A program made the position numbers and the translations under genes. Of a stretch of 64,000 nt of DNA, positions 1 to 64,000 are shown piece by piece. The DNA comes from Phaeobacter sp. A36a-5a (GTDB lineage Bacteria; Pseudomonadota; Alphaproteobacteria; Rhodobacterales; Rhodobacteraceae), in assembly GCF_037911135.1 (NCBI RefSeq), contig NZ_JBBLYU010000003.1, forward strand, positions 62,001-126,000, in the 5' to 3' direction. Under the pieces are notes generated by a model. The model was not told where the DNA came from, did no database searches, and was given only the letters and a program-made list of their open reading frames with translations. Within the stretch, counting starts at the first letter, position 1. Every line of letters starts with the position of its first letter.

Positions 1-757
1 CGAGAAACTCAAGTTTGGCCTGCGCCATATCCTCCGCCACATCGGCAAAGTGGAATGGCGTCCAGTCCTTGTTGAAAAACTCATGCGCCAGATAGTTTCG
101 CGGCATGGTTTTCATTTCACTCAGCCGTCTCAACTGGCCGGGGTTTGAGACAAAAAATTCGGCTCCGACCTGTTTCAACCGCTCGGCAAAATTCAATGCG
201 TCTTCTATACGTTGCTCCAACGGACCGCTGCCCTGCGCGGCGCGATCGGTCAGAATCCTGCGCAGCGGCATAGATGGCGCCCAGCCCGGCTGCGTGTTGT
301 AACTGATATAGACCAACCCACCGGGTTTCAGACGACGGGAGATGAACCCGGTGATCCGTTGTTGGTTCTCTCGCGAAATCCAGCTGTAGACACCGTGAAG
401 CGCAATGACGTCAAAGGTATTTGGCAGCTCCGCCTCTTCTTCAAAATCCTCAAAGGATCTTTCGTAGAAGTGGGCGTTTGCCAGTCCTGCTTCCGCGGCC
501 AGGCGATTGGCACCGGCGATATGGGCCGGGTTGAAGTCCATCGCGTGGACATCGATATGCGGATTGGCTGCGGCCAGAAGATTGGCTGTGAAGCCCTGAC
601 CACAGCCCAGCTCACAATAGGTCAGTTCATCGCTGTCCAGCCCATGCCGATGTCCCCGAGACACGGCGCTGAAGGCAAGGCGGGAGGGCGTCATCTCGTG
701 AAAAAAGTCGTGCGTATAGTCGAGTTCGGCGACATAGCCGGAAGTCCAATCGTTCAT
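1..757 (-). CDS. Class I SAM-dependent methyltransferase (C-terminus beyond window)
   Basis: The minus strand is open from an ATG at 757 to the window edge, giving about 252 residues with no stop, so the 3' end is missing. It begins MNDWTSGYVAELDYTHDFF and carries a clear SAM-binding motif I (ELGCGQG, near residue 50), then a post-I acidic residue (HAMDFNP) and a motif-IV-like stretch (FDVIALHGVYSWIS). The part after the Rossmann fold resembles proteins annotated as methyltransferases with a predicted methyltransferase regulatory domain; that is recall, not a search. Substrate unknown. It is divergent from pnp across a 353-bp gap. Confidence 0.8.
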   Translation of the reverse strand, partial: MNDWTSGYVAELDYTHDFFHEMTPSRLAFSAVSRGHRHGLDSDELTYCELGCGQGFTANLLAAANPHIDVHAMDFNPAHIAGANRLAAEAGLANAHFYERSFEDFEEEAELPNTFDVIALHGVYSWISRENQQRITGFISRRLKPGGLVYISYNTQPGWAPSMPLRRILTDRAAQGSGPLEQRIEDALNFAERLKQVGAEFFVSNPGQLRRLSEMKTMPRNYLAHEFFNKDWTPFHFADVAEDMAQAKLEFL

Positions 758-1110
758 TCAGCACCTGTTCTAAGTGTTGGGGTCGACGTCGTCTTACCCT
801 TCTGGATTGCGCAAATTTTCCATAAAAACGCTGAGGATCCGGTTAACGCAGGCCGCAATTCACCAACCACGCCCAGATAGCGGAGGATCGACACGAACGA
901 TGCCGACAAACGGGGCACAGGCTGCGACGGCTCCTGGCGCTTGCTCTTTCAATCTGTGGAAAAATCCTGTAAGGGCGGCCTATCTGAGACGTGCTGCCAA
1001 GACCCCGGCAGTCGAAAGAAAGATAGAGAGGGGTCGGCGGCAATGGGGCCGCCACATCAAACGGGAGACCCGGGATACGCCCGGGAGTGCTCCCAGCTAG
1101 GATAAGCTGA
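758..1110. other. 353-bp intergenic region between methyltransferase and pnp
   Basis: No convincing gene is visible. It must hold the promoter of the minus-strand methyltransferase and the promoter and leader of pnp. The pnp-proximal 75 bases contain two hairpins, annotated separately. rpsO, often next to pnp in proteobacteria, is not here. Confidence 0.6.
1036..1094 (+). promoter_or_regulatory. Structured 5' leader of pnp (two hairpins)
   Basis: Hairpin 1 pairs GGCGGC (1036-1041) with GCCGCC (1048-1053). Hairpin 2 pairs GGGAG (1063-1067) with CTCCC (1090-1094), enclosing a perfect CCCGGG (1069-1074)/CCCGGG (1080-1085) stem. The ribosome-binding site AGGAT follows at about 1099, eight bases before the pnp ATG. 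In E. coli the pnp leader folds into hairpins cut by RNase III as part of PNPase autoregulation; a similar role here is inference. Confidence 0.5.
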
Positions 1111-3249
1111 ATGTTTAACGTTACAAAGAAATCAATGCAGTGGGGCGAAGAGACGCTCACACTGGAGACCGGCAAGGTTGCCCGTCAGGCCGATGGCACA
1201 GTGATTGCCACCCTGGGCGAAACCTCGGTCATGGCAAACGTCACTTTTGCCCGCCAGCAGAAGCCGGGTCAGGACTTCTTCCCCCTGACGGTTCACTATC
1301 AGGAAAAATACTACGCTGCGGGCAAGGTCCCCGGCGGGTTTTTCAAGCGTGAAGCACGCCCGACCGAAAAAGAAACCCTGACCGCGCGTCTGATCGACCG
1401 TCCGATCCGCCCGTTGTTCGTCCCCGGCTTCAAAAATGAAGTCCTGGTGATGTGCACCGTGCTGAGCCACGATCTGGTCAACGATCCCGACATGGTTGCG
1501 ATGATCGCGGCCTCCGCAGCGCTGACCCTGTCCGGCGCACCCTTCATGGGTCCGATTGCGGCTGCGCGCGTTGGCTTTGAGGGCGGCGAGTACGTCCTGA
1601 ACCCGACCGTTGACGACATGCAGGATCTGCGCCTGAACCCTGATCAGCGTCTGGATCTGGTTGTCGCCGGCACCAAAGACGCCGTGATGATGGTTGAATC
1701 CGAAGCCTACGAACTGACCGAAGCAGAGATGCTGGGTGCGGTGAAATTCGCTCACGAACAGATCCAGCCGGTGATCGACCTGATCATCTCCTTGGCGGAA
1801 GACGCGGCCAAAGAGCCGTTCGATTTCCAGCCTGCTGACTATTCGGAGCTGTTCGCCGCAGTGAAAGCCGCAGGCGAAGAGCAGATGCGCGCTGCATTTG
1901 CGATCACCGACAAGCAGGAGCGCACCGCCGCTGTTGCCGCCGCGCGTGAGGCGATCAAGGCATCGCTGACCGAAGAACAGCTAGAAGACGCCAACCTCGG
2001 CTCCGCCATGAAGAAGCTGGAAGCAGCCATTCTGCGCGGCGACGTCGTAAAAACCGGCAAGCGGATCGACGGTCGCTCGACCACCGATGTGCGCGCGATC
2101 GAATCGGAAACCGGCTTGCTGCCGCGGACCCATGGTTCGGCCCTGTTCACCCGTGGTGAAACCCAGGCCCTGGCCGTGACCACCCTCGGCACCGGCGACG
2201 ATGAGCAGTTCATCGACGCGCTGCACGGCAACTTCAAATCCAACTTCCTGCTGCACTATAACTTCCCTCCCTATTCGGTGGGTGAAGTTGGTCGTGTCGG
2301 CTCGCCCGGTCGCCGCGAAATCGGCCACGGCAAACTGGCATGGCGCGCGCTGCAGGCTGTTCTGCCTGCTCCGACCGATTTCCCATACACCATCCGCGTG
2401 GTGTCCGAGATCACCGAATCGAACGGCTCCTCCTCGATGGCGTCGGTCTGTGGTGGTTCGCTGTCCATGATGGACGCCGGCGTGCCGCTGAAGGCACCGG
2501 TTGCCGGTGTCGCGATGGGTCTGATCCTGGAAGACGACGGCTCCTACGCGATCCTGTCGGACATTCTGGGCGACGAAGACCACCTGGGCGACATGGATTT
2601 CAAGGTGGCCGGTACTGCGAACGGTATCACCTCGCTGCAGATGGACATCAAGGTTGCAGGCATCACGCCTGAGATCATGGAAAAAGCACTGGATCAGGCC
2701 AAAGACGGCCGTCTGCACATCCTCGGCGAAATGGCCAAGGCACTGTCGGAAACCAACGCGTTCTCCGTCCATGCGCCCCGCATTGAGACCATGCAGATCC
2801 CGACCGACAAGATCCGTGAAGTGATCGGCTCCGGCGGTAAGGTCATCCGCGAAATCGTGGAAACCTCCGGCGCGAAAGTCGACATCAACGACGACGGCGT
2901 GATCAAGATCGCATCGGCCGACGGCACCGCGATCCAGAAGGCCTACGACATGATCCACTCGATCGTGGCAGAGCCGGAAGAAGGCGCCATCTACACCGGT
3001 AAGGTTGTGAAGATCGTCGACTTCGGCGCCTTCGTGAACTTCTTCGGCAAGCGTGACGGCCTGGTGCATGTGTCCCAGATCGAAAACCGCCGCCTTAACC
3101 ACCCTTCGGACGTTCTGAAGGAAGGCCAGGAAGTGAAAGTAAAGCTGCTGGGCTTTGATGATCGCGGCAAGGTCCGCCTGTCCATGAAAATCGTGGATCA
3201 GGAAACCGGCGAAGAAATCAAAGCCGAGAAGAAAGAAGACGCAGAGTAA
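1111..3249 (+). CDS. pnp: Polyribonucleotide nucleotidyltransferase (PNPase)
   Basis: This is a 712-residue protein of normal PNPase length. PNPase degrades RNA 3' to 5' by phosphorolysis and works in the cytoplasm, often within an RNA degradosome. Two RNase PH domains occupy roughly residues 1-150 and 310-545, separated by the helical domain. A KH domain begins near residue 560 ([15 protein letters not shown], with the GxxG loop) and an S1 domain near residue 626 ([15 protein letters not shown]). The start is supported by an upstream AGGAT. It is monocistronic, with a structured leader and a strong terminator directly after it. Confidence 0.98.
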
Positions 3250-3275
3250 TCTGCCTTCCCTTTCCAAGCACCCGG

Positions 3276-3308
3276 AACCCTGCCAGAGATGGCGGGGTTT
3301 CTTTGTTT
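3276..3308 (+). terminator. Rho-independent terminator of pnp
   Basis: A 10-bp stem (AACCCTGCCA, 3276-3285, with TGGCGGGGTT, 3290-3299, one G-T pair) and a GAGA tetraloop run into the T-rich tail TTTCTTTGTTT. It lies 27 bases past the pnp stop. Confidence 0.9.
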
Positions 3309-3371
3309 CAGTGGCAGCTGGTTCCTGCTCGCCTCTTTTCACCACCGGTCAAGATCGCTACCTCTGGGACC

Positions 3372-4088
3372 ATGAGATCCTACATCATTCATATGGCCGA
3401 CGATCAGAAACGCGCGCCCAATGTGGCGCGTCTGATGGCGCAGCTGCCGCAGCCGGAAGTGGTCGAGGCGGTCAACGGCCGGGCGGCGCTTCAGGCGGGG
3501 CTTGTGCCTCTCTGCGATGGGGATCTGCACCGGCCACATTACCCCTTCGCGCTCCGGGCAGGCGAAGTCGGATGTTTTCTATCCCATCGCAAGTGCTGGC
3601 AGAAAATCGCGGAAGGCATGGATGATTTCGGACTGATCGTTGAGGACGATCTGGCGTTTGAGCCCAACCTCTGGCGCGACGCGATGGCGCTTGTCGGCAA
3701 CCATGCCGACAAGGATCACTTCATCCGCCTGCCTGCCAAACAGCGCGAGTCAGCGCGGCAGGTCGTAGCGCAAACAGGCGCGGCGCGCATGTTTCTGCCA
3801 AGGCGCATCGGACTGCAAACCGTGGCACAGGTGGTGGGCAAGACCGCCGCCGCCCGATTGCTGGAAGCAAGCGAGACGCTGGACCGGCCGGTTGACACCT
3901 TCCTTCAGATGCACTGGGTTCACCGCCAGCCAGTACATACCATATGGCCAAACGGCGCATCTGAGCTGACCGAGGCCCTGGGCGGATCAACCATCCAATC
4001 CCGTCCAGCAGGTGGCAAGCTTGCGCGGGAGCTGAAACGCGCGCTCTACCGGACACAGGTCGCCTTGCGATCGCAAAAGCCCGGTTAG
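3372..4088 (+). CDS. Glycosyltransferase family 25 protein
   Basis: The 238-residue protein begins MRSYIIHMADDQKRAPN, the usual GT25 opening, and has the family blocks GEVGCFLSHRKCW (residues 64-76) and IVEDDLAFEP (89-98), whose acidic triplet is the expected metal/nucleotide-sugar site. GT25 enzymes include LPS galactosyltransferases, so a role in lipopolysaccharide or capsule decoration is likely; donor and acceptor cannot be read from sequence. The frame stays open upstream to 3303, but that part lies in the pnp terminator and lacks family similarity, so I use the ATG at 3372, although its ribosome-binding site is weak. No other glycan gene is adjacent. Confidence 0.85.
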   Translation: MRSYIIHMADDQKRAPNVARLMAQLPQPEVVEAVNGRAALQAGLVPLCDGDLHRPHYPFALRAGEVGCFLSHRKCWQKIAEGMDDFGLIVEDDLAFEPNLWRDAMALVGNHADKDHFIRLPAKQRESARQVVAQTGAARMFLPRRIGLQTVAQVVGKTAAARLLEASETLDRPVDTFLQMHWVHRQPVHTIWPNGASELTEALGGSTIQSRPAGGKLARELKRALYRTQVALRSQKPG

Positions 4089-4102
4089 ACCCGCAATAGA
4101 AA

Positions 4103-4120
4103 AGGGGCCAGACGGCCCCT
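4103..4120 (-). terminator. Terminator between convergent GT25 and peroxiredoxin genes
   Basis: AGGGGCC (4103-4109) and GGCCCCT (4114-4120) form a perfect 7-bp stem with an AGAC loop. Read on the minus strand it is followed by TTTTCTATT, so it fits as an intrinsic terminator for the minus-strand peroxiredoxin gene; it may also stop plus-strand transcription. Confidence 0.8.
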
Positions 4121-4177
4121 GTTCATGACGACATGTCAGCAGGGCCGCTTACGTGCCCCGCTACGCCTTCCTACAGA

Positions 4178-4828
4178 TCACTCTGGCGCTTTGGTCTTGC
4201 GCAGATAGGGGAAGATCGTTTCGAACTCGCCAAATTTAGCCTTCGCATCCTCGTTCGAGACGCTGGGGGGGATGATGACATCTTCGCCCGGAACCCAGTT
4301 TGCCGGAGTTGCTACACCTTTGCCGGACATCTGAAGGCCATCCAGCGCGCGCAGAATCTCCGCAAAATTGCGCCCGACGGTCATCGGGTAGGTCATCGAC
4401 AGCTTCAGCTGCTTGTCAGGTCCGATGATGAAGACCGACCGCACCGTGGCGCTATCTGCGGGTGTGCGGCCATCAGGCAGATAGGCCTCTGCCGGCAGCA
4501 TGTCGAAAGCCTTGGAGACAGCCAGACCTTCATCCGCGATGATCGGAAAGCCTGCCGCAGCTTTGCCGTAGCTTTCGATGTCGCCTTTCCATTTCTTGTG
4601 GTCTTCGACACCATCCACGGACACACCGATCACCTTCGTGTTGCGTGCAGCCCATTCATCAGCCAGCTGCGCCACGGCAGAAAACTCTGTGGTGCAAACC
4701 GGTGTAAAATCCTTGGGGTGGGAAAACAGGATCGCCCAGCTGTCGCCGATCCAATCATGAAACGAGACGGTGCCCTGATCGGTTTCTGCGGTGAAATCCG
4801 GAACCACATCATTGATACGCAAACCCAT
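4178..4828 (-). CDS. Peroxiredoxin, 1-Cys Prx6 type
   Basis: The 216-residue protein reduces peroxides in the cytoplasm using one peroxidatic cysteine, seen at Cys45 in HPKDFTPVCTTEF. Length and the C-terminal part (TVRSVFIIGPDKQLKL, then NWVPGEDVIIPP) match the Prx6/1-Cys subgroup rather than AhpC, which would end with a resolving VCP motif. The ATG at 4828 is preceded by AGGAGAG. The frame is open further upstream, but the extra 36 residues are not family-like. It is monocistronic and divergent from the aldehyde dehydrogenase gene. The reductant is not evident from context. Confidence 0.93.
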   Translation of the reverse strand: MGLRINDVVPDFTAETDQGTVSFHDWIGDSWAILFSHPKDFTPVCTTEFSAVAQLADEWAARNTKVIGVSVDGVEDHKKWKGDIESYGKAAAGFPIIADEGLAVSKAFDMLPAEAYLPDGRTPADSATVRSVFIIGPDKQLKLSMTYPMTVGRNFAEILRALDGLQMSGKGVATPANWVPGEDVIIPPSVSNEDAKAKFGEFETIFPYLRKTKAPE

Positions 4829-5148
4829 GGGTCTCTCCTCTGCTGTCAAATGAATGCTATCTGGTGAGTAACCTAACCACTCGGCGCGCAGGTTAAACCC
4901 TTGATGGGCGACAGGCAGACGAAAAGATCGCCCCACGCGTCAATCTGCCCCCATCGGAACATCTGCACGGATTGGTGCCGGGCATCATACCGCCGTTCCA
5001 TATAGGGTCAAAGTGGCGAAAATTATTCCGCTGCAAAATTTGATCAAATTATGAATTCCCCCCCTTGCTCATCCGAAACGCCAGTGACAGAGTGTCCGCC
5101 AATAGCGGGCACCGCCCCGTCACACCCTGACAATCGGGAGATCGACAG
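4829..5148. other. 320-bp divergent intergenic region with a perfect palindrome
   Basis: No gene is visible. The region carries promoters for the minus-strand peroxiredoxin and the plus-strand aldehyde dehydrogenase. A 14-bp perfect palindrome, annotated separately, lies at 5037-5050. Confidence 0.6.
5037..5050. promoter_or_regulatory. Perfect 14-bp palindrome, candidate operator
   Basis: AATTTGATCAAATT reads identically on both strands and sits about 100 bp upstream of the aldehyde dehydrogenase ATG in an A/T-rich patch that contrasts with the GC-rich surroundings. It looks like a dimeric regulator site. It lacks the four-base centre of an FNR/Dnr box (TTGAT-N4-ATCAA), so that family is not supported. 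Confidence 0.4.
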
Positions 5149-6588
5149 ATGATCGAGAAACGTGATTTTTACATCAACGGCCAATGGGTCGCCCCGGCTG
5201 CCCCGAATGATTTCGAAGTGATCGACCCATCGACCGAAGCGCCTTGCGCGGTCATCTCGCTTGGCAGTGCGGCGGATACAGATGCTGCCGTCGCGGCTGC
5301 AAAGGCGGCGCTGCCGGGCTGGATGGCCACTCCGGTAGAAGAGCGCATCGCGCTGGTCGAAAAGCTGATCGAGATCTATGAGAGCCGCACTGAAGATCTG
5401 GCGCAGGCAATGAGCATCGAAATGGGGGCGCCAATTGATATGGCCCGCACCCAGCAGGCAGGCGCTGGCAGCTGGCATCTGCGCAATTTCATCAAGGCGG
5501 CCAAGGCGTTCTCCTTCGAAGCGCCGCTGGGCGACCATGCCCCGAATGATCGTATCATCCACGAGGCGGTTGGTGTCGCTGCGCTGATCACGCCGTGGAA
5601 CTGGCCGATGAATCAGGTCACGCTCAAAGTTGGCGCGGCGGCCATTGCCGGGTGCACCATGGTTCTGAAACCCTCAGAGCAGAGCCCGCTCAATGCAATG
5701 ATCTTTGCCGAAATGATGGATGCGGCCGGTTTCCCTGCGGGCGTATTCAATCTGGTCAATGGCGACGGCGCCGGTGTCGGCACTCAGCTGTCCAGCCACC
5801 CGGACGTGGATATGGTGTCCTTTACCGGGTCGACCCGCGCAGGCACGGCGATTTCCAAGGCCGCAGCCGACACGCTGAAAAAAGTTCATCTGGAGCTGGG
5901 TGGCAAAGGCGCCAACGTCATCTTCGAAGATGCCGATGACAAGGCCGTCAAGCGCGGTGTCCTGCATATGATGAACAACACCGGCCAGAGCTGTAACGCC
6001 CCAAGCCGGATGCTGGTTCAGAAAAGCATCTATGACAAAGCTGTCGAAGAAGCTGCTGCTGTTGCCGGCAAGGTGGAGGTTGGCCCCGCCTCCAGCGAAG
6101 GCCGCCACATCGGGCCGGTTGTGAACGAACTGCAATGGACTAAGATCCAGGATCTGATCCAGAAAGGCATCGACGAAGGCGCTCGCCTTGTCGCAGGTGG
6201 AACCGGCCGTCCTGATGGGCTGAACCAGGGTTTTTATGTCAAGCCCACCGTCTTTGCTGATGTGAACAACCAGATGACCATCGCCCGCGAAGAGATCTTT
6301 GGCCCGGTGCTGTCGATTATCCCCTTCGAGACCGAAGAAGAAGCGATCGAAATCGCCAACGATACCCCCTACGGGCTGACCAACTATGTGCAGACACAGG
6401 ATGCGGCCCGTGCCAATCGCATGGCTCGCAAACTGCGCGCCGGCATGATCGAGATGAACGGCAAATCCCGCTCCGCCGGATCTCCCTTTGGTGGGATGAA
6501 GCAATCTGGCAACGGCCGCGAAGGCGGCAGCTGGGGCATCGAGGACTTCCTGGAAGTCAAAGCCGTCGGCGGCTGGGCCGCAGAATAG
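5149..6588 (+). CDS. NAD(P)-dependent aldehyde dehydrogenase
   Basis: A 479-residue member of the aldehyde dehydrogenase superfamily that oxidises an aldehyde to a carboxylic acid with NAD(P)+. The catalytic cysteine is Cys282 (GQSCNAPSR) and the general base is Glu249 (LELGGKGAN). The Rossmann nucleotide-binding loop is seen as SFTGSTRAG, and the oxyanion Asn lies in ITPWNWPMNQ. The ATG at 5149 follows a GGGAGATCGACAG ribosome-binding site. Substrate is not predictable; similar proteins are often named generic aldehyde or betaine aldehyde dehydrogenase-like. It is monocistronic and ends at a strong terminator. Confidence 0.95.
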   Translation: MIEKRDFYINGQWVAPAAPNDFEVIDPSTEAPCAVISLGSAADTDAAVAAAKAALPGWMATPVEERIALVEKLIEIYESRTEDLAQAMSIEMGAPIDMARTQQAGAGSWHLRNFIKAAKAFSFEAPLGDHAPNDRIIHEAVGVAALITPWNWPMNQVTLKVGAAAIAGCTMVLKPSEQSPLNAMIFAEMMDAAGFPAGVFNLVNGDGAGVGTQLSSHPDVDMVSFTGSTRAGTAISKAAADTLKKVHLELGGKGANVIFEDADDKAVKRGVLHMMNNTGQSCNAPSRMLVQKSIYDKAVEEAAAVAGKVEVGPASSEGRHIGPVVNELQWTKIQDLIQKGIDEGARLVAGGTGRPDGLNQGFYVKPTVFADVNNQMTIAREEIFGPVLSIIPFETEEEAIEIANDTPYGLTNYVQTQDAARANRMARKLRAGMIEMNGKSRSAGSPFGGMKQSGNGREGGSWGIEDFLEVKAVGGWAAE

Positions 6589-6613
6589 GCCTATTTTTCA
6601 GGGTCATAACAAC

Positions 6614-6647
6614 AGGAGCCGCCCCCAGAGGGCGGCTCCTTGCTTTC
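6614..6647 (+). terminator. Rho-independent terminator of aldehyde dehydrogenase gene
   Basis: An 11-bp perfect stem, AGGAGCCGCCC (6614-6624) with GGGCGGCTCCT (6630-6640), has a five-base loop and is followed by TTGCTTTCC. Confidence 0.88.
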
Positions 6648-6710
6648 CTGCATCAGGGCTTTGCTGGGACCAGGGCTTTGCTGGCGCCTCATGCTGGTGC
6701 AAAACAGGCT

Positions 6711-7169
6711 CTAATTGGGCAGTTCAAGCACCAGTTGGGGCAGGCCGTCGGAGGTACACTCAGCTGAGCGGCCATCCCAGCCGATGATTCCGGTGATCCG
6801 CTGGCGCAGCGCTGAGAAACTGTCGAATTTCACAACATCGACCGGTTGTTCCAGATGCAGGGTAACGCGTCGTCGGGCGCCGCCAGCAAACACCTGCAAC
6901 CCTCGCAGCTCGGCTGTGAAGGCCTGGCCAAGGTAGCTGCCCCTCAGGATCTGCCCGATCTGCAACGCCTGCTGCGCAACATCCGGGCGTGGCCTGTCAG
7001 CCTTGGCGCTGATCGTGTTCCAATCCTTGTAGCCATATTGCCGGGCCACCATCTCAAGCGCGGCGCTATGCGAGAGTGTGTGGTTACGTGCCTGCAACTG
7101 AGCGCGCAGATTGCGGGCCTGCTGCTTGAGGCTCCCAATGGGCGGGAGATCTGTCTGGCTATTTGTCAT
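6711..7169 (-). CDS. Glyoxalase superfamily protein
   Basis: The 152-residue protein has an N-terminal segment (SLKQQARNLRAQL, then SAALEMVARQYGYKDWNT) typical of small proteins annotated as glyoxalase superfamily, followed by a beta-rich C-terminal half with no residues I can assign to catalysis. The function is unknown. The chosen ATG at 7169 has AGAGG at the right distance; an upstream in-frame start at 7226 adds 19 residues that do not look conserved. It is a single gene convergent with the aldehyde dehydrogenase. Confidence 0.75.
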   Translation of the reverse strand: MTNSQTDLPPIGSLKQQARNLRAQLQARNHTLSHSAALEMVARQYGYKDWNTISAKADRPRPDVAQQALQIGQILRGSYLGQAFTAELRGLQVFAGGARRRVTLHLEQPVDVVKFDSFSALRQRITGIIGWDGRSAECTSDGLPQLVLELPN

Positions 7170-7528
7170 TCTTGCCTCTTGTCCAATCAACAAGTTGCGC
7201 CGGATAAATGGGGCCCGCATTGCCATTGGCGCATCACATGGATGGGCGAAAGACAGGAGTTTCAGCGCGGGGATTCACCATGGTCTTCTCAACCGCGAGC
7301 GGCAGGGCCCCGACCCTAACGTCAGCCTTAGGCCGTTCAATCGGCCAAGGTCAAGACCCAAGGCAGCCTGCACAACAGGTGCTGGCCTGATTGTCACGCC
7401 CCGGCCCCATCAGCAGATGACATCAGATATCCGTCTGGCGAAGCCACGCGGCTGTGATTTTTTGCTTGATCTAAACCTGACTTGAGATTGCAGGCTGTCG
7501 CTACCTGACCATTCAGCGGAGCCTTAAG
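7170..7528. other. 359-bp intergenic region, no gene seen
   Basis: This lies between the minus-strand glyoxalase-like gene and the plus-strand VOC gene. Short open frames exist on the plus strand but have no ribosome-binding site and look like out-of-frame noise. An imperfect dyad (ATCTAAA/TTGAGAT, about 7469-7488) is near the VOC gene; I do not consider it established as an operator. Confidence 0.5.
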
Positions 7529-8032
7529 ATGATCCATGTACAGGATAACGCTACCGGCAAAACACATATCGAAACGGAACTGACCGGAATCTATGAGACG
7601 CATCTGACGGTTAAAGACCTAGACCGTGCGATGACATTCTACGGAGGGGCCATGGGTTTGCAGCTGGCCCACCATCTGCCGGAACGACAGGTCGCATTCT
7701 ACTGGGTGGGCGGTCAGTCTCAGGGAATGCTGGGGCTCTGGGCCAGTGGATCCGCACCGATGGGACTGCGGCTGCACATGGCGTTTCGCAATACCTTAGC
7801 GGCGATGGATGGCATCTGTGACCGGTTGACGGATGCGGGAATCATACCGCTCGATTTTCACGGCAGCCCAACCGATGAGCCGGTGGTGCTGGGCTGGATG
7901 CCGGCGCTCTCGATCTACTTCAAGGATCCTGACGGGCATTCAATCGAGATCCTCGCACCAATGCCGGATCAGCCGGATCCCGATTTCGGCATCGCAGCCC
8001 TTGGTGACTGGCAGGCGCGATACGGCGGATGA
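7529..8032 (+). CDS. VOC family protein (glyoxalase/dioxygenase fold)
   Basis: The 167-residue protein shows the paired beta-alpha-beta-beta-beta pattern of the vicinal-oxygen-chelate fold. The first module starts ETHLTVKDLDRAMTFYGG with a candidate metal histidine (His25), and the second ends FKDPDGHSIEILAP with a candidate metal glutamate. Members include glyoxalase I, fosfomycin-resistance proteins and extradiol dioxygenases, so the substrate is open. No thiol-transferase or antibiotic context is nearby. The 3' end runs to within 72 bp of the fucosyltransferase gene, but joint transcription is uncertain. Confidence 0.85.
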   Translation: MIHVQDNATGKTHIETELTGIYETHLTVKDLDRAMTFYGGAMGLQLAHHLPERQVAFYWVGGQSQGMLGLWASGSAPMGLRLHMAFRNTLAAMDGICDRLTDAGIIPLDFHGSPTDEPVVLGWMPALSIYFKDPDGHSIEILAPMPDQPDPDFGIAALGDWQARYGG

Positions 8033-8103
8033 GCGAGGGCGGGACTGGTCACGACACTGCTTCACGCATATGAACGCCCCTGTAGCTCTTCGAGGGACCG
8101 ACG

Positions 8104-8961
8104 ATGATTATCACCCGCCTGCACGGCCGACTGGGCAACCAGATGTTCCAATATGCCGCCGGGCGCGCGCTGGCGGATCGGCTCGGGGTCTCGCTGGCGC
8201 TGGACAGCCGTGGCGCGGAGCTGCGCGGCGAAGGTGTCCTGACACGTGTCTTCGACCTTGATTTGGCAGCGCCGGACAAATTGCCTCCGCTGCGCCAGAC
8301 CGAACCACTGCGCTATGCGGTATGGCGCAGCCTCGGGCAGGGGCTGGGTGCAGGACCGAAACTCCGGCGAGAAGCTGGCCTTGGCTACAATGCAGATTTC
8401 GAACACTGGGGCGACGACAGCTATCTGCACGGCTATTGGCAGAGCGAGCACTATTTCAATGGGTGCGCCGAACGGATCAGGCGCGACTTCACCTTCCCTG
8501 ACTTCTCAAATCAGCAGAACGCCGAGATGGCGGCCAGGATCAGTGAGAGCAACGCGATCTCGCTGCATGTTCGGCGGGGCGATTATCTGACGCTCGCGGC
8601 GCATGTGCTTTGCGATCAGTCTTATTACGAAGCCGCGCTGCAACGGGTGCTAGACGGGCTGGAGGGACAGCCAACGGTCTATGTCTTCTCGGACGATCCG
8701 CAGTGGGCCAAGGACAACCTCCCCCTCCCCTGTGACAAGGTGGTGGTAGATTTCAATGGCGCGGAAACCGACTACGAGGACATGCGCCTGATGAGCCTGT
8801 GCAGGCATAACATCATTGGCAACAGCTCCTTCTCCTGGTGGGCCGCCTGGTTGAACCAGAACGCGAAGCGCCGGGTTGCAGGACCGGCAAAATGGTTCGG
8901 CGACCCCAAGCTGAACAACCCCGATATCCTGCCACCGGACTGGCTGCGGATCAGCGTCTAG
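8104..8961 (+). CDS. Alpha-1,2-fucosyltransferase-like glycosyltransferase (GT11)
   Basis: The 285-residue protein starts MIITRLHGRLGNQMFQYA, the characteristic GT11 opening, has the HVRRGDY GDP-fucose motif at residues 155-161 and the C-terminal block GNSSFSWWAAWLN. GT11 enzymes transfer fucose in an alpha-1,2 linkage onto surface glycans such as O-antigen or exopolysaccharide. No fucose-synthesis or polymerase genes are nearby, so it is an orphan here. GAGGG upstream of the ATG gives a reasonable ribosome-binding site. Confidence 0.88.
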   Translation: MIITRLHGRLGNQMFQYAAGRALADRLGVSLALDSRGAELRGEGVLTRVFDLDLAAPDKLPPLRQTEPLRYAVWRSLGQGLGAGPKLRREAGLGYNADFEHWGDDSYLHGYWQSEHYFNGCAERIRRDFTFPDFSNQQNAEMAARISESNAISLHVRRGDYLTLAAHVLCDQSYYEAALQRVLDGLEGQPTVYVFSDDPQWAKDNLPLPCDKVVVDFNGAETDYEDMRLMSLCRHNIIGNSSFSWWAAWLNQNAKRRVAGPAKWFGDPKLNNPDILPPDWLRISV

Positions 8962-8973
8962 CAACTGCTGCGA

Positions 8974-9627
8974 TCAGAACGGCGCCTTGACGCGGAACTT
9001 CATCGATTCGCCGCTGTCGGGATGTTTGATACGCAACTCTTCTGCGTGCAGCATCATGCGTGGATGATCCAGTGCAGCCCCCTGAGCGTAAAGCGGATCG
9101 CCCAGAATGGCGTGTCCGAGCGAGAGCATATGCACACGCAACTGATGCGAGCGACCTGTCTTTGGCGTCAGACGCACACGTGTTGCGGCCTCTTCATATT
9201 TTATCACCCGCCAATCGGTCACCGCCTCCTTGCCAGTGTCATGGCAGACCATCTGGCGCGGGCGGTTTGGCCAATCGACGATCAGCGGCAAATCGACGGT
9301 CCCGCTGCGCGGCTCTAGCCTGCCACCGATGCGCGCGATATAGGCTTTCTTTGCGGTACGTTTTTCAAACTGCATCGAGAGATGGCGTTGGGCGTGCGGA
9401 GTGACCGCAAACACCATTACGCCGGAGGTGTCGCGATCCAGTCGATGGACCAGCAACGCCTCGGGAAACACTGCCTGCAAGCGGGTGAGCAGACAGTCCG
9501 CAAGGTGTTCTCCGCGCCCCGGTACGCTCAGCAGACCATGGGGCTTGTTCACCACCAATAGCTGCGCGTCATGATGCAGGATATCCAATGGATCCGTCGG
9601 CGGGGTATAATCGCTAGAAACAGTCAT
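8974..9627 (-). CDS. RluA-family RNA pseudouridine synthase
   Basis: A 217-residue pseudouridine synthase that isomerises uridine in rRNA or tRNA. The family motif HRLDRDTSG (residues 61-69) contains the catalytic Asp64, and further blocks include AKKAYIARIGG and PKTGRSHQLRVHM. There is no N-terminal S4 domain, and the size resembles RluA (23S rRNA U746/tRNA U32) rather than RluC/D; the exact target is not assignable. I use the ATG at 9627; twelve extra in-frame residues upstream are not family-like. It ends 12 bp from the convergent fucosyltransferase gene. Confidence 0.92.
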   Translation of the reverse strand: MTVSSDYTPPTDPLDILHHDAQLLVVNKPHGLLSVPGRGEHLADCLLTRLQAVFPEALLVHRLDRDTSGVMVFAVTPHAQRHLSMQFEKRTAKKAYIARIGGRLEPRSGTVDLPLIVDWPNRPRQMVCHDTGKEAVTDWRVIKYEEAATRVRLTPKTGRSHQLRVHMLSLGHAILGDPLYAQGAALDHPRMMLHAEELRIKHPDSGESMKFRVKAPF

Positions 9628-9759
9628 GCCCGCGTCCCTAGCGATCCGGCGCCCGCAGGGCAAGGTATCGCTACGTCGTGCTTGCCCGGGATCTGGCGGA
9701 GCGTCAGGGTGGCGGTAACCCCTGCCTCACCGCGGGCTCCCTGTTCTGAGAGGTGCAGC

Positions 9760-10173
9760 ATGACACATCCGACCATTAACAGGCTGCAAGAGGTTGTTGC
9801 CAAAGGCGACGACAGCCAGATTGCAGATCTCCTGGCGGAGGATGTGCAGTTCCTGCCCCCGACCTATTGGAAAACATGGACCGGTCGCGCACCAGTGGCG
9901 GCGATTCTGGGTCATGTCGGTCAGGTATTCAGTGACTTTCGCTATCGTCGGATCATGGGGAACGGAAACGACTGGGCGTTGGAGTTCCAGTGCAAGATCG
10001 GCGAGTTCGATGCCGTGGGCGTTGACCTGATCACGTTGAATTCGCACGACCTGATCAGCCATTTCGAGGTAGTCATGCGCCCCTATAAAAGCGTCGGCGT
10101 GCTGCGCGCTGCAATCATGGAACGGGTCACCACCGACCCACGATTTCTGCAATATCAAAAGGCGCTCAGCTGA
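9760..10173 (+). CDS. NTF2-like / SnoaL-like protein
   Basis: The 137-residue protein begins MTHPTINRLQEVVAKGD and has the pattern of the NTF2-like cone fold: an N-terminal helix, LLAEDVQFLPPTYWKTWTG, then a helix (PVAAILGHVGQVF) and paired strands ending in SHFEVVMRPYKS. Such proteins bind or isomerise small hydrophobic molecules or are non-catalytic. The start is set by GAGAGGTGCAGC before the ATG; the longer upstream open frame is rejected. It directly precedes, and probably overlaps, the SGNH hydrolase gene. Confidence 0.78.
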   Translation: MTHPTINRLQEVVAKGDDSQIADLLAEDVQFLPPTYWKTWTGRAPVAAILGHVGQVFSDFRYRRIMGNGNDWALEFQCKIGEFDAVGVDLITLNSHDLISHFEVVMRPYKSVGVLRAAIMERVTTDPRFLQYQKALS

Positions 10174-10217
10174 TCGGCATCGATCATATCGCCCGCATTG
10201 TCCTGCTGCCGCTTCTG

Positions 10218-10937
10218 GTGGTGCAGGCAGTTAACGTCCGGCGCAGGGCGCTGAACCTGACGGAACCCTCGGGGCCTCGGTTCGGCCAACAGGGACAGGG
10301 CACGCCGCTACGGCTGTTGATTGTCGGCGACAGCTCAGCTGCTGGTGTCGGTGTCGGTCGCCAGAACGATGCGCTCTCCGGTCAACTGACATCGCGCCTG
10401 ACGCAGGGTCGGCATCTAACCTGGCGGCTGGAGGCCACAACCGGGCATCGCAGCGCAGATGCTCTGGCGCGGGTGCGTGCGCTGCCGCCGCAGACCTTTG
10501 ACGTTGCGGTTCTGGCATTGGGGGTCAATGACGTGACCCGGCTTGCGCGGCGGCGACGGTTTCACATGGAACAGTGCGCGCTGATCAAGCTCCTGCGGGA
10601 CCGGTTTGGTGTCAGGCTCGTGGTCTTGTCAGGAGTGCCACCAATGGCATATTTTCCAGCCCTTCCCCAACCGCTGGCTTGGGTCCTGGGTCGCCACGCG
10701 GCGCGGCTGGACCGGGTTCTATCCAACTTGGCCGCAGGGAATCACGATCTCATCCACCTGCCATTCACGATGGCGCCCGACCCAGCGCTGGCAGCGCAGG
10801 ACGGCTATCATCCGTCGGCAGCCGCCTATTCTCTTTGGGCTGAAACCTTAGCAGAGACCATCAACGCGGAACTGTCCTGCACATCCCGGCCCGCCCCTCA
10901 GGCCCGGCGCATCTGCCGCACCAATGAGACCGAGTAG
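10218..10937 (+). CDS. SGNH/GDSL-type esterase
   Basis: The 239-residue enzyme shows SGNH blocks: block I LLIVGDSSAAGVGV with the nucleophilic serine, block III LGVNDV with the oxyanion Asn, and block V DGYHPSAAAY with the catalytic Asp-His pair. It should hydrolyse an ester of unknown type. The start is uncertain. GTG at 10218 is the first conventional start, but the frame remains open upstream and encodes a hydrophobic stretch (IDHIARIVLLPLLVV) that looks like a genuine membrane anchor beginning near the preceding stop, at a non-standard codon. The 3' end overlaps the convergent rarD gene by 40 bp. Confidence 0.82.
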   Translation: MVQAVNVRRRALNLTEPSGPRFGQQGQGTPLRLLIVGDSSAAGVGVGRQNDALSGQLTSRLTQGRHLTWRLEATTGHRSADALARVRALPPQTFDVAVLALGVNDVTRLARRRRFHMEQCALIKLLRDRFGVRLVVLSGVPPMAYFPALPQPLAWVLGRHAARLDRVLSNLAAGNHDLIHLPFTMAPDPALAAQDGYHPSAAAYSLWAETLAETINAELSCTSRPAPQARRICRTNETE

Positions 10938-11791
10938 ATCACCAGCGCCAGCCAGATCATCGGAAAGGCGATCATGCGCGCGCGACCGAAGTCTTCGCCA
11001 AAAATGAACACCGCTGCCAGAAATATCATCGTCGGAGCAATATATTGCAGGATACCGATGGTGGAGAGCCGCAGCAGTTTGGCGCCATTGGCGTAGGTGA
11101 TCAGCGGCACCGCTGTGACCAAACCACAGCCCAGCAGCAACGCGGTGTCACTGAACGCTCCCGCGAAATGCGCGTCACCGGAGGCCGTAAGATAGAGCAG
11201 ATATCCCAGCGCCGGAGGCGTCAGGATCAGCACTTCCAGCATGAAACCCTGATTGGGGCCGACCGGCAGGGATTTCTTGAAGAACGCATAGAACCCCCAG
11301 CTGAGAGTAAGACCAATGGCAGCCCACGGCAGGCGCCCGGCGTCAACGGCAAGCACCAGCACCGCCAGTGCCGCCAGACCGATTGCGACCAGCTGTGCCG
11401 GCAACAATCTCTCTCCTAGCAAAAGTGCACCCAACATAACGCTGAACAGCGGGTTGATATAATACCCCAGCGCCGCATCAAGCGCATGCCCAGTTGCAAT
11501 CGACCACACATAGATGCCCCAATTCACTGAGATCAGCGCCGCTGTCACCGCCCCCATCATCAAGACCTTGGGCGAGGTCAGCGCCGCGCGCAGATCACGG
11601 GTTCGACGCAGGATAATGAGTAGCACACCCGCCACGGGCACCGACCAGATTACCCGATGCGCGACAACTTCGGCGGCGGGCATATGTGCCAGCGCTTTCA
11701 TATAGATCGGCAGAAATCCCCACATCAGATAGGCGGAAACTGCAAAGGCAAGGCCCTGCGGCGTGTCTTTGTTCTCAACTGATGAGGTCAT
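10898..11791 (-). CDS. rarD: RarD-type EamA family transporter
   Basis: The 297-residue inner-membrane protein has about ten predicted hydrophobic helices and the RarD signatures YLMWGFLPIYMKAL near the N-terminus and NWGIYVWSI in the first EamA repeat. The C-terminal repeat has LQYIAPTMIFLAAVFIFGE. The substrate is not known; relatives are annotated as chloramphenicol-sensitive RarD. AGGGAG lies upstream of the ATG at 11791. It overlaps the 3' end of the convergent SGNH gene. Confidence 0.9.
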   Translation of the reverse strand: MTSSVENKDTPQGLAFAVSAYLMWGFLPIYMKALAHMPAAEVVAHRVIWSVPVAGVLLIILRRTRDLRAALTSPKVLMMGAVTAALISVNWGIYVWSIATGHALDAALGYYINPLFSVMLGALLLGERLLPAQLVAIGLAALAVLVLAVDAGRLPWAAIGLTLSWGFYAFFKKSLPVGPNQGFMLEVLILTPPALGYLLYLTASGDAHFAGAFSDTALLLGCGLVTAVPLITYANGAKLLRLSTIGILQYIAPTMIFLAAVFIFGEDFGRARMIAFPMIWLALVIYSVSLVRQMRRA

Positions 11792-11972
11792 CGTGGAATC
11801 TCCCTGAGCCGCGTTTATGACAGCTCAGCGCGCAATTGACAGAGCGGAAGCACAAAAAACACTGCTGTCGGCGATGGTAGACGGCCTTATCGGATCGGCG
11901 GGGAAAGAGTGCGCGAACTGCGCACATATTCTCCCGCTGATCTCGCCCCCCCCTGGGATCCTTAGAGGTGAC

Positions 11973-14423
11973 CTATGCCTTCACCCGCTCCGATTTCGGA
12001 TCATACATCGGCTTCAGGGAAGCTTCGGCTTTCACTTTCACGCCGCAGACGTCGATCTCATAGACCGAACCCAGCACATCCGCTGCGCTTTCCCCCTCGC
12101 AGGGCACATAGCCCATGCCGATGGCGGCACCCAGCGTGTGGCCGTAGTTACCGGAGCTGAGATAGCCCACGTATTTGCCGTCGCGGATGATCGGCTCATT
12201 GTGGAACAAGAGCGGCTCGGGGTCGGTCAGCTTGAACTGAACCATGCGGTTCTTGGGGCCGCTCTCCTTGCGCTCCAGCACCGCGGCCTTGCCGATAAAG
12301 TCGTCCTTGCCGACGGCAACCGCAAAGCCAAGCCCTGCATCGATCACATTGTCTTCGCAAGTGATGTCGTGGCCGAAGTGGCGGAAGCCCTTCTCGATCC
12401 GGCAGCTGTCCATCATATGCATGCCGCAAAGCTTAAGCCCCATGTCGTGGCCCGCCTCCCAGAGGGTTTCGAACGCGTGGCCGGACATTTCCGCCAGGAT
12501 GTAGATCTCCCAGCCCAGTTCGCCGACATAGGTGACCCGGTGCACCCGGGCGAGGCCCATGCCCAGTTCGATCTCTTGCGCGGTACCGAAGGGGTTCACC
12601 TCGTTGGAGAAATCATTGGGGGAGACCTTCTGCAGCAGCTTGCGGGCATTCGGCCCCATCACCGCCAGCACGCCCTCGCCTGCGGTGACATCGGTGAGCA
12701 CGACGTTGAAACCGCCCTTGTTGCGCATCATCCAGGTCTGATCCGCTAGACGGGTCACCGCCGGGGTCACCACCAGATAGACGGTCTCGCTCAGGCGGGT
12801 GACGGTCACATCCGCCTCGATCCCGCCGCGGCTGTTCAGGAACTGGGTGTAGACGATCTTGCCCGCCGGAACCGAGACATTGGCGCCGCAGATGTAATTC
12901 AGGAATTTCTCCGCATCCGGGCCTTCGACGCGGATCTTGCCGAAGGAGGACATGTCGTACATGCCGACATTTTCCCTCACGGCGCGGTGTTCTGCAGCGG
13001 AGTTTTCAAACCAGTTCTGACGCTTCCAGCTGTACTGGTACTCACGCTCCTGGCCTTCATTGGCAAACCAGTTGGCGCGCTCCCAGCCGCCGATTTCGCC
13101 GAAAACGGCGCCCTGTTCCTTGAGGTGGTAGTGGAACGGGGTGCGGCGCACGCCGCGGGCGGTGGCCTTCTGGCGGTAGGGGAAATGGTCCGCATAGAGC
13201 AGGCCCAGGGTCTCTTTCGAGCGTTCGAACAGGTAATGCTTGTTGCCCTGGAACGGGTGCATCCGGGAGATGTCCACATCGCCGAGGTCAAACGGCTTCT
13301 GGCCGTCTTCCATCCACTGCGCCAGCGCCATGCCGGCGCCGCCTGCGGACTGGATGCCGATCGAGTTGAAGCCTGCGGCGACCCAGAAGTTGTCCATCTC
13401 GGGCGCCAGGCCCAGGTGGTAGGCGTCATCCGGGGTGAATGATTCCGGGCCGTTGAAGAAGGTGTGGATACCTGCCTCCGCCAGCATCGGCATCCGGTTG
13501 CAGGCGGCCTCCAGGATCGGTTCGAAATGATCGAAGTCCTCCGGCAGCTGGTCGAATTCGAAGCTGTCGGGGATGCCGTTCATTGCCCAGGGCTTGGCAT
13601 TGGGTTCGAAGGCACCGAGCAGGATTTTCCCTGCATCTTCCTTGTAGTAGGCGCATTCATCCGGCACCCGCAGCACCGGCATCTGGGTCAGGCCTTCGAT
13701 ACCTTCAGTGACAATGTAGAAGTGCTCGCAGGCATGCAGCGGAACGTTGACGCCTGCCATGCGGCCAACCTCATGCCCCCACATGCCGGCGCAGTTCACC
13801 ACCATGTCGCATTCAATATGGCCCTGCGCCCCGCCATCGTCGCTAACCCAGTCCACACCGGTGACGCGGCGGCCCTGTTTGGAGATGCCGGTGACCTTGA
13901 TGCGCTCCTTGACCAGCGCGCCGCGCTGGCGGGCGCCCTTGGCCAGGGCCAGCGCGATGTTGGCCGGATCCGCCTGCCCGTCGGTCGGCAGCCAGACGCC
14001 GCCGGTCACGCCGTCCAGATTGATGTGCTCGTAGCGCTCCTTCACCTCCTTGGGCGACAGCTCCTCCACCGGCACGCCAAAGGCGCGCGCCATGGCGGCG
14101 TTGCGGTAGAGCTCCTCAAGCCGCTCATGGGTCAGGGCAGCGGACACCGACCCCACCTGACGCATACCCGTCGCGACTCCGGTTTCTGCCTCAAGCCCCA
14201 AATAGAGCTCGGCCGAATAGCGGGCGAGTTTGGTCATGTTGGAGGACGCGCGCAGTTGGCCGATCAGCCCCGCGGCATGCCATGTGGTGCCGGAGGTCAG
14301 CTGCTTACGCTCCAGCAGCACCACATCCTTCCAGCCGAGCTTGGTCAGGTGATAAGCTACCGAGCAGCCGATCACGCCGCCGCCGATAATGACAACACGG
14401 GCCTTGTTGGGAAGATCGCTCAT
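11973..14423 (-). CDS. FAD-dependent N-methylamino acid dehydrogenase fused to GcvT domains (paralog 1)
   Basis: The 816-residue protein has the architecture of dimethylglycine/sarcosine dehydrogenases. An N-terminal DAO-type FAD domain (VVIIGGGVIGCS, residues 10-21) carries the SGTTWHAAG segment whose histidine (His49) corresponds to the covalent FAD site of mammalian DMGDH. The C-terminal ~400 residues are a GcvT/aminomethyltransferase module (MYDMSSFGKIRVEGPDAE, later GYLSSGNYGHTLG) that would pass the released C1 unit to tetrahydrofolate. It should oxidatively demethylate an N-methyl amine in the cytoplasm; the substrate is unproven. CAGGAG precedes the ATG. It follows the GlxA gene by 95 bp and is a paralog of the gene at 15528-17975. 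Confidence 0.88.
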   Translation of the reverse strand: MSDLPNKARVVIIGGGVIGCSVAYHLTKLGWKDVVLLERKQLTSGTTWHAAGLIGQLRASSNMTKLARYSAELYLGLEAETGVATGMRQVGSVSAALTHERLEELYRNAAMARAFGVPVEELSPKEVKERYEHINLDGVTGGVWLPTDGQADPANIALALAKGARQRGALVKERIKVTGISKQGRRVTGVDWVSDDGGAQGHIECDMVVNCAGMWGHEVGRMAGVNVPLHACEHFYIVTEGIEGLTQMPVLRVPDECAYYKEDAGKILLGAFEPNAKPWAMNGIPDSFEFDQLPEDFDHFEPILEAACNRMPMLAEAGIHTFFNGPESFTPDDAYHLGLAPEMDNFWVAAGFNSIGIQSAGGAGMALAQWMEDGQKPFDLGDVDISRMHPFQGNKHYLFERSKETLGLLYADHFPYRQKATARGVRRTPFHYHLKEQGAVFGEIGGWERANWFANEGQEREYQYSWKRQNWFENSAAEHRAVRENVGMYDMSSFGKIRVEGPDAEKFLNYICGANVSVPAGKIVYTQFLNSRGGIEADVTVTRLSETVYLVVTPAVTRLADQTWMMRNKGGFNVVLTDVTAGEGVLAVMGPNARKLLQKVSPNDFSNEVNPFGTAQEIELGMGLARVHRVTYVGELGWEIYILAEMSGHAFETLWEAGHDMGLKLCGMHMMDSCRIEKGFRHFGHDITCEDNVIDAGLGFAVAVGKDDFIGKAAVLERKESGPKNRMVQFKLTDPEPLLFHNEPIIRDGKYVGYLSSGNYGHTLGAAIGMGYVPCEGESAADVLGSVYEIDVCGVKVKAEASLKPMYDPKSERVKA

Positions 14424-14433
14424 CTTGTGTCTC

Positions 14434-14451
14434 CTGATCTCGTTTGATCAG
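14434..14451 (-). promoter_or_regulatory. Dyad overlapping the ribosome-binding site of paralog 1
   Basis: CTGATC (14434-14439) and GATCAG (14446-14451) form a perfect 6-bp dyad with a six-base centre. On the minus strand the proximal arm merges with the CAGGAG ribosome-binding site of the dehydrogenase starting at 14423. It may be an operator or an RNA hairpin that limits translation. Confidence 0.35.
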
Positions 14452-14518
14452 ACCCTGCCACAGATAGGCGACAGGAAATGTATGAAAAACGCCAATCTTG
14501 CCGCTGTATTCTCCGCCG

Positions 14519-15547
14519 CTAATCGGCGTGTTTCCGACGTCGCTCCATGGACTGGGAAGCGCGTCGTGACTTTCGCAGGGCAAATGGGGTAATGCCGAAA
14601 AAAGCCTTATACAGGGTCGAAAACCCGTTGGAGAATCCGCAGGCCAATCCGATTTCCCGCACGCTCATAGTGGTGTTGAGCAGCAGATTATTCGCCTTGT
14701 TCAGCCGCATTTCGCGGTAAAACCCGTTTGGAGTGGTGCCCAGAAAAGTATTGAACTTGCGCTCCAGCGATCGGGTCGAAATCCCCAGTTGATCCACGAT
14801 CTCGTTGATCGGCAACGGGTCTTCGATGTGCTCCTGCATCACGCGAATGGCCTGATCAAGGTCAGCATCACCGGTAACCGTTGGCTTCACACCTGAGAAG
14901 GGTTGCAGCGATGCGTAATCGCGTATCTTGTCATGCAGCAGGATATTGGCAACCGTCACCTGGGCGGCGGCCGTTGTCAGCTGTCCAATCAGGGCCAGAA
15001 CGATATCCACCGTCGACCCCATTCCGGCACAGGTCACAACCTGACCATCCTCGCTTGCAAGCGCGAAGTTGGCGTCAAACAATCCAATACGTTCGCGCAT
15101 CAAAGTGGCGTTTTCCCAATGTGTCGTGTGGAGCGCCCCCTGCTTTCCGCTGTCGCGGATGTACCTGCTTGCCGCCTCAGCCAGCAGATAGACTTTGGCT
15201 CCGCGCGCGCGATATTTGCTGATCAGCGGCCCCATCGACAGCGCAGGGCAATCGGGATCCGTGTTGCCAAGAACAAAAACACAATCCGCCTCGGCGCGGC
15301 TTGCAAAAGGCTCCGTCTCGACAAAGGCACCCGCCCGGCAGCCGATCTGACCACCCGCTGCGGAGCGAATGGTCCAGGAGAACGGTGGCTGCGCCAACAC
15401 CCGATTGGCCAAGCGCAACGGCTCCACCACGGCGGAAAATTCCGTAAGGACGAAACCTTCGCTCAGCAGGATATCAACCTGCCACCGACGTCCCCCAGGG
15501 GCGGGGCCCCCGGAGGTCGCGCGAGGGTCAGGCCCGGAGCCGGTCAT
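14519..15547 (-). CDS. GlxA-family AraC-type transcriptional regulator
   Basis: A 342-residue regulator with an N-terminal DJ-1/PfpI-like (class I amidotransferase-fold) ligand domain (QVDILLSEGFVLTEFS to about residue 180) and a C-terminal AraC double helix-turn-helix (INEIVDQLGISTRSLERKF and VREIGLACGFSNGFS). GlxA-type regulators such as GbdR and SouR control glycine betaine, dimethylglycine and sarcosine catabolism in pseudomonads, matching the demethylases on both sides. The ATG at 15547 overlaps the upstream dehydrogenase by 20 bp, implying translational coupling. An alternative ATG at 15601 adds residues that do not look conserved. Confidence 0.88.
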   Translation of the reverse strand: MTGSGPDPRATSGGPAPGGRRWQVDILLSEGFVLTEFSAVVEPLRLANRVLAQPPFSWTIRSAAGGQIGCRAGAFVETEPFASRAEADCVFVLGNTDPDCPALSMGPLISKYRARGAKVYLLAEAASRYIRDSGKQGALHTTHWENATLMRERIGLFDANFALASEDGQVVTCAGMGSTVDIVLALIGQLTTAAAQVTVANILLHDKIRDYASLQPFSGVKPTVTGDADLDQAIRVMQEHIEDPLPINEIVDQLGISTRSLERKFNTFLGTTPNGFYREMRLNKANNLLLNTTMSVREIGLACGFSNGFSTLYKAFFGITPFALRKSRRASQSMERRRKHAD

Positions 15548-17975
15548 TGCCCGGATCCCACAGTGGTTCGTCTTTTTGAACCACCGCACGGTATTTCTCA
15601 CCGTAGATTTCGATCTCCAGTTCGGTTCCGGGCACCGCCAACTCAGGTCGCACCATGCCCAGCGCGATGGAGGCGTTCACACGGTAGCCCCAGTCGCCAG
15701 AGGTGGTTTCGCCCACGATCTCGTCATCCTTCCAGATGCAGGACATATAGGGCGCGTCCGCCTCCCCGGCATCGACAATCAGGGTGACAAAGGATTTCTT
15801 CACCCCGCGCTGCTTTTCGGCCTGGATCGCGGCCTTGCCCGGGAAATCCTGCGGTTTGTCCAGCTTGACGAACCGCTCCAGCCCGCCTTCAAGCAGCGAG
15901 TAGTCGGTGGACAGGTCACCCTTCCAGGTGCGGTAACCCTTTTCGATGCGCAGGGAGTTCAGCGCGTACATGCCAAACGGCTTGGCGCCGCCCGCCAGCA
16001 GGGCCTCGTAAATCTCCGTTTGATGCGCGTTGGCGCAATGGACCTCCCAGCCCAGTTCGCCAGCAAAGGACACCCGCGCCAGGAAGGCGGGCTTGCCCGC
16101 GACCGTGGCTTCCTGATGGGTCAGCCAGCCCAGCGACAGATCGGCATCCGAGATGCCCGCCAGCAGCTCCCGCGATTTCGGGCCGGTGACGATCATGGTT
16201 GCAAATTCGGTGGTGCGGTCGGTCAGGGTCAGGCCCTCGGGCAGCGCCTTCTTCAGGATCTCGAAGTCGTGCCACTGGGCCGAGCCCGCGGTGATCAGGG
16301 TGAAGTGGTCCTCGCCATGACGGATGCAGGACATCTCGGTCAGGATGCGGCCGCGGTTATCTGCGAAGTAGACCAGGTTCATCCGGCCCGCCTTGGGCAG
16401 ACCGCCGGTGATCATGCCGCGCAGGAATTCCGCAGCGCCGTCGCCGCTCAGGTTGAAACGGGAGAAACCCGGCAGGTCCAGCACGCCGACGCCGTCGCGG
16501 ACCGCTTCGCATTCTTCCTTGATCCGCTGCTGCCACGGGCCGGAGCGGCCCCAGGTATGAGTGGCCTCCTCGGAGGTGTCGTCACCATCCTTTGCAAACC
16601 AGTTGGCGCGCTCCCAGCCGTTGTAGGCGCCCATCTGGCCGCCCAGTTCCTTGATCCTGCCGTGCACCTGGCTGACCTTCTTGTCTCGCGCAGCGGGCCA
16701 TTCGTGGTGCGGGAAGTGCATGGCGTATTCGTTGCCGTAAACCTCCATGCCTTTCTTGTTGCAGTACTCCTGGTCGGTGTAGTCGGTGTAGCGGCGCGGA
16801 TCGCAGGACCACATGTCCCACTCGGTCTGGCCGTCGGCGATCCACTCCGCCAGCACCTTGCCGGCACCGCCGCCCTGGGCGATGCCAAAGGTAAAGACAC
16901 AGGCTTCGAACGCGTTGTCCACGCCCGGCATCGGGCCCAGCAGCGGCAGACCGTCGGGGGCATAGGGAATCGGGCCGTTGATCACGCTGGAGACGCCGGT
17001 GGACGCCATCAGCGGCACCCGCTCCATCGCGTCGGTGACGATATCCTCGATCCGGTCCAGATCATCCGACCACAGCTGGAACGAAAAATCGTCCGGCATC
17101 CGGTCGTCCTCGGTCATCCAGTGGCCCCTGCAGTTCGGCTCATATGGCCCGAGATTGTAGCCGTTTTTCTCCTGCCGCAGGTAGTAGGACACATCCACAT
17201 CGCGGATCAGCGGGAGCTTCTTGCCGGTCTTCTTGGTGTGCTCTTCGATCTCGGGGATCTGCTCGGTCAGCAGATACTGGTGGCTCATCACCATCATCGG
17301 CACGGTGCGCCCGCCATAGGGCTTGAACCACTCTCCGACACGCTGGGCATAATAACCGGCGGCGTTCACGACATAGTCGCATTCGATATCGCCCTTATCG
17401 GTATGCACGATCCAGGTCTTGTCTTCCTTCTGGCTGACGCCGGTTGCCGGGCAGAAGCGGATGATCCTCGCGCCCATGTCGCGGGCGCCCTTGGCCAACG
17501 CCTGCGTCACCTGCGCCGGGTCGATGTCGCCGTCTGACGGATCCCACAGCACACCTTTCAGGTCGTGGGTCTCCAGGAACGGATAACGCTCCTTGGCCTG
17601 CTTAGGCGTCCATATCTCCATCCCGATGCCCTGATAGCGGCCCATGGAGCAGGCGCGTTCAAACTCCTGCATTCGCTCCTTGGTATGGGCCAGACGGATA
17701 GAGCCGGTCTGATGATAGTTCATCGGATAGTCGACCTCTTCACCGAGGCGGGCATACAGCTCGGTCGAGTAGCGCTGCATGTTCATGATCGCCCAAGAGG
17801 TCGAGAATGTCGGAACATTGCCCGCCGCATGCCATGTCGAACCGGCTGTCAGTTCGTTCTTTTCCAGGAGGACGCAATCCGTCCATCCCTTCTTCCCAAG
17901 ATGATACAGTGCCGAACAGCCGACGACGCCACCGCCGATGATGACCACACGGGCCTTGTTTGGAAAATCGGACAT
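15528..17975 (-). CDS. FAD-dependent N-methylamino acid dehydrogenase fused to GcvT domains (paralog 2)
   Basis: The 815-residue protein has the same build as paralog 1: FAD motif VVIIGGGVVGCS (residues 10-21), the AGSTWHAAG segment with the covalent-FAD histidine (His49), and a C-terminal GcvT module (GVGVLDLPGFSRFNLSGD, later ETTSGDWGYRVNASIALG). The first ten residues differ from paralog 1 at one position, yet the rest has diverged strongly, so substrates probably differ. Likely activity is oxidative N-demethylation (dimethylglycine, sarcosine or relatives) with C1 transfer. AGGGAG lies before the ATG. It follows the GFA gene by 15 bp and overlaps the GlxA gene, so it is central in one transcript. 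Confidence 0.88.
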   Translation of the reverse strand: MSDFPNKARVVIIGGGVVGCSALYHLGKKGWTDCVLLEKNELTAGSTWHAAGNVPTFSTSWAIMNMQRYSTELYARLGEEVDYPMNYHQTGSIRLAHTKERMQEFERACSMGRYQGIGMEIWTPKQAKERYPFLETHDLKGVLWDPSDGDIDPAQVTQALAKGARDMGARIIRFCPATGVSQKEDKTWIVHTDKGDIECDYVVNAAGYYAQRVGEWFKPYGGRTVPMMVMSHQYLLTEQIPEIEEHTKKTGKKLPLIRDVDVSYYLRQEKNGYNLGPYEPNCRGHWMTEDDRMPDDFSFQLWSDDLDRIEDIVTDAMERVPLMASTGVSSVINGPIPYAPDGLPLLGPMPGVDNAFEACVFTFGIAQGGGAGKVLAEWIADGQTEWDMWSCDPRRYTDYTDQEYCNKKGMEVYGNEYAMHFPHHEWPAARDKKVSQVHGRIKELGGQMGAYNGWERANWFAKDGDDTSEEATHTWGRSGPWQQRIKEECEAVRDGVGVLDLPGFSRFNLSGDGAAEFLRGMITGGLPKAGRMNLVYFADNRGRILTEMSCIRHGEDHFTLITAGSAQWHDFEILKKALPEGLTLTDRTTEFATMIVTGPKSRELLAGISDADLSLGWLTHQEATVAGKPAFLARVSFAGELGWEVHCANAHQTEIYEALLAGGAKPFGMYALNSLRIEKGYRTWKGDLSTDYSLLEGGLERFVKLDKPQDFPGKAAIQAEKQRGVKKSFVTLIVDAGEADAPYMSCIWKDDEIVGETTSGDWGYRVNASIALGMVRPELAVPGTELEIEIYGEKYRAVVQKDEPLWDPGNDRLRA

Positions 17976-17990
17976 GATTGCTCCCTGATG

Positions 17991-18362
17991 TCAGTCCTCT
18001 TGCGGCACGCCGTCCGCGATGTCGTAGTAGTCGCCCTTGTCCGCAACAAAGATATGCTTCTCTAGGGAGACACCGGTAGGTGCCTCGACCGAGCCAAGCG
18101 AAAAACAGATCGCGTCCCCATCTTCAGCTTTCCAGAACAGAAACGATCCGCAACGGGCGCAGAAACCCCGTTTCGCCACCGGACTGGCCGCGTACCAGCT
18201 CACCTCGCCGGAGATCATCAGCTCTGCCTCCGGCACGCGAGCCGACGACCATATACCCCCGGATTGCCGACGGCATTGGCCGCAGTGACACATCGAGGCG
18301 CCCTGCGGTTGGGCGGATGTCTCATAATGAATACCCCCGCAAAGACAGGACCCCTTGATCAT
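17991..18362 (-). CDS. GFA family protein (Mss4-like zinc fold)
   Basis: The 123-residue protein has the GFA zinc-binding cysteines: CLCGG (Cys6, Cys8), CHCGQCRR (Cys25, Cys27, Cys30) and FCARCGS (Cys68, Cys71). The family is named after glutathione-dependent formaldehyde-activating enzyme of Paracoccus, although an enzymatic role for Gfa has been questioned and many members have unknown function. Its place just upstream of an N-demethylase, a reaction that can release formaldehyde, makes formaldehyde handling a fair inference. GGAGG before the ATG and a 4-bp ATGA overlap with the LysE gene show translational coupling. Confidence 0.88.
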   Translation of the reverse strand: MIKGSCLCGGIHYETSAQPQGASMCHCGQCRRQSGGIWSSARVPEAELMISGEVSWYAASPVAKRGFCARCGSFLFWKAEDGDAICFSLGSVEAPTGVSLEKHIFVADKGDYYDIADGVPQED

Positions 18363-18988
18363 CTTGCAACCTCCAGGTTGGGAGCGCTGCTCGCGCCGAG
18401 CAGAACGCCGTAAACAATGAAACAAATTGCCAGCAGGCGACGGATCCAGACGCTGAAGACGGCTTTCATTGCAGCTTTTCCCAGGCTGGCACCCAGCAGG
18501 GTGAAACCGGTGTAACTCAGAGTGGTCAGGCCCAAGGCAGTGGGCACGATCACCAGCATCTGGTCCCAGACCGGCACGTCCGGCTGGATGAACTGCGAGA
18601 ACGCGGCGAGATAACCCGCCACGCTCTTCGGATTGATCACGGCCACCGCCAAGGCGTGCAGGTAGATGTGACGGGCGGGCCGGACAGTGGCCGGAACCGG
18701 GCGTGTCGCGTTGCGCCAACCACGCCAACCCAGATAAATCAGAAACCCGGCGCCAATCAGCTTGGCCACCAGAAATCCGGTGGGCGAGGCTGCGATCAGA
18801 GTCGTCACCCCCAGGGCCGACAGCAATAGGAACAACGTCGCTTGCGTCAGGATCGCCAGAACACCGACCATTGCACGCCCAAACCCCAAGGCCATTCCGT
18901 TGGAGATACAATTCACCGCATTCGGCCCGGGTGTGGTCACGAAGACAGCCCAGAACAACCCAAATATGATCCAGGCATCAATACTCAT
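18359..18988 (-). CDS. LysE/RhtB family amino-acid exporter
   Basis: The 209-residue inner-membrane protein has about six hydrophobic helices and the LysE signature TTPGPNAVNCISNG near residue 20. The family exports amino acids or related amines. Two adjacent starts exist, TTG at 18991 and ATG at 18988; I choose ATG, which overlaps the TGA of the upstream regulator by one base. Its position between an amine-type regulator and a GFA/demethylase pair suggests export or overflow control of a methylated amino acid, but the substrate is unknown. Confidence 0.88.
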   Translation of the reverse strand: MSIDAWIIFGLFWAVFVTTPGPNAVNCISNGMALGFGRAMVGVLAILTQATLFLLLSALGVTTLIAASPTGFLVAKLIGAGFLIYLGWRGWRNATRPVPATVRPARHIYLHALAVAVINPKSVAGYLAAFSQFIQPDVPVWDQMLVIVPTALGLTTLSYTGFTLLGASLGKAAMKAVFSVWIRRLLAICFIVYGVLLGASSAPNLEVAR

Positions 18989-19557
18989 CAATACACCGGC
19001 GGAGCAATAACCCAGACCGCGACGGCCGGCGTGTCATAGGGGTTGGCCCATTGGTACGGCTCTTCCTTGATCCGGAAACTGTCGCCGGGCCCCACGGTGA
19101 AACTGCGCCCCCCGATCAGCAGGTCCAACCGGCCTGAAATCATGTAGCCAACCTCCTGCGTCGGGCGGTCGGCGGGGGTCTGCATCCGCGAATGCGGACG
19201 AAAGGTGGAGTGCACCATCTCGAAGTCATCGGTCAGATCGGGCGACAGCAGTTCTTCGATCAGACCTTCGTCGCCCGACCCCATCGGACGGCGCGCGCCT
19301 GCGCGGACAATGTACCCCTGTTCTGAAACCGGCGCCGCCGAATGGGCAAACAACATCGACATCGGCACATCCAACGAGCTGGCAATCGCTCTAAGATCAG
19401 AAATCGACGGTTCCGACATATCCCGCTCGACCTGGCTCAACCAGCCAACAGACCGACCAAGACGCCCCGCAAGATCGGCAAGCGTCACGCCACGCGCCTT
19501 ACGCAAGGCGCGCAGATCCGCACCGAGTGTTGCGTGATATGGTGATTGATCTGTCAC
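18988..19557 (-). CDS. XRE-family regulator with C-terminal cupin domain
   Basis: The 189-residue regulator has an N-terminal Cro/C1-type helix-turn-helix (LRALRKARGVTLADLAGRLG, residues 16-35) and a C-terminal cupin_2 ligand domain (PTQEVGYMISGRLDLLIGG, then FTVGPGDSFRIKEEPYQW). Regulators of this build (PuuR-like) often control amine or amino-acid catabolism. It is the first gene of the coupled unit with LysE, GFA, the dehydrogenase and GlxA. The region just upstream has several TTTTTCA-type repeats, annotated separately, which could be its own operators. Confidence 0.9.
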   Translation of the reverse strand: MTDQSPYHATLGADLRALRKARGVTLADLAGRLGRSVGWLSQVERDMSEPSISDLRAIASSLDVPMSMLFAHSAAPVSEQGYIVRAGARRPMGSGDEGLIEELLSPDLTDDFEMVHSTFRPHSRMQTPADRPTQEVGYMISGRLDLLIGGRSFTVGPGDSFRIKEEPYQWANPYDTPAVAVWVIAPPVY

Positions 19558-19567
19558 AGGGGCTCCA

Positions 19568-19633
19568 TGAAAAAGCGGGTCATTTTTTCACGATGCACTG
19601 GCTTTGTGAAATTTCAAAGCCTTTTTTCATGAA
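19568..19633. promoter_or_regulatory. Candidate operator cluster upstream of XRE-cupin gene
   Basis: Four related A/T-rich elements occur in 66 bp: TGAAAAA (19568-19574), TTTTTTCA (19583-19590), TGAAATTTCA inside the inverted repeat GGCTTTG/CAAAGCC (19600-19621), and TTTTTTCATGAA (19622-19633). The outer CATGAAAAA and TTTTTCATG are reverse complements. This dense, symmetric array directly before a regulator gene fits autoregulation, but the protein that binds is inferred only. Confidence 0.45.
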
Positions 19634-19634
19634 C

Positions 19635-19660
19635 GGCCCCGACAAACAAAAACCGGGGCC
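19635..19660. repeat. Inverted repeat GGCCCCG/CGGGGCC
   Basis: A perfect 7-bp inverted repeat (19635-19641 and 19654-19660) flanks an A-rich 12-base centre (acaaacaaaaac). It lies between the operator-like cluster and the intergenic repeat copy at 19683. Its role is unknown. Confidence 0.4.
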
Positions 19661-19682
19661 ATAAAGGCGCCCGGCTTCGTCA

Positions 19683-19736
19683 TCTTTCCAGAAATACTCT
19701 GGGGTGAGGCCGTCAGGCCGAGGGGCAACGCCCCTT
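19683..19736 (+). repeat. Intergenic repeat element, copy A
   Basis: The order is TCTTTCC-AGAAATACTCT-GGGGTGA, then a small stem (GGCC gtca GGCC), then a GGGGC-aac-GCCCC stem. The same order of blocks appears on the minus strand at 20229-20296 on the other side of msrC. I recall similar elements after many genes in roseobacter genomes, but no name or function can be given from this sequence. Confidence 0.6.
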
Positions 19737-19746
19737 GATCACCGAA

Positions 19747-20205
19747 TCAATCGGCGCGGCTGAAGACCTGCTTCAATATGAGCGTCAGCTGCTCTGCGTC
19801 TTCTTGCGTGAAGGCATCCGGCTGATCGCTGTCGATATCAAACACGCCGATCAGCGCTCCGTCGCGGTTCCATACCGGCAGCACCAGCTCGGACCGTGTC
19901 GATGACGCACAGGCGATATGGCCCGGAAAGGCGTCAACATCAGCGACCAGCTGCACCTCACCGCTGCGCGCCGCTGCTCCGCAGACGCCGCGTGAAAACG
20001 GGATCTGCAAACATCCATGACCACCCTGATAGGGGCCAATCTTCAGCAATTGCGGCGCCACTACCCGATAAAACCCAGTCCAGTTGAACCGATCATCGCT
20101 GTGGTGGACCTCACAGCTCACGGTTGCCATCAGCGCAACTTCGTCAGTCTCGCCCTCAGTCAGTGCAGCGATAGTCTTGGCAAGTGTTTCGTACTCGACC
20201 TGCAA
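19747..20205 (-). CDS. msrC: Free methionine-(R)-sulfoxide reductase (GAF-type fRMsr)
   Basis: The 152-residue single-GAF-domain enzyme should reduce free methionine-(R)-sulfoxide in the cytoplasm. It has the diagnostic triad of cysteines, Cys65 (GHGCLQ), Cys75 (RGVCGAA) and Cys99 (GHIACAS), with spacings of 10 and 24 that equal those I recall for the E. coli enzyme (Cys84, 94, 118). The block SELVLPVWNRDGALIGVFDIDS is also typical. A purine-rich GGAGGG lies upstream of the ATG. It is a single gene bracketed by the two intergenic repeat copies. Confidence 0.9.
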   Translation of the reverse strand: MQVEYETLAKTIAALTEGETDEVALMATVSCEVHHSDDRFNWTGFYRVVAPQLLKIGPYQGGHGCLQIPFSRGVCGAAARSGEVQLVADVDAFPGHIACASSTRSELVLPVWNRDGALIGVFDIDSDQPDAFTQEDAEQLTLILKQVFSRAD

Positions 20206-20228
20206 GAGCAGCCCTCCTCAAGTGTAGC

Positions 20229-20296
20229 AGAGGGGGCTGTCTGCCCCCTCTTGACCTTCAGGTCAATTCACCCCCGAGAGTATTTTGGTAAAGGTG
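20229..20296 (-). repeat. Intergenic repeat element, copy B (also possible thiolase terminator)
   Basis: On the minus strand, a few bases after the thiolase stop, the order is CCTTTACC-AAAATACTCT-CGGGGGTGA, then a TTGACCT/AGGTCAA stem (20251-20266), then an AGAGGGGGC/GCCCCCTCT stem (20229-20237 with 20243-20251). This matches copy A block by block. The last stem is a 9-bp perfect hairpin and could end thiolase transcription, though there is no T-run. Confidence 0.6.
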
Positions 20297-20300
20297 ACAT

Positions 20301-21473
20301 TCACACCCGCTCGATCGCGATTGCCGTTCCCTCGCCGCCGCCGATACAGATGGCAGCGATCCCCCGTTTGAGACCGCGTTTTTCCAGCGCGTTGAGCAAG
20401 GTTACAATAATCCGCGCACCAGAGGCCCCAATCGGATGCCCCAACGCGCAGGCACCGCCGTTCACATTCACCTTGTCGCGCGGCAGCCCCATTTCACGCA
20501 TGAAGGCCATGGGCACAACTGCGAAGGCTTCATTCACCTCCCACAGGTCGACATCATCGGTGGTCCAGCCGATCTTCTCCATCAGCTTCTTCGCTGCTGG
20601 GACTGGAGCAGTTGTGAACAGACCCGGCGCCTGTGCGTGGCTTGCATGCCCCATGATCCGGGCGCGTATGGTCAAGCCTTGCGCCTCGGCAGCCTCCTGC
20701 GAGGCCAGAACCAAGGCCGCCGCGCCATCGGAGATCGAGGAGGCATTTGCTGCCGTTACGGTGCCATCCTTGCGGAAGGCCGGTTTGAGCGTCGGGATCT
20801 TGTCGGGGCGCGCCGATTTCGGCTGCTCATCGGCATCCGTCACGACCTCGCCTTTTCGAGTTTTTACGGTGACAGCCGCGATTTCACCGGCAAACGCACC
20901 GCTTTCCTGTGCGGCCAGCGCATTGGATAGCGATGTCAGCGCGTATTCGTCCTGCGCTTCACGGGTGAATTGATAGGTCTCAGCGCAATCCTCGGCAAAG
21001 CTCCCCATCAGGCGGCCCTTGTCATAGGCGTCCTCGAGGCCGTCGAGAAACATATGATCAACCACCTGCCCGTGCCCGATCCGCGCGCCATTGCGCATCT
21101 TCGGCAGAAGATAAGGCGCATTGGTCATGCTCTCCATACCGCCCGCAACCATGGTATCGGTCTGCCCAAGCGCGATCTGATCATAAGCAATCATCGCGGC
21201 CTTCATCCCGGAGCCACACATCTTGTTCAGCGTCGTTGCAGGCACCTCTTCTCCGAGGCCAGCCGCAAACCCGGCCTGTCGCGCGGGCGCCTGGCCCTGG
21301 CCCGCCGGAAGGACGCAGCCCATCAGGACCTCATCCACCGTGCTGGCGCCTGCCCCCTCAAGAGCTGCGCGGATTGCAGCGCCGCCGAGGTCGGCGGCCG
21401 CGACGCCGTCGTACATGCCCTGAAAACCTCCCATCGGGGTTCGGGCCGCGCCTGCGATCACTACATTTTTCAT
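20301..21473 (-). CDS. Acetyl-CoA C-acyltransferase (thiolase)
   Basis: The 390-residue protein has the complete thiolase active site: nucleophile Cys86 in NKMCGSGMKA, the NEAF and GHPIGASGAR blocks carrying the catalytic His residues, and Cys376 in AICIGGGEGTA. It joins or cleaves acyl-CoAs in beta-oxidation, ketone-body or polyhydroxybutyrate metabolism; which of these is not decided by context because no beta-oxidation or phb partner is adjacent. AGGAGG lies upstream of the ATG. It is divergent from the STAS gene. Confidence 0.95.
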   Translation of the reverse strand: MKNVVIAGAARTPMGGFQGMYDGVAAADLGGAAIRAALEGAGASTVDEVLMGCVLPAGQGQAPARQAGFAAGLGEEVPATTLNKMCGSGMKAAMIAYDQIALGQTDTMVAGGMESMTNAPYLLPKMRNGARIGHGQVVDHMFLDGLEDAYDKGRLMGSFAEDCAETYQFTREAQDEYALTSLSNALAAQESGAFAGEIAAVTVKTRKGEVVTDADEQPKSARPDKIPTLKPAFRKDGTVTAANASSISDGAAALVLASQEAAEAQGLTIRARIMGHASHAQAPGLFTTAPVPAAKKLMEKIGWTTDDVDLWEVNEAFAVVPMAFMREMGLPRDKVNVNGGACALGHPIGASGARIIVTLLNALEKRGLKRGIAAICIGGGEGTAIAIERV

Positions 21474-21519
21474 CTAATATTCCTCCTAATCTCGAAATAG
21501 TGCATACAAAATCGTAAGG

Positions 21520-21555
21520 ATTGACGTCTAGTTTGATCGTCAACACATATTGACG
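21520..21555 (+). promoter_or_regulatory. Repeated TTGACG motif upstream of STAS gene
   Basis: ATTGACG occurs at 21520-21526 and again at 21549-21555, with an inverted CGTCAA at 21538-21543, all within the 93 bp between the divergent thiolase and STAS genes. The first TTGACG could serve as a -35 element, and the inverted pair could be an operator. The binding factor is unknown. Confidence 0.35.
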
Positions 21556-21566
21556 CGGGGACACTC

Positions 21567-21911
21567 ATGAGCCTGACGAGCACAACAGCAGATGGTACAC
21601 AGATCGTGACCGTCAATGCCGAACGCATTGATGCAGCGATGGCCATCCAATTCAAAGAAGACATGCGCGCGACCACCGAAAATGGCCCTGATCGCGTCAT
21701 TCTTGATCTGTCCGAAGTAAAATTCATCGATTCCAGCGGTCTTGGTGCTATTGTAGCTGCTATGAAGCAGCTCGGACAGGGCCGGAAACTGGACCTCGCC
21801 GGGCTGACGCCGATGGTCGACAAGGTGTTTCGACTGACGCGAATGGATACTGTTTTTGATTTGTATGCGTCACTGAGCGACGCAACGACTGCCACCCGCA
21901 TCGATTCTTGA
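21567..21911 (+). CDS. STAS-domain anti-sigma factor antagonist (RsbV/SpoIIAA-like)
   Basis: The 114-residue single STAS domain contains the conserved loop KFIDSSGLGAIVAA, in which Ser57 matches the phosphorylated serine of SpoIIAA. In the known partner switch, unphosphorylated antagonist binds the anti-sigma kinase and frees the sigma factor. The next gene encodes the matching HATPase kinase, so the two form a switch module. The GCGGGGAC stretch before the ATG is a fair ribosome-binding site. No sigma factor or PP2C phosphatase gene lies nearby. Confidence 0.92.
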   Translation: MSLTSTTADGTQIVTVNAERIDAAMAIQFKEDMRATTENGPDRVILDLSEVKFIDSSGLGAIVAAMKQLGQGRKLDLAGLTPMVDKVFRLTRMDTVFDLYASLSDATTATRIDS

Positions 21912-21946
21912 CCCCACGCGTGATTGTAACGCGGAGCGAAAAGACT

Positions 21947-22393
21947 ATGGTAGAAACCTTTTCCTGCACGTTCACGGCAACGGAACTGGATGCCAGATCC
22001 GGTGTACAGGATGTTGTGGCGCGGCTGCGCAAAATGGGCATCCCGGAAGCCCGGGCGGATGAGGTGCAGATCGCCTTGACTGAGGCGGTGAACAACGTTG
22101 TCGAACATGCCTATGCCGGCATGGACATCGGGGATGTCCGCATACGGTGCAATCTGCACCCTGACCAGCTGTGGATCTCGATTGGCGATGGCGGCGCTCC
22201 GTTCAAGGATGGCGAATTGCCGATCGCGACCGCGCATGACTTGACTGTTGAGACCGACCAGCTGCCAGAAGGCGGCTTTGGCTGGCTGCTGATCCGCGAA
22301 CTCACCTCAGATGTGCAATACAAGCGAGATGACAGCGGCAACAACCTTTCCCTGTGTTTCGAAATTCAGATGCGCAACGCCAATAGCGCGTGA
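21947..22393 (+). CDS. RsbW-like HATPase anti-sigma factor / serine kinase
   Basis: The 148-residue protein is a minimal histidine-kinase-like ATPase domain with an N-box (LTEAVNNVVEHAYAG), a G1 box (SIGDGGAPF) and a G2 loop (EGGFGWLLIRELTSD). It is expected to phosphorylate the upstream STAS protein on serine and to sequester a sigma factor or other partner. I choose the ATG at 21947, preceded by GCGGAGCG; the frame is open from a TTG at 21908 that overlaps the STAS stop, which would add 13 residues. The gap of 35 bp implies co-transcription with the STAS gene. Confidence 0.9.
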   Translation: MVETFSCTFTATELDARSGVQDVVARLRKMGIPEARADEVQIALTEAVNNVVEHAYAGMDIGDVRIRCNLHPDQLWISIGDGGAPFKDGELPIATAHDLTVETDQLPEGGFGWLLIRELTSDVQYKRDDSGNNLSLCFEIQMRNANSA

Positions 22394-22650
22394 CGTCTAG
22401 CGCCCGAGTTCCGGCATCCATCGCTACCATGCGGACGGCACATTGGCCACCCGGCGGCGAACACCAGACCTCCTCTCTCCTCTTTATCGCTCGGTTCATC
22501 GGGCTACAGGCGGCGCCAGTGCAGATGATCTGCGCCGGAACGGCGCCATTCCGCATTGCGCCGTAGCGACAGCGGCGACTCATTCATCCTCCTTTGTCGT
22601 TGCCTTTGCGTCCGTGCGACCTAAGCTGCCTTCCAGTTACAGGAGGCACC

Positions 22651-24225
22651 ATGCGCGATTTTCACTTCCCCGGACGGTCGGCGGTCTTTGCCGAAAATGG
22701 TCTTTGCGCCACATCTCATCCGCTGGCGGCGGGCGCGGCCATAGACATTCTGAAACGCGGCGGCAACGCGATGGATGCCGCAATCGCTGGCGCGGTGCTG
22801 CTTGGCATCTGTGAACCGCAAATGACCGGGATTGGTGGCGATTGTTTTGTTCTTTACTCCCGCCCCGGCTCGCCGGTTATGGCCCTGAACGGATCGGGGC
22901 GTGCCGCCGCGGCCGCCAACGCGGCCGGGCTGCGGGCGAATGGGTTGAGCGCGATTCCCCTGACCAGCGCCCATGCAGTGACCATACCCGGTGCAATCGA
23001 TGCCTTCTGCAAACTCTCCGATACCGAAGGGCGGTTGGGGCTGGATGCCATCCTTGCCCCTGCTATCCACTATGCGGAAGTTGGGGTTCCGGTGGCTCCG
23101 CGAGTGGCCTTTGACTGGCAGAACGATGCCGACACGCTTCAGGGCAGCGCCCGCGACCAGTATCTTTTTGATGGTGAGCCACCGCGGATCGGGCAGATAT
23201 TTCGCGCTCCAGGTCAGGCCGAGGTATTGCGGCGCGTCGCCAAAGACGGGCGTGATGCGTTTTATACGGGCGAGGTCGCCGAAGATATGATTGCTGCGTT
23301 GCAAGCCCGCGGCGGGTTGCAACGCAGCGAGGATTTTGCCGCTACGCAGGCTGACGTCACCATACCGGTTGTCGGCAGCTACAAGGATATCGAGCTGGTC
23401 GAACACCCGCCAAATGGTCAGGGGGCCACCGCTATTCTGATGCTGAATATCCTGAAGCATTTCGATATGGCAGGCATGAACCCAGTTGGCGCAGAACGTA
23501 TTCACATCGAAGCCGAAGCCGCAAAGCTCGCCTATGATACGCGCAACCGGTTCATTGCGGATCCAGATCACACGGCCCGTTTGGACCATATGCTGGCGCC
23601 GGAAACGGCGGTGCGCCTGGCCGAGCTGATCAATCCGAAGCGCGCGATGGCTGCACCTGCTCCGATCAGCGAGGCAGTGCATAAAGACACGATCTATATC
23701 ACCGTCGTCGACAAGGACCGCATGGCCGTTTCGCTGATCTATTCGATCTTCCACGGTTTCGGATCGGGGATCGCCTCCGACAAGTTTGGCATTCTGTTGC
23801 AAAACCGCGGCGCAGGCTTCACCTTGGAAGAGGGCCACCCCAACATGCTGGCAGGCGGCAAGCGGCCAATGCACACCATCATTCCGGGAATGCTGTGCAA
23901 GGAAGGCGCGGTCTCCATGCCCTTTGGCGTGATGGGTGGTGCCTATCAGCCCAATGGTCACGCGCGATTCGTCTCTAACATGACGGATTTTCGCATGGAT
24001 CCCCAGGCGGCGATCGATTTGCCCCGCGCCTTTGCCGATGGCGCCACCCTGAAGGTCGAACGCGGCTACAGCGATGCGGTGAGACAAGAGCTCGCGGATA
24101 TGGGACACAACATCGCGATACCGGAGACCGCAATTGGCGGAGCACAAGCGATCCAGATTCATCGCTCAGGTGTGCTGGAAGGTGCCAGCGACCCTCGGAA
24201 AGATGGCTGCGCTCTGGGGTATTAA
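22651..24225 (+). CDS. Gamma-glutamyltransferase family protein
   Basis: The 524-residue Ntn-hydrolase proenzyme cuts itself before a catalytic threonine, here Thr347 in KDTIYITVVD. Other blocks are ATSHPLAAGAAIDILKRGGNAMDAA at the N-terminus (typical of the large subunit), GIGGDCFVLY, and GGKRPMHTIIPGM and GVMGGAYQPNGH in the small subunit. No signal peptide is visible with this start, so it may be cytoplasmic and act in gamma-glutamyl amide hydrolysis rather than in periplasmic glutathione breakdown. AGGAGG directly before ATG 22651 decides the start against longer in-frame options. Confidence 0.93.
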   Translation: MRDFHFPGRSAVFAENGLCATSHPLAAGAAIDILKRGGNAMDAAIAGAVLLGICEPQMTGIGGDCFVLYSRPGSPVMALNGSGRAAAAANAAGLRANGLSAIPLTSAHAVTIPGAIDAFCKLSDTEGRLGLDAILAPAIHYAEVGVPVAPRVAFDWQNDADTLQGSARDQYLFDGEPPRIGQIFRAPGQAEVLRRVAKDGRDAFYTGEVAEDMIAALQARGGLQRSEDFAATQADVTIPVVGSYKDIELVEHPPNGQGATAILMLNILKHFDMAGMNPVGAERIHIEAEAAKLAYDTRNRFIADPDHTARLDHMLAPETAVRLAELINPKRAMAAPAPISEAVHKDTIYITVVDKDRMAVSLIYSIFHGFGSGIASDKFGILLQNRGAGFTLEEGHPNMLAGGKRPMHTIIPGMLCKEGAVSMPFGVMGGAYQPNGHARFVSNMTDFRMDPQAAIDLPRAFADGATLKVERGYSDAVRQELADMGHNIAIPETAIGGAQAIQIHRSGVLEGASDPRKDGCALGY

Positions 24226-24325
24226 ACCGCACGACAAGACCGCAATTGAGAGAAATGGATCTTCGCACTTTGGCCGCGCCAGTGCGGAGTTCATAAGGCT
24301 GAGGTCCAGAGGCCTGCCGCTTATA

Positions 24326-24652
24326 TCAGTTCAGTTGATAATGCAGCTCATAGCTGCCTTCGTCAAAACTGCCGAACATCTCTGGAATATCGGGGTGCCC
24401 CACGGGTTCGCCGGAATAGTCGGCGATCAGGTTCTGTTCCGACACATAGGCCACGTAGTAGGTCTGATCGTTTTCCGCCAGCAGATGGTAATACGGCTGG
24501 TCCTTCACCGGGCGGCTGTCTTCGGGAATGGCCTCGTACCATTCCTCGGTATTGGCAAACTCTGGATCGACGTCGAACACAACTCCGCGAAAGGGATGTT
24601 TGCGGTGACGGACAACCTGTCCCAGATTATATTTTGCGCGCGTTCTAAGCAT
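24326..24652 (-). CDS. hspQ: Heat shock protein HspQ / hemimethylated-DNA-binding family
   Basis: The 108-residue protein shows the compact HspQ (YccV-like) fold signature: KYNLGQVVRHRKHPFRGVVFDVDPEF, then PYYHLLAEND and YVSEQNL. In E. coli HspQ binds hemimethylated oriC DNA, affects DnaA stability and acts as a specificity factor for Lon. The ATG at 24652 is chosen because the family start is close to RTRAKYN; an upstream in-frame ATG adds 29 unlike residues. A single gene convergent with the gamma-glutamyltransferase. Confidence 0.9.
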   Translation of the reverse strand: MLRTRAKYNLGQVVRHRKHPFRGVVFDVDPEFANTEEWYEAIPEDSRPVKDQPYYHLLAENDQTYYVAYVSEQNLIADYSGEPVGHPDIPEMFGSFDEGSYELHYQLN

Positions 24653-24883
24653 GAATGCTGTTCCTATCGCCTCATGATACTCTGCGACAAGGGAAAATGT
24701 CGAATCCACGGCCCGGTTTCGCCGGAAACACTGTGTCATTCACGATAGAACAATGCTGTCGCCATATACCTGCGCCTTCTGAGCCCTCGGCAAACAGCCG
24801 CGATAGCGCTCGGGTGCAGGGCTTTGCGCAGATGAACCCTTGGTTTCTGGGCAGCCAGCTTTCATATAGGGGGCAAGTTGGAA

Positions 24884-25834
24884 ATGGAGAGCAAGCGCAT
24901 GATCGATATTCTTGGCGGCGCGGGAGATATGGCCCCCGCAGGTGATCTGGTCAAAGACGTGACCGAGGCAACATTCATGCAGGACATTGTCGATGCGTCG
25001 ATGCACGCGCCGGTGATCGTCGATTTCTGGGCTCCTTGGTGTGGCCCCTGCAAAACACTTGGACCCGCGCTGGAAGCTGCCGTGGCCAAGGCAAAAGGCG
25101 CCGTCACCATGGCGAAGATCGACGTGGATCAGAACCAACGTCTGGTTCAGGCACTCTCGCAGCAAGGACTTCCTTTGCAGTCAATCCCGACGGTTGTCGC
25201 CTTTGTTCAGGGGCGGCCCATTGACATGTTTCAGGGCGCGGTAGCGCCGTCTGAAATCGACGCATTCATCAAACGTGCAATCGAAGCAGCCGGTGGCAGC
25301 GCGGACGGCGGGCTGGGCGAAGCTGTCGAAGCGGCCGAGCAGATGCTGGCCGATGGTGATTTCGCGGATGCGGCGCAGACCTTCGCCGCCGTGCTTGGCG
25401 AAGATGATCACAGCGCCGCCGCCTACGGGGGGCTGGCACGCGCCCATGTCGCCATGGGAGATCTCGACCAGGCGGAGGCGGTGCTCAATGGCGCACCTGC
25501 CGATATCTCCGATGCCGCAGAAATCGAGGCCGCTCATGCCCAGATCGCCCTGGCTCGTCAGGCCGAGAATGCAGGTCCCGTGACGGAATTGCGCGCAACC
25601 GTGGACGCCTACCCCGAGGACCATCAGGCCCGGTTTGATCTGGCACAGGCCCTGCACGCAGCTGGCGACACCCAAGCCGCAGTGGATGAACTCCTGACAT
25701 TGTTCCGCAAAGACCAAGAGTGGAACGACGGAGCGGCCAAAGCACAGTTGTTCACAATTTTCGACGCTCTGAAGCCAAACGATCCGATTGTCCTCAATGG
25801 TCGGCGCAAACTCAGCTCCATCATATTTGCCTAG
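24884..25834 (+). CDS. cnoX: Thioredoxin-TPR chaperedoxin (CnoX/YbbN-like)
   Basis: The 316-residue protein has an N-terminal thioredoxin domain with an intact WCGPC active site (Cys53 and Cys56) and a C-terminal helical region of TPR type from about residue 140 (AEQMLADGDFADAAQTFAAVL). CnoX proteins protect unfolded proteins from over-oxidation and hand them to chaperones. Alphaproteobacterial members keep CGPC, unlike E. coli CnoX, which lacks the redox motif. I use the ATG at 24884; a TTG six bases earlier is also possible. It heads an operon with the Lon-N and Trm112 genes. Confidence 0.9.
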   Translation: MESKRMIDILGGAGDMAPAGDLVKDVTEATFMQDIVDASMHAPVIVDFWAPWCGPCKTLGPALEAAVAKAKGAVTMAKIDVDQNQRLVQALSQQGLPLQSIPTVVAFVQGRPIDMFQGAVAPSEIDAFIKRAIEAAGGSADGGLGEAVEAAEQMLADGDFADAAQTFAAVLGEDDHSAAAYGGLARAHVAMGDLDQAEAVLNGAPADISDAAEIEAAHAQIALARQAENAGPVTELRATVDAYPEDHQARFDLAQALHAAGDTQAAVDELLTLFRKDQEWNDGAAKAQLFTIFDALKPNDPIVLNGRRKLSSIIFA

Positions 25835-25861
25835 GGCGGCGCCAGCGCTACAGTCCCTAGC

Positions 25862-26503
25862 ATGATACAGGTTGCTGATCTGCCCGACACTCTGCCGGTG
25901 TTTCCGCTGCCCGGGGCGTTGCTCTTGCCCCGGGCGCGATTGCCGTTGCACATATTCGAACCGCGCTACCTGCAAATGCTGGAGGATGCGCTCAAGACGC
26001 CACACCGGATGATCGGCATGATACAGCCGTTCCCGTCGAAAACCGGCGACAATAGCCTGCACAGCATCGGCTGCGCCGGACGGGTGACGCAGTTTTCGGA
26101 AACCGAAGATGGCCGCTATCTGATTACCTTGTCCGGCGTCTCACGGTTTCGGATCAAGACCGAGATCAATGGGTTCACGCCATATCGGCGGTGCGATGTC
26201 GACTGGGACGGGTTTCATCGCGATCTGGGCCGGGTTGAGGCGGACGACGATTTCAACCGCGCCCGCTTTCTAGAGCTGCTCGAACGTTTCTTTGAATCGC
26301 GCAACCTTTCGACAGATTGGGATGCCCTGAAGGACGCAGAGGACGAGCTACTGATCAACTCCTTGTCGATGATGCTCGATTTCGACCCCGAAGACAAACA
26401 GGCCTTGCTCGAAGCGCCCTGCCTTGCCACAAGGCGCGAGACCCTAATCACATTGATCGAATTCGCCCTTCGCGGCGGCTCGCATGAGGAAATTCTGCAA
26501 TGA
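25862..26503 (+). CDS. Lon N-terminal (substrate-binding) domain protein
   Basis: The 213-residue protein consists of the Lon substrate-binding domain alone: [30 protein letters not shown] near the start and [30 protein letters not shown] in the middle, followed by a helical part. There is no ATPase or protease domain, so it is not a protease; the function of these stand-alone proteins is unclear. It follows cnoX by 27 bp and overlaps the Trm112 gene by four bases (ATGA), an arrangement I recall as common in Rhodobacterales. Confidence 0.92.
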
Positions 26504-26706
26504 GCATTGAACCGTCTTCCACCGGAGCCAGTGAGGCGCCCTTTGACCGCCGGATGCTTGAGGCACTGGTCTGCCCGCGCACGCAGACGGTCCTTGAATA
26601 CGATGCCTCAGCGCAGGAGCTGATATCGCGCGCGGCCAATCTGGCCTTTCCGATCCGCAATGGCATTCCTGTCATGCTTGAGGGCGAGGCGCGCGTTCTG
26701 GACTAG
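26500..26706 (+). CDS. Trm112 family protein
   Basis: The 68-residue protein has the Trm112-like core: [19 protein letters not shown] and [19 protein letters not shown]. In eukaryotes Trm112 activates methyltransferases; bacterial relatives (YcaR-like) have no settled role. Only one cysteine remains in the zinc region (VCPRT), so zinc binding is doubtful. The start overlaps the Lon-N stop by four bases, giving translational coupling. It is the last gene of the operon before a terminator. Confidence 0.88.
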
Positions 26707-26748
26707 GCCGATACCTGCCGCAATGCGATTGAAGCTGAAATCTTGATG

Positions 26749-26780
26749 TGGCCGGGCAAGTTTTGTCCGGCCAATTTGAT
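26749..26780 (+). terminator. Terminator between convergent trm112 and ubiH-like genes
   Basis: TGGCCGGGCAA (26749-26759) pairs with TTGTCCGGCCA (26763-26773), 11 bp with one G-T pair and a GTT loop. The downstream ATTTGATTT tail suits the plus-strand operon; it may also serve the minus-strand gene ending at 26804. Confidence 0.75.
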
Positions 26781-26803
26781 TTGCACCCGCACCATGGCCA
26801 GCT

Positions 26804-28030
26804 TCAGATCGGCAGCCCTTGAAGCAATCTCGGCAGATCCCCGGTCAGTCCGGCTGCCTCACGAATAAAGGTGCGGCGCAGCCCCGGAAAGGCGCCAACC
26901 ACGGCCATCCCAACGTCGCGCCCCAAGCGCAGTAGCGGGTTATCGTTGGAAAACAGCCGGTTGAACGCATCGGTAGCTGCCGCCAGACTGGCGGTATCGA
27001 AGCGACGCCACTGTTGATAACGCGCAAGCACAAGCGGAGAGGCAATATCTTCGCCCCGGCGCTTTGCCTCCGTCAGCACCTCCGCCAATGCGCCGACATC
27101 GCGAAGCCCTGCATTCAGCCCCTGCCCTGCAATCGGGTGGACCCCATGGGCGGCATCGCCAACCAGCGCCAGCCGGTCAGCCACAAACGCATTGGCGAGG
27201 GTCAGGTTCAAAGGGTAGGTGAAACGGTCACCGGCCAAGCTGATCTCGCCCAGAAAATCGCCAAATCGGGGGCGCAGCGCCGCAAGGTAGTCCGCCTCGT
27301 CCAGGGCCTGGATCGCTTCAGCAACCCGGCTCCGTTCACTCCAGACGATGGAAGACCGATTGCCCGGCAACGGCAGAATCGCCAATGGGCCAGCGGGCAT
27401 GAAAAATTGATGGGCGACGCCGTTGTGTGGCGCCTCGTGTTGAATGGCGCAAACCAGCGCCGTCTGACCATAATCCCAGCCGGTCCGTTTGATACCTGCG
27501 CGTGCTGCGGTGCCACTGCGCCGACCATCCGCCCCGACGATCATTCCCCCACGCAGCGCGTCACCAGAGGCCAGCGTAAGGGTCACACCAGTGGCGTCGA
27601 CATGCTGCGCGACGACTGTCTGCTCATCCACCAGCGTGATTGCGGAATCCGCCTCCATCGCGCGGCGCAGGGCACGACGCAGATAGCGATCCTCAATCAT
27701 GTATCCCATAGGACCATCTTCGATCTCGGCATGATCGAAATGCATGAAGAACGGCGATGGTCCCTGACCCGCGCGACCATCGGTGACCTTGATGTCCAGC
27801 ATCGGCTGGGCCTTGTCCGCGACCTGCGACCAGACGCCAATCTGCTCCAGCAACCGCTGTGATGCGAGCGCCAGCGCATAGCTGCGCCCATCAAAGCCGT
27901 CATCGTCGCGCAGATCCCGCGGCAGCGCGTCGATCAGCGTCACCGTGTGGCCTGTCTGGGCCAGCGCCAATGCCAGGGCCGGACCATTCAGGCCACCGCC
28001 CACAATCAGGATGTCGGTTGTGTTTTTCAT
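26804..28030 (-). CDS. UbiH/UbiF/COQ6 family FAD-dependent hydroxylase
   Basis: The 408-residue flavoprotein monooxygenase has the three family motifs: ILIVGGGLNGPALALALAQ for FAD, GADGRRSGTAARAG (the DG motif) and LVGDAAHGVHPIAGQGLNAGLRD (the GD motif with the UbiH/Coq6 signature). It should hydroxylate the ubiquinone ring; which carbon is not decidable here because several UbiH/UbiL-type enzymes exist in alphaproteobacteria. The ATG at 28030 is preceded by GCGGGG. It is divergent from the amidase gene. Confidence 0.92.
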   Translation of the reverse strand: MKNTTDILIVGGGLNGPALALALAQTGHTVTLIDALPRDLRDDDGFDGRSYALALASQRLLEQIGVWSQVADKAQPMLDIKVTDGRAGQGPSPFFMHFDHAEIEDGPMGYMIEDRYLRRALRRAMEADSAITLVDEQTVVAQHVDATGVTLTLASGDALRGGMIVGADGRRSGTAARAGIKRTGWDYGQTALVCAIQHEAPHNGVAHQFFMPAGPLAILPLPGNRSSIVWSERSRVAEAIQALDEADYLAALRPRFGDFLGEISLAGDRFTYPLNLTLANAFVADRLALVGDAAHGVHPIAGQGLNAGLRDVGALAEVLTEAKRRGEDIASPLVLARYQQWRRFDTASLAAATDAFNRLFSNDNPLLRLGRDVGMAVVGAFPGLRRTFIREAAGLTGDLPRLLQGLPI

Positions 28031-28119
28031 GCCCCGCAATATGCGCCTGCGATTGGGATTGTCCATGGGGCGCGGTGCCGCTACCGTCGCCTCATCCCGA
28101 GCAATTTGGAGAGGCGCAC

Positions 28120-29448
28120 ATGCAAGAATGGCTGACGCAGACCGCAGCGGATCTGGGCCGTGGCATTGAGGCAGGTGAAATCTGCCCGGTTGCCTTGACC
28201 AGAACCTATCTGGAGGCCATTGACGCCCATCCCAAGCGCGACCGGATCTACACCATCGTCACCCATGACCGCGCCCTTGCCGAGGCCGAGGCGGCAAAGC
28301 TGCGCGCGGCGCAGGGACAGCGGTTGTCGCTGCTAGACGGCGTTCCGATCAGCTGGAAGGATCTTTTTGACAGCGCTGATATCACAACCGAAGCCGGGTC
28401 CAATCTGCTGGCCGAGCGGGTCCCCGAACGCGATGCGCTGGTTCTGCAGACGGCAACATCAATGGGCGCTGTCTGCCTCGGCAAAACACATATGAGCGAG
28501 CTGGCCTTCTCCGGGCTTGGTCTCAATCCGGTGAAGGCAACACCGCCTTGCATCCATGGTGATCAGGCAGCCCCTGGCGGATCGTCCTCCGGTGCGGCAG
28601 CTTCCGTCGCCTTCGGTCTGGCGGCCTGTGCAATAGGCTCTGATACTGGGGGATCTGTACGAATTCCCTCGGCCTGGAATGATCTTGTCGGACTAAAGAC
28701 GACCTCCGGCCGGATCAGCCTGGAAGGGGTTGTCCCGCTTTGCCTCAGGTTTGATACCGTCGGCCCTCTGGCACGATCGGTCGAGGACGCCGCGCTTTGT
28801 CTAGGTATCCTGGAGGGCACCCATGGCCCCGATCTGCGCGGAACCACCTTGGAGGGACGTCGCTTTGCCGACCTGCGGACCGTGGCGCAGGAGGATCTGG
28901 CCCCTGAGATTGCCGAGGCCTACAGCGACGCCCTGAATAAACTACGCGCAGCCGGAGCAGATATTGTCCCGCTGGAGGTTCCTGTGCTGAAGGAGGCCAT
29001 GTCGCTCAGTGCGATCCTCTTTACAGCGGAGGCCTACGGCCTGTGGAAAGATGTGATCGAGGCAGCACCACATATGATGTTTCCCGAGATTCTGGAGCGG
29101 TTCCGCTCCGGGGCCGGTTTCAGCGGTCCGGACTATGTCGCCGCCTGGGCCAAGCTGGAGCAGTATCGAATGGACTGGGATCTGGCCACCGCAGGGTTTG
29201 ACGGCGTTCTCTGCCCGACCTCTCCGATCCTGCCACCTGATGTCGAACGGCTTCAGAACGATCACGACTACTACATCCATTCAAATCTGATGGCCTTGCG
29301 CAACACCCGGATTGGCAATCTGATGGGACTGTGTGGCCTGTCACTGCCCACTGGCGTCCCCTCATGTGGCTTGCAGATCCTGGGGCAACCTGACTGCGAA
29401 GAGGCCCTCTTGCGCGTCGGCGCAGCTGTGGAGCGGGCATTGGCGTGA
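28120..29448 (+). CDS. Amidase signature enzyme
   Basis: The 442-residue protein has the complete amidase-signature triad: Lys80 (GVPISWKDLF), Ser155 (GGSSSGAA) and nucleophile Ser179 (GSDTGGSVRIPS), with the spacing of GatA-type enzymes. No gatB or gatC gene is adjacent and the C-terminal part is not typical of GatA, so it is more likely a stand-alone amidase hydrolysing a small amide. GGAGAGG before ATG 28120 sets the start. It is followed by the aminotransferase gene after 108 bp; a functional link is unproven. Confidence 0.92.
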   Translation: MQEWLTQTAADLGRGIEAGEICPVALTRTYLEAIDAHPKRDRIYTIVTHDRALAEAEAAKLRAAQGQRLSLLDGVPISWKDLFDSADITTEAGSNLLAERVPERDALVLQTATSMGAVCLGKTHMSELAFSGLGLNPVKATPPCIHGDQAAPGGSSSGAAASVAFGLAACAIGSDTGGSVRIPSAWNDLVGLKTTSGRISLEGVVPLCLRFDTVGPLARSVEDAALCLGILEGTHGPDLRGTTLEGRRFADLRTVAQEDLAPEIAEAYSDALNKLRAAGADIVPLEVPVLKEAMSLSAILFTAEAYGLWKDVIEAAPHMMFPEILERFRSGAGFSGPDYVAAWAKLEQYRMDWDLATAGFDGVLCPTSPILPPDVERLQNDHDYYIHSNLMALRNTRIGNLMGLCGLSLPTGVPSCGLQILGQPDCEEALLRVGAAVERALA

Positions 29449-29556
29449 AAGCCACATTTTGCCAAGCCCACCTTCGCGCGGCTGGACGCAGGGGGATCCG
29501 CTCTGTAGTTTGTTTGTGAACGGGGCATTAACGATCCCGGACCTGAGGCCAAACAC

Positions 29557-30735
29557 ATGAATTTTCCGGAGCGGTTTTCAAACCTGCCGCCATACGCGTT
29601 CCCGCGACTGCGGGCCCTGTTGGACCATCACACGCCGGGCGGCGATGTGGTGCATATGACCATCGGCGAACCCAAACATGATTTCCCGGCCTGGGTGACG
29701 GATGTGATCGTCGAAAACGCCGCCGGCTTTCAGAGCTACCCTCCCAACGAGGGTAGCACCGAGCTGCGCGGCGCCATCAGCGACTGGATCAAGCGCCGCT
29801 ATGATGTCAGCGTCGACCCAATGACACAGGTCATGGCGCTGAACGGCACCCGAGAAGGGCTCTACAATGCAGCGATGGCGCTCTGCCCGGAACAGAAAAA
29901 CGGCCAGAAACCAGTCGTGCTGATCCCGAACCCCTTCTATCAGGTCTACATGGTTGCCTCGATCTCGGTTGCAGCAGAGCCGGTTTTTCTACCCGCGACG
30001 GCTGCGACGGGTCATCTGCCCGATTATAGCAGCCTGCCGCCCGAGGTGCTGAACCGCACTGCTGTCGCCTATATCTGTTCGCCCGCCAACCCGCAGGGTG
30101 CCGTAGCCAGCCGGGACTACTGGACCCAGCTTATCCAACTGGCCGAGCAGTATGATTTCCGCATCTTTGCCGATGAATGCTATTCTGAAATCTACCGGGA
30201 TAGCGCACCGGTGGGTGCCCTGAGCGTCGCACAAGAAATGGGTGCGGACCCGGAACGGGTGGTGCTGTTCAATTCGCTCTCGAAGCGCTCCAATCTTGCT
30301 GGTCTCCGCTCGGGCCTCATCGCCGGCGGATCGGAAACGCTAAAGCGGGTGCATCAGCTGCGCGCCTATTCCGGCGCCCCGCTGCCCGCACCGCTACAGG
30401 CCGCTGCAGCCCGAGTTTGGGCGGATGAAGCGCATGTCGTGGAGAACCGCGCGCTTTATCAGGCAAAATACCGGATTGCGGATCAGGTTTTTGACGGGCT
30501 GGACGGTTACATGGCACCTGAGGCAGGTTTTTTCCTCTGGCTACCGGTCGAGGACGGAGAGGCGGCGGCACTGAAACTGTGGCTGGACACCGGCGTACGG
30601 GTGCTGCCCGGATCTTATCTGGCCCAGGGCAACGGCACCAAGAACCCGGGCGCCGGTTATATTCGGGTGGCACTGGTCGCCCCCGCAGATCAGACCGAGG
30701 TAGCCCTGCGCAAATTGCGCAACTGCCTCTACTGA
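29557..30735 (+). CDS. PLP-dependent aminotransferase, class I/II
   Basis: A 392-residue fold-type I aminotransferase. The PLP lysine is Lys243 in NSLSKRSNLAGLRSG, the PLP-phosphate and ring contacts appear as SPANPQGAV and ADECYSEIY, and the substrate-carboxylate Arg lies in YIRVALV. The SKRSNLAGLRSG form resembles succinyldiaminopimelate aminotransferases (DapC type), so a role in lysine/peptidoglycan precursor synthesis is plausible but not proven. It is upstream of ftsK by 115 bp. Confidence 0.9.
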   Translation: MNFPERFSNLPPYAFPRLRALLDHHTPGGDVVHMTIGEPKHDFPAWVTDVIVENAAGFQSYPPNEGSTELRGAISDWIKRRYDVSVDPMTQVMALNGTREGLYNAAMALCPEQKNGQKPVVLIPNPFYQVYMVASISVAAEPVFLPATAATGHLPDYSSLPPEVLNRTAVAYICSPANPQGAVASRDYWTQLIQLAEQYDFRIFADECYSEIYRDSAPVGALSVAQEMGADPERVVLFNSLSKRSNLAGLRSGLIAGGSETLKRVHQLRAYSGAPLPAPLQAAAARVWADEAHVVENRALYQAKYRIADQVFDGLDGYMAPEAGFFLWLPVEDGEAAALKLWLDTGVRVLPGSYLAQGNGTKNPGAGYIRVALVAPADQTEVALRKLRNCLY

Positions 30736-30788
30736 TGACCCATTCGATGCGCCCCTTTCAACGAGCGGCGCCAAAATAAAAAAGTCAT

Positions 30789-30824
30789 GGGGCCCAAACC
30801 CGCGCATAAGAAGCGGGACGCCCC
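30789..30824 (+). other. Interrupted hairpin between aminotransferase and ftsK genes
   Basis: GGGGC (30789-30793) pairs with GCCCC (30820-30824) around an inner CCCGC (30799-30803)/GCGGG (30813-30817) stem. It lies 26 bp before the ftsK ATG without a T-run, so it could be a factor-assisted terminator of the aminotransferase gene or part of the ftsK leader. Confidence 0.4.
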
Positions 30825-30850
30825 GACGGACAAGATGAAACGAGGTAGGC

Positions 30851-33800
30851 ATGGCATTTCAGACGCGCAGCCGCGATCCATTGCTGGACAGTAACATGCA
30901 GGCGGCCATCGAGAAGCGTGGCAAGGAACTGATTGGCGCACTGCTGATTGGCCTCGGCCTGATGGTTGCCCTGATGATCGGCAGCTATTCGGCAGATGAT
31001 CCGAACTGGATGGTCTCGACTGATGCCCCGGTGCAAAATATGCTGGGTCGCACCGGGGCATCGCTGGCCTTCATTCTGATCACGCTCTTTGGCAAGGCCA
31101 GCTGGGCGATCGCGCTCTTCCTGACCGTCTGGGGTGGACGCTGCATCTTGCATCGCGGCGAAGACCGGTTCCTGTGGCCGCTGCTGCTGTCGCTGCCCTG
31201 GCTGCTGCTGGTCTCCTTGCATCTGGAAACGCTGGTCCCATCCGACGCCTGGAAATCGGCGCATACCTTCGGTCTCGGCGGTATGATCGGATATACCTTT
31301 CTGGGGATGCTGTTGGCCCTGCTGCCAGTTGGGCTGATCTTTCTGGTCAAATTCCTCTCACTCCTCACCGCGCTTGGAATGTTGGGCCTGGGCGCCACCG
31401 TCCTCGGCTTTACCCGCGCTGAAGTCACCCGTGGTCTGCGGTTCGTATTGGTCGGTCTCATTCTGATCTACGGTGCGATCGCCGGTGTCCTTGGCCGGGG
31501 CGCAGCAAGCGGCATGCAGGCAGCGCTCAACTATCGAAGCCGCCGCGCCGAACGTACAGCAGCAGCGGTCGCGATGGCAGATGTCGTCGACAGCACCGAA
31601 ACCGACCCGCAGATGTTCGAGCCGTTGGAGTTCGACGACGGGCCCACAGCAGCGCCGCCGCTTGGTGCTCCGGTGCTTGGGCCGGCAGCCGCCCCTTATG
31701 GCCGGGTAGAACCGGCATTTGACATGCGCCACGAAGATGAGCCCGAACCGGTCAAGGAAAAGACTGGCCTGTTTGCCCGTGTGCCGAACCTCATCCGCCG
31801 GGCCGAACCAGTGATGCCCGAACCGGAACTTGTTGAACCCGTCCTGAGTGAGGCGAGCAGGGCAGCGGATCTGGACACCCTTCCCGGCGATGAGCGGATC
31901 GCCGAAAAAATTGCCAGTGCCGTACGCGTGCGCCGCGCTGCTGATGTGGCACCCGAAGTGGATTTCCCGCTGACCAAGGGCCGTGGACGTCGACCGGAAC
32001 CCCTGATTTTTAACCCTAATCACAACGTCGAAGGTCTTCCGCCCGAACCACCGCTGACCGGTGCGTCGATGGACGCTATGGAGGCGGCGATGGGAACGGT
32101 CCCGCCTGTTCCACCCGCACCAGAGGTCGGATATTCCCCCGATGCTGAGCCGCACCAGGGGTACAATAGTGCTGCATATGAGCATCCGGCGTCCGCTGGG
32201 TTCGTCGACCATGTCGCCTCCGAAGGGCTGCCAAGCGCTCCGACCCCAGACGCCAGCGGTGCGCAGGTTCTGCGCCGTACCGCAGAAAGCGCCGCCGCAT
32301 CTCATGCGGCAGCGGCGACGGTCGCCCCGCCCGTAACGCCCCCTGTGACACTTCCGGTGGCAGAGCCACGTCGGGCTGTTGTGGAACAGCCAGTCCGCAA
32401 GCCGCCGCAGCCATCGGCCCGCGCAAAGGCCGAAGCACAGCCCCCCTTGGCCTTTGAAGATGCCAGCAGTGATTTCGAATTGCCGCCGCTCTCGCTGCTG
32501 ACCAGCCCGGCACAGATCGAACGCCACCACCTGAGTGACGAGGCGCTGGAAGAAAACGCGCGAATGCTGGAATCGGTATTGGATGACTATGGCGTCAAGG
32601 GTGACATCGTCTCGGTGCGCCCCGGTCCTGTTGTCACCATGTATGAACTGGAGCCGGCACCGGGTCTCAAGGCCAGCCGCGTGATCGGTCTGGCCGATGA
32701 TATCGCACGCTCCATGTCGGCACTGTCCGCGCGGGTCTCTACCGTGCCGGGTCGCACCGTGATCGGTATCGAACTGCCCAACGACAAGCGTGAGAAAGTT
32801 GTCCTTCGCGAAATTCTTGCGTCACGCGATTTTGGCGATGGCACCCATGCGCTGCCACTGGCGCTTGGCAAGGATATTGGCGGTGACAGCATGGTCGCCA
32901 ATCTTGCGAAAATGCCTCACCTGCTGATCGCAGGGACCACCGGCTCGGGTAAATCGGTGGCGATCAACACCATGATCCTGTCGCTGCTGTACAAGCTGAC
33001 GCCCGAAGAATGCCGTCTGATCATGATCGACCCTAAGATGCTGGAACTCTCCGTATATGATGGCATTCCGCATCTTCTCTCGCCTGTGGTGACAGATCCG
33101 AAAAAGGCCGTCGTCGCCCTGAAATGGGTAGTCGGCGAAATGGAAGATCGCTATCGCAAGATGTCGAAAATGGGCGTGCGGAATATTGCGGGCTACAATG
33201 GCCGGGTGAAAGAAGCGCTTAACAAAGGCGAGATGTTCAGCCGCACCGTGCAAACCGGATTTGACGACGACACGGGCGAACCGGTCTTTGAAACCGAAGA
33301 ATTCGCGCCCGAGGCGTTGCCCTATATCGTGGTCATCGTCGATGAAATGGCCGACCTGATGATGGTTGCGGGGAAGGAGATCGAGGCCTGCATCCAGCGT
33401 CTGGCGCAGATGGCCCGGGCATCGGGCATTCACCTGATCATGGCCACGCAACGGCCCTCGGTCGACGTGATCACCGGTACGATCAAGGCGAATTTCCCGA
33501 CGCGGATTTCGTTCCAGGTGACCTCCAAGGTCGACAGCCGGACCATTCTCGGCGAAATGGGCGCCGAGCAGCTGCTGGGTATGGGCGACATGCTCTATAT
33601 GGCGGGCGGCGCGAAGATAACCCGCTGCCACGGACCGTTTGTGTCAGATGAAGAAGTCGAAGAGGTGGTCAACCACCTCAAGCAATTCGGACCGCCCGAA
33701 TATATCGGCAATGTGCTTGACGGCCCGGATGACGATAAGGCCGACAATATTGATGCGGTGCTGGGTCTCTCTACCGGTGGCAATACCGATACCGAGGACG

Positions 33801-33985
33801 CGCTATACGATACGGCGGTACAGATCGTCATCAAGGATCGCAAATGCTCGACCTCCTATATCCAGCGAAAACTGGCCATCGGCTACAACAAGGCAGCACG
33901 TCTTGTTGAGCAGATGGAGGAAGAAGGGCTCGTCTCTCCTGCAAACCACGTCGGAAAAAGGGAAATTCTGGTTCCCGAGCAATAG
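30851..33985 (+). CDS. ftsK: DNA translocase FtsK
   Basis: The 1044-residue septal DNA pump moves chromosome termini toward dif sites during division. Four to five membrane helices occupy about residues 25-220, followed by a Pro/Ala-rich acidic linker to about 550. The motor has Walker A GTTGSGKS (Lys701) and Walker [15 protein letters not shown], and [13 protein letters not shown] is also typical. A C-terminal winged-helix gamma domain ([20 protein letters not shown]) reads KOPS-type DNA signals. GAGGTAGGC precedes the ATG. A hairpin follows the stop and lolA begins 67 bp later. Confidence 0.97.
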
Positions 33986-33994
33986 TCGTTTCAC

Positions 33995-34022
33995 GGCGGG
34001 GCCAATTGGTCCCGCCTCTTCA
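33995..34022 (+). terminator. Probable terminator of ftsK
   Basis: GGCGGGGCC (33995-34003) pairs with GGTCCCGCC (34008-34016), one G-T pair and an AATT loop, followed by TCTTCAC. The tail is weak, so some readthrough into lolA is likely. Confidence 0.6.
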
Positions 34023-34052
34023 CATTTGCCAATGTCTCCCTATCTAGAAACC

Positions 34053-34640
34053 ATGAAACAACTTGCCTACGCCCTAGCGCTGACGCTCTGTGCCCCGGCT
34101 GCATGGGCAGCCGAGAAACTGAGCCTGAACGACGTTTCGCAATATTTGAACGGGATCTCTACTGCGACAGCCCCGTTCAGCCAGATTAATGACGATGGTA
34201 GCCTCTCTACCGGCAAGCTTTATATGCACCGGCCCGGACGGATGCGGTTCGAATATGATCCACCCAACAAGGGGGTTGTGGTTGCAGGCGCGGGCGCTGT
34301 TCTGATTCAGGATCCGAAGTCAAACCAGCCGCCCGAGACCTATCCACTCAACCGGACGCCACTTTCGCTGATCCTGGCCCGCAATGTGAACCTGGGCCGC
34401 GCCAATATGGTGGTGGGTCACGGCTTCGATGGCACCTCCACGATTATCCGCGCGCAGGATCCTAAAAACCCGGAATATGGCAGTATCGAAATGATGTTCA
34501 CCGACAACCCGGTTGAGCTGCGGAAATGGGTGATCCACGATGGTTCCGGCGGCAAGACCACGGTGATCCTTGGCGGGCTGCAAACCGGGGTCAAGCTGTC
34601 CTCCAAACTGTTCAACACCAGTTCAGCCCCGTCGCGCTAA
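34053..34640 (+). CDS. lolA: Outer-membrane lipoprotein carrier protein LolA family
   Basis: The 195-residue periplasmic protein has a signal peptide (MKQLAYALALTLCAPAAWA, cleavage after about residue 19) and the LolA-type half-barrel with FSQINDDGSLSTGKLYMHRPGRMRFEYDPP and a C-terminal SIEMMFTDNPVELRKWVIHD block. LolA ferries lipoproteins from LolCDE to the outer membrane. The ATG at 34053 places the signal peptide correctly; ATG 34032 would add seven residues. The ftsK-lolA order is common in alphaproteobacteria. Confidence 0.9.
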   Translation: MKQLAYALALTLCAPAAWAAEKLSLNDVSQYLNGISTATAPFSQINDDGSLSTGKLYMHRPGRMRFEYDPPNKGVVVAGAGAVLIQDPKSNQPPETYPLNRTPLSLILARNVNLGRANMVVGHGFDGTSTIIRAQDPKNPEYGSIEMMFTDNPVELRKWVIHDGSGGKTTVILGGLQTGVKLSSKLFNTSSAPSR

Positions 34641-34655
34641 AGAGCGGCGACGTCA

Positions 34656-34701
34656 GACATGAGACCCCCCGCCCGAACAATCGGACGGGGGGTCTCATGT
34701 C
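34656..34701. terminator. Very long hairpin between convergent lolA and SLT lipoprotein genes
   Basis: A 21-bp stem (34656-34676 with 34681-34701) with one mismatch and an ACAA loop, centred on runs CCCCCC and GGGGGG. It lies between convergent genes and would stop transcription in both directions, although neither side has a T-run. Confidence 0.75.
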
Positions 34702-34717
34702 GTAATGATCGCAACAG

Positions 34718-35305
34718 TCAGCGTGCGCGGCGACAGGTGGCAAGCTGTGTCTGATACATCTCAGCCCGCGCCTGCACCTTGGCAGCAACCCGCAGCAGCC
34801 ATGGTTTGGATCGGTAGGTTCCGCGGGCGAAACCGGTATGGCCATCATGGTAGGCTAGGTACTGGTTGCGCGCATCATAGAGCGACACACCGTTGCGGTC
34901 CCGCGTCTGGTTCATATACCAGCCCATGAAATCGGTGGCGTCCTTGATCCGGTTGCGCTTGGCGCCGCGGCGGCCGGCAGATTTGCGATAATCGTCCCAG
35001 GTGCCATCGAGCGCCTGACTGTAGCCATAAGCGCTGGACTGCCGCCCCATCGGGATCACCCCTAGTGCAAAGCGGTGCGGTGTGCGCGCGTCGGACCGGA
35101 AACGGCTTTCCTGATGGATGATGGCCATCTGCACATGCATGGGAACGCCCCAGCGCTTCTCTGTGGCGCGGAACGCCTTCAGATACTCGGGCCGTTGCTT
35201 GATGATGCTGCACGCATTGTCGAGATTGCGCGGCGGTGAGCCACCGCCACCTCCGCAGGATGCCACGATCAGCAATAGGATCATGGCGCCTATGATTCTG
35301 CTCAT
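34718..35305 (-). CDS. Lytic-transglycosylase-like SLT lipoprotein
   Basis: The 195-residue protein has a lipobox (LLIVASCGG, lipidated Cys17) and an SLT-like domain: MAIIHQESRFRSDA with the catalytic-type Glu66, then SSAYGYSQALDGTWDDYRK and a tail rich in basic residues. It likely cleaves or binds peptidoglycan from the membrane surface. Relatives in roseobacters are called transglycosylase SLT domain-containing protein. It is a single gene, convergent with lolA. Confidence 0.85.
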   Translation of the reverse strand: MSRIIGAMILLLIVASCGGGGGSPPRNLDNACSIIKQRPEYLKAFRATEKRWGVPMHVQMAIIHQESRFRSDARTPHRFALGVIPMGRQSSAYGYSQALDGTWDDYRKSAGRRGAKRNRIKDATDFMGWYMNQTRDRNGVSLYDARNQYLAYHDGHTGFARGTYRSKPWLLRVAAKVQARAEMYQTQLATCRRAR

Positions 35306-35432
35306 TGCCTCTGCCTCTTGTAAATCACTGGGCGTATTTTGGCGGCAGTGTAGCTAATCACGAGCGGCGTGAAAATCACTATTCCGTGGCGCCGGCAACC
35401 TGTCCCGGACCAGCGCCACCGATCATCGGCGG

Positions 35433-36221
35433 TCAGAGGTCAAATGTCGCGAAGACAGGCGCATGGTCACTTGGTTTCTCCCATCCACGCGCATCCCGCA
35501 TTACCCGACTGGAATGGGAGGAGTTTTTGATGTCGGAGCTGGCCCAGACATGGTCCAGTCGGCGCCCCTTGTCCGCCGCATCCCAATCCTTGGCACGGTA
35601 GCTCCACCAGCTGTAGAGCCGCCCATCCGGGATATCATTGCGGGTGACATCCGACCAGCCACCCGCCTCCATGACATCGGCGAAATGTTCGACCTCAATC
35701 GGAGTGTGGCTCACCACTTTCAGCAGCTTCTTGTGATCCCAGACGTCATCTTCGCGCGGCGCGATATTGAGGTCTCCGACAAGGATGGATTTCTCCGGCC
35801 GCTCAGAGTGAAACCAATCCCGCATATCAGTAAGATAGTCGAGCTTCTGGCCGAATTTCTCATTGACCTCGCGGTCAGGCACATCGCCGCCAGCGGGGAC
35901 ATAAAAGTTATGGATGGTAACGCCATTTTCGAGACGGCCCGCGATGTGGCGGGCATGGCCAAGACCGGCAAAATCCTTGTCACCGACATCCTCGATCGGC
36001 AGCCGGGAGAGAATTGCGACGCCGTTGTAACCCTTCTGGCCGCGGGCGATCATATGGCCGTAGCCCAGCTCGGCAAATTGCTCCAAGGGAATCTTGTCGA
36101 CCGGGCTCTTACACTCCTGCAGGCAGAGTACATCCGGCCCCTCCTCTGCCAACAGCTTGCAGACAATCGGCTCCCGCAGGCGAACCGAATTGATATTCCA
36201 GGTGGCTAGGGTAAACGACAT
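35433..36221 (-). CDS. xthA: Exodeoxyribonuclease III
   Basis: The 262-residue endonuclease/exonuclease/phosphatase-fold enzyme nicks DNA 5' to abasic sites and digests 3' ends in base-excision repair. Visible motifs are ATWNINSVRLR, LCLQECKS with metal Glu36, FYVPAGGDVPDRE, LVGDLNIAP with the catalytic Asp/Asn, RLDHVWAS and SDHAPVFATF with the catalytic Asp-His. The ATG at 36221 is chosen by family length; the upstream open frame of 34 residues is discarded. It lies just past the terminator of the cenR gene on the same strand, so it has its own promoter. Confidence 0.95.
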   Translation of the reverse strand: MSFTLATWNINSVRLREPIVCKLLAEEGPDVLCLQECKSPVDKIPLEQFAELGYGHMIARGQKGYNGVAILSRLPIEDVGDKDFAGLGHARHIAGRLENGVTIHNFYVPAGGDVPDREVNEKFGQKLDYLTDMRDWFHSERPEKSILVGDLNIAPREDDVWDHKKLLKVVSHTPIEVEHFADVMEAGGWSDVTRNDIPDGRLYSWWSYRAKDWDAADKGRRLDHVWASSDIKNSSHSSRVMRDARGWEKPSDHAPVFATFDL

Positions 36222-36310
36222 CGCGCGCCTCTTTCTCAAATGTCTGTGCTGTTGGCCGGATACTGCCCGCTCTGGCGCGGTGATACCAGTGCACAAATGG
36301 CATCGAGAGA

Positions 36311-36329
36311 ACGGCGAAATCATCGCCGT
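36311..36329. promoter_or_regulatory. Perfect inverted repeat upstream of xthA
   Basis: ACGGCGA (36311-36317) and TCGCCGT (36323-36329) flank a five-base centre, about 90 bp upstream of the xthA start. It could be an operator or part of the leader RNA. Confidence 0.3.
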
Positions 36330-36357
36330 GTCTTCATCATTCGCGCTGCTATGAACG

Positions 36358-36383
36358 AAAAAAAGCCGGGCACTAGGCCCGGC
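36358..36383 (-). terminator. Rho-independent terminator downstream of cenR
   Basis: On the minus strand GCCGGGC (36383-36377) pairs with GCCCGGC (36371-36365), followed by seven T residues (36364-36358). It is about 120 bp beyond the response-regulator stop, which leaves a transcribed 3' region. Confidence 0.88.
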
Positions 36384-36480
36384 AGTCCAACAGGGAGGAA
36401 CATGTCATAACCCGGACATGCACGGGATCTCTCGTCAGTGCCGTCGCACTTGTCTCAATGACCACCATACCTCCCAGTCC
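36384..36480 (-). ncRNA. Candidate structured RNA / 3'UTR-derived sRNA
   Basis: Between the cenR stop and its terminator, GGGAGG (minus strand, 36475-36470) pairs with CCTCCC (36398-36393), closing a loop with two perfect stems: AGTGC/GCACT with a GACG loop (36437-36450) and CATGTC/GACATG with an eight-base loop (36401-36420). A terminator follows. The layout fits a processed 3'UTR sRNA or an independent sRNA. A 31-codon frame (36373-36468) overlaps it, but its ATG is only one base from GGGAGG, so translation is doubtful. Confidence 0.35.
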
Positions 36481-36504
36481 GGGCGATTCTGTGGCGCTGA
36501 GGTG

Positions 36505-37191
36505 TCAGATGGCCAGTTTGTAGCCACCCGACTCTGTGACTAGTATACGTGCATTTGACGGATCTGGTTCAATTTTTTGGCGAAGTCGGTAGATATGGGT
36601 TTCCAGCGTATGGGTTGTAACCCCGGCATTGTAGCCCCAGACCTCGTGCAGCAGCACATCGCGTTGCACAACCCCCTCGTTAGAGCGGTACAGGAATTTC
36701 AGGATGTTGGTTTCCTTCTCGGTGAGGCGGATCTTGCGATCGTCCTCGGTCAGAAGCAGTTTCATCGCCGGTTTGAACGTATAAGGACCAAGTGCAAATA
36801 CGGCATCTTCGGATTGTTCATGCTGGCGCAGTTGCGCGCGGATCCGGGCCAGCAGGACCGGAAACTTGAACGGTTTGGTAACATAGTCATTCGCCCCGGC
36901 ATCCAGCCCGAGGATCGTATCCGCATCGCTGTCATGCCCGGTCAGCATCAGAATCGGTGCTTTCACACCTTGTTTGCGCATCAGGCGGCAGAGTTCGCGG
37001 CCATCGGTATCGGGGAGGCCAACATCCAGGATGATCAGGTCATAAAGCGCCTCTTTTGCGCGCTCCATAGCTGTCTGACCGTTCTCGGCTTCGAACACGT
37101 CGAAGTCTTCGGTCATAACCAGCTGCTCGCTCAGGGCTTCGCGCAGATCTTCATCATCGTCTACAAGCAGAATTTTCTTCAGTTGGGCCAT
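36505..37191 (-). CDS. cenR: OmpR-family response regulator, CenR-like
   Basis: The 228-residue regulator has a receiver domain (KILLVDDDEDLREALSEQL; phospho-Asp in LIILDVGLPD; the conserved Lys in NDYVTKPF) and an OmpR winged helix (LTEKETNILKFLYRSNEG, HTLETHIYRLRQKIEP). The blocks FKFPVLLARIRAQLRQHEQSED and GPYTFKPAMKLLL match what I recall for CenR, the envelope regulator essential in Caulobacter and Rhodobacter; the name rests on that recall. AGGAGGACAAGGTT before ATG 37191 sets the start. No histidine kinase gene is adjacent. It is divergent from ribA. Confidence 0.85.
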   Translation of the reverse strand: MAQLKKILLVDDDEDLREALSEQLVMTEDFDVFEAENGQTAMERAKEALYDLIILDVGLPDTDGRELCRLMRKQGVKAPILMLTGHDSDADTILGLDAGANDYVTKPFKFPVLLARIRAQLRQHEQSEDAVFALGPYTFKPAMKLLLTEDDRKIRLTEKETNILKFLYRSNEGVVQRDVLLHEVWGYNAGVTTHTLETHIYRLRQKIEPDPSNARILVTESGGYKLAI

Positions 37192-37385
37192 AACCTTGTC
37201 CTCCTGTGCCGTGCACAACAGATGCGCAGTCCGCCGCCCGATCACAAGTTATGCTGCAAGAGTTTCACGCCGACGTGTCCATGGGGCGGGAATTGTTTCA
37301 CTTTCCCACAGTTTATGACTACTTAAAGACTGTTCACCGCAGCGGTGCCGCGCCCCAAGACGTCAATGACCCACAGGATTTCCGC

Positions 37386-38474
37386 ATGAGTCTGATGCCC
37401 ACGATGATCGACCTACTGGCCCGCGCGCGGGTGGACCTGCGTATGGGCTTGCCGGTCGTCCTGACCACGCCCGATCAGGCGGTATTGGCCGTCGCGGTTG
37501 AACCATTGGACAGCACCCGACTGGCGAGCCTGCGCACGCTTGGCCCACTGACATTGGCCGTGACAGCCCGGCGGGCGAGTACTCTGAAGGCCCGTGCCTA
37601 TGATGGCGATGTTGCCCGCATCAGCGTTCCAAATTCAGCGGATCTGTCTTGGCTTCAGGCCGTTGCCGACCCCGCTGACGATCTGAGCACACCGATGAAG
37701 GGCCCGCTGCAAAGCGGTCGCGAAGGCAATGCAGAGCTGCACCGGTTGGCCATTGCCTTGGCCAAATCGGCCCGCCTGTTGCCTGCCGCGGTGGTTTGCC
37801 CCCTGCAACATCCCGCACAATTCGCCCAGAGCCATGGGCTGACAACCCTGCCGCTCGCCGCAGTTGCACCGCTGATGGTCGAAAGTTCGCCGCTTCATCC
37901 CGTCGCCGCGGCTCGTCTTCCAATCGCTGCAGCCGAAGCCGGGCGGCTGCACATCTTTCGCCCGGAAGATGGCGCGGAAGAACATTATGCCATCGAAATC
38001 GGCAAACCTGACCGTAGCCTTCCAGTCCTTGCCCGACTGCATTCCGCGTGTTTCACAGGCGATGTTCTTGGCTCGCTCAAATGCGATTGCGGCCCCCAGC
38101 TGCATGGAGCGCTGAACCAGATGGGCGCCGAAGGACAGGGCGTACTGCTCTACCTCAACCAAGAGGGGCGCGGCATTGGCCTAGCCAATAAAATGCGCGC
38201 ATATTCCCTGCAAGATCAGGGGTTTGACACGGTTGAGGCCAATCATCGCCTTGGGTTCGAAGATGATGAGAGAGATTTTCGCCTAGGCTCGGCAATCCTG
38301 AAGGAGCTGGGCTTTTCTTCGGTGCGACTGCTGACCAACAACCCCAACAAGATTTCCATGATGGAAAAAACCGGTATCACAGTCACCGAACGGGTACCGC
38401 TGAAGGTCGGGGAGACCACGTTCAACCGCGAATATCTCGCGACAAAAGCCGCCAAATCCGGTCACATGCTATGA
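37386..38474 (+). CDS. ribA: GTP cyclohydrolase II with N-terminal extension
   Basis: The 362-residue enzyme opens GTP to start riboflavin synthesis. The C-terminal domain has the zinc cysteines Cys222, Cys233 and Cys235 (CFTGDVLGSLKCDCG, CX10CXC), then YLNQEGRGIGLANKMRAY and LLTNNPNKI. The first 165 residues are not cyclohydrolase and do not look like an intact DHBP synthase; the role is unknown. I choose the ATG at 37386 after CACAGGATTTCCGC. Upstream in-frame ATG/GTG codons (37206, 37251) fall in the probable promoter. It overlaps the L,D-transpeptidase gene by four bases. Confidence 0.92.
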   Translation: MSLMPTMIDLLARARVDLRMGLPVVLTTPDQAVLAVAVEPLDSTRLASLRTLGPLTLAVTARRASTLKARAYDGDVARISVPNSADLSWLQAVADPADDLSTPMKGPLQSGREGNAELHRLAIALAKSARLLPAAVVCPLQHPAQFAQSHGLTTLPLAAVAPLMVESSPLHPVAAARLPIAAAEAGRLHIFRPEDGAEEHYAIEIGKPDRSLPVLARLHSACFTGDVLGSLKCDCGPQLHGALNQMGAEGQGVLLYLNQEGRGIGLANKMRAYSLQDQGFDTVEANHRLGFEDDERDFRLGSAILKELGFSSVRLLTNNPNKISMMEKTGITVTERVPLKVGETTFNREYLATKAAKSGHML

Positions 38475-39001
38475 GATCGGGCATCCCGCGTGACCTGCGG
38501 TCAACCGATATGCTGCTCACCCCAAGGGGCCTGCGCTTTGCTGGACGCACCCTGCCCTGTTCAATCGGGCGCGGTGGGCTGAGTCCGAACAAGGTCGAGG
38601 GCGATGGTGCAACGCCAATCGGCTGCCATCTTGTCGTCGGTATGCTCTATCGACCGGACCGAATGGCATCACCAACCGATTGGGCTGAGCCGATCGGGCC
38701 CGGCGACCTGTGGTCCGACGCTTCCGACGCCGAGGATTACAACCAACACGTCCGCGCGCCATACTCCGACAGCCATGAAGCCCTCAGACGTGCTGACCCG
38801 TTGTATGATCTGGTCCTGGTCACGGATTGGAACTGGCCGGTTGCCGAGCCCGGCCGTGGGTCGGCAATCTTCCTGCATCAGTGGCGGCGCCCCGGCTTCC
38901 CGACCGAGGGCTGCATCGCTTTTTCGCGTCAGGATTTACACTGGCTGGCCAAACTGGTTCTGCCCGGTACACGCCTTGTGGTGCCACCGCTGGCGCGCTG
39001 A
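38471..39001 (+). CDS. L,D-transpeptidase (YkuD) family protein
   Basis: The 176-residue protein contains the YkuD catalytic signature: GDGATPIGCHLV near the N-terminus and IFLHQWRRPGFPTEGCIAF, where the His and Cys match the active-site HXnSXGC-type motif (here TEGC). Such enzymes crosslink peptidoglycan or attach proteins to it. No signal peptide or membrane helix is visible with the start used, so localisation is puzzling. The ATG overlaps the ribA stop (ATGA), so expression is coupled to ribA; a shared function is not evident. Confidence 0.87.
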   Translation: MRSGIPRDLRSTDMLLTPRGLRFAGRTLPCSIGRGGLSPNKVEGDGATPIGCHLVVGMLYRPDRMASPTDWAEPIGPGDLWSDASDAEDYNQHVRAPYSDSHEALRRADPLYDLVLVTDWNWPVAEPGRGSAIFLHQWRRPGFPTEGCIAFSRQDLHWLAKLVLPGTRLVVPPLAR

Positions 39002-39020
39002 GACGTTGCCGCGCAGGCTA

Positions 39021-39677
39021 TCAGAGCTCGTAAGCGCGCGCACCGAAGATGGCCGATCCAACACGCACATGGGTCGCGCCTAACGCAACAGCAGTTTCAA
39101 AATCACCACTCATGCCCATCGACAGGCCCGTTAGGCCATTTCTCTCTGCGATCTTGCGGAGAAGAGCAAAATGCATGCTCGGTTCCTCAGCTGCGGGCGG
39201 AATACACATCAGACCTTCGAGGGGCAGATCCATATCCTGACATTCGCGAATGAAGGCATCTGCTTCACCCGGAGGGATCCCGGCTTTCTGCGGCTCCTCG
39301 CCGGTGTTGACCTGGACGAACAGCTTTGGACAATGGCCCAGTTCCTGCGCCAGCCGCGCGATGGTCTTGGCCAGTTTCGCGCGGTCAACAGTATGAATGT
39401 TCTGAAACAGATCCATCGCCTGCCGCGCCTTGTTGGTTTGCAGCGGGCCAATCAGGTGCAGATCCAGTTCCGAGTAGCGCGTCGCGAAGTCCGGCCATTT
39501 TCCGGCGGCTTCCTGCACACGATTCTCGCCAAAACAGCGATGCCCCTCTTCCAGAACCGCCGCGACCCTGTCGTTGGGTTGAACCTTGGATACCGCGATC
39601 AGCTGCACCGACCCTCGAGGGCGGCCAGCTTTTTCTTCGGCGGTATGAATGCGGGATTGGATCTCCTGAAGCGACAT
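39021..39677 (-). CDS. YggS/PLPBP family pyridoxal-phosphate homeostasis protein
   Basis: The 218-residue single-domain PLP-binding TIM barrel (fold type III) has the PLP lysine Lys31 in LIAVSKVQP, followed by HRCFGENRVQEA, HLIGPLQTNKA, FVQVNTGEEPQKAG and LSMGMSGDFETAVALGATHVRVGSAIFG. YggS proteins regulate PLP supply and amino-acid/keto-acid balance and have no known enzymatic activity. It is a single gene that ends 20 bp from the convergent L,D-transpeptidase gene. Confidence 0.95.
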   Translation of the reverse strand: MSLQEIQSRIHTAEEKAGRPRGSVQLIAVSKVQPNDRVAAVLEEGHRCFGENRVQEAAGKWPDFATRYSELDLHLIGPLQTNKARQAMDLFQNIHTVDRAKLAKTIARLAQELGHCPKLFVQVNTGEEPQKAGIPPGEADAFIRECQDMDLPLEGLMCIPPAAEEPSMHFALLRKIAERNGLTGLSMGMSGDFETAVALGATHVRVGSAIFGARAYEL

Positions 39678-39730
39678 GGGGCAGTCTCACTATGGTCAGA
39701 TGTTGCCGCAGAAAAACACAGTTTCTGCAC

Positions 39731-39763
39731 AAAAGAAAAGGGCGAGCTCGTAAGAGCCCGCCC
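39731..39763 (-). terminator. Rho-independent terminator of the porin gene
   Basis: GGGCGAGCTC (39740-39749) and GAGCCCGCCC (39754-39763) form a stem with one mismatch and a GTAA loop. On the minus strand the T-rich tail TTTTCTTTTG follows. Confidence 0.85.
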
Positions 39764-39789
39764 CAAGAACCGTAGTGGTTCAGGTCAGC

Positions 39790-40734
39790 TTAGAAGCTGA
39801 ACTGAGCACCGAAGTCGGCACGCATCTGGCCGTCGGCGCTGCCCACTTTGCTCTCGCCGATACCACCGCGCAGGGAGACACCGCCGCCCAGGTCGTGGAT
39901 CACGCCCAGACCAACGTTGCGGGTGTCGCCGTCGCCGGAACCGTCGCCGTAAGCGAAGGTCAGGGTAGTCGCGGAGCTTACGTCGTAAGCAGCAGAGATA
40001 CCGTAGAAGGTGTCGGACTGAGCAACGTTGCCCGCGATGGATTCATCACCAACCAGCAGGGTGCCGGAGAATGCGCCCCAGGTGCCGCCCAGCGACAGAA
40101 CAACGATGTCGTCGTCGTCTGCTGCGCCGTTGTCGGTTTCACCGTATGCCAGAGCGGCAGTGATGTTGCCGAAGGTGTAAGCAGCGTGGATGTCGAAACG
40201 GTCGCCGTCGCCACCGTTTGCCGCCTGGTCGTAGGACGCAGCAACAGCGAAGTCACCAACTGCGTAACGAGCGTAAACGCCGTTCACGCCTGCGCCACCG
40301 GAGGAGTAACCAACGAAGTCGTAGTTAACGCCGGAGTACTGACCAACGAAGTTTTCCAGGCCCGGCTCGTTGCCGTAGTAGTTGGGCAGGTTGTCGATTG
40401 CGCCAGCAACGTTACCTACGTCAACACGCAGACCGCCGTACTCAACCGAGAAACGCGCGCCGTTCAGGCCAGCTGCGTTTGCTTCGCCGGAAGCTGCATC
40501 TTCGTCAGCCTGCATACGAACGCGAGCGGAGAACTTCACGCCTGCGTCGGTTTCAGCGGAGCCATCGATGTTCATGCGGAAACGGCTGACGATCACGGTG
40601 TCGGAAGTGCCACCAACGGTACGATCTTCAACGTAGCCGATACCAAAGCGGCCGTAGCCACCGAACGAAACGTCTGCTGCTGCAACACCAGCGGTGGCGA
40701 CCAGCGCAGTCGAAGCGAAGAGAATCTTTTTCAT
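39790..40734 (-). CDS. Outer-membrane porin
   Basis: The 314-residue protein has a signal peptide (MKKILFASTALVATAGVAAA) and a general-porin beta-barrel pattern: alternating strands beginning SFGGYGRFGIGYV, many Gly/Asp/Asn turns, acidic loops, and a C-terminal strand ending in phenylalanine (ADFGAQFSF), the usual BAM recognition end. It should form trimeric pores. Codon choice is highly biased and repetitive, as expected for an abundant protein. AGGGAAAAAC lies before the ATG. Confidence 0.93.
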   Translation of the reverse strand: MKKILFASTALVATAGVAAADVSFGGYGRFGIGYVEDRTVGGTSDTVIVSRFRMNIDGSAETDAGVKFSARVRMQADEDAASGEANAAGLNGARFSVEYGGLRVDVGNVAGAIDNLPNYYGNEPGLENFVGQYSGVNYDFVGYSSGGAGVNGVYARYAVGDFAVAASYDQAANGGDGDRFDIHAAYTFGNITAALAYGETDNGAADDDDIVVLSLGGTWGAFSGTLLVGDESIAGNVAQSDTFYGISAAYDVSSATTLTFAYGDGSGDGDTRNVGLGVIHDLGGGVSLRGGIGESKVGSADGQMRADFGAQFSF

Positions 40735-41014
40735 GTTTTTCCCTCGGGTTTAAATGTCCAAGCTCAAACAGGCGCTGAGTGGCACAAGTCTGAGTACGCC
40801 CTCCGTTTCGCTCTTTTTGGGGTCGTTACGCAAGCTTGGGCGCAGGCGGCAAATCCTTTCGGCCCGAAGTTGATGCAACCATGTCACAGTATCTTAACCC
40901 GAGCGGCATCAACGGCTTCGCACAGAGAGAGTCTATTAAAGAATAGGCTTGTTGCCGCCCTATCGCTTGGCTAGGACTAGTCCGCAACCGGAATAGCAAC
41001 GGATCTTGCCCATC

Positions 41015-41503
41015 ATGCGCTGGCTCACGAAACTTGGACTCATCTCGCTTCTGGCTGTCACCGCCAGCTGTGGCGCATTCGGCGGCAAGAACCGCGGCGG
41101 CCCGTCGGCCTATAATGAAAACGTCATTGGCGGCAACCCGCGGAACCCGGAGAACATAGAAGGCACGACAATCTGGGATGCCTTCAAACCCACGAAGGCC
41201 GAACAGATTGTTCAGGTGAACCGTTACCTCTGGACCGCAACGCTGGATGTGCTGGACTTCCTGCCGCTGCAAACCGTCGAACCCTACACCGGTGTGATCG
41301 TCACAGGTTACGGTACTCCCCCGGGTGGCGGGCGCGCCTATCGTGCAACGGTTCATATCAAGGATCCCGCACTGGATGCCCGCTCGCTAAACGTGTCGCT
41401 TCAGACCCGCAACGGCCCAGTCAGCGCCAGTACAGCACGCGCGATCGAGGATGCGATTCTCTCTCGGGCCCGCCAGCTGCGCATCGCCGACCGCAAGCTT
41501 TAA
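41015..41503 (+). CDS. DUF3576 lipoprotein
   Basis: The 162-residue protein has a lipobox (LLAVTASCG, lipidated Cys19) and a conserved body (NIEGTTIWDAF, VNRYLWTATLDVLDFLPLQTVEPYTGVIVTGYGTPP) that I recognise as DUF3576. Function is unknown. It is usually found just upstream of leuS in alphaproteobacteria, as here, which suggests a link to envelope assembly together with lptE. The ATG at 41015 is used; TTG at 41006 would add three residues. A terminator separates it from leuS. Confidence 0.88.
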   Translation: MRWLTKLGLISLLAVTASCGAFGGKNRGGPSAYNENVIGGNPRNPENIEGTTIWDAFKPTKAEQIVQVNRYLWTATLDVLDFLPLQTVEPYTGVIVTGYGTPPGGGRAYRATVHIKDPALDARSLNVSLQTRNGPVSASTARAIEDAILSRARQLRIADRKL

Positions 41504-41562
41504 CCCGGCGCATCCCCCTCTTCTGCCCTCTGGAACAGGCGGGCAAACATCACTATCACAAG

Positions 41563-41588
41563 CGCCAGGCCCCAAACCTGGCGTTTTT
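41563..41588 (+). terminator. Rho-independent terminator of DUF3576 gene
   Basis: CGCCAGG (41563-41569) and CCTGGCG (41577-41583) form a perfect stem with a seven-base loop, followed by TTTTT. It lies 20 bp before the leuS ATG, so it could also act as an attenuator of leuS. Confidence 0.85.
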
Positions 41589-41608
41589 ATCTACGAAGGA
41601 CAGCTCTG

Positions 41609-44182
41609 ATGCCCCGTTATGTTGCCCCGGAAATCGAAGCGCGTTGGCAGGACGCATGGGAAAAAGCCGGGATCTTTCAGGCGAAACGCTCGGCTGACAA
41701 ACCGAAGTATTACGTCTTGGAGATGTTCCCCTATCCATCGGGCAAACTGCACATGGGGCACGTGCGCAATTACACCATGGGCGATGTGATCGCGCGCTAC
41801 AAACTGTCGACCGGCCATAACGTACTGCACCCGATGGGGTTTGATGCCTTTGGTATGCCCGCTGAAAACGCCGCGATGGCCAGCGGCGGTCACCCCAAGG
41901 ACTGGACCTACGCGAATATCGACACGATGGTCGAACAGATGAAACCGCTGGGCCTGTCGCTGGATTGGTCGCGGATGTTCGCCACTTGCGACGAATCCTA
42001 CTATGGCCAGCAGCAGGCTCTGTTCCTCGATTTCCTCGAAAAAGGTTTGGTCTACCGCAAAAATGCCGTGGTGAACTGGGATCCGGTCGACATGACCGTA
42101 TTGGCGAACGAGCAGGTCGAAGGCGGCCGAGGCTGGCGCTCCGGCGCCTTGGTCGAGCGCCGCGAGCTGACGCAGTGGTTCTTCAAGATCTCCGATTATT
42201 CGGATGAGCTGCTGACCGCGCTGGACACTTTGGAAAACTGGCCCGCCAAGGTGCGTCTGATGCAGGAGAACTGGATCGGAAAATCACGCGGCCTTCAGTT
42301 CAGCTTTACCCGCAGCGACGGCGGCGATCCGATCGAGGTTTACACAACCCGCCCCGATACGCTGAACGGCGCATCTTTCGTGGGCATCTCTCCCGATCAC
42401 CCGATTGCCAAGGCGCTGGAAGCCGACTCGGAAGAAGTCGCCGCCTTTGTCGCCGAATGCCGCAAGGGGGGCACGACCGAAGAGGCCATCGAGACCGCCG
42501 AGAAGCTGGGCTATGACACCGGTATCCGCGTGAAGCATCCGCTGGATCCGAACTGGGAGCTGCCGGTCTGGATCGCGAACTTCATTCTGATGGACTACGG
42601 CACCGGCGCGATCTTTGCCTGCCCTGCACATGACCAGCGCGACTTCGAATTCGCGACCAAATACAGCCTGCCCATCATTCCGGTGTTCCAGAACCCTGAA
42701 GATGACAGCCCCTTGACCGAGGCCTATGTCCCGACCAAGGCCGAGAAGGTTCGCTATGTCAAAGGCTTCGCCGGTGCGGATGAGCAAACTGGTGAAGAGG
42801 CCGTAAATGCCGCCGTCGACAAGGCCGAACGCGAAGGCTGGGGTGCAGGTGTCACCAAATTCCGCCTGCGCGACTGGGGTCTGTCGCGCCAGCGCTACTG
42901 GGGTTGCCCGATTCCCGTGGTGCATTGCCCGGACTGCGGCGTGGTACCGGAGAAGAAGGAAAACCTGCCCATCGCGCTGCCCTATGACGAAGACGGCAAG
43001 GCGATTGACTTCTCGATCCCCGGCAACCCGCTGGATCGTCATCCCAGCTGGCGCAACTGTGCCTGCCCTGCCTGTGGCAAGCCTGCGCAGCGCGAAACCG
43101 ACACAATGGATACCTTCGTTGATTCGTCGTGGTATTTCGCCCGTTTCACCGCGCCCGACGCCGAAACACCGACTCGGATGGAGGATGCCAACTACTGGAT
43201 GAACGTCGATCAGTATATCGGCGGCGTCGAGCACGCGATTCTGCATCTGCTTTATTCGCGCTTCTTTGCCCGTGCCATGCAGATCTGCGGTCACCTGCCC
43301 GAGAAGGCCAAGGAACCCTTTGACGCGCTGTTCACCCAAGGCATGGTGACACATGCAATCTATGAAAACGCGGAACGCCGCACTGAGAATGACCGCCCGA
43401 TCTACCACTACCCGGAAGAGGTCGAGGAGCGCGACGGTGCGGTTGTGGTCAAGGAAACCGGCGAAACGGTCAAGGTCATCCCCTCGGCCAAGATGTCGAA
43501 ATCCAAAAACAACGTTGTCGATCCGCTGCACATCATCTCGTCTTATGGGGCGGATACCGCACGCTGGTTTGTGCTCTCCGACTCACCGCCTGAACGAGAT
43601 GTGGAATGGACGGCCTCTGGCGCAGAAGCCGCGCATAAGCACCTGAACCGCGTCTGGAATCTCTGCGATCGCATCGGCGAGATGGACCCGAGCGCTGGCG
43701 GTGAGGGCGACGATGAGCTGCTGCGCGATATGCATAAGGCAATCCGCGATGTTACCCTCAGCATCGAAACCTTTGGTTTCAATGCGGCGATTGCGAAGCT
43801 CTATAGCTTCACCAACACCCTTGCCAAATCCAAGGCCGGGGCTGCCGCGCAGAAGCAGGCGATCATGACACTGGCCCAGCTGATGTCTCCGATGACGCCG
43901 CATCTGGCTGAGGACATCTGGAACCATCAGGGGGGCGAAGGCCTGTGCGCAACTGCCCCTTGGCCAGTTGCGGATGAATCGATGCTGGTGGAAGACAGCG
44001 TCACCCTGCCGATTCAGGTCAACGGCAAACGCCGCGGTGAAATCACCGTTGCCAAAGACCTCGGCAAGGATGAGGTTGAAAAAATCGCCCTCGCGCATGA
44101 AGCTGTGCAAAAGGCGCTGAATGGCGCCGCTCCAAAGAAGGTGATTGTCGTGCCGGGTCGGATTGTGAATGTCGTGGCGTAG
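41609..44182 (+). CDS. leuS: Leucyl-tRNA synthetase
   Basis: The 857-residue class I synthetase charges tRNA-Leu. It has the HIGH-type motif [11 protein letters not shown] (HMGH at residues 48-51), the KMSKS motif (628-632, AKMSKSKNN), and an inserted CP1 editing domain ([16 protein letters not shown], with the TRPDT editing motif; [11 protein letters not shown]). Length is normal. It is followed by lptE with a 14-bp overlap, then holA, a conserved alphaproteobacterial order. Confidence 0.98.
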
Positions 44183-44711
44183 GCCAAAATACCTCATCGC
44201 ATTGGCCGCTTCTTTGTTGGTGGCGGCCTGCGGTTTCACTCCGGTTTACGCGCCCGGTGGCAGCGGATCCGTGCTTTATGGCGCGGTAAGGGTGCAAGCC
44301 CCGGAAACGCTGGGCGCTACGGATGATACCGACGCTTATTTCCTGGTCCAGAATCTCGAAAGCCGGTTGGGACGCGGATCTGGTGCAGATTATGCACTGG
44401 ACCTGAAACTGCGCACCCGAAGCGAAGGTCAGGCGATCACCGCCGACAATGAAATCACCCGCTATTCCATCGTCGGGCAGGCAGCCTATGTGCTGACCCG
44501 GCAGTCCGACGGCACCATCGTCGCAAGTGGTGACGTGGAGAATTTCACCGGCTATTCCGCAACCGGAACCACTGTTGAAACTCTTGCCGGTGAGCGTGAT
44601 GCTCACCGGCGGCTCATGATGATCCTCGCGGATCAGATCACGACTGATCTGCTGAGCACGGCTGATCTCGGCCAGACCGGCGGGAGCCAGACCCCGGCTG
44701 CTTCCAAATGA
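44169..44711 (+). CDS. lptE: LPS-assembly lipoprotein LptE
   Basis: The 180-residue lipoprotein has the lipobox [16 protein letters not shown] (lipidated Cys21) typical of alphaproteobacterial LptE. The rest is a mixed alpha/beta fold with [21 protein letters not shown] and [10 protein letters not shown]. It plugs LptD and helps insert LPS into the outer membrane. It overlaps leuS by 14 bp and holA by four bases, implying translational coupling across the operon. Confidence 0.9.
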
Positions 44712-45736
44712 AACTGAGCCCGCGCGAGGCGGACGGATATTTCGCCAAACCGGATCCGGCGAAGACAGGTCTTTTGATCTACGGCCCCGACGCCATGCGG
44801 GTGTCGTTGAAGCGACAGCAGATGCTGGCGGCACTCCTGGGACCAACCGCAGAAGAAGAGATGCGTCTGACGCGGATGTCGGCTGCGGATCTGCGCAAGG
44901 ACGCAGCCCTGTTGATGGATGCGGTCAAGGCCGTAGGGTTCTTTCCCGGCATCCGCGCGGTATTTGTCGAAGAAGCCAATGACACCGCAGCACCAGCTAT
45001 TATCGCAGCGCTTGAGGCCTGGCAGCCGGGCGACGCGCAGATTGTGGTGACGGCCGGACAATTGAAGGCAACGTCCAAGCTGCGCAAGGCTTTTGAAAAT
45101 CACCGGAACGCCTATGCCACGGGGATCTATGATGATCCGCCATCACGCAGCGAAATCGAACGTATCCTGATCGAAGCCCGGATCCGTGACGTCCCTGTGG
45201 ACAGTATGTCTGCGCTGGTCGATATCGCGAATGATATTGGACCCGGTGATTTCTCCCGCATGGTTGAGAAACTTGCACTCTACAAATACGAGGACAGCAC
45301 GCAGCTGACGCTCGAAGACATTCAGGCGATCGCGCCGCAATCCACCGAAGCTGCAGTCGATGATATGCTCAATATCGTGGCAGAGGGGCGCGGTGCCGAA
45401 ATTGGCCCGCTCATGGGTCGTCTGCAGGCACAGGGCACCAACGCCGTAACGCTTTGCATCGGCGCGACCCGGCATTTTCGGACCCTCTACACAATTGCCT
45501 CCGATCCCGGAGGTCCAGCACAGGGCATCGGGCGCTTGCGGCCGCCGGCCTACGGAAAACGTCGCGACCGGCTTCTGCGACAGGCCCAGAGCTGGGGCGC
45601 TTTCAAACTTGAAACTGCGCTGACCCTGCTGACCGATACCGATCTACAGCTGCGCTCAGCCGGACAGACCGCACCGGCTCTTGCGTTGATGGAACGCGCC
45701 TTGATCCAACTGGCGCGTCTCAGCCGCGTCGGGTGA
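44708..45736 (+). CDS. holA: DNA polymerase III subunit delta
   Basis: The 342-residue clamp-loader subunit begins [15 protein letters not shown] and has the AAA+-like delta fold with LLIYGPDAMRVSLKRQQML, FFPGIRAVFVEEA and GPLMGRLQAQGTNAVTLCIGATRHFRTL. Delta opens the beta sliding clamp; as expected it lacks a working Walker A. The start overlaps lptE by four bases (ATGA). Confidence 0.93.
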   Translation: MKLSPREADGYFAKPDPAKTGLLIYGPDAMRVSLKRQQMLAALLGPTAEEEMRLTRMSAADLRKDAALLMDAVKAVGFFPGIRAVFVEEANDTAAPAIIAALEAWQPGDAQIVVTAGQLKATSKLRKAFENHRNAYATGIYDDPPSRSEIERILIEARIRDVPVDSMSALVDIANDIGPGDFSRMVEKLALYKYEDSTQLTLEDIQAIAPQSTEAAVDDMLNIVAEGRGAEIGPLMGRLQAQGTNAVTLCIGATRHFRTLYTIASDPGGPAQGIGRLRPPAYGKRRDRLLRQAQSWGAFKLETALTLLTDTDLQLRSAGQTAPALALMERALIQLARLSRVG

Positions 45737-45855
45737 GCCCTTGGCTGTCGGGCGGGTCCAGACGCTGCGTCCAGATCACGGCTGCTTGAGAATGGCTTGA
45801 CCCCACAGCCGGAACCCGGTTCCGTTTCGGACAGAAACCGCAGGGAGATCTCGAA

Positions 45856-46446
45856 ATGTACACCGTTATCGGCAAACAGCTGACCCGCAGTTACCGCGTG
45901 CTTTGGGCGCTTGAGGAAATGGGCCAGCCCTATGAGCTGAACCCGGCCTCTCCGCAAAGCGAGGAGGTTCTAGCCCTCAACGCCTCCGGCAAGGTCCCTG
46001 TGTTCAAGGACGGGGACGATGTGATCACCGATTCGACAGCGATCATCACCTATCTGGCGGACAAGCACGGGCAATTGACCGCCCCTGCCGGCACGATTGC
46101 GCGGGCAAAGCAGGATGCAATGACACATCTTCTTCTGGACGAGCTGGACGCTTTGCTGTGGACCGGGGCGCGCCACAGTTTCATTCTGCCCGAAGACAAA
46201 CGAGTGCCCGAGGTCAAAGACAGTCTGAAGTGGGAATTTTCCCGCAATCTCGCGCGGCTTGAAAACATGATGGCTGGTCCATTTATGATGGGCGAGGAGT
46301 TCACCATACCTGACATCATCTGCACCCATTGCCTGAACTGGGCCTATAGCGCCAAGTTCCCAATCGAGAGCGACGTCCTTCTGGCCTATAGCAAGCGCAT
46401 GCGCGCACGTCCCGCCTTTCAGGCGGTAGCAGCATCGGTAGCGTAA
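45856..46446 (+). CDS. Glutathione S-transferase family protein
   Basis: The 196-residue protein has an N-terminal thioredoxin-fold GST domain (MYTVIGKQLTRSYRVLWALEEMG, NASGKVPVFKDGD, DSTAIITYLAD) and an all-helical C-terminal domain (NLARLENMMAGPFMMGEEFTIPDI, with the N-capping box). It probably conjugates or isomerises electrophiles with glutathione; the substrate is open. The 3' end overlaps the convergent flavoprotein gene by 28 bp. Confidence 0.9.
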   Translation: MYTVIGKQLTRSYRVLWALEEMGQPYELNPASPQSEEVLALNASGKVPVFKDGDDVITDSTAIITYLADKHGQLTAPAGTIARAKQDAMTHLLLDELDALLWTGARHSFILPEDKRVPEVKDSLKWEFSRNLARLENMMAGPFMMGEEFTIPDIICTHCLNWAYSAKFPIESDVLLAYSKRMRARPAFQAVAASVA

Positions 46447-47693
46447 CTACCGGCCAGATAGTCAAGGGCTGACCGCCCCGCCCAACGCCCTGTCGCCAGG
46501 CAGGCGGTCAGCAGATACCCTCCCGTTGGGGCTTCCCAGTCGAGCATTTCCCCGGCGCAGAACACGCCGGAACGCGCATGCAACATCAATCCTGAATCAA
46601 CAGCCCGGGCCTGAACACCGCCAGCGGTGGAAATCGCCTCATCCATCGGCCTCAGCCCGGCATGGCGGATCGGCACAGCCTTCACCAGCCGGGCCAGCGT
46701 CTCGGGCTCCGCTGGTAATGGCCGCGCGAATTCCTGCATCACCGCCAGACGCGGCGGTGTCAGTTTCAGTACCTTGCGCAGATGGGTCGACAAACTGGAT
46801 TTGCCGCGCGGGCGGGTCAGACGTGCGATGACCTGATCCAGCGACAGATCGGGCAGCAGATCCATATGCAGCGCTGCGCCCTCGCGCACAGCGGCGCAGA
46901 CCATATAGACCCCTCCCCCTTCGAGCCCTTGCCGGGAGATCACCGCCTCACCACGGGTGCGAACCGCACCGGCGCATAATGCGATACCCTTTAGTGGTGC
47001 GCCAAAATGCTGGGCCATGTGATCTGACCAAGGGATCAAGAGCCCGGCATTGGCGGGCTGGAAGGGTGCAAGCGGCACAGCGTCGGCGGCCAGTGTCTCT
47101 GCCCAGCGGCCGTCGGATCCCAGTCGTGCCCAGCTGGCGCCCCCCATGGCCAGAACTGTCGCCCCGGCCGTGACCTGCCGCAGGCCGTCCGGTGTGTCGA
47201 ACTGCAGAGCGTCACCTTGCCACCCCAGCCAGCGCCAGCGGGTGCGGCGCTCCACCCCGTATCCGTCCAACCGGGCCAGCCACGCCCGCAGCAGCGGAGA
47301 GGCTTTCATTTCGCTGGGGAAAACCCGTCCTGTGGTGCCGGTGAACAAGGTGCTGCCCAACCCCGTCGCCCAATCCATCACCTCTGCCGCATCAAATTCC
47401 GCGATCATCGGCGCCAGCCAGTCCGCCGCCGCGCCGTAGTGGCTGAGCAGCATCGAACGTGGTTCGTCTTTCGTCAGGTTGAGGCCCGATTTACCGGCCA
47501 TCAGGAATTTTCGGGCAACCGACGGTTTGGCATCAACTATAAGCGTCCGGTGACCAGCTGCCCCGAGCTCTTCGGCAGCCCGCAAACCCGCAGGTCCAGC
47601 ACCGATGATCACGGCGTCCCAGTTTTCCAGTTCCTGTCCCAAATAGACGGTTCCTTGCGCGCTTGCCCTTGCCGATGACCGACACAGGCGCAT
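46419..47693 (-). CDS. HI0933/YhiN-like FAD flavoprotein (TIGR03862 type)
   Basis: The 424-residue protein has an N-terminal FAD-binding motif (AVIIGAGPAGLRAAEEL), the family signature KFLMAGKSGLNLTKDEP, GTTGRVFPSEMKASPLLRAWL and the C-terminal GVFCAGEMLDWEAPTGGYLLTACLATG. Members are oxidoreductases of unknown substrate, though related BaiN-type proteins reduce steroids. The start is uncertain: ATG 47693 gives a long N-terminus; TTG 47639 would begin just before the Rossmann fold. Confidence 0.87.
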   Translation of the reverse strand: MRLCRSSARASAQGTVYLGQELENWDAVIIGAGPAGLRAAEELGAAGHRTLIVDAKPSVARKFLMAGKSGLNLTKDEPRSMLLSHYGAAADWLAPMIAEFDAAEVMDWATGLGSTLFTGTTGRVFPSEMKASPLLRAWLARLDGYGVERRTRWRWLGWQGDALQFDTPDGLRQVTAGATVLAMGGASWARLGSDGRWAETLAADAVPLAPFQPANAGLLIPWSDHMAQHFGAPLKGIALCAGAVRTRGEAVISRQGLEGGGVYMVCAAVREGAALHMDLLPDLSLDQVIARLTRPRGKSSLSTHLRKVLKLTPPRLAVMQEFARPLPAEPETLARLVKAVPIRHAGLRPMDEAISTAGGVQARAVDSGLMLHARSGVFCAGEMLDWEAPTGGYLLTACLATGRWAGRSALDYLAGSYATDAATA

Positions 47694-47732
47694 GTCCTAC
47701 GGTTGAACCAGCCATACTCAGAGACTGCGCCA

Positions 47733-48041
47733 ATGTCACCGTCTGCCGACGCCGATCCCATATGCCCGCTGTGCCACCGTCCGATCCCAAGAGAGGTCGC
47801 ACAAAGCCTGCATCACCTGATCCCCAAGCTGAAGGGCGGTAAGGGCGGACCAACGGTTTTGCTGCATCACATCTGCCACAAGGAAATCCATTCGGCACTC
47901 AGCGAAGCGGAACTGGCGCGGTCCTTCCATACGGTCGAAGCCCTGCGCCAACATCCCCGGCTAGCAAAATTCATCGCCTGGGTGCAAAAACGCCCGCCGT
48001 CCTTTCAGTCGCGGGTACCGGGAGGACGGCGGAAACGCTGA
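47733..48041 (+). CDS. HNH endonuclease family protein
   Basis: The 102-residue protein has the zinc and metal motifs of a small HNH nuclease: CPLCHRPI near the N-terminus, HHLIPKLKGGKGGP and LLHHICHKEIHS. The paired Cys residues and the H-N-H-like spacing suggest a folded beta-beta-alpha-metal site. In this compact form, outside any phage or restriction context, its role is unknown. I use the ATG at 47733; a TTG 30 bases earlier is also in frame. It is divergent from the flavoprotein gene. Confidence 0.8.
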   Translation: MSPSADADPICPLCHRPIPREVAQSLHHLIPKLKGGKGGPTVLLHHICHKEIHSALSEAELARSFHTVEALRQHPRLAKFIAWVQKRPPSFQSRVPGGRRKR

Positions 48042-48052
48042 CTAGCCGGCGT

Positions 48053-48670
48053 TTAGACTCGTGTGCAATCGGACAGGATCGCCTGCGCCATATCCATCTC
48101 GGCGGCGAGGCTATCCGCCATCAGGTCACGGGCTGTCTCCATCAAGTCCTCAGGCTGCACGATCCGGTCTATCAACCCAAACTGCTGCGCCTCCTCGGCG
48201 GAGATCTTCTGTCCAGCGGCCAGGATCAGCTTCGTGCGCGCCGGACCGATCAACGCCGACATGAGCCGCGCGTCAGAGGGTTGCGGGCGGTAGCCAAGCT
48301 TCATGACCGGGTAAAACACCTTCGCAGTTGGCACGGCGATTCGCAGATCGCAGGCCAGTGCCATCCCATTTGCCCCGCCCGCCAAAGTGCCGTTCAACGC
48401 CGTAATGGTAAGACAGGGAAGGTCGGCAATGGCTCCCGACAGCTGCTCCCACAATGGCGATGTGGCAAGACCGGCCCGCGCCGCATCCAGATCCGCACCG
48501 GCGCTGAAAACACGGCCAGCCCCCGTGATGATCAGCCCACGCGCGCCTTGCGCGCGGTCCGCGATATCGCAGAGCTGCTCCAGCATTTGAACGGTCAATG
48601 CGTTGGCCTTGTCCGGCCGGTTCAAGGTGACCGTCCAAAGACCGTCCTCTCCGATGTCGAGGTCGATCAT
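48053..48670 (-). CDS. Enoyl-CoA hydratase/isomerase family protein
   Basis: The 205-residue crotonase-fold protein has the oxyanion blocks GAGRVFSAGADLDAA and NGTLAGGANGMALACDLRIA, but is shorter than the usual 255-260 residues because the C-terminal helical part is truncated. The second block lacks the usual Glu of hydratases (AGGANGMAL), so hydration of an enoyl-CoA is not assured. It overlaps the upstream SDR gene by four bases, so the two act in one operon, perhaps on a CoA-linked or alcohol substrate. Confidence 0.87.
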   Translation of the reverse strand: MIDLDIGEDGLWTVTLNRPDKANALTVQMLEQLCDIADRAQGARGLIITGAGRVFSAGADLDAARAGLATSPLWEQLSGAIADLPCLTITALNGTLAGGANGMALACDLRIAVPTAKVFYPVMKLGYRPQPSDARLMSALIGPARTKLILAAGQKISAEEAQQFGLIDRIVQPEDLMETARDLMADSLAAEMDMAQAILSDCTRV

Positions 48671-49416
48671 ATCAGGCCGACCTGCTTGCGGATGCCGTCA
48701 TCACGCAACGAGATTTCGGTTCCGACCAGGTCGTCCGCCGCCGCGCTGCACATCCACAGCAGAGCCCGTGCCGGCCACTCGGCCGGAATATGATCTGACC
48801 AATCCAACCGGCTGACTGGATTGACGCCGCTGGCCTTGATCACCCGCTGCATTTCCGTTGCTACGGTGCCCGGAGACAGCCCCATGGCGCGAATCCCATT
48901 TGCCGCTTCTTCATGATGCAGGGACCGGGTCAGCATCGCGGCAGCCGCCTTGGAGGCGCAATAGGCACTCCAGCCTTCCACCGGGTTATGCGCAGCACCC
49001 GAGCTGACGGTCAGGACTGTTCCACCACCCGCTGCTTTCATCCCCGGCAGGACCGCACGCATTCCGTTGAATACACCATTCACATTGATGTCGATCAGCC
49101 GGGCCCAGTCGTCAGGATCGGCCGCTTCAAGACGGGCAATCGGATCGACCACACCGGCATTGTTGATCAGTATATCAATCCGCCCAAACTGCGCCTCGGT
49201 TTGCGCGACAGCGGCCGCTACAGCCTGGTAGTCGGCCACGTCACAGGCGAAGGTCAGCACATTTCCGCCGATCTCTTTTGCCAGCTCGGCGAGGCTGTCT
49301 TCACTCCTTGCCAGCAAGGCCACATTGGCCCCGGCAGCGGCAAACACACGGGCCGTATCGGCACCGATACCCCGGCTCGCGCCGGTTATCACAACTGTCT
49401 TGCCCTTGATCTCCAT
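48667..49416 (-). CDS. Short-chain dehydrogenase/reductase
   Basis: The 249-residue classical SDR has the cofactor motif TGASRGIG (residues 11-18), NNAG (85-88), catalytic Ser in TVSSGAA, and the YxxxK pair Tyr152/Lys156 (SAYCASKAA). It oxidises an alcohol or reduces a ketone using NAD(P)(H); the substrate is unknown. The ATG at 49416 is set by TGGAGATT and by family length; the longer open frame upstream is antisense to the DUF2125 gene and is not coding. It overlaps the enoyl-CoA hydratase gene (ATGA). Confidence 0.92.
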   Translation of the reverse strand: MEIKGKTVVITGASRGIGADTARVFAAAGANVALLARSEDSLAELAKEIGGNVLTFACDVADYQAVAAAVAQTEAQFGRIDILINNAGVVDPIARLEAADPDDWARLIDINVNGVFNGMRAVLPGMKAAGGGTVLTVSSGAAHNPVEGWSAYCASKAAAAMLTRSLHHEEAANGIRAMGLSPGTVATEMQRVIKASGVNPVSRLDWSDHIPAEWPARALLWMCSAAADDLVGTEISLRDDGIRKQVGLI

Positions 49417-49548
49417 ACTATTAATCTCCAAATCCCTGTTTTGAAATGTGGTAGACTGGTTAGGGGGAACGGTCCAGTGGGATGCCCCCTTGACCCGGCA
49501 CCTCCTCCGGCCAACCATGGCGCAAAATAGACCACGAAAGGTATACTT

Positions 49549-51072
49549 ATGTCCGTTTTCCTCGCCCGCAGCAGCGGTGTTGCGATTGTTATGGCGTTTT
49601 CTGCGCAGGCGGCCCTGGCAGATGTAACGGCAAAAGATGTCTGGTCGGACTGGAAGTCCTACATGACGGCCACCGGTTATACGGTGAATGGCACCGAGAC
49701 TATGTCCGGCGATACGCTGACCGTCTCTGACATCTCTATGGCCATGCCAATCATGGAGGAAAACACCAGCGGCACGCTGACCCTCCCCGACATCAAGTTC
49801 GTCGAAAACGGTGATGGCACAGTCAATATCATGCTGCCCGCAGACATGCCGATGATGTTCAAAATGGACGGCCCAGAGGGTGTCGCCAGCGGGACCATTG
49901 TTTACACCCACGACGGCAGCCCGATGCTGGTTTCCGGCGACACGGATGAGATGACCTATGATTATGCCAGCAGCTTGATGAAAATCTCGCTGACGGATCT
50001 GAAGATCCCGGACGAAGACATCGCTGCCGAAACCGTACAGCTGACCATGACGCTGGCGGATGTTGTGACAAAAACGGTCATGACCAACTCTGACGTCCGC
50101 GCCTACAACCAGACAATGACCAGTGAATCGCTGAATTTTGACGCGACGATCACGGTGCCTGAAACCAACGATGGCGGCTCTTTCAAAGGGGCGATGCAGG
50201 GTGTGCGCTTCGCGGGCACGACAATTGTTCCCGAAGGGCTGGAAACCAACGATATGGCGGCGCTGCTGCGCGGTGGCTTCAACGCTGAAGGTACATTTGA
50301 CTTTGTAAGTGGCAACAGCGCAATCAGCGGCCAGGATGGTACCGATACCTTTGCGCTGGATAGCAACTCAGAAGGCGGAGCAATTGGCTTCAGCATGGGT
50401 CTCGACGGATTGACCTATGACGTCAAACAGAATCGCACCGAAACCAATATCACCAGCTCGGACCTGCCGTTCCCGCTGGCGCTGTCCATGGCCGAAGCCG
50501 CCTTCAAACTGACCATGCCGATTGCTCAATCCGACGAAGAGCAGGATTTCGCCCTCGGTGTGTTGCTGCGCGACTTTGACGTGCCGGAAATGCTCTGGGG
50601 TATGGTGGATCCCACCGGTGCCCTGCCTCACGATCCCGCAACCGTTGCACTGGATCTGGCAGGCAAGGCAAAACTGGCCTTCGATTTCTTTGACCCGAAA
50701 GCCATGGCTGAGGTGGAAAACGGCGAACAGGCGCCGGGTGAGCTGCACGCGCTGACCGTCAATGCGCTCGAAGTCTCCGTAGCAGGCGCAAAACTGACCG
50801 GCACCGGGGATTTTGCCTTCAACAATGACGATCTGGAAAGCTTCGACGGCATGCCGGCACCTTCTGGTGAGGCAAACCTGACGCTGACCGGCGCCAACAC
50901 GCTGCTGGACAAGCTGATCGGAATGGGTCTGGTTTCGGACAGCGACGCCATGGGCGCGCGCATGATGATGGGCATGCTGGCGGTTCCCGGCGATGGCGAG
51001 GACACGCTGACCTCCAAGATCGAAGTGTCAGAGGATGGTCAGATCAAGGCGAACGGCCAGCGCATCAAGTAA
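49549..51072 (+). CDS. DUF2125 secreted protein
   Basis: The 507-residue protein has a signal peptide (SGVAIVMAFSAQAALA, cleavage near residue 24) and a long beta-rich body with repeated strands, many Asp/Gly turns and clusters of Met (MAMPIMEENTSG, MPMMFKMDGPEG). I recognise the DUF2125 style common in Rhodobacterales; the role is unknown, though its build resembles outer-membrane lipid-transport or AsmA-like surface proteins. It is monocistronic with a strong terminator, and divergent from the SDR operon. Confidence 0.82.
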   Translation: MSVFLARSSGVAIVMAFSAQAALADVTAKDVWSDWKSYMTATGYTVNGTETMSGDTLTVSDISMAMPIMEENTSGTLTLPDIKFVENGDGTVNIMLPADMPMMFKMDGPEGVASGTIVYTHDGSPMLVSGDTDEMTYDYASSLMKISLTDLKIPDEDIAAETVQLTMTLADVVTKTVMTNSDVRAYNQTMTSESLNFDATITVPETNDGGSFKGAMQGVRFAGTTIVPEGLETNDMAALLRGGFNAEGTFDFVSGNSAISGQDGTDTFALDSNSEGGAIGFSMGLDGLTYDVKQNRTETNITSSDLPFPLALSMAEAAFKLTMPIAQSDEEQDFALGVLLRDFDVPEMLWGMVDPTGALPHDPATVALDLAGKAKLAFDFFDPKAMAEVENGEQAPGELHALTVNALEVSVAGAKLTGTGDFAFNNDDLESFDGMPAPSGEANLTLTGANTLLDKLIGMGLVSDSDAMGARMMMGMLAVPGDGEDTLTSKIEVSEDGQIKANGQRIK

Positions 51073-51099
51073 CCACAGCACCTGACTGACTGGATGATC

Positions 51100-51127
51100 G
51101 GGGCCGCAAATTGCGGCCCCTTTTTTT
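51100..51127 (+). terminator. Rho-independent terminator of DUF2125 gene
   Basis: GGGGCCGC (51100-51107) and GCGGCCCC (51113-51120) form a stem around AAATT, followed by seven T residues (51121-51127). Confidence 0.92.
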
Positions 51128-51195
51128 GTCTGCGCCCTTGCAGCCTCTCGCTGCGCTGGCTAGCTCTAGGTGATGTTCAACCCATGTAGGTGCCC

Positions 51196-52542
51196 ATGAC
51201 CCAGACCCCCGAAAGCCTAAGCCACGCTCTTCTTGATGCCGCCCGCAAGGCGGGGGCCGATGCCGCCGACGCGATGGTGGCAGAAGGCAGCTCTCTCTCC
51301 ATCGAAGTGCGTCAGGGCACGCTGGAACATGCCGAGCGGTCCGAAGGGGTGGATCTGGGCCTGCGGGTCTTTGTCGGGCAACGTCAGGCCTGCGTTTCGG
51401 CCTCGGACATGCGGGACGAAACCCTGACGGCCATGGCGGAACGCGCTGTCGCCATGGCACGCGAGGCCCCCGAGGACCCCTATGCCGGTCTGGCCGAACC
51501 GCACCAGCTTGCGCAGAATTGGGATCTCGCCGCGCTGGAGCTCTTTGATCCCAGCGACGAACCGGCCCCTGCCACCTTGCAAGAGGATGCACTGGCGGCT
51601 GAGGCGGCTGGCCTCGGCGTTTCGGGGGTAACCCAGGTACAATCTGCGGCGGCCGGATACGGCAGCCATAAGGTCCATATGGCCGCGACCAACGGGTTTT
51701 CCGGTGGCTACCAACGCAGCAGCCGCTCGATCTCCTGCACCGCCATCGCAGGAAGCGGAACCGGCATGGAACGTGACTATGACGGCGACTCCCGAACCTT
51801 CCAGGCAGATCTGCGGCCGGCTGATGACATCGGACGACAGGCTGGTGAGCGCGCAGTCGAACGGCTGGGCGCTCGCAAACCGGAAACCGGCAGCTACCCG
51901 GTTTTGTTCGACGAACGCGTCTCGTCCTCTCTGATCGGCCATCTTCTGGCTGCGGTGAACGGTGCGAGCATCGCCCGCGGGTCCTCGTGGCTGAAGGACG
52001 CTCTGGGAGATCAGATTCTGCCGACGCATCTGAGCGTCACGGAAGACCCCTTTCGCCCCCGGATTGCCGGATCGCGTCCTTTCGATGGCGAAGGCCTGCC
52101 GACGCAGCGCCGCGCCATTATCGACAAGGGGATGCTGACCGGCTGGACGCTCGATCTCGCATCGGCCCGCAAGCTGGAAATGCAAAGCACTGGCAACGCG
52201 GCACGCGGTGTCGGCTCGGTGCCATCCCCATCGCAGTGGAATATCGCGCTGACCCAAGGTCCCGATAGCCGCGCCGATCTGATTGCCAATATGGGCACCG
52301 GCCTTCTGGTCACTTCGATGATTGGATCCACCATCAACCCGAATACCGGCGATTATTCTCGCGGGGCCGCCGGTTTCTGGGTGGAAAACGGTGAGATTGC
52401 CTATCCCGTCAATGAATGCACGATTGCAGGCAATCTGCGCGACATGCTGCGCGGTATTGTTCCAGCCAATGACGCGCGAACCCATCTGTCCCGCATTGTG
52501 CCCTCATTGCTGGTCGAGGGGATGACCCTTGCCGGAAACTGA
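51196..52542 (+). CDS. pmbA: TldD/PmbA family metalloprotease homolog
   Basis: The 448-residue protein belongs to the PmbA/TldE branch. It has SIEVRQGTLEHAERSEGVDLGLRVFVG near the start and GTGLLVTSMIGSTINPNTGDYSRGAAGFWVENGEIAYPV near the end. TldD/TldE pairs trim peptides such as microcins; TldE lacks the zinc site and supports TldD. No HExxxH-type motif is visible, consistent with PmbA. The ATG at 51196 follows TAGGTGCCC; GTG 51190 is two codons earlier. It overlaps the next gene by 14 bp. Confidence 0.93.
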   Translation: MTQTPESLSHALLDAARKAGADAADAMVAEGSSLSIEVRQGTLEHAERSEGVDLGLRVFVGQRQACVSASDMRDETLTAMAERAVAMAREAPEDPYAGLAEPHQLAQNWDLAALELFDPSDEPAPATLQEDALAAEAAGLGVSGVTQVQSAAAGYGSHKVHMAATNGFSGGYQRSSRSISCTAIAGSGTGMERDYDGDSRTFQADLRPADDIGRQAGERAVERLGARKPETGSYPVLFDERVSSSLIGHLLAAVNGASIARGSSWLKDALGDQILPTHLSVTEDPFRPRIAGSRPFDGEGLPTQRRAIIDKGMLTGWTLDLASARKLEMQSTGNAARGVGSVPSPSQWNIALTQGPDSRADLIANMGTGLLVTSMIGSTINPNTGDYSRGAAGFWVENGEIAYPVNECTIAGNLRDMLRGIVPANDARTHLSRIVPSLLVEGMTLAGN

Positions 52543-53332
52543 TCTTTCCCTGCTGATCCGCGCTGCAGAGCAGGCAGGCGATATCGCCTGTCGCTACTCT
52601 GGGCCCGAAGCGCAAAAATGGGAGAAACCAGACGGTGGCGGGCCAGTGACGGAAGCTGATATCGCTGTCAACGAGCTGCTTGCCGACGTGCTGCCCGGCG
52701 CCCGCCCGGATTATGGCTGGCTGTCTGAAGAAAGCGAAGACACCAGCACACGTCTGAACCGTGAAAAGATCTTTATCGTCGATCCTATCGACGGCACCCG
52801 CAGTTTCGCCGAAGGATCTCGGACCTGGGCCCATTCGCTGGCGGTTGCGCATAACAGGACGATCACGGCGGCAGTCATCTACCTGCCCCAGCGCGAGCTG
52901 ATGTATTGCGCAGCACTTGGACAAGGCGCGACCTGCAATGGCACAGCAGTCGAGGTTTCCCGACAGGATGACCTCAACGCCGCAAATGTTCTGGCGGCAA
53001 GACCGCTGCAGGACCCCGAACACTGGCACAATGGCATTGTACCCGCGTTCAATCGCAGTCATCGCCCTTCGCTTGCCTACCGAATGGCGCGGGTCGCGGA
53101 TGCGGGCTTTGATGCCATGCTGACCCTGCGCCCCAGTTGGGAATGGGACATCGCAGCGGGTGACCTGATCCTGCGCGAGGCCGGAGGGCTGTGCAGCGAC
53201 AGGTTCGGCGTCGGCTTGCGGTTCAACAACCCTCACCCTACGCTCAACGGCGTTGTCGCTGCGCCGCCGCGACTGCACGAACAACTGATTGCCGCACTCG
53301 ATCCGAAGGGTCCCGGCCTTCGCCCGCTCTGA
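52529..53332 (+). CDS. Inositol monophosphatase / 3'(2'),5'-bisphosphate nucleotidase (CysQ-like)
   Basis: The 267-residue Li+-sensitive-type phosphatase has the metal motifs WLSEESEDT, FIVDPIDGTRSF (DPIDGT) and WEWDIAAGDLILREAGG. It may hydrolyse PAP in sulfur assimilation (CysQ) or inositol phosphates; sequence alone does not separate these. The start is a TTG at 52529 overlapping the pmbA stop; no ATG fits the conserved N-terminus. It lies in the pmbA-phosphatase-waaA-like-lpxK run often seen in Rhodobacterales. Confidence 0.88.
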   Translation: MPETDLSLLIRAAEQAGDIACRYSGPEAQKWEKPDGGGPVTEADIAVNELLADVLPGARPDYGWLSEESEDTSTRLNREKIFIVDPIDGTRSFAEGSRTWAHSLAVAHNRTITAAVIYLPQRELMYCAALGQGATCNGTAVEVSRQDDLNAANVLAARPLQDPEHWHNGIVPAFNRSHRPSLAYRMARVADAGFDAMLTLRPSWEWDIAAGDLILREAGGLCSDRFGVGLRFNNPHPTLNGVVAAPPRLHEQLIAALDPKGPGLRPL

Positions 53333-53361
53333 CAGCCGCGCGCAGCAGGAAAACCGTAGCC

Positions 53362-54558
53362 ATGTCGAGACCTTCCGCCGCATCCGACCGCAGCCTCCGC
53401 TGGCCTGCCCGTCCCGCAGGCGAAGTGCTGTGGATCCACGCTTCCACGACAGAGCGCTACATGGCTCTCGGCGATGTCGGGAACCGTATGAAATCGCTTC
53501 GACCCGATCTGTCTGTTTTGGTGACGTGGAGCCGCGACATCACGAACAGGCCACTGGTCGAGGGCTGCGACCTCGCTGCGGGACCACCGCCAGATGACAC
53601 CCCGGCCGACGTGCGGATGTTTCTCGATCACTGGCGCCCCGATCTGCTTATCTGGTCGGGGGGAGACCTCCGTCGTGGACTGATGCGCCAGATGAGCGAA
53701 CGTCAGATCGACAGCCTACTGGTTGATATCGAAGCGAGAGAATTACCCGATCGCACCAGTCGTTGGTTGCCGGACCAGCGCCGTCGGCTTTTCGACCGCT
53801 TCAGCGAAATCATGACCCCGTCGGATGAGGCCCGAGCGCAGATGCTCCGGCTCGGTGTCGCTGCAGATCGGATCCAACAGACCAATCCCCTGCGGTTGTC
53901 CGCCACGCCCCCTGGCTGCAACAGCGATGAGCTTACCCATATGCAGGCCCAGCTGGGGAGCCGTCCGGTCTGGTTCTCTGCGCAGACCGAGCTGGGTGAT
54001 CTACCAACCATCCTGACGGCACATCGCAGCGTACTGCGGCTTTTGCATCGGTTGCTTCTGGTAATCGCGATCCGCGATGAACAGGACCTCGCAGAGGCCC
54101 GCGATGCGATCATCGCCAGCGGCCTGCAGCTGGCCGATTGGGACAGCGGCGAAGAGCCTGATGAATACACCCAAGTCCTGCTCAGCTCTTCCGAAGACAC
54201 CGGTCTCTGGTACCGGCTTTCGCCGCTGTGTCTGCTGGCCGGCAGTCTGCCCCGCCACGCAAGCGGACAAAACCCGCTGGATGCCGCAGCACTCGGGTCG
54301 GCGATCCTGCATGGGCCGGGTCTTGGCACATATGCCGCCTTATATGAGCGGCTGACAGAGGTTGGTGCCGCGCTGAAAATCAACGATGCCGAAGATCTCG
54401 CGCAGGGCGTGCTCAGCCTGTCGGCCCCTGATCGGGCGGCGGAGATGGCGCTTGCCGGCTGGCAGATCGTCACAGAAGGCGCCGATATGACCGACCACCT
54501 TATGGATCGCGTCCAGGAGTTGCTGGACAAGCGAGAGGACCGATATGAAAGCTCCTGA
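53362..54558 (+). CDS. Kdo transferase (WaaA)-like glycosyltransferase, divergent
   Basis: The 398-residue protein has the two-domain build of WaaA/KdtA. The C-terminal half is convincing ([31 protein letters not shown], resembling the usual GGSFV.HGGQNPLEPA). The N-terminal catalytic block is unusual: HASTTER stands where WaaA has HAVSVGE, so the catalytic-base glutamate is shifted or absent, and no N-terminal membrane helix is seen. It sits upstream of lpxK with a 14-bp overlap, which supports a lipid A/Kdo role, but it may be a specialised paralog. AGGAAAACC precedes the ATG. Confidence 0.75.
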
Positions 54559-55549
54559 CTTCTGGCACAAGCCCGCCGGAGACTTCGATATTCGCAAGAC
54601 CTTGCTGGCGCCGCTTGGCCGGATCTACGCATATGCCACCGCCAGACGCCTGGCGCAGGGCGCCGCGCTACGGGTGGCTGTTCCGGTGATCTGTGTCGGC
54701 AACATCAACGCCGGTGGCACCGGCAAGACGCCAACGGTCATTTGGTTTCTCGAACGGCTCAGGGATATGGGGCATGAGCCACATGTGGTGACCCGTGGCT
54801 ATGGTGGCTCTCTGCCCGGTCCTGTGCAGGTCGATCCGGGCCGTCATCGCGCCAGTCAGGTTGGCGACGAACCCCTGCTCCTGGCGGCCTTTGGAGAGGT
54901 CTGGAAAGCTGAGGATCGCGCCGCTGGTGCGCAGGCGGCTGCCGCGGCTGGTGCCACAGTCATACTGCTCGATGACGGCTTTCAGAACCCGAGTGTTCAC
55001 AAGGATCTTTCCGTGGTCGTCGTCGACGCGGAGCGTGGGTTTGGCAATGGCCATTGCCTGCCCGCCGGTCCACTGCGTGAGCCGGTGGCTACGGGCCTTG
55101 CGCGCGCCGATCTGGTATTGTCGCTGGGCCGAACCGAGGCGCAGGCACGGTTCCAGTCAGCCTGGAGCGATGCCCTGACGACATGCCAACATTACTCCGG
55201 CGCACTGGAGCCTTTGAAAACCGGAATGCCCTGGCAGGGGACGCCGGTGCTGGCATTCGCAGGAATTGGCCATCCACGGAAATTCTTCGAGACGCTGCGT
55301 GACCTTGGCGCGGATCTGCGCCGTAGTGAAGCGTTGGACGATCATCAACCCCTGTCCACTGCCCTGATGTCCCGGCTAGAAACCGAAGCCAAGCTGATCG
55401 GTGCCCAGATGGTCACCACCGAAAAAGACGCGGTCCGGCTGCCGGAGAGTTTTCGCAACAAGGTGATCACGCTACCGGTGCGCCTGCAGATCGACAACGA
55501 TGAAGCGCTTCTGGCCCAAATCCGCAAGGTCGCTCCACCGCCTCCATAA
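54545..55549 (+). CDS. lpxK: Tetraacyldisaccharide 4'-kinase
   Basis: The 334-residue inner-membrane-associated kinase phosphorylates the 4' position of the lipid A precursor. It begins [14 protein letters not shown], has the P-loop [12 protein letters not shown] (Lys61), [56 protein letters not shown] and a C-terminal [10 protein letters not shown]. The start overlaps the WaaA-like gene by 14 bp, so the two are translationally coupled. A bidirectional terminator follows. Confidence 0.96.
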
Positions 55550-55603
55550 CACTCGGGCAAGAAGACGCGGTGCACTCTCATCCAGTCTGGCAGCAGATTG
55601 CAA

Positions 55604-55633
55604 AAAACCCGCCACGGTCACCGGGCGGGTTTT
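55604..55633. terminator. Bidirectional terminator between lpxK and dsbA-like genes
   Basis: AAAACCCGCC (55604-55613) pairs with GGCGGGTTTT (55624-55633) around a ten-base loop. The flanking A and T runs serve both convergent genes. Confidence 0.85.
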
Positions 55634-55663
55634 CCGATCTACATTTTCCCAAAGGAAGGGGTA

Positions 55664-56335
55664 TCAGCCGTCGAGTTCGGCGTCGATCAGCGCTTTGAAC
55701 GCCTCATAAGACTGATTTTCCACTTTCTTGCCGTTCAGGATGAACGACGGCGTGGACTCGATGCCATGCTCTGTCGCATTTTCCTGATACCAGTTGACGA
55801 GGGTCTGGGCCTTGGTCCCATCCTGAAGACAGGCCTCCAGCTGTTCCTCTTCCAGACCTGCGAGCCGCCCGATCTTGCGCAGCGCATCAACGATTTCAGT
55901 CGCGCCACCCGCTCGGGCCCAATCAGATTGCCCCTTGTAGATCAGGTCGCTGATCCCGAAGAACTTCTCAGGTCCTCCACAGCGCGCAATCATCGACGCC
56001 CAAAGGCCATAGCGATCGAAATAGACCTCGCGGTAGATGAACTTCACCTTTCCGGTGTCGATGTAATCCTGCTTCAGCTGCTTGTACGCACCCTGGTGGA
56101 AATTCGCGCAGTGCGGACAGGTATAGGACGCATATTCAATCAGCGTTACCGGAGCATCTTCGGCACCTTGCACCATCTCGACGATGGTGGAGGTATCAAC
56201 CTCTGCATCTTGCGCGTAGGCCGCCCCAACCAGCGGGTTGCCGGGCAGAGAGGTGCCGCCTTGCAATGCGGCATAACCATAGACACCCGCCGCAACGACA
56301 GCTGAGGCAAAGATGCCGGACATCAAACGGGTCAT
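55664..56335 (-). CDS. DsbA-family thiol:disulfide protein
   Basis: The 223-residue protein has an N-terminal hydrophobic segment (residues 6-25, signal peptide or anchor) and a DsbA thioredoxin fold with CPHC (Cys73 and Cys76, SYTCPHCANFH) and the cis-Pro block ESTPSFILNGKK. It resembles the alphaproteobacterial Com1/DsbA2-like group and would oxidise or isomerise disulfides in the periplasm. It overlaps the DUF721 gene by four bases, giving coupling. Confidence 0.92.
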   Translation of the reverse strand: MTRLMSGIFASAVVAAGVYGYAALQGGTSLPGNPLVGAAYAQDAEVDTSTIVEMVQGAEDAPVTLIEYASYTCPHCANFHQGAYKQLKQDYIDTGKVKFIYREVYFDRYGLWASMIARCGGPEKFFGISDLIYKGQSDWARAGGATEIVDALRKIGRLAGLEEEQLEACLQDGTKAQTLVNWYQENATEHGIESTPSFILNGKKVENQSYEAFKALIDAELDG

Positions 56336-56859
56336 TCATACCCCTTTCTAAGAGTTTTCTGTTTCGTCAGCACGTTGCGCCCAAGCCGTTCAAGCGCTGC
56401 GCGCAATTCATCACTTTCGACCCCGGTCGCAGCCTCGGCTGCCGCCGCCACGTCCTGCGGATCAGGCGCCCGGGGTTTGCGGACCTTCGGAGCGTATTTA
56501 AAGGAAACCTGCCCCTCGGCAAAGCCAGTGGGCGCGGTCTGGGTAATCCGGACCTTGGAAATGGCGTTATAGCCGTAAACCGCGTTCACCTTGCAGCGCA
56601 AAGGCTCTTTCTGCATTTCCAGCATCGGCGCATGGGCACCGGTGGTCAACAACGTCAACGTCGCTCCAAATCCACCGCGCCCGTAGTGCACATTGACCGG
56701 GCGCGCGATAGAGGAGATGTCGGGACCGGCAATTTCTTCCCAATGGGTCAGCAGGCGCGACACCGCAAAGCCCCGGCTTTCGCCGGCTTTGCGAATCTGA
56801 TCGTTCAGAAGCTGCGATGTTCGCTTGAACCCGCGAGATTTTGTCCGTTGCACTGCCAT
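56332..56859 (-). CDS. DUF721 (DciA-like) protein
   Basis: The 175-residue protein has the DUF721/DciA-type N-terminal KH-like region (GFAVSRLLTHWEEIAGPDISSIARPV and LTLLTTGAHAPMLEMQKEPLRCKVNAVYGYNAISKVRI) and a disordered Pro/Ala-rich C-terminus. DciA proteins help load the replicative helicase; whether this short alphaproteobacterial form does so is not known. It is first in a two-gene unit with the DsbA-like gene and is divergent from mutY across 84 bp. Confidence 0.85.
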   Translation of the reverse strand: MAVQRTKSRGFKRTSQLLNDQIRKAGESRGFAVSRLLTHWEEIAGPDISSIARPVNVHYGRGGFGATLTLLTTGAHAPMLEMQKEPLRCKVNAVYGYNAISKVRITQTAPTGFAEGQVSFKYAPKVRKPRAPDPQDVAAAAEAATGVESDELRAALERLGRNVLTKQKTLRKGYE

Positions 56860-56943
56860 GACCGTGGTTTTGCTAGACTGCTCGCCCTATTGTAAAGGGC
56901 TGCCATGCGAGAACCAGCGAAACCGTGCCATAAAGGATAAAGA

Positions 56944-58008
56944 ATGCGTGACCTCAACAGCGAGAGCCACCCGCAGAGCCGTGATTTGCTGGACTGGTAC
57001 GACCAGCACGCGCGCAGCATGCCCTGGCGTGTCAGCCCGTCAGATCGCGCCGCCGGTATCTGGCCCGATCCCTACCGCATCTGGCTGAGCGAGGTCATGT
57101 TGCAACAAACCACTGTGGCTGCCGTCAAGGACTACTTCCACCGGTTCACCAGCCGCTGGCCGACCGTGGCGGATCTCGCGGCGGCGGCGGATGCAGATGT
57201 CATGGGGCAATGGGCAGGTCTTGGGTATTACGCTCGGGCACGCAATCTGCTGAAATGCGCGCGCGTGGTGGCCGAGGAACACGGTGGCACCTTTCCGAAT
57301 ACCTATGACGGGCTGATCGCCCTACCCGGCATCGGCCCCTATACCGCCGCCGCCATTTCGGCGATCGCATTTGACCGCCCGGAAACCGTGCTGGACGGCA
57401 ATGTCGAGCGGGTGATGGCGCGGCTTTACGATATCCATACTCCCCTGCCAGCGGCCAAACCCCAGCTGAAAGAGAAAGCTGAAGCCTTGACCCCAGCGAT
57501 GCGCCCGGGCGACCATGCTCAGGCGGTAATGGATCTCGGCGCGACGATCTGCACACCGCGCAATCCGGCCTGTGGCATCTGCCCATGGCGCAGCCCCTGC
57601 GCTGCCCGTGCGGCTGGCACAGCTCTGGAACTGCCAAAGAAAACCCCCAAGAAACCCAAGCCAACCCGCCTTGGCATCGTCTATCTGGCACGCAGCTGCG
57701 ATGGCGACTGGTTGCTGGAGCAGCGCCCGGACAAGGGGTTGCTGGGCGGTATGCTGGGCTGGCCGGGCAGCGATTGGAACGACGATCCGGCCCCAGCCCC
57801 ACCGTTTGAGGCCGATTGGCAGGATCTGGGGGCGGAGGTGCGTCACACCTTCACCCATTTTCACCTGGTCCTGCAGGTCATGCTGGCGGAGCTGCCACCC
57901 GGTTTCACACCGCAGGACAGTCAGCGCGTGATAAAACGACATGACTTCAAACCCACCGACCTGCCGACGGTGATGCGCAAGGCCTTCGATCTCTGGAAGG
58001 GGCGCTGA
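56944..58008 (+). CDS. mutY: A/G-specific adenine glycosylase
   Basis: The 354-residue enzyme removes adenine mispaired with 8-oxoguanine. It has the helix-hairpin-helix and catalytic Asp region (LIALPGIGPYTAAAISAIAF, then DGNVERVMARL), the [4Fe-4S] cysteines (CTPRNPACGICPWRSPC) and a C-terminal NUDIX-like domain (LLEQRPDKGLLGGMLGWPG, HTFTHFHLVLQV) that recognises 8-oxoG. E. coli-like catalytic Glu lies in WLSEVMLQQT. Length is normal. Confidence 0.96.
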   Translation: MRDLNSESHPQSRDLLDWYDQHARSMPWRVSPSDRAAGIWPDPYRIWLSEVMLQQTTVAAVKDYFHRFTSRWPTVADLAAAADADVMGQWAGLGYYARARNLLKCARVVAEEHGGTFPNTYDGLIALPGIGPYTAAAISAIAFDRPETVLDGNVERVMARLYDIHTPLPAAKPQLKEKAEALTPAMRPGDHAQAVMDLGATICTPRNPACGICPWRSPCAARAAGTALELPKKTPKKPKPTRLGIVYLARSCDGDWLLEQRPDKGLLGGMLGWPGSDWNDDPAPAPPFEADWQDLGAEVRHTFTHFHLVLQVMLAELPPGFTPQDSQRVIKRHDFKPTDLPTVMRKAFDLWKGR

Positions 58009-58081
58009 TGCCTTCTCTTTTATCCGGGCAGGGCGCATAGTTGACCACGAACGCGCCCGACCTGAATGAGGCTGTACTGGA

Positions 58082-59245
58082 ATGATATCCGCCAAGACTC
58101 TGCGCAGCTGGCAGGCCGCCCTGCCCTTTTGGTTGTCCTTTCTGCTGGTGCCGCTGGTGGGGCTCGCCGCTCTTTATGGTGGCTGGCTCATCCTGCTGCC
58201 TCCCTTCGTGACCTGGTACCTCTTTGCGGCATTGGACGGGGTCTTCGGGCTTAATCTTGAAAACGCGGATCCGCTCACACCCGAAGAGGATCTTCATTGG
58301 TATTCCTCACTGACCATTGCCTGGGTTCCGGTGCAGGTCCTGCTCCTGATTGCCATGCTAATCTACGTGCCTGGCGCCGATCATCTCTCGGGTGCGGAGA
58401 AATTCGGGGTATTCTTCGGTGTTGGCGTCCTCAGCGGCACAATAGGGATCAACTACAGCCACGAATTGATGCACCAGAAGAGCAGACTGGAGCGTTGGCT
58501 GGCGGATATCCTGCTGGCAATGGTGCTCTATTCACACTTCAGATCCGAGCATCTGCTCGTGCATCATCGCCATGTCGGCACACCCCGCGATCCGGTCACA
58601 GCGCGCTACAACGAGGGCTTCCATCGTTTCTATCCGCGTGTTCTGTGGCAATGCTGGCGGTCTGCGTTTCGGGCTGAGAGAGCACAACTGGCGCGCCGCA
58701 ACCTACCTTGGACTGACCGGCGCAACCCGTTCTTTCGCTATTGGGCGCTGCAAGCCGCGTTTCTGCTGATGGCCTTTGTGCTGGGCGGGATGCTCGGCGT
58801 TGGGTTGTTCCTGGTCCAGGCCGGTGTCGCGATCTGGCAGCTGGAACTGGTGAACTACGTTGAACACTACGGACTTACGCGCAAATACTTGGGCGGGGGA
58901 AAATTTGAGCCTGTGATGCCGCGCCATTCGTGGAATGCAGCCCATAAGGCGTCAAACTGGCTGTTGATTAACCTGCAACGCCATTCCGACCACCACTACA
59001 AACCCGATCGTCGCTTTCCCCTGCTTCAGAACCACACATCAGCCGATGCTCCCCAGCTACCCTACGGCTATCCGGTCATGACAGTTGCGGCGATGATACC
59101 ACCGCTGTGGCGGCGGATCATGAACCCGCGAGTGCGGCGCTGGCGGCAGATGTATTATCCTGACATCACCGATTGGAGCGCCTACAATGCGGCCCGTTGC
59201 CCCGAAGACCGCCCCGACCCGACACCGGCAGGCCCGCGCGCCTAG
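58082..59245 (+). CDS. alkB: AlkB-type alkane 1-monooxygenase
   Basis: The 387-residue integral-membrane diiron enzyme has about six hydrophobic helices and the histidine boxes of AlkB: HELMH, HLLVHHRHVGTP, NYVEHYG and LQRHSDHHYKP. It would hydroxylate the terminal carbon of medium/long alkanes. No rubredoxin or rubredoxin-reductase gene, and no alkB regulator, lies nearby, so electrons must come from elsewhere. The gene is close to mutY (73 bp) on the same strand, but no functional link is apparent. Confidence 0.93.
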   Translation: MISAKTLRSWQAALPFWLSFLLVPLVGLAALYGGWLILLPPFVTWYLFAALDGVFGLNLENADPLTPEEDLHWYSSLTIAWVPVQVLLLIAMLIYVPGADHLSGAEKFGVFFGVGVLSGTIGINYSHELMHQKSRLERWLADILLAMVLYSHFRSEHLLVHHRHVGTPRDPVTARYNEGFHRFYPRVLWQCWRSAFRAERAQLARRNLPWTDRRNPFFRYWALQAAFLLMAFVLGGMLGVGLFLVQAGVAIWQLELVNYVEHYGLTRKYLGGGKFEPVMPRHSWNAAHKASNWLLINLQRHSDHHYKPDRRFPLLQNHTSADAPQLPYGYPVMTVAAMIPPLWRRIMNPRVRRWRQMYYPDITDWSAYNAARCPEDRPDPTPAGPRA

Positions 59246-59252
59246 CTGAGAC

Positions 59253-60629
59253 CTAGCGGGGCAGCGCCCATAGTGTCATCGGTCGGGTCAGCCCACGCAG
59301 TTCAGATGCGCCGTGCTGCACGAAACCTGCTTGCAGATCTCTGGCGCCGCCTTCGTCCTCCACACGCTGCCGCAGGGTCTCGCTGATCACCATCTGAGCG
59401 TTCATCTCGCGGGTGCGCTCCTCCAGTCGGGCTGCAATATTCACCGCGTTACCGATCACAGCATATTCCAACCGGTTTGCGCCGATATTGCCAATCACCG
59501 TCTCACCATAGTGAACACCGATGCCAACGCGGATTTCTGCCTCGCCGTAGCGGCGTCGCTCGGCATTCCATTCCGCTACCGACGCCAGCATGGCCCGCCC
59601 GCAAGCCAGGGCGTTACTTGCGTCCCTCGGACCAGCCAGCGGTGTACCAAAGGTCGCCATCAAACCATCGCCCAGATACTTGTCCAGCGTGCCGTGATGA
59701 CGGAACACCTCCTTTTCCATGCGGCCATGAAAATCGCGCAAGAGGTCAATCACCTGATAGGCGTCGCGCTCGGCCGCCAGGCGCGTGAACCCGACAATGT
59801 CAATGAACAGAATGGCCACGTCCTGACGGCGGGTCTGCTTCAGCGGTTCATCATTTTGCGACAGCTGCTGCACCACATTGGGCGAGAAATACCGTGACAG
59901 ATTGGCCCGTTCACGCTCAAGACCAGCATTATTCTGGATCAGCGCGTAAAGCCGTTTTGAGGATATACCCAGCGTCACTGCCACCAGAAAGAACACGATA
60001 ACCTCCTGAAGGCGCTGATGCAGGAGAAAGCTGTTCGGATCGAGAAATTCAGCCATGGTCGGATCATAGCCCACAACCTCAAGCACCCGTTCGGTTAGGC
60101 CGGGCACCGGATCCGTCAGCCACCAGACCATGATCGCCGCAAATAGCCAGATGACTGCGGTCCAGATGCCGATGGCAACCACCGTGCGCCAGGAATAGGC
60201 CAGAGTCCCCGCGGCAAGTATGATGAAAAAATAGATGAAATTGCCAAACCGATACTGAATAGGCAGCGGCGTATCGTCGACACTCAGCGGATTTGGCAGA
60301 ACCATTCCGATGGTCATGATCGACAGATCGGCAAAAATCAGCAGCATCTCAAGCCGTGATTGCCCAACCCGTCCAACCCGGCGGATCAGCCAGCCGTTCA
60401 GACATAGCAACGCAAGGATAAAGTGATAATACAGCACATCCCATTTGGGGTTCACATAGATCAGAAAAACCGCCGTTACGGCCATGGCGATCCAGCGCGC
60501 CCGCACCGCAAGCTCCAGCCCATTGCGTTTGTGCTCTGTTAGCGCATCCAGCGCATAGGGGCTCTCCTGTCTGAAAATGGCTTCGTCGCTATCCAAGGCA
60601 GGAGCGGGGGCGGAGGCGGTTACTGCCAT
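59253..60629 (-). CDS. Membrane-bound class III adenylate/guanylate cyclase
   Basis: The 458-residue protein has about five to six membrane helices in the first 240 residues, then a short linker and a class III cyclase domain starting AILFIDIVGFTRLAAERDAYQ with the two metal Asp residues (FIDIVGF and YLGDGLMATFG). It also has EIRVGIGVHYGETVIGNIGANRLEYAVIGNAVNIAARLE. It likely makes cAMP. The membrane part may sense a signal, but no sensor domain is recognised. It ends 7 bp from the convergent alkB gene. Confidence 0.92.
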   Translation of the reverse strand: MAVTASAPAPALDSDEAIFRQESPYALDALTEHKRNGLELAVRARWIAMAVTAVFLIYVNPKWDVLYYHFILALLCLNGWLIRRVGRVGQSRLEMLLIFADLSIMTIGMVLPNPLSVDDTPLPIQYRFGNFIYFFIILAAGTLAYSWRTVVAIGIWTAVIWLFAAIMVWWLTDPVPGLTERVLEVVGYDPTMAEFLDPNSFLLHQRLQEVIVFFLVAVTLGISSKRLYALIQNNAGLERERANLSRYFSPNVVQQLSQNDEPLKQTRRQDVAILFIDIVGFTRLAAERDAYQVIDLLRDFHGRMEKEVFRHHGTLDKYLGDGLMATFGTPLAGPRDASNALACGRAMLASVAEWNAERRRYGEAEIRVGIGVHYGETVIGNIGANRLEYAVIGNAVNIAARLEERTREMNAQMVISETLRQRVEDEGGARDLQAGFVQHGASELRGLTRPMTLWALPR

Positions 60630-60720
60630 GATATGTATCCATCCATTGGCGCCGGTCTTGCGTCAAACTAACGGCAGCTGCCAACGGATGCACCCCTTGA
60701 ACCGACAGCGCTGAAACGAA

Positions 60721-60743
60721 AAGACCCCGCCATGACGGCGGGG
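60721..60743 (-). terminator. Rho-independent terminator of ccrM
   Basis: CCCCGCC (60725-60731) and GGCGGGG (60737-60743) form a 7-bp stem; the minus-strand tail is TCTTTTCGTTTC. It lies 66 bp past the methylase stop. Confidence 0.82.
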
Positions 60744-60808
60744 CAAGGTTGGCGCCGTCGACAATGCGACAGCGCCTGCGGTTTCACACAGGTTGTGAAA
60801 GGGTGGGG

Positions 60809-61948
<1,140 letters not shown>

Positions 61949-61970
61949 TCATTTTGGTTGTCCACAGGAT

Positions 61971-61994
61971 GAGTCATCGTGGATTCGAGGTCAA
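61971..61994 (-). promoter_or_regulatory. Paired GANTC sites and -35-like element upstream of ccrM
   Basis: GAGTC (61971-61975) and GATTC (61982-61986) are two CcrM recognition sites six bases apart. On the minus strand both lie right after TTGACC (61994-61989), a -35-like hexamer, and before ccrM. In Caulobacter, GANTC methylation near the ccrM promoter affects its timing; a similar feedback here is inference. Confidence 0.45.
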
Positions 61995-62022
61995 TTTGTT
62001 TTTTAGAACAAGGTGATGAGGT

Positions 62023-62640
62023 TCACTCTTGATACAATATGTTGTGGACAGGCTTAAAGGAACGCCGATGATGTGGGGTCACGCCCAGGTTCACCAGCGC
62101 GTCGCGGTGCTGTTTGGACGGGTAGCCTGCGTTTTTCTCCCAGCCATAGCCGGGAAACTGTTGCGCCAAATCCACCATGATCCGGTCACGGGCCAGTTTT
62201 GCCACGATGGATGCCGCCGCGATGGAGACTGATTTGCTGTCTCCCTTGATCACGAACTCCGACGTCTGGAGCAGACCCTTGGGGATCAGATTGCCATCGA
62301 TCAGCAAATAATCCGGCGCCGGATCCAGGGCTGCAACGGCCCGCTCCATTGCCAGATGCGAGGCGCGCAGAATGTTCAGGGAATCAATCTCTTCGACGCT
62401 GGCATGAGCAATCGCAACCTCGGCCTGCGCAAAGATCGACGCTTCGACCGCCTCGCGCCGCTTGGCGCTTAGCTTCTTTGAATCGTTCAGCCCCTCGGGA
62501 ATATTGTCGGCGTCCAGGATGACCGCAGCGGCGGTCACCGGTCCGGCGAGCGGGCCACGCCCAACCTCATCCACGCCTGCAATACGTATATGGCCACGCG
62601 CACGGGCGGCCGCTTCCAATGTGTAATCGGGATAATCCAT
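62023..62640 (-). CDS. rnhB: Ribonuclease HII
   Basis: The 205-residue enzyme removes RNA from RNA-DNA hybrids and single ribonucleotides. It has IAGVDEVGRGPLAGPV with Asp24/Glu25, LNDSKKLSAKRRE, YLLIDGN and KGDSKSVSIAAASIVAKLARDR. The ATG at 62640 gives the family length; the long upstream in-frame extension lies across the terminator of the next gene and is not coding. It is upstream of ccrM on the same strand, with a 110-bp gap. Confidence 0.96.
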   Translation of the reverse strand: MDYPDYTLEAAARARGHIRIAGVDEVGRGPLAGPVTAAAVILDADNIPEGLNDSKKLSAKRREAVEASIFAQAEVAIAHASVEEIDSLNILRASHLAMERAVAALDPAPDYLLIDGNLIPKGLLQTSEFVIKGDSKSVSIAAASIVAKLARDRIMVDLAQQFPGYGWEKNAGYPSKQHRDALVNLGVTPHHRRSFKPVHNILYQE

Positions 62641-62696
62641 CCCTTGCTCTGACCGGGTATTAAGCCGGGTTTCAAGTCCGACCGCAGATACCGCGC

Positions 62697-62719
62697 AAAA
62701 AAAGGGGGCCGAAGCCCCC
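62697..62719 (-). terminator. Rho-independent terminator of the secreted hypothetical gene
   Basis: GGGGGC (62704-62709) and GCCCCC (62714-62719) form a stem with a CGAA loop; on the minus strand it is followed by TTTTTTTGCG. Confidence 0.88.
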
Positions 62720-62749
62720 AAGTCTGCTCGAACCCAGGTCCCGCCGACC

Positions 62750-63247
62750 TCAGCGACGGGTAATGCGATAGCCGCGGTCCTTGAGGCAATCCGGGCGATA
62801 GCCGACACGATTGCGTTTGCCATTCCAGAAGGTCACCTGGCAGGCGCGCGGCAGGGTGTGCTCAAATCCGTACTGTTTGCGCAGACAGCCCTGCCCCATC
62901 AAAGTCCGGCTTTGGCTGTAGCGCGGGAAATAGCGCACGCATTGTGCCGGCAGATCATAGCGCGCCACATGCGGCGGAAGCGGTCTGGGATGATGAGGCC
63001 GATACGGCTTGCCATGTGACGGACGATGCGGACGGGTGACCTGTGGCTGATCATCATCGCGATTGTTCTTCACGATTGCACCGATGATGCCAAGCACGGC
63101 GAGACCCGCCAGCACCTTGGCAACATCCTCATCCGCCCGTGCAGGCGCCGCGGAAAACCCGGTCACCGCGACTGCTGCGGCAACGATCAGCGTGATGAAT
63201 TTGCGATGCGGTTTGGCATTTACATCAATGCGACTGCTGCGAAACAT
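62750..63247 (-). CDS. Hypothetical secreted protein, His/Pro-rich
   Basis: The 165-residue protein has an N-terminal signal-like hydrophobic segment (FITLIVAAAVAVTGFSAAPARA, after a basic stretch), a second hydrophobic stretch (VLAGLAVLGIIGAIV), a His/Pro-rich linker (RPHHPRPLPPHV) and a C-terminal part with four cysteines (QCVRYFPRY, GCLRKQYG, ACQVTFW, DCLKDRGY). No function can be assigned. GGAAGGACATCCC before ATG 63247 decides the start; a longer frame begins at 63298. Similar short proteins are common in roseobacters. Confidence 0.75.
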   Translation of the reverse strand: MFRSSRIDVNAKPHRKFITLIVAAAVAVTGFSAAPARADEDVAKVLAGLAVLGIIGAIVKNNRDDDQPQVTRPHRPSHGKPYRPHHPRPLPPHVARYDLPAQCVRYFPRYSQSRTLMGQGCLRKQYGFEHTLPRACQVTFWNGKRNRVGYRPDCLKDRGYRITRR

Positions 63248-63340
63248 GGGATGTCCTTCCTGAAGTTCTGAAAACATGAGGCCAAATGGCCGATGCAATC
63301 AGCCTGGTTCGGAACCGTGCGGACAGGCAATAACGGCGCC

Positions 63341-63388
63341 TTGTTATCGAATATCACCACCCGCAATCGCCTGTTGTTATTGAATATC
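63341..63388. promoter_or_regulatory. 15-bp direct repeat in divergent promoter region
   Basis: TTGTTATCGAATATC (63341-63355) and TTGTTATTGAATATC (63374-63388) differ at one position and start 33 bp apart, about three helical turns. They lie between two divergent genes for small secreted proteins and stand out as A/T-rich. They look like paired regulator sites. Confidence 0.45.
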
Positions 63389-63414
63389 CCGCGACAAATG
63401 CGCAGTGTGAGGGT

Positions 63415-63720
63415 ATGAAAAACCTCCTTATCTCCACAGCTCTGATTGCCGGTCTTGCCATTGGTATGCTCAGCGATACGAGCCCGGCCGCAGCGGCCGA
63501 GTGTTACGCCGATTACAAGGCGAAACAGGATGCCCCGCTGCGGCTGCATTACGGCGTGATCCAGCTTGGCGGCGGCTGCAGCAAGCCGGCCGCCAAGGCC
63601 GAAATCTCCGACCGGCTGTTGGCAGCGGGCTGGACCTTGCTCAATGTTCTGTCCATTTTTGGTCCCGACGGGCTGGAACAAAGGAAAACAGATGCCGGAC
63701 CCTATTTTCTCCGTTTCTGA
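63415..63720 (+). CDS. Small hypothetical secreted protein
   Basis: The 101-residue protein has a signal peptide (MKNLLISTALIAGLAIGML, then SPAAAAE, cleavage near residue 28) and a mature part with two cysteines (ECYADYKAKQDAPL, GGGCSKPAAKAEI) and GWTLLNVLSIFGPDGLEQRK. I do not recognise the family. AGGGT lies very close to the ATG, so the ribosome-binding site is weak. The 3' end overlaps the next gene by 29 bp, implying coupled expression of a secreted protein and a membrane protein. Confidence 0.7.
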   Translation: MKNLLISTALIAGLAIGMLSDTSPAAAAECYADYKAKQDAPLRLHYGVIQLGGGCSKPAAKAEISDRLLAAGWTLLNVLSIFGPDGLEQRKTDAGPYFLRF

Positions 63721-64000
63721 GGTGCGCGCTGCGGGAAGCCGCGTCATCGCATTGGGGATCACTGCCATCGTTGCCTTGCTGGCGATTGCCGGTACCGTGC
63801 TGCTGCTGACGCTTCCCGATGCCAACGCTTTCAACGCAAGGGTCGAGCGGGTCTTTGTGGAAAACGACCTTACCACGCAGGCCGAGATCAAGCTGCTTGA
63901 GATCCTCGCCCAGTCCGGCACGGCCTTTGCCGATACGCTGACCAGCTATCGGATGGTAATTTTTGTGCTGATGGTCTTTGCCACCATGATGATGGTGGCT
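63692..64000 (+). CDS. Hypothetical membrane protein (C-terminus beyond window)
   Basis: The first 103 residues are visible with no stop before the window edge. There is a hydrophobic helix (VIALGITAIVALLAIAGTVLLLTL, about residues 18-41), a hydrophilic segment (RVERVFVENDLTTQAEIKLLEIL) that could be a short periplasmic helix, and a second helix starting MVIFVLMVFATMMMVA. AAGGAAAACAG before the ATG is a good ribosome-binding site and supports the overlap with the preceding gene. Function unknown. Confidence 0.65.
   Translation, partial: MPDPIFSVSEVRAAGSRVIALGITAIVALLAIAGTVLLLTLPDANAFNARVERVFVENDLTTQAEIKLLEILAQSGTAFADTLTSYRMVIFVLMVFATMMMVA

Follow-up and report, generated by a model that had tools for sequence, protein, structure and literature searches.

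A predicted dimethylglycine and sarcosine demethylation operon with a conserved candidate operator in Phaeobacter and its relatives

Algae use glycine betaine as a major osmolyte, and its breakdown gives dimethylglycine and sarcosine. The closest described genes are those of Ruegeria pomeroyi. In the accessible part of one study SPO3400 is named as a dimethylglycine dehydrogenase and SPO3396 as a sarcosine dehydrogenase, both with folate-binding domains (PMC4744692), and the accessible part of a second lists SPO3398 as a homocysteine S-methyltransferase (PMC4809877). In R. pomeroyi on N-osmolytes, proteins for the predicted demethylation of dimethylglycine and sarcosine rise, as do two MtgB-type proteins; the available portion of that account gives no locus tags for the former (PMC12478193). 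We found no described regulator of the dimethylglycine and sarcosine steps in roseobacters in the open-access literature.

We have analyzed a stretch of 64,000 nucleotides from Phaeobacter sp. A36a-5a (contig NZ_JBBLYU010000003.1, positions 62,001 to 126,000), here called the window. It contains a run of seven genes, as follows.

19557-18988, minus strand: XRE-cupin regulator gene, with a GTG start; Pfam HTH_31 and Cupin_2 over cut-off
18988-18359, minus strand: LysE-family exporter gene, position A; PF01810 at 70.8 bits (cut-off 25.6)
18362-17991, minus strand: gene for a short GFA-domain protein of 123 aa; PF04828 at 72.3 bits (cut-off 24.3)
17975-15528, minus strand: DH1, demethylase with FAD and folate domains; DAO, FAO_M, GCV_T and GCV_T_C over cut-off
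15547-14519, minus strand: AraC/GlxA regulator gene; Pfam HTH_18
11973-14423, minus strand: DH2, second demethylase with FAD and folate domains; DAO, FAO_M, GCV_T and GCV_T_C over cut-off
10898-11791, minus strand: EamA-family transporter gene 3' of DH2; syntenic in many roseobacter loci

We consider it likely that this locus is a dimethylglycine and sarcosine demethylation operon of the glycine betaine pathway, under the control of a local XRE-cupin autorepressor.

The locus and its counterpart in Ruegeria pomeroyi

A sequence-only reading of the window had described the first five genes as a coupled unit. Its genes and its junctions of -1, -4, +15 and -20 are exact to the base, and the families are confirmed by Pfam. 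The XRE-cupin and LysE genes overlap by one base (TGATG) and the LysE and GFA genes by four (ATGA), a gap of 15 bp separates GFA from DH1, and DH1 overlaps the AraC gene by 20 bases. This last overlap is atypical, as relatives usually carry a homocysteine methyltransferase gene there, some with an oxidoreductase gene as well. DH2 starts 95 bp past the AraC gene, outside the stretch covered by the earlier reading, and the EamA gene, which is possibly the last member of the operon, lies 181 bp beyond DH2. With these additions the first five genes become the front half of a larger predicted operon that is conserved in marine bacteria. Upstream lie what we take to be a GAF-like gene (19747-20205) and a thiolase-like (Thl) gene (20301-21473); in many relatives these adjoin the operon, or GFA alone.

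In R. pomeroyi SZCCDBG043 (L061) the order is XRE-GFA-DH1-oxidoreductase-homocysteine methyltransferase-AraC-DH2-EamA, where the two inner genes are named from their sequence and by a profile, presumably correctly. The window's DH1 and DH2 are respectively 82% and 83% identical to those of L061. The gene counts in L061 fit SPO3400, SPO3398 and SPO3396 as named in the accessible parts of PMC4744692 and PMC4809877; the numbers SPO3397, SPO3399, SPO3401 and SPO3402 were assigned by counting in this other strain, not from the record. R. pomeroyi SPO3396-SPO3402 and the window have in common the order XRE-GFA-DH1, then AraC-DH2-EamA. They differ in that the window has a LysE gene between XRE and GFA, where L061 has none, and that L061 has the oxidoreductase and homocysteine methyltransferase genes between DH1 and AraC, where the window has neither. 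No close counterpart of the homocysteine methyltransferase was found in the window genome, the best match having 24% identity. It is likewise absent between DH1 and AraC in L044, L050, L055 and L084, so that the state of the window is not unique. The record of L044 is titled Nocardioides marinus DP1N28-1, an actinobacterial name, and is probably mislabeled: it holds the roseobacter operon, with DH1 87% and DH2 90% identical.

Because the locus matches SPO3396-SPO3402, with DH2 and DH1 corresponding to the named dehydrogenases, we assign it to the glycine betaine pathway. We infer that DH1 is a predicted dimethylglycine dehydrogenase and DH2 a predicted sarcosine dehydrogenase, a split that rests on the published naming. 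The sequence-only reading knew of no described system with this set of genes. For the demethylases this does not hold, as they are the counterparts of SPO3400 and SPO3396 as named in the accessible part of PMC4744692; for the company in which they stand it does, since we found no description in the open-access literature of XRE, LysE and GFA genes alongside demethylases. The idea of an undescribed pathway was dropped on the match of the gene order to SPO3396-SPO3400.

The demethylases, the GFA protein and the fate of the methyl carbon

DH1 and DH2 both have the four-domain order DAO, FAO_M, GCV_T and GCV_T_C over about 815 aa, and both match rat dimethylglycine dehydrogenase over nearly the full length (E 2.6e-165 for DH1, 1.9e-144 for DH2). 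DH2 closely matches Arthrobacter dimethylglycine oxidase as well (E 7e-131). The motif WHAAG, whose histidine we take to be the site of covalent FAD attachment, is present in both and aligned with that of the rat enzyme, and GELGWE is present in both folate domains. The glutamate of GELGWE and the acid at position 552 of the Arthrobacter oxidase (1pj5) are presumably functional residues of the folate domain. At the position of Asp552, DH1 shares Glu with the rat and human enzymes, DH2 has Asp and 3gsi has Ala. The Tyr that precedes GELGWE in rat, Arthrobacter and DH2 is Phe in DH1. Mammalian dimethylglycine dehydrogenase (4pab, 5l46) is thus like DH1 and DH2 in the whole-length match and in both motifs, and like DH1 in the Glu; it differs in that DH1 is bacterial, operon-encoded and carries the Tyr to Phe change beside the folate motif.

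With the folate-site motifs kept in DH1 and DH2, free formaldehyde is not required, and the carbon released on demethylation most likely goes to tetrahydrofolate. The two enzymes would act in succession to strip the two remaining N-methyl groups, each oxidized by the flavin, and would pass the methyl carbon to tetrahydrofolate as 5,10-methylene-THF.

A different substrate for the two enzymes has to be considered. Five members of the FAD/folate demethylase family are encoded in the window genome, DH1 and DH2 included, and eleven in the relative G140, while no listed NCBIfam match lies above cut-off for either DH1 or DH2. These enzymes might then act on another N-methyl compound, such as another methylated amino acid, with a link to betaine by family only. 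We regard this as very improbable in the light of the counterparts SPO3400 and SPO3396 (accessible part of PMC4744692), the GbdR-like regulator within the operon, the homocysteine methyltransferase gene that most relatives carry there and, as a weaker point, the predicted operator beside an mtgB-like gene.

The sequence-only reading had also pictured a self-contained module for amine demethylation, formaldehyde handling and the venting of an amino acid or excess substrate. Spelled out, the demethylase would release formaldehyde, the GFA protein would conjugate it to glutathione and the LysE protein would vent an amino acid. In its favor, GFA accompanies XRE and DH1 in most modules, and the cysteines of the GFA protein are intact, with residues 6, 8, 25, 27, 30, 68 and 71 conserved in 99-100% of 133 sequences. 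The recurrence of LysE in three distinct types also suggests selection for export. Set against this are the retained folate-site motifs of DH1 and DH2 and a report on the Paracoccus GFA protein, which according to the accessible part of that work binds glutathione and does not catalyze the formation of S-hydroxymethylglutathione under standard conditions (PMC4682968). Two aspects of gene distribution given below also count against it, and overall we judge such a module improbable. No NCBIfam match to the GFA protein was found at E 0.01. A GFA subtype specific to the module was considered and dropped, as at the cut-offs used no position tells the GFA proteins of the module from the others; a tree of the GFA proteins has poor resolution, with 30 label changes over 133 rows, yet is clustered when compared with shuffles. 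Given the folate motifs of the demethylases, the reported absence of catalysis by the Paracoccus protein under standard conditions and the lack of a distinguishing GFA position, a role of the GFA protein as a formaldehyde enzyme is weakened and appears doubtful.

Conservation and composite make-up of the gene set

Conservation was examined from both ends of the gene set. The DH1 loci that we name are the best 80 by similarity of at least 598, a sample that favors close relatives, and 66 of the 80 fetched had enough flanking sequence for counting. Among those 66, XRE is present in 59, GFA in 51, LysE in 46, DH2 in 60, homocysteine methyltransferase in 46 and the AraC gene in 40. A set centered on GFA comprises 120 regions from 115 genomes of the family, with some 5 kb on either side; these are mainly the higher-ranking of the matches listed, leaving out second GFA matches in a region and many weaker ones; the classes were called with our own profiles and thresholds. 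Among these matches XRE and a demethylase occur together in 62 of the 120 regions of other genomes. LysE is present as well in 41 of these 62, and one of them, L128, has DH2 and no DH1. The remainder comprise two regions with a demethylase and no XRE, one with XRE and no demethylase, which ends with its contig, and 55 with neither, 12 of which have LysE. Contig ends truncate L139 and L147, and L153 has no XRE despite 4 kb of upstream sequence. Three tandem GFA genes lie between XRE and DH1 in L104, L116 and L212.

The search for the gene set in other genomes that the sequence-only reading had suggested thus finds it joined in 62 of the 120 GFA-centered regions, which is not chance. The unit around an amine demethylase that it described is borne out as a conserved one, as XRE and GFA are accompanied by a demethylase in 62 of the 63 regions that have both, and the exception ends at a contig edge. 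Its expectation that the set would not often lack a demethylase holds in part: it does so for XRE with GFA, in the same 62 of 63, and fails for LysE with GFA, which has no demethylase nearby in 12 of the 120.

The LysE genes occupy three positions in the operon, which we call A (before GFA), B (between GFA and DH1) and C (after DH1), with up to three in one operon (L123 and L173 have three). Median identity within a position is 72% for A, 52% for B and 72% for C, and between positions it is 29-31% with a few exceptions; types set by position in this way are not pure, the lowest A-A identity being 23% and the highest A-B identity 57%. LysE genes like A (seven) and like B (five) are also paired with GFA outside the module. 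The window genome has eight LysE and five GFA genes and, judged by position, LysE adjoins only the GFA of the operon. All five NCBIfam matches to LysE substrate subfamilies (homoserine, leucine, lysine and cysteine exporters) lie below cut-off. The repeated recruitment of three distinct types suggests a real need for export.

The composition of the set was traced in genomes where its parts lie apart. We looked for a DH1 orthologue in 22 genomes, 12 with LysE-GFA alone and 10 with GFA only, and found one in eight. Among the 12 with LysE-GFA away from a demethylase, five carry a DH1 orthologue at another place in the genome, with 68-74% identity, and seven have no DH1 relative above 41% identity, one of these seven genomes being 86% complete. 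This persistence of LysE-GFA without a DH1 orthologue is the first of the two distributions that speak against a formaldehyde module. In the eight genomes where GFA is apart from the demethylases (five with LysE-GFA, three with GFA alone) XRE is present at six of the eight DH1 loci, and all six also carry the predicted operator described below. Outside the family, 12 of 13 loci with XRE matches were covered (G380 was left out). A DH1- or DH2-like demethylase lies within 2.3 kb of XRE in 11 of the 12, one of them divergent, and no GFA was found in the fetched stretches of the 12. Since each occurs without the other, we regard XRE and the demethylases as the core, and LysE-GFA as a second, separable pair. 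A 'GFA' name should accordingly not be taken to imply a part in formaldehyde handling. At L150, L170 and L209 LysE-GFA adjoins a homocysteine methyltransferase gene, with no demethylase or XRE in the stretch.

The separable pair might be no functional part of the operon. LysE-GFA could be a hitchhiker that resided beside the Thl and GAF genes for reasons of its own and was joined to the core when a rearrangement happened to bring them together, with nothing but the transcript in common. The Thl and GAF genes seen in the window also lie within 5 kb of 7 of the 12 demethylase-free LysE-GFA pairs and in 11 of 43 GFA-only regions (the second distribution that disfavors the formaldehyde module), and the 11 loci outside the family with XRE and a demethylase have no GFA. 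All this is what a hitchhiker would leave. However, 62 of the 120 regions retain the joined set, the 120 coming from 115 genomes of nearly all different genera among the matches listed, and LysE types B and C stand elsewhere in the operon. Both points argue for selection on the combination, and we find a passive pair rather unlikely. In the operon as we propose it, LysE and GFA would be an accessory pair that in this family is located within it, LysE exporting a surplus metabolite and GFA being a zinc-cysteine protein.

A more specific role can be imagined for the pair, although it strikes us as speculative and a long way from probable. LysE and GFA might together remove a formaldehyde-derived or surplus amino-acid product when demethylation outruns the supply of folate; GFA with glutathione would handle an adduct that the LysE-family exporter expels, and the XRE-cupin protein would sense the same stress. 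If true, this would explain both the three LysE types in the operon and the occurrence of the pair beside other genes.

The XRE-cupin regulator and its candidate operator

Two copies of a palindrome lie before the XRE-cupin gene, spaced 39 bp apart.

19606..19630, minus strand: predicted operator 1, GTGAAA-N13-TTTCAC with 1 mismatch, overlapping a -35-like hexamer
19567..19591, minus strand: predicted operator 2, same GTGAAA-N13-TTTCAC motif with 1 mismatch, overlapping a -10-like hexamer

The promoter-like hexamers (19610..19582) have 9 of 12 matches; with 3 such found against 1.5 expected, this promoter match is weak. A terminator-like hairpin of the plus strand (19600-19621) overlies predicted operator 1.

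The motif is found with at most one mismatch before XRE in 140 of 149 unique upstream regions, counted after merging three that were duplicated between two sets. At least two sites are present in 100 of the 149, and in 79 a pair is exactly 39 bp apart. Of the nine regions without the motif, L047 and L204 belong to other XRE-cupin genes, and in L053, L100, L267 and L269 a site appears once two mismatches are allowed. The spacer is 13 in 246 of 252 matches. Any match occurred in 0.5% of base-shuffled sequences. The window has two sites where 0.07 are expected, although one in 100 dinucleotide shuffles also gave two. The fetched loci, 3.1 Mb in all, contain 246 sites, and 245 of them lie no more than 300 bp before XRE. 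In each of the 42 family genomes tested the operator precedes XRE at no more than one mismatch, and 52 of their 61 perfect sites are upstream of XRE; the control with a reversed pattern gave one. Of the nine perfect sites off the locus, one adjoins mtgB of G200 and another is at G053:C10:7693; G193 and G213 have one identical off-locus site in common. The window genome has four other one-mismatch sites, some of which may be chance, as the reversed control gave one. Outside the family the motif at one mismatch was absent in 5 of 12 XRE relatives.

The position of the two sites over the -35- and -10-like hexamers of a weak promoter match suggests repression, and we propose that the XRE-cupin protein is an autorepressor of the operon. 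It would bind the two palindromes before its own gene and repress the operon until a metabolite of the pathway binds the cupin domain. The joint control that the sequence-only reading had drawn from tight spacing is thus supported by conservation and by a predicted operator.

The AraC protein probably activates the later genes of the operon. It resembles GbdR of Pseudomonas in being of the AraC family, in having GbdR (NF052371) as best NCBIfam match and in adjoining dimethylglycine genes; however, at 130.6 bits against a cut-off of 480 it is not a member by that cut-off. Its N-terminal part has no Pfam match at E 0.001. Regulators of the glxA and XRE families are mentioned in methylamine clusters in the accessible part of PMC7574528, and may or may not be related to the XRE and AraC proteins here.

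The only perfect operator site in the window genome, C1:1525268, is on another contig. It starts 249 bp before the gene for a 516-aa MTTB protein (PF06253, 365 bits) that matches PDB 9yce, 'Glycine betaine methyltransferase', with E 1.2e-60, from which this activity is predicted; its score of 333 with TIGR02369 (trimethylamine) falls short of the cut-off of 525. The protein is thus of the family of the MtgB glycine betaine methyltransferase (accessible part of PMC12478193; PDB 9yce), from which it differs in being encoded on another contig than the operon, with a substrate inferred from the family. A divergent outer-membrane gene is also close to this site, at a distance of about 64 bp. Since this gene is nearer, the target is ambiguous, and this third site may put under XRE-cupin control either the mtgB-like gene, for the first demethylation step, or the divergent gene. 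Of 28 genomes with an mtgB-like gene three have such a site, namely the window genome, the sister species G075 (with one mismatch) and G200; it is absent in the other 25, and an XRE regulon reaching mtgB everywhere was therefore dropped. A divergent gene is present at the operator in all three (L282 5459-6205, L288 443-1123, L291 3253-3957). In the window genome its product is an outer-membrane barrel by Pfam, with a 68% identical relative in G075 (L288); that of G200 (L291) is another sequence.

New here are the conserved operator before XRE, the composite gene set and the three LysE types at three positions. By demethylating glycine betaine, roseobacters contribute to the cycling of carbon, nitrogen and one-carbon units in the sea, and in the literature that we found the dimethylglycine and sarcosine steps of this pathway are named by prediction only. 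The short, specific operator offers a directly testable regulator for these steps, and a cheap genomic marker for the dimethylglycine and sarcosine pathway.
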